Shown here in pieces: positions 1 through 32,370 of a DNA stretch of 32,370 nt. The notes below the pieces were generated by a model. That model made no database searches. It was not told the origin of the DNA and worked only from the letters and a program-made list of their open reading frames with translations. The DNA is from Sulfurimonas sp. Its GTDB lineage: Bacteria; Campylobacterota; Campylobacteria; Campylobacterales; Sulfurimonadaceae. Position 1 is the stretch's first letter. Every line of letters starts with the position of its first letter. The position numbers and the translations under genes are program-made. The stretch is taken from NCBI GenBank assembly GCA_027068455.1, contig JAMOSN010000079.1:1-32370 (forward strand), given 5' to 3'.

Positions 1-1
1 T

Positions 2-445
2 ATCATTTATGCTGCTGATGGTACAGAGAGTAAAAACTTCAACGTCAAAGATGGTCTGGCTATTGCAACATGGATACGTATGGGTTATGAGGTTGCTATT
101 ATAACAGGTCGTAACTCTACCATAGTAGAAAAAAGAGCCAAAGAGTTGCGTGTGCAACATCTTCATCAGGGGATTAAAAACAAAGATGAAGTGCTACAGA
201 CGATACTTAAAGAGCGCAACATTGAACCTTATGAGGTTGCAGCTATTGGTGATGACCTCAATGACTATAAAATGCTTTCTTTTGTAGGGAGAAGTTTTAC
301 ACCAAATGATGGTGTTGATGCCATAAAAGAGATAGTCGATACCATACTAACACGCAACGGTGGTGATGGTGCTGTTCGTGAAATGATAGATATCATTGTC
401 AAAGAGAACGATTTGGTAGATGATTTTTTATCTGTTTGGATTTAA
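2..445 (+). CDS. kdsC: 3-deoxy-D-manno-octulosonate 8-phosphate phosphatase (KdsC), 5'-truncated
   Basis: Frame is open from base 2 (IIYAADGTESKNFNVKDGLAIATWIRMGYEVAIITGRNS...); HAD-family KdsC pattern with ITGR and GDDLND motifs; followed by lptC/lptA-like genes. Confidence 0.9.
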   Translation: MIYAADGTESKNFNVKDGLAIATWIRMGYEVAIITGRNSTIVEKRAKELRVQHLHQGIKNKDEVLQTILKERNIEPYEVAAIGDDLNDYKMLSFVGRSFTPNDGVDAIKEIVDTILTRNGGDGAVREMIDIIVKENDLVDDFLSVWI

Positions 446-455
446 GGAGTAAACT

Positions 456-977
456 ATTAATATTAATCTTTTGTTTTTTATCATTTTAAGCGGATTGTTA
501 ATGATTTTTTTCTTTTTTAAGCCTTTGGAGATAAAAGAGAGAGTTTTTAAAGAAACACCTATTTTTGAGTTTAAAAATTTTACGATATATGAGCTTGATA
601 CAAAAGGGCTGACAACAAAAATGTTAGGCTCTAGTGCTGCAAAATATGAAGACAGATATGTGGTAAAAGATATTAATTATACCGATAACTCTCCAAAATA
701 CAGAGCAAATTTGGTAGCAGACAATGGTGTTTTTAAAGACAAAGAGCATACAATTTACTTAAATAATAATGTTACCTATACAAGTTTAAATAAAAACCGT
801 TTTATTTTTCAAACTCAAAAAGCAACATACAATACAAAGACATCTATTGTTGTAAGTGACACAAACTATACCATTAGTTTGGACTATGGCTATATTCAAG
901 GCACATACATTAAATACAATGCACTGCTCAATAGAGTTTTTTCTAAAAATGTTCAAGCAAAATACACTATACAATAG
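456..977 (+). CDS. lptC: LptC-like LPS export protein (single N-terminal TM)
   Basis: N-terminal TM then beta-rich periplasmic domain; lies between kdsC and lptA. Start placed at ATT 456 because AAGGAG at 444-449 is 6 nt upstream; the ORF track uses TTG 471. Confidence 0.75.
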   Translation: MNINLLFFIILSGLLMIFFFFKPLEIKERVFKETPIFEFKNFTIYELDTKGLTTKMLGSSAAKYEDRYVVKDINYTDNSPKYRANLVADNGVFKDKEHTIYLNNNVTYTSLNKNRFIFQTQKATYNTKTSIVVSDTNYTISLDYGYIQGTYIKYNALLNRVFSKNVQAKYTIQ

Positions 978-986
978 GAAAATTAT

Positions 987-1472
987 ATGAAATATTTTAT
1001 TTTTTTAGCATCACTTTTTGTTCTTGTTTTACAAGCAGAAGAGCTAAGGATAAAAGCTGACAAATTTAGTGCAGATCAAAATAAAGGTGTTTCAATCTTT
1101 AAAGGTCATGTTAATATTATTAAAGCTACTGATGAACTTAATGCTTCAGAGGTTATAATCTTTACTAACAAGAACAACAAACCGACAAAGTTTATCGCTA
1201 AAGGTGATGTTTCATTTATTATAAAAACTAAAGAGGGTGTACAATACAAAGGTGTGGCAAATAAAGTGATCTATATGCCAAACAAAAAAGAGTATCAGTT
1301 TTTTGAAAATGTTCATCTCCAACAACTTAATGAAAAAAAAGAGATTTTGGGTGATGAAGTAATTTTAAAACTTAATAGTGGAAAGGCCTATGCTAAAGGG
1401 GTGAAAACTGAACCTGTTATTATGATTTTTGATATACCTGAAGATAAAAAGACTCAAAAGGAAACTAAATAA
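987..1472 (+). CDS. lptA: LptA/OstA-like periplasmic LPS transport protein
   Basis: Signal peptide plus OstA-like repeats (IKADKFSADQNKGVSIFKGHVNIIKATDELNASEVIIF). Confidence 0.85.
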   Translation: MKYFIFLASLFVLVLQAEELRIKADKFSADQNKGVSIFKGHVNIIKATDELNASEVIIFTNKNNKPTKFIAKGDVSFIIKTKEGVQYKGVANKVIYMPNKKEYQFFENVHLQQLNEKKEILGDEVILKLNSGKAYAKGVKTEPVIMIFDIPEDKKTQKETK

Positions 1473-2089
1473 TGGTTGAAATAGTAGATGCAAAGTTTAT
1501 CACTTCCGCACCAAAAGTAGATGCAGCACCTGAATCGCAAGAGCACAATGAAGTGGTGTTTATGGCACGTTCCAATGTTGGAAAAAGCTCTTTGTTAAAT
1601 GCGCTTACAAACCATAAAGGTTTGGCAAAGGTTTCCTCCACACCTGGAAAAACAAAGCTTATCAACTACTTTGATGTTACCTTTTTAGATAGAGATACAA
1701 ATGAAAAGCTTATAGCAAAATTTGTTGACTTACCTGGTTTTGGATATGCAAAGGTTTCTAAATCTCAAAAGCATGACTGGGAGAAAAATCTTACAGATTA
1801 TATATCACAACGTGAACAGATAAAGATTTTTATCCATCTCATAGATTGTCGCCATCCCCATCTGGAGATAGACACGCAGGTGAGTGAGTTTTTGTTTGCC
1901 AATGCACAAGCAGACCAATATATTTTACAAATTTTTACTAAAATAGATAAGCTCAACCAAAAAGAACAAAGTGCTCTTAGACGTGAGTTTCCAAATGCTC
2001 TTATGGTTTCAAGTGCAAAAAAACGTGGTACAAAAAAGATTATTCAAGTGATTTATGACATTTTAAAAGAGGATGCTCATGAAAGTTGA
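1472..2089 (+). CDS. engB: Ribosome biogenesis GTP-binding protein YsxC/EngB
   Basis: G1 ARSNVGKSSLLNAL, G3 DLPGFGYAKV, G4 TKIDKL. Confidence 0.95.
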   Translation: MVEIVDAKFITSAPKVDAAPESQEHNEVVFMARSNVGKSSLLNALTNHKGLAKVSSTPGKTKLINYFDVTFLDRDTNEKLIAKFVDLPGFGYAKVSKSQKHDWEKNLTDYISQREQIKIFIHLIDCRHPHLEIDTQVSEFLFANAQADQYILQIFTKIDKLNQKEQSALRREFPNALMVSSAKKRGTKKIIQVIYDILKEDAHES

Positions 2090-2540
2090 GTATCTTAAAG
2101 CAAAGCTTTCAGATATAACAAAGATGAGAGAGCTTGTACTCCCTGAAGTGCAAAGTGGTGTCATTTTAGAGCGAAGTGAAGATGAAATAGCTACCAATAT
2201 CCGCTCTTATATGCTTGCTTTTATCGATGGTGAACTTGTAGGATTTACTGCTTTACATATCCATACTGCCTATTTGGCAGAGATTCGCTCCTTAATCGTT
2301 AAAGAGGGATTTAGAGGAAAAAAGATAGGTGAAGGGCTTATCTACAAAGCTTTAGATGAAGCAAAAGAGCTTGGTTTACAAAGAGTACTTAGTTTAACTT
2401 ATAAACAATCATTTTTTGAGCGCCTTGGTTTTGTAGAGATTCCAAAAGAGTCACTCCCAGAACATAAGATCTGGGCTGATTGTATCAAATGTAAACATTT
2501 TCCAGTATGCAACGAAGTATCTCTCATCAAAAACCTATAG
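2079..2540 (+). CDS. GNAT acetyltransferase with C-terminal CX2CX5C tail, probable short N-acetylglutamate synthase
   Basis: GNAT core (EIRSLIVKEGFRGKKIGEGLIYKALDEA) and tail IWADCIKCKHFPVCNEVSL, as in short-type NAGS proteins. ATG 2079 preferred over 2073. Confidence 0.75.
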   Translation: MKVEYLKAKLSDITKMRELVLPEVQSGVILERSEDEIATNIRSYMLAFIDGELVGFTALHIHTAYLAEIRSLIVKEGFRGKKIGEGLIYKALDEAKELGLQRVLSLTYKQSFFERLGFVEIPKESLPEHKIWADCIKCKHFPVCNEVSLIKNL

Positions 2541-2959
2541 TACCCTTTGTCTATATTGTACTTTTTGTACTTTATAGTTCACTGAGTACTATTTACCTTT
2601 TTTTACCCCCGATGCTTGCAGTGCTGTATGTGCTCTTTTCTAAAGCACTTGATAGAGGAGATACAGTTTCTGTCTTACTTATCACTTTTTGTTTGGTGGT
2701 TTTTGAAGCAAACTTTGGCTATATGCTTTTTAGCTCGGTTATCTATTTTTACATACTTTACAAATTCATTATGCCAAAAATCACACAAAGTTTTTCATGT
2801 AGTTCGTGTATAAAGATATCCTATGTTGTTTTGGCATATGTAGGATATTTTTTGTTTTTGACACTTATGGCAAATATATTTATGCAAGATACACCTGAGA
2901 TAAATTACTATATAATTTACTATATAGTAATAGAGTTTTTTCTAGTGAGTCTCTTATGA
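2507..2959 (+). CDS. Multi-pass membrane protein, MreD-like position upstream of mrdA
   Basis: About 150 aa, strongly hydrophobic, overlapping genes on both sides and directly upstream of PBP2. Confidence 0.55.
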   Translation: MQRSISHQKPIVPFVYIVLFVLYSSLSTIYLFLPPMLAVLYVLFSKALDRGDTVSVLLITFCLVVFEANFGYMLFSSVIYFYILYKFIMPKITQSFSCSSCIKISYVVLAYVGYFLFLTLMANIFMQDTPEINYYIIYYIVIEFFLVSLL

Positions 2960-4749
2960 GCAGTTTAAAGATTAAATTTATACTTTTTATATTTATTTCG
3001 ATATGGTTGGCACTTATTGTAAGAGTGTTTTCATTAGCTGTTCAATCAAACAGCTACTATACAAAACTCTCACTTAACAATACCATTAAACATGAAAAGA
3101 TTGCACCTGTTAGAGGTGAGATAGTTGATAGAAACAACAAACCCATTGCCATCAACAAGCTAGGGTTTAAAATCCAACTCGCTCCCCATCTTCGTTCTAA
3201 AAAACATATAAAAGAGTTTAATGAAGAGGTAGACCTTTTAGTCGAGTACTTTCCCTCTCTTAACAAAGAAAAGATAATTAGAAACTACAAGAAAAAAGAC
3301 TCTTTGTATAACCATAACTTTATAGATGTTGTTCCTTTTATCCCCTATAAAGAGATGATGCCTGTATATTCCATTTTAAATTTGCGTAAAAATATTAAAA
3401 TAACATCAGCACCAAAACGTTACTATCCTTACAAGAACATTGCAGCACATATGATAGGCTATGTGGCACGTGCGAATCAAAATGATATTAAAAATGACCC
3501 GCTTATCGAGCTTATAGGTTATACAGGAAAGACAGGAATTGAGAAGTATTACAACTCTTATCTTCAAGGTACCCCTGGTGAGCGAACCATTAAAGTAAAT
3601 GCCAGCAATCAGGAGATAAAAGAGCTCTCCTATACAAGTGCAGATGAGGACAGAAAACTTGCTCTTTCACTTGACATAGAACTCCAACAATATATAAGTA
3701 AACTTTTTGCGGGTAAAGTGGGGGTTGTCATTGTTATGGATGTCAATGGATCCATTTTGGCAGCAGGGAGTTTTCCAAACTATGACTTAAATATTTTTGT
3801 TTCAGGTATGAGTTATAAGATGTATAACGAACTTGCATCAAGTTTGGATCATCCCTTTACAAATAAGATGACACATGGTCTTTACCCACCAGGTTCAACC
3901 ATCAAACCATCCCTTGGACTTTTGTATATCACAACCGATTTAAACCAAAACTGGAGTGTTGATTGTAAATCACATCTTCCTTTAAGTGGTCGTGTGTTTC
4001 GATGTTGGAAGAAAAAGGGTCATGGTCGTACAGACATCATTAAAGCTATACGAGAGAGTTGTGATGACTTTTTTTATAAAGGTTCACTTGTTTTAGGAAA
4101 CCAAAAGATGAGTGAAGGGCTTAAACGGTACGGATATGGGAAAAAAACAGGCGTTGATCTGCCAAATGAATTTATAGGTGTTGTGCCGTCTCGTATGTGG
4201 AAGATGCAAAAATATGGCAAAATTTGGAATATTGGTGAAACGGTCAATATGTCGATAGGACAGGGGGATTTTCTAGTTACCCCTTTACAAATAGCACAAC
4301 AAACCGCTCTTATGGCAACAGGAAAGCTTCCAACCCCTCACTTGGCAAAATCTATAGGTGATAAGCCTTATAAAGCACATCTTAAAGATGTTCTTACCCA
4401 AAAAGAGAAGAAGAAACTCCCTATTATTCAGCGAGCTATGTATCAGGTGTGTAATCATCCAAAAGGAACAGCAACACACTACCTGCACTCTAAAGTCAAA
4501 CTAGCTGGTAAGACTGGTACTGCACAGGTTATTGGGATTAAGCAAGATATCAAAAAGAGAAAACTAGAGCACGAGCTCTCCTACTATAAACGCTCACATG
4601 CATGGATAACAACGTATGGACCATACAAAAAACCTCAATTTATTGTAACAGTATTGGTAGAACATGGTGGGCATGGTGGGCACGCAGCTGGTGGGATTGT
4701 TTCAGATATATATAACAAGCTCTTGGAGCTTGGTTATATAAAAAAGTAG
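2956..4749 (+). CDS. mrdA: Penicillin-binding protein 2 (peptidoglycan transpeptidase)
   Basis: Class B PBP: N-terminal TM, PVRGEIVDRN, STIK, SCD and KTGTAQ motifs. Confidence 0.95.
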   Translation: MSSLKIKFILFIFISIWLALIVRVFSLAVQSNSYYTKLSLNNTIKHEKIAPVRGEIVDRNNKPIAINKLGFKIQLAPHLRSKKHIKEFNEEVDLLVEYFPSLNKEKIIRNYKKKDSLYNHNFIDVVPFIPYKEMMPVYSILNLRKNIKITSAPKRYYPYKNIAAHMIGYVARANQNDIKNDPLIELIGYTGKTGIEKYYNSYLQGTPGERTIKVNASNQEIKELSYTSADEDRKLALSLDIELQQYISKLFAGKVGVVIVMDVNGSILAAGSFPNYDLNIFVSGMSYKMYNELASSLDHPFTNKMTHGLYPPGSTIKPSLGLLYITTDLNQNWSVDCKSHLPLSGRVFRCWKKKGHGRTDIIKAIRESCDDFFYKGSLVLGNQKMSEGLKRYGYGKKTGVDLPNEFIGVVPSRMWKMQKYGKIWNIGETVNMSIGQGDFLVTPLQIAQQTALMATGKLPTPHLAKSIGDKPYKAHLKDVLTQKEKKKLPIIQRAMYQVCNHPKGTATHYLHSKVKLAGKTGTAQVIGIKQDIKKRKLEHELSYYKRSHAWITTYGPYKKPQFIVTVLVEHGGHGGHAAGGIVSDIYNKLLELGYIKK

Positions 4750-4752
4750 TGT

Positions 4753-5679
4753 TTAAAAAGAGTGTTGTATAAAAAGTGCTAAAATGGTAAGAAGAAAAAT
4801 ACCACCTGCTTTGTTGTAGAGTTTGTTTGCCAAAATAAATAAAAGGGCTAGTGATGCGACAGAGAGTATCATAATGTCATAACTTGTTGCTTCAAGATTG
4901 ACTGTGAGTGGATTGATAAGTGCCGAACCACCTAAAACCATGGAGAAGTTAGCAACATTAGAGCCTATTATGTTTCCTATACTCATCTCAGCATTGCCTT
5001 TTTTAACAGCTACTAAGGAGACTACAAGCTCAGGAAGTGATGTACCTAGAGAGATTAAGAAGAGTCCTATAATCCACTCACTCACCTCCAAAGCACGTGC
5101 AATATGTGTCGCACTCTCTACAACATAGTTTGCACCACCAATGGTAAGCAAAAATCCTATCCCTAACAATCCTATACTTTTTCCCCATGCAAACTTCTCT
5201 TTGGCCAAATCTTCATCTATTTCACCCTCAAGATCCTCTTTGGAACTTGTAAATAAAAACATCAGATAAGATACCATCATCAGTAAAAAAAGCATACCAT
5301 CAAAGCGACCGATCTCACCATCTTGGATCATCACATAAAAGATAGCAGGGGGAATCACAACCCACGCACTGTCAAGGGAAAACAGATCACGATCTGGCAT
5401 CATAGACTTTGCCATCATAAAGACGATACCAAGCACTAAAGAGATGTTAAAAACAACACTCCCTACAACATTGGCTACTGCCATATCACTTTTTCCATGG
5501 TATGATGCCATCATAGAAGCTGCCATCTCTGGTAAGCTTGTACCAAAAGCAACAAGTGTTGCACCTATAACAAAATGTGAAATATCATAATGAAGTGCTA
5601 TACGTTCTGACTCTTTAATAATAAAATCAGCACCATAAATAAGCGCGGCCATAGCCACTAAAAATATAATATAATCCAA
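4753..5679 (-). CDS. Calcium/sodium antiporter, CaCA family (YrbG-like)
   Basis: Two alpha-repeats: GATLVAFGTSLPEM...NVVGSVVFN and GLFLISLGTSLPEL...NIIGSNVANF. Confidence 0.92.
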   Translation of the reverse strand: MDYIIFLVAMAALIYGADFIIKESERIALHYDISHFVIGATLVAFGTSLPEMAASMMASYHGKSDMAVANVVGSVVFNISLVLGIVFMMAKSMMPDRDLFSLDSAWVVIPPAIFYVMIQDGEIGRFDGMLFLLMMVSYLMFLFTSSKEDLEGEIDEDLAKEKFAWGKSIGLLGIGFLLTIGGANYVVESATHIARALEVSEWIIGLFLISLGTSLPELVVSLVAVKKGNAEMSIGNIIGSNVANFSMVLGGSALINPLTVNLEATSYDIMILSVASLALLFILANKLYNKAGGIFLLTILALFIQHSF

Positions 5680-5681
5680 AT

Positions 5682-6104
5682 CTATTCTCCTTGTGTACGA
5701 ACTATTAAACTTTTTGGAAGTTGGAATTTTTCTATGAGTTCTTCCTCTTTTGCTCTCATCTCACCATCATCTACCTCATGGTCATACCCTAAAAGATGCA
5801 AAAGCCCATGAATAAACAAGAGCATAAACTCATCATCATTGGTATGTTCCAGCTCTTGTGCTTTTTGTTTTACAAAATCTTCTGAGATAACAATACTGCC
5901 AAGAGGTGCCATAGGCATCGCTTCATAAGGGAAACTCAAAACATCAGTGGGGGTGTTTTTGCCTCTATACTCATTGTTAATTGTTTGAATCTCTTCATTG
6001 GTTGTTATAATGAGTTCAATATCTTTGTCTGTTAATGCCAAGGCTATTGTGTGGAGTAACGTTTCATTGACTTCAAGTGAAGTTCTGTTATCTATATCAA
6101 TCAT
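5682..6104 (-). CDS. ybeY: Endoribonuclease YbeY (rRNA maturation)
   Basis: Zn motif HGLLHLLGYDH; NNEYRGKNTPTDVLSFPYE. Confidence 0.95.
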   Translation of the reverse strand: MIDIDNRTSLEVNETLLHTIALALTDKDIELIITTNEEIQTINNEYRGKNTPTDVLSFPYEAMPMAPLGSIVISEDFVKQKAQELEHTNDDEFMLLFIHGLLHLLGYDHEVDDGEMRAKEEELIEKFQLPKSLIVRTQGE

Positions 6105-6176
6105 AAATGAAATTGTAGCAAAGAGGGGCTTATAAAGAGTTTCAAAGATATAAAAAAGGGAGGGGAAAATGGCTTT

Positions 6177-6377
6177 TTATGCCATTATATTGAGATTCAT
6201 CCCCAGTCCAGTTTTTTGAGCAATATTTTGTTGATCTTTTTGTTGCTGTTGCATTTGTTGCATCTGTTTTTGATTATTTTCTAAAAGCATTGTCATTTGT
6301 TGTTGTTGAGAATCCATCGCTTTTTTCATAACAGTTGTTTCGATGGCAGCTTGCATATTTGTTGATGATACTTCCAT
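6177..6377 (-). CDS. Small Gln/Met-rich protein, YjfB-like putative motility protein
   Basis: 66 aa; VMKKAMDSQQQQMTMLLE...GLGMNLNIMA resembles the YjfB family layout. Confidence 0.55.
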   Translation of the reverse strand: MEVSSTNMQAAIETTVMKKAMDSQQQQMTMLLENNQKQMQQMQQQQKDQQNIAQKTGLGMNLNIMA

Positions 6378-6470
6378 AACTCAAGTACCTCCTTTTTCTT
6401 ATTACTTTATTGTAGAATAAGTTTTATTTAAACAATGTTAAAAAAATAGATTATATGTTAAAATCGTTTT

Positions 6471-7151
6471 ATGAAAACAACAGATCAAACAAAAAAAGCG
6501 GTATGTATTATGAGTGGTGGGATGGATTCTACATTAAGTGCTTATATGATGAAATATGAGGGATATGAAATCATAGCAGTGCATTTTAATTATGACCAAC
6601 GTACACAGACAAAAGAACTTAGCTGTTTTGAATCCATTTGTGAAGCTTTGGATGTAAGTGCCAAATATGTACTAGATTTGGATTTCTTTGCACAACTTGG
6701 AGCATCAGCATTAACGGATAAATCTATTGATGTGCCAACTGGTGGTATAGAGGAGGGCGTTCCTGTTACCTATGTACCTTTTAGAAACGGTATCTTTTTG
6801 TCAATGGCTGCGGCTATCGCAGAAAAAGAGGGTGCAAGTGTTATCAGCATTGGTGTTGTGGAAGAGGACAGCAGTGGGTATCCTGATTGTCGTGAAAGCT
6901 ACATTCAAGCGATGCAAAATGCCATCAATCTTGGAACCAAAGAGGAAACAAACATAGAGATAAAGATGCCTTTGGTCCATCTAAAAAAATCACAAATTGT
7001 CAAAGAAGCACTAGCGTTGCGTGTTCCTCTTGAACTCACATGGAGCTGCTATAAAAACGAAGACAAAGCGTGTGGTGTGTGTGACAGTTGTCGTTTACGA
7101 TTGAATGGTTTTGCACTTGCAGGGGAGAGGGATCCTATCGTTTATGTATAG
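6471..7151 (+). CDS. queC: 7-cyano-7-deazaguanine synthase QueC
   Basis: [15 protein letters not shown]-loop; C-terminal zinc motif [15 protein letters not shown]. Confidence 0.95.
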
Positions 7152-7809
7152 TATCTCTTATAAAAATTTAGAGGTGGATGTTTTTCACAAACCCCATCTC
7201 AAACACTCTTATATCCAGATACTGCCAGAGGGAAAAGTTGTGATAAAGACACCTTATAAATCACAACATTTTACATATGAACTTTTAGAAAAAAAAGAAC
7301 TTTGGATACGAAAACATCTTCAAAAACTAGAACAAAACACGCAAATCTCTATTGTTTTACAAAAGGAAGTTTTACTCTTTGGTGAGATAGTTTCTATCTC
7401 TCACCCCTCTGTAGAGCTATTACAAAGACAACTACACAAACTTCCACCCAACACGCAAGATGAAAAGATAGTTGCGTGTTATAACCATTTTTACAAAACA
7501 GTTGCCAAAGAGTATATTACACAAAGGGTTGTGTATTTTGCACAGAAAATGCAACTTCAATACAATGAAATAAAATATAGGAAAATGAAACGAAGATGGG
7601 GAAGTTGTAATACTAAAAGAGTACTAACTTTTAACACGCAACTCATCAAGGTGAAAAAAGAGCTAATAGATTATGTAGTAGTCCATGAATTGGCACACTT
7701 GGTACATATGAACCATTCAAAACAGTTTCACGCTCTTGTTGCTCTTTACTTGCCTGACGCTTATCATCTACGTAAAGAGCTTCACAACACGCAACTCTTA
7801 CTTCTGTAG
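7144..7809 (+). CDS. YgjP-like metallopeptidase (DUF45)
   Basis: [18 protein letters not shown] zinc motif and [20 protein letters not shown] 7144 overlaps the queC stop, so it is preferred to 7105. Confidence 0.9.
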
Positions 7810-9021
7810 ATACTCTTTATGGTATTTACTCGAAGGTGACCACAACATCCATCCATTTGCTCCAACATCTTCTGTTGCTTTGATCTGAGCTTGTATCTCT
7901 TGACGTTTATACTCTAACTTTTTATGTTTATAGTCACGAAAATATTGCAACCATGGGCGTACATGAGAAGAGGGGACTCGTGGCTGAATATGTTTTATAC
8001 TGCGAAAAACAACTTCATAAGGTTTCTGTGCAGGGTATTTAAAATAAAAAGAACCTTTGGAAAACCCTGAAGGATATAACATCGGTGCCAAATAGTCTGC
8101 GTGTTTTGAAAGAGATTCTACAGTTTGCCCTATACCGTTGTCATCATCAGCCCAACAGATGTTTCCATAGGTATCTACAGATATAAATACACCATATTTA
8201 CGCAGTCTTTTTTGTGCTTCATCTAAAAAATTCTCTATCGCTTTGATACGGTTTTGTTGCGTGTTTGATTGAGAATAAACCAAGTCTGCTTTAGCTGGAA
8301 AACGAATATAATCAAAGTTTATCTCATCATAACCCACTTTGGCAGCTTCTTCAGCTATACTGATGGCATAATCATGAGAGCGTTTGTCAAAAGGATCGAC
8401 CCATGCCATATTGTCATGGTTACGCCAAATAGTTTTGTTGGCATCATTTTTTTTAATGGCATACTCATAGTTATGTGAAGCTTGAATCTCATCTTTAAAA
8501 GTTACTATACGAGCTATGGTATAGATATTTCTCTCTTTCATAGTGCGTATAAACTTTTGGATATTACGGTTTGTTCGTTGTTTATGGGCACCATAACTGT
8601 TTGCTTGTTCAAAACCTGTTAAAAACTGTGTAGAACCGTATTCATTTTTGACATCAACAACAACCGCATTTGCTTCTGTTTCATCAAGAAGTTGTAAAAT
8701 ATTTTTGAGTGTCTTTGAATTATTACTTGCACCCCAAAAGGTTAAATAGAGTGCTTTTACTGTAATTGGAGTGAGTTTATGGAGTTGCGTGTTGTGATGT
8801 GTATCAAAACTATAAGGTCTGTATCCTAAAGCTTTGATATGGATAGTATGCTCTTTGGAATTTAAAGAAAAAGTACCATTTTTATTAGTTTTAACACATT
8901 GATATGAATCACATACACTTGCGTGTTGTATAGGTTGTGTAGTGTTGTTATCAACAACTGTACCACTAACAGCTGCAAAAAGGGATGATATACTAAAGAA
9001 AATAAAAGGTATAAAACGCAA
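7798..9021 (-). CDS. Putative glycoside hydrolase (DUF4015-type TIM barrel) with N-terminal carboxypeptidase-regulatory-like domain
   Basis: Signal peptide; SGTVVDNNTTQPIQHASV; KAGYDEINFDYIRFP- and WLQYFRDY-type motifs. Confidence 0.8.
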   Translation of the reverse strand: MRFIPFIFFSISSLFAAVSGTVVDNNTTQPIQHASVCDSYQCVKTNKNGTFSLNSKEHTIHIKALGYRPYSFDTHHNTQLHKLTPITVKALYLTFWGASNNSKTLKNILQLLDETEANAVVVDVKNEYGSTQFLTGFEQANSYGAHKQRTNRNIQKFIRTMKERNIYTIARIVTFKDEIQASHNYEYAIKKNDANKTIWRNHDNMAWVDPFDKRSHDYAISIAEEAAKVGYDEINFDYIRFPAKADLVYSQSNTQQNRIKAIENFLDEAQKRLRKYGVFISVDTYGNICWADDDNGIGQTVESLSKHADYLAPMLYPSGFSKGSFYFKYPAQKPYEVVFRSIKHIQPRVPSSHVRPWLQYFRDYKHKKLEYKRQEIQAQIKATEDVGANGWMLWSPSSKYHKEYLQK

Positions 9022-9091
9022 AAAGAAACCTCACTCTATTTTTTCGCAATCATACTACAACTAAAGTAATACCGAACCAATAACAATGAAC

Positions 9092-10222
9092 TTATCGAAT
9101 ATTTAAAAAATATCCAAGACTTGCATCACTCCACTCTTTTGAAAGTTGCAAATGTTTGTTTATGGAAGCATACACTATCTCAAAATCTTTGTTTTTACTA
9201 CTTAACTCTTCTATAACCTGAGCAAGTGCTTTTTTCCCAGCTTGTGTCACTTCATCTGGAAATTCTAAAAGTTTGACATCAAGAGATTTGAGCTTTTGAA
9301 GTGCTTGAATATTTTTAGCATGAAACTCATAGGTCATGTTTGCATTCATCTCACTGCTTGCTACTTCTATCATCGATTGATGTTCAAAAGGGAGTTTTTC
9401 CCATGAATGTTTGTTAAAAGTAAGCTCTAAAACACTTCCTGGTTCATGCCATCCTGAGTAGTAATAGGGTGCTACTTTGTAAAATCCCATCTTAATGTCA
9501 AGGGCAGGACCAACCCATTCTGTTGCATCAATAACCCCACGCTCCAAAGAGGTGTATATCTCTCCAGCAGGAAGGAGTACAGGATTGACACCCATTTTTG
9601 AAAACACCTCACCACCAAGTCCTGGAATACGCATTTTTAGACCATGCATATCTGCAAGTGAATTGATAGGTTTTCTAAACCATCCACCCATTTGTATGTT
9701 GGTATTACCACCCAAAAGAGGGTAGAGGTTGTATTTGGCATACTGTTCTCGCCACAACTCTAGCCCACCACCAAAAAGCATCCATGAATTTACCTCTTCG
9801 GCTGTAAAACCAAAAGGGATACCACTGTAGAGTGAAAAAGCGGAATTTTTCCCTTTCCAGTAGTATGGACCTGAGTGAAAAGCGTCAATTTGACCAGCAC
9901 TTGCAGCATCAAAAACAGCAAGAGCAGGGACTAGAACATTTTTTGGGTAGAGTTTTATCTCTAAAGAACCACCACTGATATCTTTAAGTCTTTGAGCAAA
10001 TTTTTCAACACCTGTTCCCATGATGGGAAAGTGTGCAGGCCAGCTTGTTGCAAGTTTAATTACTGTCTTTTTATTTTTATTGAGATAAACCCGTTTTGTA
10101 TCACTGTTATGTTTAGGGTGTTTTGAGTAGTCTATCGCCTGACGGTTGTTTTCATTACATCCTCCAAGAGCCAAGACTGCTGAAGTTGTTGTTGCAGTTG
10201 TAAGAAATGTTCTTCTATCCAT
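9092..10222 (-). CDS. TRAP transporter solute-binding protein (DctP family), Tat/lipoprotein-type signal
   Basis: MDRRTFLTT...LALGGC leader; LKMRIPGLGGEVFSKMGVNPVLLPAGEIYTSLERGVIDATEWVGP. Confidence 0.88.
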   Translation of the reverse strand: MDRRTFLTTATTTSAVLALGGCNENNRQAIDYSKHPKHNSDTKRVYLNKNKKTVIKLATSWPAHFPIMGTGVEKFAQRLKDISGGSLEIKLYPKNVLVPALAVFDAASAGQIDAFHSGPYYWKGKNSAFSLYSGIPFGFTAEEVNSWMLFGGGLELWREQYAKYNLYPLLGGNTNIQMGGWFRKPINSLADMHGLKMRIPGLGGEVFSKMGVNPVLLPAGEIYTSLERGVIDATEWVGPALDIKMGFYKVAPYYYSGWHEPGSVLELTFNKHSWEKLPFEHQSMIEVASSEMNANMTYEFHAKNIQALQKLKSLDVKLLEFPDEVTQAGKKALAQVIEELSSKNKDFEIVYASINKHLQLSKEWSDASLGYFLNIR

Positions 10223-10233
10223 AAAGTTTCCTT

Positions 10234-11250
10234 TTAAAAATCAAACAGTGACATCTGTTGTTTTGGTATAAACGGTGTTTCTAAAAATGAACTATCCACA
10301 CCCACAACCAAAGCAAAATGAAATGTTTGAGACTGTAAAATCTTTTTAATCTCATGCTCTTGTTTGTAAAAGAGAAGATTTTTTTGATCTATGAGTGTTA
10401 TACTTAAAGTGTTGCGTGTTGTTTCTGGTAGAATGTAGAGTATTTTTGCCCATGATGCCTGTTGTTGTAAAAAATATATCTCTTTTTCTATTAAATCGCT
10501 GTTTTTTTCAAAAATAAGCACCATATCACTTGTGCCAAACTCTTTTATCTCAAACCTTTTGTTGACAAAAACAGCTTCAAAATGTTTCATAGGGGTAAAT
10601 TTTTTCAAACGAAACGGTATGTTGCGTGTTGTAAAAAGGTATAAAAGCTGTTCTAAGTAGGGTATAAAAAATGGACTTAAAAGCTGTCTCTCATAAAAAA
10701 TATTATCATAGATAAAAGAGGTTTCAAACAGTGTCTGTTCTATAATCTCTATTTTCTTGTGTTCATTGTTAGGAAGAGGTTGTGTATGGGTAAAAATATC
10801 CACATTGGTTGTTTGTGGACAAAAAAGAATATTTATTCCATCCTCTACATGAGATAAAGTTTGAAAAACTGTTTTTATATCACCTGTAATGGGAATGAAT
10901 GTTGTATCTGTAATAATTTGAAGTGCCAACTCAAGTACAATCTCATCCGCTTCAAAAACAGTAATCTCTTTGTCAATGAGTTGAAATCGAAGAAGGCGGG
11001 TGAGGGCATCTTCGAGATTTTTTACTTTTATCCATGCTATCTCACTGTCACTAATTTGAGTAGGTTTATCAAAAACAATACCGTAAGCACCATTACTAAT
11101 GGCATCTTCAATACTTTGTTCATCAAAAGCGATAAAAAGATCACCCCTTTTTACATGTCTTGCATCAAAAACGATGTTGGTAAAAGTATGAACAAACGGG
11201 GAGTTTACAAGCTCCCCATGTGTAAGGGCTACAACATTTTCAAGTCTCAT
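10234..11250 (-). CDS. Conserved hypothetical protein, MurE/MurF N-domain-like with degenerate P-loop
   Basis: FDARHVKRGDLFIAFDEQSIEDAISNGAYGIVFDKP resembles the Mur ligase N-domain; IPITGDIKTVFQTL sits where a ligase has ITGSNGKTT. Confidence 0.6.
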   Translation of the reverse strand: MRLENVVALTHGELVNSPFVHTFTNIVFDARHVKRGDLFIAFDEQSIEDAISNGAYGIVFDKPTQISDSEIAWIKVKNLEDALTRLLRFQLIDKEITVFEADEIVLELALQIITDTTFIPITGDIKTVFQTLSHVEDGINILFCPQTTNVDIFTHTQPLPNNEHKKIEIIEQTLFETSFIYDNIFYERQLLSPFFIPYLEQLLYLFTTRNIPFRLKKFTPMKHFEAVFVNKRFEIKEFGTSDMVLIFEKNSDLIEKEIYFLQQQASWAKILYILPETTRNTLSITLIDQKNLLFYKQEHEIKKILQSQTFHFALVVGVDSSFLETPFIPKQQMSLFDF

Positions 11251-13184
11251 CCAATAGGTGTGCCTGCCTTTTTAGGTTTTTCTGGTCTGACTAAGCAAAG
11301 ACCATCTTCATCTTTTGCAGCTAAAAGCATCCCTTCACTTATCATACCCATAAGCTTTGCAGGTTTCAAGTTTGCGACAACACACACTTGCGTGTTAAGA
11401 AGATCAGCAGGGGAGTAAAACTCTTTGATGCCTGCAACAACCTGACGAGGTTTTTCCTCACCTAAATCTACTTGAAGTTTGAGAAGTTTTTTTGACTTTG
11501 GAACTTCCTCTGCTTCTACAACAGTACCCACTTTGAGTGATGTTTCAAAAAACTGACCTATCTCTATGAGATTGTCTTGCTCTTTTGTGGATTCTTTTTG
11601 CACTTTTTTCTCCTCTTTTTTAGGAGGGTTTGGTTCTGCTTTTGGTGCTTCTTCCATAAGTGGCTCATCGATACGAGGAAAAAGTGGCGGTACTTTTTTA
11701 ATCGTAAAAGTATCTAAGAGTGCTTTTTCTTGAACAAGTTTTTTAAAACTCTGCGTGTTGATTTCAAAAGAGAGTGCATCTGCTATGATTTTTGTCGTCT
11801 CTGGCATAACAGGATGCAACATAATTGCAGCACGAGCTAAAACATTTGCTACAAGAGCAACAGTGGCAAGCGCTTCATCCTCTTGGTTATTTTTCATCTT
11901 TACCCATGGTTCATACTCTTGAATAACACCATTGCCTATAGCAAAAACTCTCCACAACTCTTCAAGATATCTATGTGGTTGGAGTTTTTGGATATATGTG
12001 TCAAGAGAATCAAGAATCTCATCCATAGCACGCAACTCTTTTGCATGGTACTTTGTAACATCTTTACTATCTATAACAAAATTGCTGTATTTACCACTCA
12101 TTCCAATGATACGGTTTAAAAGATTACCCAAGTCGTTTGAGAGCTCAGAGTTGATTCTGTCGATAAAAGCGCGTTGAGAGAAGTCACCATCTTGACCAAA
12201 TGGCACTTCACGAAGCATAAAGTAGCGTAAATTTTCAACACCATACGCATCAGCTACCTCTTTAGGGTGCACAACATTTCCTTTGGATTTTGACATTTTT
12301 TCACCATCACGTGTCCACCAACCATGCGCACCAATATGTTTAGGAAGTGGCAGGTCGAGACTCATTAAAAATGCAGGCCAGTAAATAGCATGAAAACGTA
12401 AAATATCTTTTCCTACAAAATGAACATCTGCAGGCCAGTAGTTCATTTTTGCTTCATCACCACCATACCCAAGAGCTGTTACATAGTTTAAAAGGGCATC
12501 GAGCCATACATACATAACATGTTTGTCGTCATGGATACTCTCAGGCATCTTTACACCCCATGTAAAAGAGGTACGAGTGACTGATAGATCACGAAGTCCA
12601 CCTTTTACAAAGTTTATCACCTCATTTGCACGAGACTTGGGCATAATAAACTCAGGATGCTCCTCATAGTATTGTAAAAGTTTCTCTTCATAGTTTGAGA
12701 GTTTAAAAAAGTAACTTTCCTCTTTTACAACACTTGTTGTTCGACCACAGTCAGGACAAAACTCACCATCTACAAGCTGTGTTTCTGGGAAAAAAGTTTC
12801 ACAACTGACACAGTAGTGCCCTTCATAAAAATCTTTATAGATATCACCTTTATTGTACATCACCTCAAACGCTTTTTGCACACCACGTTTGTGTTCTTCA
12901 TCAGTTGTACGAATAAACTTGTCGTAACTGATACCAAACTCATCCCAAAGATTTTTAAATGTAGCACTAATCTCATCAGCAAACTCTTGTGTTGGTTTAT
13001 TGTGTTTTTGTGCTGATTCTTCTATTTTTTGTCCATGTTCATCTGTTCCTGTAAGGAAAAAAGTATCTTCCCCTTTAAGACGATGATAACGTGCAAAAGT
13101 ATCTGCTATAAATGTAGTATATGCGTGCCCGATATGAGCCTCTCCGTTTACATAGTATATAGGTGTTGTTATATATTTACTCAA
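11247..13184 (-). CDS. metG: Methionyl-tRNA synthetase
   Basis: YYVNGEAHIGHAYT (HIGH), KMSKSKGN, C-terminal tRNA-binding domain. Confidence 0.97.
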   Translation of the reverse strand: MSKYITTPIYYVNGEAHIGHAYTTFIADTFARYHRLKGEDTFFLTGTDEHGQKIEESAQKHNKPTQEFADEISATFKNLWDEFGISYDKFIRTTDEEHKRGVQKAFEVMYNKGDIYKDFYEGHYCVSCETFFPETQLVDGEFCPDCGRTTSVVKEESYFFKLSNYEEKLLQYYEEHPEFIMPKSRANEVINFVKGGLRDLSVTRTSFTWGVKMPESIHDDKHVMYVWLDALLNYVTALGYGGDEAKMNYWPADVHFVGKDILRFHAIYWPAFLMSLDLPLPKHIGAHGWWTRDGEKMSKSKGNVVHPKEVADAYGVENLRYFMLREVPFGQDGDFSQRAFIDRINSELSNDLGNLLNRIIGMSGKYSNFVIDSKDVTKYHAKELRAMDEILDSLDTYIQKLQPHRYLEELWRVFAIGNGVIQEYEPWVKMKNNQEDEALATVALVANVLARAAIMLHPVMPETTKIIADALSFEINTQSFKKLVQEKALLDTFTIKKVPPLFPRIDEPLMEEAPKAEPNPPKKEEKKVQKESTKEQDNLIEIGQFFETSLKVGTVVEAEEVPKSKKLLKLQVDLGEEKPRQVVAGIKEFYSPADLLNTQVCVVANLKPAKLMGMISEGMLLAAKDEDGLCLVRPEKPKKAGTPIG

Positions 13185-13247
13185 TTTTAAATCCTGTGAA
13201 ATGTATTGATGGTATTTTATCTTATGTAATCTTTTAATAGGGTGAAA

Positions 13248-13457
13248 CTAAAACTCAAATCCGCCCGTATCACCCTTACTCATTGAGTTATAAACCGCTT
13301 GAATATATTCGGCTCTGAGTGTACAACTTAAAAACTGATCACACGCACTGCATGAGGCAAAGTTTTTATCATTTTGACAAGATTGAACTTTGAGTATCAT
13401 CTCATCAAGATGGAGTTCAAACTTGTCTTTTTCTTTATGATGCTCTTCGTTAGGCAT
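13248..13457 (-). CDS. Small Cys-containing conserved hypothetical protein
   Basis: 69 aa with [19 protein letters not shown]; overlaps the fbp 3' end; synteny metG-small protein-fbp-mobB as recalled from Campylobacter. Confidence 0.7.
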
Positions 13458-14292
13458 TATTAGAGTAAACCTCTTTTACTCTTTGTACTTCATAATGTGA
13501 ACCGAAAAAACATGGCGATGTATCGTGAAGATTTGCATGACCCAAATCAAGCACTCTTTGTTTACCGTCAATCGCTTCCCCACCAGCTTTTTCATAAACA
13601 AAAGCAAAAGGGAACACTTCAAACAAACGGCGAAGTTTCCCCTCTGGTTTATCACTTGTAGCAGGGTAGCTGAAAAGTCCGCCCCCTTTGAGTAAAATCT
13701 GATGTAGATCTGGAACCATACCACCAGAGTAGCGAAGTCTATACCCCTCAGCGAAGAAACCATCTATCATTGCTTTATGATATTTTTCCCAGTTTTGCTG
13801 CGTTCCGCCTGGTGCCATCAGTTTACCTTTTTCACCTAAACGAATCTCTTTGACAAATTCAAAATCTCCAGCTTGAAGCAGATAAAGTTTTACTTTGTTA
13901 TGTGCAAATACCATCTCAACTCTTGGACCATACACAACATAACACGCAGCTACAAGGTTTTGTGAACCAAAATCACCCTTATAGATTCCAAAGATAGACC
14001 CCACACTTAAATTAACATCTACAAGAGAAGAACCATCTAGCGGGTCATAAGAGATAAAATATTTCCCATCTTCATGAAGCTTTACTGCGTGTTCTTTCTC
14101 CTCTGAAGAAACAGTATGAACAGAGTCTATTTTTGAAAGCTCCTCTTCTATGATCATATCACACTGAATATCAAGCTCAAGTTGTGTTTCACCAGAAGAG
14201 TTTTCCTGTTGAGAGTACCCTATATCTTTAACATCTATAGCTTTTTTAATCCGTTTTGCACTTATTTGTATTGCATTAAATATTGCATCCAT
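13450..14292 (-). CDS. fbp: Fructose-1,6-bisphosphatase class I
   Basis: [38 protein letters not shown]. Confidence 0.95.
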
Positions 14293-14295
14293 TAT

Positions 14296-14799
14296 TTATA
14301 CTTCCTTTCCGTTTTGTAAAATCCATTCTATCACTTCCTGTGTTGCATTGAGGTTGAGCATAGCAACTTTTTTGGGAACATCATATTCGTTAATATCAAT
14401 GCTTTTGTCGATAGCCAAAGCATCCATATAAGGAAAATAATCCTCATCAATATGATCTCTAAATATGCTGATGCGGGGAAGAGGGAGATTTTTCAATCCT
14501 TCAACCAAAAGCACATCAAATCTATCAAAAAGGCGTATCATATCATCAAGATCCGATTTGCGTTGTGAGAAGTAGGTTGTACGATGAGGGGAGGTTACAA
14601 TCACCTCTGCTCCTGTATCACTAAACTTATAACTATCTTTTCCCTCAACATCAAAACGTGCTTTGTCTTTTGGATCATGTTTGATGATAGCAACTTCCAT
14701 ATTATACTCATGGATAAGTTTGCGTGCTACTTTTAAAATTAATGTGGTTTTACCACTGTTAGACGGTCCTGTAAATGCAACAGCTATTCTTTTTTTCAC
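14296..14799 (-). CDS. mobB: Molybdopterin-guanine dinucleotide biosynthesis protein B
   Basis: AFTGPSNSGKTTLILK; AIIKHDPKDKARFDVEGKDSYKFSDTGAEVIVTSP; VEGLKNLPLPRI. Confidence 0.92.
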   Translation of the reverse strand: MKKRIAVAFTGPSNSGKTTLILKVARKLIHEYNMEVAIIKHDPKDKARFDVEGKDSYKFSDTGAEVIVTSPHRTTYFSQRKSDLDDMIRLFDRFDVLLVEGLKNLPLPRISIFRDHIDEDYFPYMDALAIDKSIDINEYDVPKKVAMLNLNATQEVIEWILQNGKEV

Positions 14800-14885
14800 T
14801 CTGACTCATTTATAAAAATTTGAGTGATTATACAAAAGAAGAGATTAATAAGATATAATTTGAGAAAAATTTTAGGCTAAAACTG

Positions 14886-15344
14886 ATGAAACCACTTTCT
14901 TTTCTTCTTTTAATACCTTTTGTCTTTATTGCATGTTCCAGAGATACAGCATTTGACAGGTTTTCAATCACCCAACATCAAAAACTTGCAGAAAACTCTA
15001 TTCAAAGTTCAAAAATAAAATATAAAAACAGTATTGATGGTGTTGTCAATGTTGTGTATCTTAATGAAGTGCTTCCAAAAGAGTATAATAATCACGAATA
15101 TTTTTATCTCTATCTCTATACAAAAGATAAAGACCCAAAACTTACTTTTTTACTTAACAAGAAGCCAGCATCACGCATAACCAAACTAGATGCAAATAAT
15201 CAATTTACGAAACTTATCTCTTTTGATGCACCATGGAGTCAATACTATCTAGTAGAGTTTCCAAAGCAGGGCGATAAACTTCATTTCAAACTCAAAAACA
15301 AACAGTTCAATTCAGATATATTAAAATTTGAAAAAGATAAGTAA
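14886..15344 (+). CDS. Hypothetical lipoprotein
   Basis: Leader MKPLSFLLLIPFVFIACS with lipobox-like FIAC. Confidence 0.6.
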   Translation: MKPLSFLLLIPFVFIACSRDTAFDRFSITQHQKLAENSIQSSKIKYKNSIDGVVNVVYLNEVLPKEYNNHEYFYLYLYTKDKDPKLTFLLNKKPASRITKLDANNQFTKLISFDAPWSQYYLVEFPKQGDKLHFKLKNKQFNSDILKFEKDK

Positions 15345-15372
15345 GTCTCACACCCTATGCGGGTATGAGTTG

Positions 15373-15654
15373 TTAGAGTCTATAGAGGATAGAGCTTAAA
15401 ATAACGATTAAAACTTGTAAACCGATGATGATAATAAGCGGTGCAAAATCAAGCCCATTAAAATCGGTTCTTTTTATATAACGTCTTACAAAATCGTACG
15501 CTGGATTTGTAACACGGTATAAAAACTGAACTATCGGATTAAACGGATCAGGATTGACAAAGCTAAGTAGTGCAGCGATAATAATCACCCATATATATAC
15601 ATTTATAAGTGAGATAAAAATCCCACCAATCCCTTGAATAATATCTACTATCAT
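15373..15654 (-). CDS. YggT family membrane protein
   Basis: LLSFVNPDPFNPIVQFLYRVTNPAYDFVRRYI. Confidence 0.85.
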   Translation of the reverse strand: MIVDIIQGIGGIFISLINVYIWVIIIAALLSFVNPDPFNPIVQFLYRVTNPAYDFVRRYIKRTDFNGLDFAPLIIIIGLQVLIVILSSILYRL

Positions 15655-16916
15655 TTTATAATCTCCCTTATATAGTTTTTAAGATATTTATATATTTTCT
15701 CAATATCTGGACCATCAACTCTGTTTGTTAAGAGTATACGTAATGGTTGCAAAAAGTTTTCTTTGCTGAGGTCTGTTTTTTGCATGATATACTCTTCAAA
15801 AGCACTGTACTCTTCAAAATGGGGTGCATTTTGAAGTGCTGCAATGATTTTGGATGTTGCTTCTTTATAATCCTCAGGAATATCACGAGATTCAAAAATA
15901 GGTGCTATTTGCTTCTTTAACTCTTTTGTGGTGCATATTTCATCTACATATAAACGAGCTAGCTCACCTATTTCAGCATCAGCAAATCCTACATAACGGG
16001 AAAGTTCTTTGGCATCCATCAGCTTTAAATGCTCTTTATTGATTGTATTAAGTATATCAATATCAAAGTGAATAGGGGAGTTTGTAAGCATATCTATTTG
16101 AAACCATTCTTTAGCTTCATTGAGAGTAAATATCTTCTGAGGCACGTTATTTCCAATTGATATTAAATAATTTGAAATTGCTTCAGGAAGATAACCTTGT
16201 TCTAAAAGTGATGTAACACTCACATCATTTGCAAAAGAGGGGATATGTGCATAGCGTATCGTTTTATCGTATCCTAGTTGCTTGCGAATATGCTCCTGTT
16301 TTGGTGTTTGATCCAAATGTTTATCACTACGAATAATAAAGGAGATATCACTTAACATATCATCAACTGCAGATGCAAAAGTTGCTGTTGGTGTTTTGTC
16401 TCTATTCATTATAACAAAGCTATCAACTGTATCAGGTTGAAAAACAATATCACCTTTTATCGTATCATCAATCACTATCGGTTTTTCTGGACGAACTATT
16501 CGAACACTAAAAGGAGCTGTATTGTCTATCACAAGTTCAGGAGGTAAGTTGCGACAAGCATCATCATAATGGTATGTTGTATTGGCATCTTTAGCTTCTT
16601 GACGTTTTTTATCTAACCATTCATCAGAACAAAAACAACTAAACGCTTTTTTTCTATGGAGTAGATCAAGTGCCATTGCAGAGTGAAAACGTACATTTTG
16701 ACTCTGATAAACTACATGAGAGTATTCAATACCAAAAAGAGCCAAAATATCTAAAATCTCTTGATCTTTACCTTCAACATTTTTCTCTTTTTGTATATCT
16801 TCAATACGTACTATGATATCTTCGTTATGTTGTTTAGCTGCAAGATAGTTTAAAAGAGCGATACGTAAATCTTCAAGAGAGATATCACCAGTAGGGCTTG
16901 GAGCAAATCTTAACAT
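15651..16916 (-). CDS. Glutamyl-tRNA synthetase-like protein lacking HIGH and KMSKS signatures
   Basis: Class Ic GluRS fold (LRFAPSPTGD...; DSFVIMNRDKTPTATFASAVDDM; TPKQ; YAHIP) but HIGH is replaced by ISLEDLR and the KMSKR loop is missing. Confidence 0.88.
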   Translation of the reverse strand: MLRFAPSPTGDISLEDLRIALLNYLAAKQHNEDIIVRIEDIQKEKNVEGKDQEILDILALFGIEYSHVVYQSQNVRFHSAMALDLLHRKKAFSCFCSDEWLDKKRQEAKDANTTYHYDDACRNLPPELVIDNTAPFSVRIVRPEKPIVIDDTIKGDIVFQPDTVDSFVIMNRDKTPTATFASAVDDMLSDISFIIRSDKHLDQTPKQEHIRKQLGYDKTIRYAHIPSFANDVSVTSLLEQGYLPEAISNYLISIGNNVPQKIFTLNEAKEWFQIDMLTNSPIHFDIDILNTINKEHLKLMDAKELSRYVGFADAEIGELARLYVDEICTTKELKKQIAPIFESRDIPEDYKEATSKIIAALQNAPHFEEYSAFEEYIMQKTDLSKENFLQPLRILLTNRVDGPDIEKIYKYLKNYIREIIK

Positions 16917-17015
16917 TCAATTTCCTAAAAATAATTTTTCGCGATTTTATCATAAATATAATTAATTTTTAATTGTTGTTTTTATAAATAAAATTTTTGG
17001 AGGATTTTTTAAAAG

Positions 17016-17090
17016 TGGTGACCCCTAGGAGACTCGAACTCCTGTAACATGGATGAAAACCATGGATCCTAACCGCTAGACGAAGGGGCC
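17016..17090 (-). tRNA. tRNA-Glu (TTC anticodon), CCA encoded
   Basis: Reverse complement GGCCCCTTCGTCTAGCGGTTAGGATCCATGGTTTTCATCCATGTTACAGGAGTTCGAGTCTCCTAGGGGTCACCA folds as a cloverleaf; anticodon loop TTTTCAT. Confidence 0.95.
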
Positions 17091-17176
17091 ACTTTTGATT
17101 TGAAGAACAACTTTGTTTTGTTGTGACGGAATTATATAGATTTCACCCTTAAAAAAAGATAAAATCTATATAGAAG

Positions 17177-17728
17177 TTAGTTTTGGCTATAAAAATTTCT
17201 TAATGCACGAATAATGACTGCATTTTTAGAGATAGACTCAGCTTTTGCATTGTCATTTACTGTCTCATAAAGATCTAATGGTAAAGAGATAGAGAATGTT
17301 TTTGTTTCAATTTTTTTCTTTTTAGCAACCATTGAAACAACATTACCTAAAAGCTCGATGATTTTTTTCGTATCAATAGGTTTTTGGATAAAGCTGTTAA
17401 CACCAACCTCAATAGATTCAGAGATTTTTTCAATATCATTACTTGCAGAGATAACAATAATGATTTGATTAGGATTGATTTGGCGAATTTTACGAGAAAG
17501 CTCAATACCATCCATACCTTCCATAATAATGTCAACAAAAACAACATCTGGTTTTTTCTCTTCATAAATTTTCAATGCACTCTCTCCATCAAAACAAGAG
17601 TCAACATTAGAAAAAAAGTTTTTAAATGTTGAACTTAAAAGCTCATTTGTAACTTTTTCATCTTCAACAACCATAGCTGTCAGTTTTTTCGTTTGTTCCG
17701 TTAATTGAATTAAATCCATATTACTCAT
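17177..17728 (-). CDS. Response regulator: REC domain fused to ribbon-helix-helix-like output domain
   Basis: REC residues VVEDE, VVFVDIIMEGMDG, VISAS, FIQKP; C-terminal KTFSISLPLDLYETVNDNAKAESISKNAVIIRALRNFY is RHH-like. Confidence 0.8.
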   Translation of the reverse strand: MSNMDLIQLTEQTKKLTAMVVEDEKVTNELLSSTFKNFFSNVDSCFDGESALKIYEEKKPDVVFVDIIMEGMDGIELSRKIRQINPNQIIIVISASNDIEKISESIEVGVNSFIQKPIDTKKIIELLGNVVSMVAKKKKIETKTFSISLPLDLYETVNDNAKAESISKNAVIIRALRNFYSQN

Positions 17729-17832
17729 AAAATATCCTTTGTGTATATATTTATATTCTTATTTGTGAACTATATCATAAAATAGTAAATAATATTCACA
17801 TATTCGAACAGCTGTTTTTTTTTAACAAGTAA

Positions 17833-18060
17833 TTATTTTTCACTTTTAAATTGATTTAACCAATCAACATCAACTTTTTGAACATCATCTTTTTGTTGTA
17901 GCAAAGAATCGATTATATTTACAAGTGTATCTTCATCCATAAATTCCAAAAGAGCCGGATTGATAGAAGTAGGGCTTACACCTTTATAAGTGTTGAGTAA
18001 ATTTTGTATATCTTCAATTAATTGCTGTTTTCTTTCTTGATTATCCATTTTTTTCTCCAT
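17833..18060 (-). CDS. Hypothetical small acidic protein
   Basis: 75-aa ORF with coding-like composition; no family recognised. Confidence 0.5.
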   Translation of the reverse strand: MEKKMDNQERKQQLIEDIQNLLNTYKGVSPTSINPALLEFMDEDTLVNIIDSLLQQKDDVQKVDVDWLNQFKSEK

Positions 18061-18277
18061 TTGATCTATATTTTTGAAATATGGACTTTTATACCTTTAT
18101 GTATAGTTTTACATTAGCAATTTTTTTTAAGCACCTTATATCAAAAATATAGAGCTGTTTTTTTCACCTTTCATACAAAATAAACTTTGGTTAACATAAT
18201 GTAAATTCTCTTAAAAAAATATTTTACTTTCTAAAACCTAAATATAAATTAAGAAAAGGACTATTCTGTGATTTTAA

Positions 18278-18617
18278 CAGATACGAGATAAGCCGAGTTT
18301 TGTTTTGATAGCATTAATCTACTGCATATTTTACAATATGCCTCCAGCGAAGCAATAGCATTGTAAGACGCTAACCATCTGCTTCTTGCTGCCATGTTGG
18401 GTTTACAAGCTCTCTATGTTGCCATAAAGACTGGTGGTCTCTTACACCACCGTTTCACCCTTACTACTTTATTCAAGTTACGGACAAAAAGTAGCGGTCT
18501 AGTTTCTGTTGCACTTTCCCTCGTATCACTACGGCCATTCGTTAAATGGAACATTGTCTTACAGCAGCTCGGACTTTCCTCTTGCTTTAACACGCAAGTA
18601 ACTATCTCTCGTATCTG
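18278..18617 (-). ncRNA. rnpB: RNase P RNA (bacterial class A)
   Basis: Reverse complement contains AGAGGAAAGTCCGAGC, ACGAGGGAAAGTGCAACAGAAA and GTAAGAGACCACC; termini CAGATACGAG / CTCGTATCTG pair as P1. Confidence 0.95.
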
Positions 18618-18624
18618 AAACAGT

Positions 18625-18653
18625 ATTATACAGAAAAAACACAGAGATATAAA
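18625..18653 (-). promoter_or_regulatory. Putative rnpB promoter (-10 TATAAT at 18625-18630; weak -35 TTTATA at 18648-18653)
   Basis: Perfect -10 hexamer on the minus strand 7-8 bp upstream of the P1 5' end, 17-bp spacer. Confidence 0.6.
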
Positions 18654-18655
18654 AT

Positions 18656-18763
18656 GAACACTTGTTAACTATACTAAGCTATAATATGAACAAGTGTTCT
18701 TAATAGAAAAATAATAAAAGAACACTTGTTCTTATAGATAGATTTAAATATGAACAAGTGTTA
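18656..18763. promoter_or_regulatory. Four TetR-type operators, GAACA(C/A)(T/G)TGTT palindrome family
   Basis: GAACACTTGTT(a) 18656-18667, GAACAAGTGTTC 18688-18699, GAACACTTGTTC 18720-18731, GAACAAGTGTT(a) 18752-18763; centres exactly 32 bp apart; upstream of a TetR gene. Confidence 0.85.
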
Positions 18764-18778
18764 ATAAAAGGAGATTAA

Positions 18779-19396
18779 ATGCCTGAAAATAGGGATATCA
18801 AAACGGAAAGTCCTACGAAAACAAAAATAAGAAAAGTTGCTTCTACCCTCTTCTCTCAATATGGCTACAAAGGAACAAGTGTAAGAAAAATTGCTGCTGA
18901 AGTTGGTATTAGAGAGAGTGCTTTATATAATCATTTTAAAAATAAAGAGGAGATTTTCCTAGATATTGCACAGGAGATCTTTAGCTCCCCTTTCCATTTT
19001 TCACATGATGAAATTCAAGAATTAGCACTTAGAGGAAAACCATTTTTACAAAAATTTACTATGCACTATAAGATGCTTACTTTTGATAAATCAAGCGAAA
19101 GTATGTTTAGGTTACTTATGATAGAGCTGATGCAAAATCAAGAGCTTAGAGAGCAGTTTATGAGTCAATTTCATGATGCAAATATAAAAGTATTATCAGA
19201 AGGATTCTTTGTGATGATGCAAAACAATCTTATTCGATCTTCAGATCCTATGATGATTGCTTATGAATTTATAAGCACCCTCTTCTACATTAGACTGCAA
19301 GTAACTGTTTTAAAGTTTGATACAAAACCAGTGAACCATTTAACAACTCAATTTGAAAAACATGTAGATTTCTTTTGGGAAAGTATAAAGGTCTAA
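18779..19396 (+). CDS. TetR/AcrR family transcriptional regulator
   Basis: HTH ASTLFSQYGYKGTSVRKIAAEVGIRESALYNHFKNKEEIF; RBS AAAAGGAG upstream. Confidence 0.93.
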   Translation: MPENRDIKTESPTKTKIRKVASTLFSQYGYKGTSVRKIAAEVGIRESALYNHFKNKEEIFLDIAQEIFSSPFHFSHDEIQELALRGKPFLQKFTMHYKMLTFDKSSESMFRLLMIELMQNQELREQFMSQFHDANIKVLSEGFFVMMQNNLIRSSDPMMIAYEFISTLFYIRLQVTVLKFDTKPVNHLTTQFEKHVDFFWESIKV

Positions 19397-19440
19397 TATT
19401 TTATAGTATTAGATACTAATTAATATTAGTTCCTGAGTAT

Positions 19441-19469
19441 AAAAAAAGCAACCCTCTTTCGAGAGTTGC
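19441..19469 (-). terminator. Intrinsic terminator of the oor operon, possibly bidirectional
   Basis: GCAACCCTC-TTTC-GAGAGTTGC hairpin next to an A7 run (T run on the minus transcript), downstream of the oorC stop. Confidence 0.75.
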
Positions 19470-19490
19470 CACTTTAAAAAAGAAAGATAT

Positions 19491-20045
19491 TTATTTACCC
19501 ATCGCTTCTAAAGCATATTTTTTACCAAGCTCATACGCTTTTCTGTTTGCTGCATGAACTTTAGGTGGTACTTTAGAAAGCATAGTCTCGATTAAAGACT
19601 CCTCCGGAAGTACGTTTGTCATTGTATTTGTAATTGCAAGAGCAACAACAGATTGAGTAATTACATTACCAACCTCTTCTTTTGCAATTGTAATAATCGG
19701 AATTTCATAAATAGTCCATTTTTTTCTATCTTCATCAGTTGGTGTTACTAGGTTTGGATCAACAACAATGATTCCACCTGGTTTTACACCATTTTTAAAT
19801 TGCTGATAAGAAACATCTGCAACTGAAAGCATAAAATCAATTTCACCTTCATTTGCATATGGATAACGAATCTCATCATCATCAAGAGTTATATCAACAA
19901 CTGTTGCTCCACCACGTACTTGTGATGTATAAGTAGCAGTCTTTAGTCCATAACCACCATTTTTAATTTTACAAGCAGCCATAATTTCACCAGCTAGTAA
20001 AACACCTTGACCACCAACACCCGTAAATCTTAATGTATGTCTCAT
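19491..20045 (-). CDS. oorC: 2-oxoglutarate:acceptor oxidoreductase gamma subunit
   Basis: RFTGVGGQGVLLAGEIMAAC; LKTATYTSQVRGGATVVDI. Confidence 0.93.
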   Translation of the reverse strand: MRHTLRFTGVGGQGVLLAGEIMAACKIKNGGYGLKTATYTSQVRGGATVVDITLDDDEIRYPYANEGEIDFMLSVADVSYQQFKNGVKPGGIIVVDPNLVTPTDEDRKKWTIYEIPIITIAKEEVGNVITQSVVALAITNTMTNVLPEESLIETMLSKVPPKVHAANRKAYELGKKYALEAMGK

Positions 20046-20055
20046 CGGTCAGTCC

Positions 20056-20910
20056 TTATATTTTATTATCGAAATCAGCTCGAGTGATTTTAGCACCCTT
20101 ACCTTGAGCTGCTTCAATTACTCTGTCATATAAATCACAATATTCTGGTTGTTCTACTTGACGAAGTACACCAGTTGGTAATTTTTGTGCTTTTTCTTCT
20201 TCAGAAAGAGCATCAAATTTTCTTACAGGTACTGTGATACTGTCTATCCAAGCAAGATTTTCCATAGCATTAGCCATTTTGTTTTTACGTCCAAGGTTAA
20301 TATGGCAGTTTGAAAGTACCTCTACAAAAGAGAAACCTTTGTGTGAAAATGCTTTTACTAAAATCTTTTCAAGTTTTTTAGGATCAATCATAGATTCACG
20401 AGCAACAAAAGATGCACCAGCACCCATAGCTAAACCACTTGCATTGAAAGTTGGATCAATATTTCCTTGTTTCATTGTAACAGACCACATACCTTGTGGA
20501 GTTGTTGGTGAAGTTTGAGAATTAGTTAAACCATAAATAAAGTTATTAATTAAAATAAAGTTTAAGTCAATATTACGACGACAACCATGAATAGTGTGGT
20601 TACCACCAATAGCAAGACCATCACCATCACCAGCAACAACAATTACATGTTTATCTGGGTTTGCAAGTTTAATACCTGTAGCATAAGCAACAGTACGACC
20701 ATGTGTTGTGTGAACTGTATTACAATCGATATATGAACTAAAGCGTCCAGAACAACCGATTCCTGAAACAACACAAACATCATTCATATCCCAACCCATT
20801 TTTTCAATAGCACGGATAGTAGCTTTTAAAATAACTCCATCACCACATCCCCAACACCAAAGTGTTGGCATCTTATTTACTCTTAAATATTTGTCATAAT
20901 TAAATGCCAT
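20056..20910 (-). CDS. oorB: 2-oxoglutarate:acceptor oxidoreductase beta subunit (TPP-binding)
   Basis: WCWGCGDGVILKA; GIGCSGR; VVAGDGDGLAIGGNH. Confidence 0.95.
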   Translation of the reverse strand: MAFNYDKYLRVNKMPTLWCWGCGDGVILKATIRAIEKMGWDMNDVCVVSGIGCSGRFSSYIDCNTVHTTHGRTVAYATGIKLANPDKHVIVVAGDGDGLAIGGNHTIHGCRRNIDLNFILINNFIYGLTNSQTSPTTPQGMWSVTMKQGNIDPTFNASGLAMGAGASFVARESMIDPKKLEKILVKAFSHKGFSFVEVLSNCHINLGRKNKMANAMENLAWIDSITVPVRKFDALSEEEKAQKLPTGVLRQVEQPEYCDLYDRVIEAAQGKGAKITRADFDNKI

Positions 20911-22064
20911 TACATCATCTCCTTAACTTTTGCTACCATCTCAGCAGGTGCGATTGGGCGACCATTTGCTTTAAGTAAAGTTGTGAAATCATTTCTTTTA
21001 ATAACTCTCTCTACCTCTTTTGAATATTGACCCATGTTAAGTTCAGTTACAAGAATTTTATCTTTAAATCTTTCACCAATCTCTTCTAATTTTTTTACAG
21101 GTGATGGCCATAGCATAATTGGTCTCAATAAACCTGCTTTAATACCTTCACTTCTAAGCTTTTTGACAGCTTCGTAAGCACCAAGTGCGATTGAACCATA
21201 AGCAATGATACAAACTTCTGCATCATCCAAATCTACTTCTTCATAATCTGGAAGATCATCAAGACCACCATTTTCTAAATGAATTGTATTGATCTTACCA
21301 ACGAGACGTTCAATATTAAATTCACATTGTTCAGCATCTTCAGTTGGGAAACCTTCTGCACCATGATGAAGACCAGTAACATGATATTTATACCCTTGGA
21401 ACATTGGATTAAGTACAGCTGGTTTATTCATAGGAACATCATATGGTTTGTAGTCAGCTGGATCACCTTCAAAAACTTCACGATTTACAATAGAAGCTTC
21501 AATCTCTTCTAAATCAGGAAGAATTGCTTTACCATGCATATGACCAATAGTTTCATCAAGTAAAACAAAAACAGGAGTCATATACTTTTCAGCTAAGTTA
21601 AAACCACGAACAGTTTCAGTATAACATTCAGAAAGTGAACCTGCACATAATGTAATAGAAGCATAATCTCCATGCGTTGGATATTGAGCTTGACCGATAT
21701 CTGCTTGAGAAACACGAGTAGGAAGACCAGTCGATGGACCACCACGCATAACATTTACAATTACTAATGGAATCTCAGCAATAAAAGCAAGACCAATTTG
21801 CTCAGCTTTTAGTGAAATACCAGGACCTGATGTCGCTGTATATGACTTTACACCTGATGCAGATGCACCAATAGCAGCACAAATACCAGCTATTTCATCT
21901 TCCATTTGAATAAATTTACCACCAACTTTTGGCATTAAATCTGATGCTACATGCATAACTTCTGAAGATGGAGTAATTGGATACCCACTAAAAAATCTTG
22001 CACCTGCATCGATAGCTGCCATTGAAGACAGTTCATTACCTGTTGAAATTACTTCTCTTGCCAT
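20910..22064 (-). CDS. oorA: 2-oxoglutarate:acceptor oxidoreductase alpha subunit
   Basis: GARFFSGYPITPSSEVMH; TSGPGISLKAEQIGLA. Confidence 0.95.
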   Translation of the reverse strand: MAREVISTGNELSSMAAIDAGARFFSGYPITPSSEVMHVASDLMPKVGGKFIQMEDEIAGICAAIGASASGVKSYTATSGPGISLKAEQIGLAFIAEIPLVIVNVMRGGPSTGLPTRVSQADIGQAQYPTHGDYASITLCAGSLSECYTETVRGFNLAEKYMTPVFVLLDETIGHMHGKAILPDLEEIEASIVNREVFEGDPADYKPYDVPMNKPAVLNPMFQGYKYHVTGLHHGAEGFPTEDAEQCEFNIERLVGKINTIHLENGGLDDLPDYEEVDLDDAEVCIIAYGSIALGAYEAVKKLRSEGIKAGLLRPIMLWPSPVKKLEEIGERFKDKILVTELNMGQYSKEVERVIKRNDFTTLLKANGRPIAPAEMVAKVKEMM

Positions 22065-22399
22065 TACTTAGCTCCTTTTTGATCAAGCGACATATAGTTA
22101 TTTGCGACAATAGCAGCTTGTCTTTCTTTCGCTTCATCCGTTAATTTAGCGAATTTGTATTCTTTTCTATCTGCTACATAGATAGCAAAGTCTGGACATG
22201 AAAGTTCACACTCCATACATCCAATACATGATTCTGGATGATCAATAGAGATCATTGCCCCAAGTGTAGAGTTTTTATTGTATTTCATACCTAAAACTCC
22301 TGCTGGACATACTGCAACACAAATATCACACGCCTTACAGTTATTAGTGTTTACCCATACAGGTTGGTTGCCTGGGTTTTCAGTTTTAAAAGTTCCCAT
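22064..22399 (-). CDS. oorD: 2-oxoglutarate:acceptor oxidoreductase delta subunit (2[4Fe-4S] ferredoxin)
   Basis: CKACDICVAVCP and CIGCMECELSCP. Confidence 0.93.
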   Translation of the reverse strand: MGTFKTENPGNQPVWVNTNNCKACDICVAVCPAGVLGMKYNKNSTLGAMISIDHPESCIGCMECELSCPDFAIYVADRKEYKFAKLTDEAKERQAAIVANNYMSLDQKGAK

Positions 22400-22496
22400 T
22401 TATTCTCCTATTTTAAAGATACAAATCTTTCATGACTTGTATGCTAATCTTTATCTCAAAAGAGTAGCTTAGTTTGCATAATTTTATAATAAAATG

Positions 22497-22533
22497 TGTT
22501 ACGAGCGCCCCCTTTGTAACAAGAATGTTACAA
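22497..22533. promoter_or_regulatory. Putative regulator box upstream of oorDABC
   Basis: TTGTAACA-AGAA-TGTTACAA, a perfect 20-bp dyad at 22514-22533, plus a further half-site TGTTAC at 22497-22502. Confidence 0.6.
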
Positions 22534-22558
22534 TATGAGGCTCACACAAGCTTTTATG

Positions 22559-23434
22559 CTATTTTTTTGCTAAAACTTCCGCTACAGCTTTTCCTATCTC
22601 CGCAGGAGAAACAACTACTTTAACACCAGCTTCTTCTAAAGCTGCCATTTTTTCAGCCGCTGTTCCTGCACTGCCACTGATGATAGCACCAGCATGACCC
22701 ATACGTTTCCCTTTAGGAGCAGTTTGACCTGCAATAAAAGCAACAACAGGTTTTGTAATTTGCTCTTTAATCAGTTTTGCTGCTTGGATCTCAAGATCTC
22801 CACCAATTTCACCAATCATAACGATTGCTTCTGTTTCTGGATCTGCTTCAAACATTGGCAAGATTTGTTTGTATGAAAGACCAATGATTGGGTCTCCACC
22901 AATACCAACTGCTGTAGTGATACCAAAACCTTCTTTAACAACTTGGTTGGCACCTTCATAAGTAAGTGTACCAGACTTAGAGATAAGTCCAACATTTCCT
23001 TTTTTGAAGATCATACCAGGCATAATTCCGATTTTACACTCTTCAGCAGTGATGATACCTGGACAGTTTGGTCCTATTGTTTTCATATTGTGTTTTGTAG
23101 CATATTGTTTTGCAAACATCATATCTCTTACTGGTGCACCCTCTGTAATAATTACAGCAAGTTCAATCCCAGCATCAGCAGCTTCCATAACAGCATCTGC
23201 AACAAATGCAGGTGGAACAAAGATCATAGATACTGTAGCACCAGTATTTTCAACTGCTTCTTTAACAGTATTGAAAACAGGTTTGCCTAAATGTTCTTGA
23301 CCACCTTTGTTTGGTGTAACACCACCAACGATGTTTGTACCATAATCAATACATTGCTCAGCGTGGAAAGAACCCTCTTTACCTGTAAAACCTTGAACGA
23401 TAACTTTTGTATCTTTATTTACTAAAATAGACAT
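22559..23434 (-). CDS. sucD: Succinyl-CoA synthetase alpha subunit
   Basis: [24 protein letters not shown] active-site His region. Confidence 0.96.
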
Positions 23435-23437
23435 CTC

Positions 23438-24613
23438 TTATAACTCTCCTTTCGCTGCTTTAACTGCTTTTGCAGCACCATCTGCCAAGTCAGTTGCAGG
23501 GATAACATTTTCAATATTTGCATTTTTAAGAATTTCTGCTGCTTCTGGCGCATTTGTACCATCAAGACGAACAATTACTGGAACATGAACATCTACAAGT
23601 TTTGTAGCTTCTAAGATTCCATTTGCAATTCTATCACAACGAACAATACCACCAAAGATATTAACAAAGATAGCTTTTACATTAGGGTTTTTAAGAATAA
23701 TCTCAAAACCTTTTGCCACAGTCTCTGCGTTTGCACTTCCACCAACATCAAGGAAGTTTGCAGGTGTTCCACCCATATAGTTGATTGTATCCATAGTACC
23801 CATCGCAAGACCAGCACCATTTACCATACAGCCGATTTCACCATCAAGTGCGATATATGAAAGACCATATTGTGCAGCTTCACGCTCATCTGGATCTTCT
23901 TCAGAAAGATCTCTCATCGCTTCAATCTCTGGATGACGTCCAAGCGCTGAATCATCAAATCCCATTTTACCATCAAGTGCGATAAACTCACCCTCACCTG
24001 TTCTGATAAGTGGATTGATCTCAATCATCTCTGCATCATTTTCCATATATAGTGTATAGAGTTTTTTAGCAAAATTGATCATATTCTTTTGTTGTACTTT
24101 GTCTGTAATACCAAGACCAAATACTAATTCACGGCCATGAAAACCTTGAAAACCAATAGAAGGATCAACTTGAACCTTGATAATCTTCTCTGGAGTTTTT
24201 TCAGCAACAGTTTCGATATCCATACCACCTTCAGTTGAAGCCATAATAATTGGCATCTCAGCAGCACGATCTAAAACAACTGATAGATAAAGCTCATCTT
24301 GAATATCAGCACCATCTTCGATATAAACTTTTTGTACAAGTTTACCCTCTGGACCAGTTTGATGTGTTACAAGTGTCATACCAAGAATCTCATCAGCAAG
24401 CTCTTTAACTTCATCAAGACTCTTAGCAAGTTTAACACCACCACCAAGTCCACGTCCACCTGCGTGAATTTGTGCTTTAACAACCCAAATTGGTCCACCT
24501 AACTCTTTTGCATTTTCAACAGCTTCTTCAACTGTATGTGCAATTTTACCTTTTGGTGTTGGTACACCATATTTAGCAAAAATTTGTTTTGCCTGATACT
24601 CATGTATATTCAT
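23438..24613 (-). CDS. sucC: Succinyl-CoA synthetase beta subunit
   Basis: MNIHEYQAKQIFAKYGVPTPKG; VNIFGGIVRCDRIANGI. Confidence 0.96.
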   Translation of the reverse strand: MNIHEYQAKQIFAKYGVPTPKGKIAHTVEEAVENAKELGGPIWVVKAQIHAGGRGLGGGVKLAKSLDEVKELADEILGMTLVTHQTGPEGKLVQKVYIEDGADIQDELYLSVVLDRAAEMPIIMASTEGGMDIETVAEKTPEKIIKVQVDPSIGFQGFHGRELVFGLGITDKVQQKNMINFAKKLYTLYMENDAEMIEINPLIRTGEGEFIALDGKMGFDDSALGRHPEIEAMRDLSEEDPDEREAAQYGLSYIALDGEIGCMVNGAGLAMGTMDTINYMGGTPANFLDVGGSANAETVAKGFEIILKNPNVKAIFVNIFGGIVRCDRIANGILEATKLVDVHVPVIVRLDGTNAPEAAEILKNANIENVIPATDLADGAAKAVKAAKGEL

Positions 24614-24640
24614 CTATTCTCCTTATTTTGAAATGGAAGT

Positions 24641-25198
24641 TTATTTAACTTCGTATTGTTCACGACCCATTTGGTAAAGATCATTACCATATGTGTCATT
24701 GATAACTGTTACTGGAAATTCTTCAACTTCAAGTTTACGAATCGCCTCTGGACCTAATTCTGGATATGCAATTACTTCAGCACTTTTAATTTGTTTACCT
24801 AGTAAAGCACCTGCTCCACCTGTTGCACCAAAGTAGATTCCACCATACTCTTTACATGCATCTTTTACAGCCTGATTTCTTTTTCCTTTTCCTATCATAC
24901 CTTTAGAACCATGCTTTAAAAGTGTTGGAGAATAAGAATCCATTCTGTAAGATGTTGTAGGTCCTGCACTTCCTATAGGCTCACCTGGTTTTGGTGGTGT
25001 TGGGCCAACAAAGTAGATAACACTCCCTTTCAAATCAAAAGGAAGTTCTTTTCCAGCTTCTATAAGATCTACAAGTCTTTTATGTGCTGCATCGCGTGCT
25101 GTATAGATAGTACCACTTAGGTAAACTATATCTCCAGCTTTTAGTTTTCTTGTTACATCCTCTGTTAAAGGTGTTGTTAAATGATAAACTTCACTCAT
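24641..25198 (-). CDS. Fumarate hydratase class I, beta subunit/C-terminal domain
   Basis: MSEVYHLTTPLTEDVTRKLKAGDIVYLSGTIYTARDAAHKRL; ATGGAGALLGKQIKSAEV. Start at M27 of the listed ORF avoids a large overlap. Confidence 0.93.
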   Translation of the reverse strand: MSEVYHLTTPLTEDVTRKLKAGDIVYLSGTIYTARDAAHKRLVDLIEAGKELPFDLKGSVIYFVGPTPPKPGEPIGSAGPTTSYRMDSYSPTLLKHGSKGMIGKGKRNQAVKDACKEYGGIYFGATGGAGALLGKQIKSAEVIAYPELGPEAIRKLEVEEFPVTVINDTYGNDLYQMGREQYEVK

Positions 25199-25208
25199 TC
25201 TGTATCCT

Positions 25209-26060
25209 TTATATCGTGATGTGTGTATGTCTAGATGAGTGACACTGTACATTAACAGAAACTGGTAATGATGCAATATGACAAGGATTAGCTTCGATAT
25301 GCACTGCTAGTGCAGTCTCTGTTCCACCCATACCCATTGAGCCAATTCCAAGCTTGTTGATTTCAGTTTTGATAACCTCTTCAAGCTCTGCCATCTCTGG
25401 GTCATCATTTTTTGAACCAATATCACGGAAAAGTGCATGTTTCGAGCTGATAGCAGCCTTTTCAAAAGTACCACCGATTCCAACACCTACAGTGATAGGA
25501 GGACATGGATTTGGACCAGCATCAGAGATACACTCTTTTACAAATTCTATAACACCCTCTTTACCTGCTGCTGGTGGGAAAACTCTAGCACGGCTAACAT
25601 TTTCACTTCCACCACCCTTAGCAGCATATTCAATCTCTATCTTATCACCTTCAACAATATCCAAATGAATAATTGCAGGAAGATTGTACCCTACTGTATC
25701 TTTTAAGTTTTCACGAGAAAATGGTGTACATGTAGATGCTCTTAAGTAACCATCTTTATATCCTTGCTCCGTTCCCTCATTAATAGCATCCTTTAAGAGA
25801 CCACCAACAATTTTCACATCAGCACCAAGTTTTACAAAAAAGACTGCTAAACCTGTATCTTGACAAAGCGGTCTTGATTCACTGCTGGCAATCTCTGCAT
25901 TTTCAAGAAGTTGTTTTAAAACCTCTTTGCTTACAGGTGATTTTTCATTTTCATAAGCCTCTTTTAGTGCATTGAGTGCATCTTCAGGCAAGTGAGTTGC
26001 AGAGTACATGATAATATCTCTTACATGTTTGACTATATCTTCATAAGCAATCTCTCTCAT
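25209..26060 (-). CDS. Fumarate hydratase class I, alpha subunit/N-terminal domain
   Basis: SSESRPLCQDTGLAVFFVKLG; AAKGGGSENVSRARVFPPAAG; GPNPCPPITVGVGIGG. Confidence 0.93.
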   Translation of the reverse strand: MREIAYEDIVKHVRDIIMYSATHLPEDALNALKEAYENEKSPVSKEVLKQLLENAEIASSESRPLCQDTGLAVFFVKLGADVKIVGGLLKDAINEGTEQGYKDGYLRASTCTPFSRENLKDTVGYNLPAIIHLDIVEGDKIEIEYAAKGGGSENVSRARVFPPAAGKEGVIEFVKECISDAGPNPCPPITVGVGIGGTFEKAAISSKHALFRDIGSKNDDPEMAELEEVIKTEINKLGIGSMGMGGTETALAVHIEANPCHIASLPVSVNVQCHSSRHTHITI

Positions 26061-27022
26061 TAGTTCCCTTCAAAAAAATTATTTTTATTTAATGTATCTA
26101 TCAATGTTTGTACAGATGCACAAGATTGAGCAAACATAGCTTTTTCTTTTTCATCCAATGTTACTTCGATAATCTTCTCAGCACCTTTTGCACCAAGCAT
26201 AACAGGAACACCAGAAACAACATCATTATAACCATATTCACCATCAAGGCAAACTGCACATGGGTGAATCTGCTTCGTATCTTTTAAAATTGCATCCACC
26301 ATAATAGCAGTTGATTTTGCAGGTGCATAGTATGCAGAACCAGTTTTTAGATAACCTACAATCTCAGCACCACCATGACGTGTTCTATCAACGATCTCAT
26401 CAATCTCATCTTGAGTCAATACATCAGAAAGAGGCACACCTGCTACAGTTGAGTAACGAGGTAATGGAACCATATCATCACCGTGACCACCCATAACTGA
26501 AGCACGAATCTGTCCCCCACCATACCCAAGTTTCTCTTGAATAAATGCAGCCATACGTGAAGAATCCAAAATACCAGCCATACCGATAACACGGCTTCTG
26601 TCAAATCCACTCTCTTTAAGTGCAACATATGTCATAGCATCAAGAGGATTTGACACCATAATAACAATAGCATTTGGAGAATACTTAGCAATCCCCTGAA
26701 TAACCTCTTTTGTGATTTTTGCATTAATCATTAACAAATCATCACGACTCATACCTGGAAGTCTTGGACTACCAGCAGTTACAACAACAACATCACAATC
26801 AACAAGATCGCTCATCTCTTCAGCAACACTTACAACAGTATGACTTCTTACAGCTGATGCAGCCTGGCTCATATCAAGAGCCTTTCCTTTTGCAACGTCC
26901 ATCTTATTGTCACGAAGAATAATTTCATGACAAGACCCAAGCATCGCCAGAGAGTATGCAACTGTTGCACCAACATTTCCAGCACCTACTATCCCTACTC
27001 TTTTTCCTTGACTCATATACAC
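26060..27022 (-). CDS. mdh: Malate dehydrogenase
   Basis: [47 protein letters not shown]. Confidence 0.94.
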
Positions 27023-27127
27023 TCCTTCATATTAAATACTATGATGCATATTTAGATACACTTAAACAGTATGTGCGAACACATAACACTTAAGTATAAC
27101 CCAGCATCATAGTTAAGGTAAAATTCT

Positions 27128-27175
27128 TTCACCTTTTATATAAAATACTACATAGTATTTTATATAAAAAGTGAA
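27128..27175. repeat. 48-bp near-perfect palindrome in the icd-mdh spacer
   Basis: TTCAC-C-TTTTATATAAAATACTA-CA-TAGTATTTTATATAAAA-A-GTGAA: 17-bp perfect arms, one mismatch, 5 more bp, 2-nt loop. Confidence 0.9.
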
Positions 27176-27195
27176 TTACACCCAAGAGGGTGTAA
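27176..27195 (-). terminator. Hairpin after icd, probable terminator or processing element
   Basis: TTACACCC-AAGA-GGGTGTAA, 8-bp perfect stem, 10 bp past the icd stop; minus transcript continues TTCACTTTTT. Confidence 0.55.
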
Positions 27196-27205
27196 AAATG
27201 AGAAC

Positions 27206-29380
27206 TTAGATGTTATCAACAATCTCATTTAAAGTTTTAGATGGACGCATAGCAGCTTCTGCTTTTGCATCATCTGGATGGAAGTAACCACCGATATCTT
27301 GAGGTTTACCCTCAGCAGCTAAAAGCTCTTCCATAATTTTCTCTTCATTTTCTTCAAGTGCTTTTGCTACAGGAGCAAATTTTTCAGCTAATGCAGCATT
27401 GTCAGACTCAGCAAGTGCTTTTGCCCAGTATTGTGCAACATAGAAGTGAGAAGCTTTATTGTCTGCTTCACCACATTTTCTTGATGGAGCTTTATTGTTA
27501 TCAAGGTAACCCTCATTTGCTTTATCAAGCGCAGCAGTTACAGCTTCAAGCTCCGCAGAGTTGTTTTTACGAGCAGTAAAACGTAAAGACTCAGCAAGTG
27601 CTAAGAACTCACCAAGTGAATCCCATCTAAGGTGACCACACTCTAAGAATTGGTCAACGTGTTTTGGTGCACTTCCACCAGCACCAGTTTCATATAAACC
27701 ACCACCAGCTAATAATGGAACGATAGAAAGCATTTTAGCAGATGTCCCAAGCTCTAAGATTGGATACATATCAGTTAAGTGGTCACGAAGAACGTTACCA
27801 GTAACAGCGATAGTATTTTCACCACGACGGATTCTCTCATTTGTGAATCTTGTAGCAGATGCAACATCCATGATTTGGATATCAAGTCCTTCAGTGTCAA
27901 ACTCTGGAAGATATTTTTCAACTTTTTTAATCATCTGGGCATCATGTGCACGGTTTTTGTCTAACCAGAAAATTACTGGATATTTCTCAATTTGACCACG
28001 CTCAACTGCAAGACGGATCCAGTCTTTGATTGGGATATCTTTAGCACGGCTCATTCTCCAGATATCACCTTTTTCACACTCAAAGCTCATAAGTTCTGTG
28101 CCATCTTCAGCAGTTACAGTAACTGTTCCAGCTTCTTCAAGTTCGAAAGTTGTTGGGTGAGAACCATACTCTTCAGCTTTTTGTGCCATAAGACCAACAT
28201 TTTGCATTGTTCCCATAGTAGTTACATCGTACTGACCATTTTTAACACAATCAGCTACCATCTCTTGGTGGAACATTGCGTATGTTGAATCTGGAATAAC
28301 AGCAACACACTCATCAGCGCCACCTGTTCTATCCCACTGTTTACCACCTTCACGAACCACAACTGGCATAGAAGCATCGATAATAATATCATTTGGAGCG
28401 TTGAAGTTAGTTTCACCTTTATCAGAATCAACCATAGCGATTCTTGGTGCATCAGCATCAACTACTGCCTGGAAAGCCGCTTTGATTTCAGCTTCTTTTT
28501 CGTGACCAGCAATTTTTTTCTCTAAATCACTCATACCAAGATTAGGATTAACACCTAATTCAGCGAATAAGTCTGCATATTTGTCAAATACTTCTTTGAA
28601 AAATACTTCAAAAGCGTGACCAAACATAATTGGATCAGAGATTTTCATCATAGTTGCTTTAAGGTGGATAGACCAGATAACACCCTTCTCTTTTGCTTCA
28701 TCAATTGTTTTTTGGATGAAGTTTCTAAGTTTGCTAACTGACATAAATGTACCATCAAGAATCTCACCATCAAGTGCATCGATACTAGCTAACTCTTTAC
28801 CATTTAATGCGATTGTAACTTTTTGACCTTTATCCATAGTAACTGATTGCTCATTACCATAAAAGTCACCATCACCAGCCATATGTGCAACATACGCTTT
28901 AGAATCTTCAGCAAAAGGCTTAAGTCTGTGTGGATGCTCTTGAGCAAATTTCTTAACAGCTTTTGCAGCACGACGATCTGAGTTTCCTTCACGAAGAACA
29001 GGGTTAACCGCAGAACCAAGACAAGTACTGTATTTAGCTTGAATCTCTTTCTCTTCATCATTTGAAGGATTTTCAGGATAATTTGGAATGTCATACCCTT
29101 GAGACTGAAGCTCAGCAATACAATCTTTAAGCTGCCCAACAGAAGCAGAGATGTTTGGAAGCTTGATAATGTTTGCTTCAGGTTTGAGTACTAACTCACC
29201 TAACTTAGAAAGTTCATCTTCAGCAAGACCCATAGCAGCTAAAACTCTACCTGCAAGTGAAATATCAGAAGTTACTACTTCTACACCAGCAGCCTGAGTA
29301 AACTTATTTACGATTGGGAGAAGCGAATACGTAGCAAGAGCTGGAGCTTCATCAATTTTTGACCAAATTATTTTTGACAT
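27206..29380 (-). CDS. icd: NADP-dependent isocitrate dehydrogenase, monomeric type
   Basis: 724 aa; NSDRRAAKAVKKFAQEHPHRL, HLKATMMKISDPIMFGHA, LAGGGLYETGAGGSAPKHVDQF. Confidence 0.96.
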   Translation of the reverse strand: MSKIIWSKIDEAPALATYSLLPIVNKFTQAAGVEVVTSDISLAGRVLAAMGLAEDELSKLGELVLKPEANIIKLPNISASVGQLKDCIAELQSQGYDIPNYPENPSNDEEKEIQAKYSTCLGSAVNPVLREGNSDRRAAKAVKKFAQEHPHRLKPFAEDSKAYVAHMAGDGDFYGNEQSVTMDKGQKVTIALNGKELASIDALDGEILDGTFMSVSKLRNFIQKTIDEAKEKGVIWSIHLKATMMKISDPIMFGHAFEVFFKEVFDKYADLFAELGVNPNLGMSDLEKKIAGHEKEAEIKAAFQAVVDADAPRIAMVDSDKGETNFNAPNDIIIDASMPVVVREGGKQWDRTGGADECVAVIPDSTYAMFHQEMVADCVKNGQYDVTTMGTMQNVGLMAQKAEEYGSHPTTFELEEAGTVTVTAEDGTELMSFECEKGDIWRMSRAKDIPIKDWIRLAVERGQIEKYPVIFWLDKNRAHDAQMIKKVEKYLPEFDTEGLDIQIMDVASATRFTNERIRRGENTIAVTGNVLRDHLTDMYPILELGTSAKMLSIVPLLAGGGLYETGAGGSAPKHVDQFLECGHLRWDSLGEFLALAESLRFTARKNNSAELEAVTAALDKANEGYLDNNKAPSRKCGEADNKASHFYVAQYWAKALAESDNAALAEKFAPVAKALEENEEKIMEELLAAEGKPQDIGGYFHPDDAKAEAAMRPSKTLNEIVDNI

Positions 29381-29515
29381 TGTGTGTCCTCATGAATGAT
29401 TTTTTTCATGATAGCCTTTGAAGAGACTCCATGAATTTACAAGTTTAATAATAACACTAAGATAGGTAATATTTGATTAGCTTTTATAAACATTACACTA
29501 TATTTATAATTTGTT

Positions 29516-30487
29516 TCATTTTGTAGCATGCCTTATGTTGTGCAAATGTGTAGAATAGTTACAAGCAAAATCGTGTGTTCCCTTTTTGTTTTTCATAAAA
29601 TAGAGATAACTTGTCTTGGCAGGGAAGATAGCAGCGCGTATGGCTTCAAAACTCACATTACAGATGGGAATTTTCGGAACACCTTTATATCTATATGTAT
29701 TATAGATAGTTGTATCGTTTTTTATCCTTTTTGGTGTCACTTTTATATGAGAGTATTTTCCATAATTTAAGGTGCCGTCCATCTGGAGTTTCATCCCTTT
29801 TTTTATTCTATTGTAGATAACAGAACTCACAAGTGGCATCTCCTCTTTATTTGCAGCTTCTTTTTGAATTACAGAAGCAACTGCTACATAATGAAACCAT
29901 TTTTTTTCATTATAGGTTCCAAAAATCTTTAGGGAGAGTTGTTTCATTTTTTTATTTGATATCTCTATTAGAAGTTTCATTAATGCATCTTCTGTAATGC
30001 CAATTGGCAGTCGATATGTGTTTGGAACAAAAACACCCTCTTTGATATGGGAATATTTATTATATGCTGTTTGGAGTTTTTTTCTATCTAAGTGAAGATT
30101 GTTTGCTAATTGATTTAAAAATATATAGGTTGTCTCACCAGGGATTAATGTTATATTTTGAAGTGCTGCTTTTGCAGTGGTGAGTTTATATAAAAAATCT
30201 GCTTTTGTATTGCGTGTTGTACCCATATCTATCCATCCGCTTTGGGGTGTTCCTATTATTCTCAAAAGAAGTGCATCAAGTTTACAAACATCATAATTTT
30301 TGGATTGTAAATGTGATATAATTTGATTTATAGATCCTTTGGGGATATAAAGAACCTTAGGTGTTTCAATTGACTTATTTAGGTAGTAGATGAAAGATAG
30401 TGTAATTATTAATATTATTTCAAAAACATACATAGCTATTGTGAGTTTTTTATCTTTCATTTTCCTACTTTTCATTGTTGGTTTCAT
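29516..30487 (-). CDS. mltG: Endolytic transglycosylase MltG (YceG-like)
   Basis: N-terminal TM; VIQKEAANKEEMPLVSSVIYNRIKKGMKLQMDGTLNYG. Confidence 0.92.
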   Translation of the reverse strand: MKPTMKSRKMKDKKLTIAMYVFEIILIITLSFIYYLNKSIETPKVLYIPKGSINQIISHLQSKNYDVCKLDALLLRIIGTPQSGWIDMGTTRNTKADFLYKLTTAKAALQNITLIPGETTYIFLNQLANNLHLDRKKLQTAYNKYSHIKEGVFVPNTYRLPIGITEDALMKLLIEISNKKMKQLSLKIFGTYNEKKWFHYVAVASVIQKEAANKEEMPLVSSVIYNRIKKGMKLQMDGTLNYGKYSHIKVTPKRIKNDTTIYNTYRYKGVPKIPICNVSFEAIRAAIFPAKTSYLYFMKNKKGTHDFACNYSTHLHNIRHATK

Positions 30488-32370
30488 TGTTCTTCAAAAC
30501 GGATTATATCTTGATAATCTCTCTATATCAAATATTGTTCTTAAAGATATATATATAAAATGGAATCATAAAATAGATCTTTCTGTAAAGAAAATAGTTA
30601 TTCAACCATCTAATGATGATACACAACATATAAGCTTACAGCAAACAAATCGATATATACAAACAATCTCAAAAACAACACATTGGTTTCATTCTATTGT
30701 TGTTGATGAAATCGTAAAAGATAATATCAAAGCTAGCTTTAAATATACAAGTGATGAGCAAGGTTTTTTCATAGCCAATACTCCAGAGTTTCAACTGAAA
30801 ACAAAAATCTTTTTAACACGCAACAAATTGCACTTCGCCATAGAGAATTTTTTAGATACAACAAAAGATATTGCCCTTAGTGGTGATCTTATTGTTGATA
30901 CAGATGAGATGCAACTTTACTCAAAACTTCATATCAATATACACAATGATGCAAAGTTGACTTTCTATGCCGTCTCTGACACGCAACAGTTACGTTATAA
31001 AATAAAAAGTGATCAAAAAATCACACATATAAAGTATCTTATTGATTTAGCACACCTTCCAAAAGAGGTGATGTTTTGGGCATATGATGCCATTAAAATG
31101 CAAGCACTAGAGATACAAAATATCTCAGGGTTTATCAACTATAATGATATAAACAATGCATATAAAAATATCCGTATCAAAGCAACAATACATAAACTTG
31201 ATTATACATACAACACGCAACTTGATGCAATCCATACACAGAAAACAGAGCTTGAGTTTAAAAATGGTCTTTTATATATTTACCCTAAGAAAGCCTACTC
31301 TTATGGTATGTACCTTGGAAAAAGCTGGCTTAAGATTGATTTTACAAAAAAAGAGGAACTCTTAACACTCTATCTTCTTTTTAACGGTAAACTCAATAAA
31401 GATATGCTCCATATCCTCAACACCTATAAAATTAAACTTCCCTTTTTGCAACATAGCGGATATGCAAAAACAAACTTGAAAATAACAGTAAATTTACGCA
31501 CTATTGCTGTCGATGCTTATGGAAAGTTTTTTGTTAAACAAGGAAATTTTGACTATCTTGGTTTAAATATTGACATTAAAAATACCTCTGTTAAACTTAA
31601 CAATTATGATGTAACGATTGATTCTATGCAAGCATCCATCAAAGACATAGCACAGGCTGATGTTAAAGTGCATTACAATGCAAAAAAATCTAGTGGTATT
31701 ATTAATTTCCAATTTAACAAAATTGATGTTGAAGGTTTAAGTCTTGATAAAAAAACACTGCCTTTACGCGCAAGTTATCATATCTCTCCAAAAGGTGATT
31801 TTATAAAAATCACACAATCACATTGGGTATATAATAAGCAACATAAGATTACACTTGATGCTTTACATCTTCCGTTTAATATACGAACACTTCTTATAAC
31901 TATGCCTATAGTACATTTTGATGTTAACAACATTGCAAATGGATATATAAGTGGTACCATTGATGTGAAGAAAAAACTTGTTGATCTGGATATAGATATA
32001 CTTCATTTTGCATTTCAGGGTATAACCCACGCTCAATCAAACACACAACTTAAAATCCATTACGATAAAACATTAGAGATAACATCACCTGATGATATAT
32101 ATTTTAGTGTTAATGGCTCTAGCTATATCATTAAACAGCTTCATGTTATACTTCAAGATAATATCTTAAAACTCAAAAGAACAACACTCTCTATCGGTGA
32201 TTATATTACAGCAAAATTATATGCGAAATATCGTTTAGAGGAAAAAACTGCTTCTATAAGTTTAAATAACTTCACACTTAAAAATCCAAAAAATGACGAA
32301 ATCCTCTACCAAAAGAAAAAAATAATGCTCTTTGCAAAATTATATGATGATAGTATTTTTATCAGTTCAA
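30390..32370 (+). CDS. Large AsmA/YhdP-like (DUF3971-type) envelope protein, 3'-truncated
   Basis: Manual reading from ATG 30390 stays open to the window end (missing from the ORF track because it has no stop); N-terminal TM MKDSVIINIISKTYIAIVSFLSFIFLLFIVGFIVLQNG then a long beta-rich region. Confidence 0.7.
   Translation, partial: MKDSVIINIISKTYIAIVSFLSFIFLLFIVGFIVLQNGLYLDNLSISNIVLKDIYIKWNHKIDLSVKKIVIQPSNDDTQHISLQQTNRYIQTISKTTHWFHSIVVDEIVKDNIKASFKYTSDEQGFFIANTPEFQLKTKIFLTRNKLHFAIENFLDTTKDIALSGDLIVDTDEMQLYSKLHINIHNDAKLTFYAVSDTQQLRYKIKSDQKITHIKYLIDLAHLPKEVMFWAYDAIKMQALEIQNISGFINYNDINNAYKNIRIKATIHKLDYTYNTQLDAIHTQKTELEFKNGLLYIYPKKAYSYGMYLGKSWLKIDFTKKEELLTLYLLFNGKLNKDMLHILNTYKIKLPFLQHSGYAKTNLKITVNLRTIAVDAYGKFFVKQGNFDYLGLNIDIKNTSVKLNNYDVTIDSMQASIKDIAQADVKVHYNAKKSSGIINFQFNKIDVEGLSLDKKTLPLRASYHISPKGDFIKITQSHWVYNKQHKITLDALHLPFNIRTLLITMPIVHFDVNNIANGYISGTIDVKKKLVDLDIDILHFAFQGITHAQSNTQLKIHYDKTLEITSPDDIYFSVNGSSYIIKQLHVILQDNILKLKRTTLSIGDYITAKLYAKYRLEEKTASISLNNFTLKNPKNDEILYQKKKIMLFAKLYDDSIFISS

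Follow-up and report, generated by a model that had tools for sequence, protein, structure and literature searches.

Repeated loss of catalytic motifs in a second glutamyl-tRNA synthetase of Campylobacterota that carry glutaminyl-tRNA synthetase

The gltX2 locus and its lesions

The stretch of DNA analyzed here, referred to as the window, comprises 32,370 nucleotides of a Sulfurimonas sp. contig and carries a gltX2 ortholog at 15651..16916 (the window features described here are all on the minus strand). The reading frame is open across all 421 codons and encodes a catalytically dead GluRS2. Its stop codon (TGA) overlaps the start codon (ATG) of yggT in an ATGA junction at 15651..15654; yggT itself (15373..15654; PF02325) encodes a YGGT family membrane protein and is probably translationally coupled to gltX2. 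A response regulator lies upstream (17177..17728), and the same gene precedes the intact gltX2 of locus L008, indicating that the gltX2 locus is ancestral. The last 57 residues of this regulator (KTFSISLPLDLYETVNDNAKAESISKNAVIIRALRNFYSQN...) have no Pfam match but resemble a DNA-binding segment of the ribbon-helix-helix type, which would be an unusual fusion partner for a receiver.

In profile searches the gltX2 product matches PF00749 (E=1e-48) and reaches 310 bits against TIGR00464, the GluRS model with a curated cut-off of 289.95, in agreement with the GluRS fold proposed in a first-pass annotation of the letters alone. Scores fall below the cut-offs of TIGR03838 (GluQ-RS; 136.5 bits against 276.7) and TIGR00440 (GlnRS; 21.7 bits against 425.8). 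The C-terminal domain is present, with a weak match to PF19269. GluQ-RS (YadB) shares homology in the GluRS-like catalytic core; however, it is short, active, and without an anticodon-binding domain, whereas the window protein keeps a C-terminal domain but lacks an active site. On the GltX2 tree the window gene groups inside its own genus with full support. Tree placement, the ATGA–yggT junction, and the upstream response regulator of the L008 type identify it as the ortholog of Campylobacterota GltX2, the tRNA-Gln-type GluRS, at the ancestral locus; the earlier suggestion of a repurposed copy of one of two GltX paralogs is thus narrowed by tree and synteny to the second, tRNA-Gln-directed GluRS. 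AlphaFold2, run on the single window sequence, returned a pLDDT of 38, and a contig scan with the single window protein matched only two distant Patescibacteria loci.

We compared the window protein with orthologs from genomes without glnS, such as L008, in an alignment of 152 orthologs. The former HIGH motif (residues 11–18; 16863..16886) reads DISLEDLR in place of DMHIGNLR, with SLED where HIGN is expected; neither the HIGH signature of GluRS nor its HxGN form, the GluRS2 trait as defined in PMC3927822, is present. RIEDTD has become RIEDIQ (residues 37–42; 16791..16808) and RGEDH has become RSDKH (residues 196–200; 16317..16331). Between YAHLP and GYLP, the intact loop IILNDEGKKMSKRDNASSVKWMFEE has shrunk to SFANDVSVTSLLEQ (residues 227–240, 14 aa versus 25; 16197..16238), and the KMSKS signature is gone with the deleted loop. 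Further positions that are invariant among intact orthologs have changed: R116 to H, Y178 to A, N179 to T, and, in the anticodon domain, K384-G385-K386 to S-K-E (15759..15767). The last of these lies seven residues before the PLR arginine, which we take to be the counterpart of the anticodon-contacting arginine in Thermus GluRS. R3, E39, D40, and R196 are still present.

The four motif changes (HIGH, RIEDTD, RGEDH, and the KMSKS loop) had been noticed in the first-pass annotation; they are real and recur in relatives. Because the nearest of these (G126, G076, and G063; 64–68% identical) share the loop deletion and a partial loss of HIGH, a sequencing error, named at that stage as one finding that could undo the reading, is a very unlikely source of the window lesions. 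That the altered motifs still support synthetase activity, or another use of ATP, is extremely improbable: R3, E39, D40, and R196 would suit such an enzyme, but the window protein has lost the histidine and glycine of HIGH, the glycine of RGEDH, Y178/N179, and all of the KMSKS loop, and across motif-lost copies the formerly invariant polar columns are now as variable as the rest.

Companion synthetases and the glnS association

The source genome (G000, genus g1, family f1; 1.54 Mb, 119 contigs, 76% complete) carries two further genes of this family. One is a canonical GltX1 with HIGG and KKLSKR on contig C46, which answers the earlier advice to search the genome for a canonical gltX. The other, on contig C39, is GlnRS, represented by its first 253 codons only and cut at a contig end of the 76%-complete assembly. 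HIGH and KMSKS are kept in 81/81 GltX1 sequences, and HIGH and VMSKR in all 53 full or near-full GlnRS sequences, where HIGH takes the form PPEPNG-[FY]-PHIGHAK.

GluRS2 is the tRNA(Gln) enzyme of the epsilon group, a specificity described in PMC3927822. This 2014 survey (BMC Evol Biol 2014, PMC3927822) reported that GluRS2 and GlnRS co-occur in epsilon-proteobacteria, gave HxGN as the epsilon GluRS2 motif, and suggested that GlnRS is possibly non-functional since GluRS2 is always present; it also names Mesorhizobium among alpha-proteobacteria that have both GluRS2 and GlnRS. In our genomes, too, GltX1 and GltX2 occur together with a GlnRS that is patchy and horizontally acquired; here, however, it is GltX2 that is dead, and GlnRS has its motifs intact. 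The intact motifs in all 53 GlnRS sequences speak against a non-functional GlnRS, and, contrary to the survey, we argue that the non-functional partner would be GltX2 and the working enzyme the acquired GlnRS. The literature searched, which comprised open-access papers only, contained no report of GltX2 motif loss. Compared with epsilon-proteobacterial GluRS2, the tRNA-Gln-specific GltX2 found for example in Helicobacter pylori, the window protein has the orthologous locus, the two-domain sequence, the position before yggT, and the recognition by TIGR00464 in common, but it lacks HxGN and KMSKS, has lost basic tRNA-facing residues, and has GlnRS beside it in the genome.

The 152 aligned orthologs were drawn from the family and the order, and glnS presence was scored for each genome. 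Of the 92 genomes without glnS, 87 have HIGH and KMSKS both intact, versus 6 of the 60 with it (Fisher p=3e-28); in closed genomes (one or two contigs, n=37) the counts are 19/19 and 0/18. We examined relatedness on single-gene trees. A GltX2 tree built without the motif columns contains 14 independent supported pairs that differ in glnS, with a mean of 11.1 showing loss in the same way and 0.1 in the opposite way. The independent GltX1 tree gives 15 supported pairs, with 13.1 in the same way, 0 opposite, and the rest tied (median p=2.4e-4), and parsimony on it counts 21 changes of the lost/intact state. With both trees giving this result, relatedness does not explain the association—catalytic death of GltX2 follows GlnRS acquisition repeatedly, in at least a dozen separate lineages. 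Motif loss is therefore not clade-wide, as the first-pass annotation had thought worth checking, but of many independent origins. That GlnRS has replaced GltX2 in evolution we regard as nearly certain.

Five motif-lost genomes have no detected glnS (G161, G163, G205, G230, and G238). No glnS start was found in these assemblies, which have 130–250 contigs and 81–97% completeness, and missing contigs are the likely reason. In G039, which has no glnS, GltX2 (L220:831-2146) is split by one frameshift beside an A-run with all motifs intact; this is probably an assembly error. We also considered a horizontally moving cassette of dead gltX2 and glnS and rejected it; dead copies fall within their own genera on the GltX2 tree, whereas GlnRS groups differently.

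The two genes do often lie together. In many species of several genera glnS is directly beside gltX2 and divergent, and in family f20 it stands in tandem upstream; adjacency is found in G211, G219, G223, G231, G114, G126, G237, G227, G016, G034, G164, G181, and G141. GlnRS sequences from these genomes do not form a single group, and insertion of glnS next to the gene being replaced seems recurrent, perhaps through homologous recombination. The GlnRS proteins at glnS loci L056–L108 are about 750 aa long, with a C-terminal tail that is recognized by the GatB profile (GatB/YqeY type), similar to the GlnRS-YqeY fusions in NCBIfam.

Constraint, charge, and the order of losses

The motif-lost genes stay under purifying selection. 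In sister pairs that have both lost the motifs, dN/dS is 0.10–0.32 (bootstrap upper limits at most 0.46) versus 0.03–0.12 in most intact sister pairs, these being pairwise estimates with some synonymous distances near saturation. When selection was left out of a simulation, about 7 stop codons had accumulated by 0.19 substitutions per site, and 0/500 runs ended with an intact ORF. The full-length, maintained pseudo-synthetase surmised from the window alone is borne out by the intact 421-aa frame and by these ratios. Once the motifs are lost, polar columns that used to be invariant are as free to vary as hydrophobic ones, and every column class, the variable one included, evolves slowly relative to synonymous change and below neutral rates. 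In the motif-lost set, conserved hydrophobic columns keep that character in 91% of alignment cells versus 63% for conserved basic ones; the GluRS-like cysteines of CP1 (C94, C96, and C121) are kept in at least 90%. The motif-lost set showed no conserved functional site, and the fold alone is conserved.

Net charge has shifted as well. The GltX2 median moves from -7 in intact to -16 in motif-lost sequences, and from -8 to -20 in genus g1 alone; GltX1 stands at -14 with or without glnS, making the shift specific to GltX2. The largest shifts are at the KGK of the anticodon domain, at N16/G15 at the start of the helix after HIGH, and at G197 of RGEDH. K386 has become D or E in 41 motif-lost sequences versus 1 intact one, and 28 changes are counted on the tree. 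Substrate-binding positions thus turn acidic convergently in dead GltX2. Three glnS-carrying genomes with HIGH and KMSKS still intact (G231, G236, and G189) already have the K386 change, and G156 has one at K384; from these sequences, release of tRNA appears to come early in the decay. HIGH is kept alone in 17 copies and KMSKS alone in 1, indicating that KMSKS is lost before HIGH; in motif-lost copies the KMSKS loop has gone from 25 residues to mostly 14–17, with several distinct lengths.

Copies also shorten and vanish. Shortened motif-lost copies run to 377–395 aa, and that of G037, which is without the anticodon domain, to 313 aa. Seven genomes with glnS keep yggT and have no gltX2, so some lineages can do without the protein in the long term. 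In G118, which carries glnS, a 384-aa, extremely diverged GltX2 relic overlaps yggT (L219:1746-2900); protein searching across the order failed to rank it as GltX2.

Why a dead synthetase might be kept

We propose that the ancestral GltX2 was a GluRS making Glu-tRNA(Gln) for the indirect glutamine pathway, and that charging of tRNA(Gln) passed to GlnRS once glnS was acquired. Thereafter GltX2 would have ceased to bind tRNA and to act as a catalyst, with the lysines of the anticodon domain and the KMSKS loop going early and HIGH following later. These losses were probably favored—a GltX2 still holding or mischarging tRNA(Gln) would compete with GlnRS. We infer that the tRNA(Gln) load now rests on GlnRS, that GltX2 no longer binds tRNA, and that the changes were driven by competition. 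The polypeptide has most likely been kept complete, folded, and soluble for a non-catalytic, tRNA-independent role, such as protein binding or scaffolding, that may already have been present in the ancestral GltX2. Parallel retention, full length, and constraint in all column classes favor a role of this kind; against it, the series from full length through shortening to absence of gltX2 looks like slow erosion. The full statement, replacement by GlnRS together with a folded pseudo-enzyme kept for such a role, draws from us about as much belief as doubt. We lean slightly toward doubt on the proposition that this second function is old and selected and is all that remains after the GlnRS takeover, hence the parallel pseudo-enzymes in at least a dozen lineages.

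The strongest competitor, plausible if rather doubtful, is that the dead gene is functionless and persists since yggT, and perhaps slt beyond it, needs ribosomes that finish gltX2; until yggT is released by a deletion, selection would act only to keep the product folded, soluble, and incapable of binding tRNA. Each of the 65 motif-lost genes is immediately followed by yggT, in 57 cases through ATGA, so retention is possible without function. Both the altered charge and the retained core are consistent with selection for harmless solubility, the shortened G037 copy still ends close to yggT, and yggT is kept in lineages that have dropped gltX2. However, the overlap is equally common with intact gltX2 (72/87) and is thus inherited rather than a special trait of dead genes; coupling needs only a short ORF, yet most copies exceed 400 aa; and all column classes, variable ones too, lie well below neutral rates.

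The first-pass annotation read the protein as a maintained pseudo-synthetase, which stands, and as a candidate tRNA-binding regulator, which does not fare well; the cause of the motif loss, the glnS of which a fragment lies on contig C39, was missed. A regulator or chaperone that has lost catalysis but still binds tRNA(Gln) or tRNA(Glu) for delivery or control is unlikely. It would account for the whole two-domain architecture, the kept CP1 cysteines, and some kept basic positions (R3, R18, R139, K321, and K344), but K384/K386, beside the anticodon-contacting PLR segment, turn to D or E early and in most lineages, R116, K154, R171, and the KMSKS lysines are lost, net charge becomes far more negative in GltX2 with GltX1 of the same genomes unchanged, and the G037 copy is retained without its anticodon domain. 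A scaffold role in a Gln-transamidosome was also considered and set aside: the charge loss in the anticodon domain is against it. The presence of GatCAB is uninformative here, since it is retained everywhere for Asn; GatB occurs in 144/150 genomes, and no genome has an AsnRS that passes the cut-off.

A plain recent pseudogene or assembly artefact is highly improbable. Motif-lost copies do have longer branches, and, leaving aside the polar columns that used to be invariant, constraint on them is relaxed 1.5- to 3-fold; however, retained copies have no internal stops, sister pairs with shared lesions have a dN/dS far below 1, and identical lesions occur in independent assemblies.

A precedent for the proposed non-catalytic role exists in HisZ, a pseudo-synthetase paralog that acts as a regulatory partner of HisG. 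Both HisZ and, judging from its sequence, the window protein keep a synthetase fold without aminoacylation; HisZ has a known partner, and dead GltX2 differs in having arisen many times in parallel. The Campylobacterota offer a replicated natural experiment in which a horizontally transferred substitute relieves the same essential enzyme in many lineages, and in which the order of losing tRNA binding, KMSKS, and HIGH can be followed across them. The question of further GluRS2 roles thereby becomes directly testable. If GltX2 does have a second function, moonlighting would extend to the GluRS2 proteins that are still intact in Helicobacter, Campylobacter, and their relatives.

The lesions are invisible to the standard annotation model. 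Dead GltX2 from the window and from L006, L014, L026, and L050 scores above the TIGR00464 equivalog cut-off, and automatic annotation (NCBI) consequently names these dead proteins glutamate--tRNA ligase.
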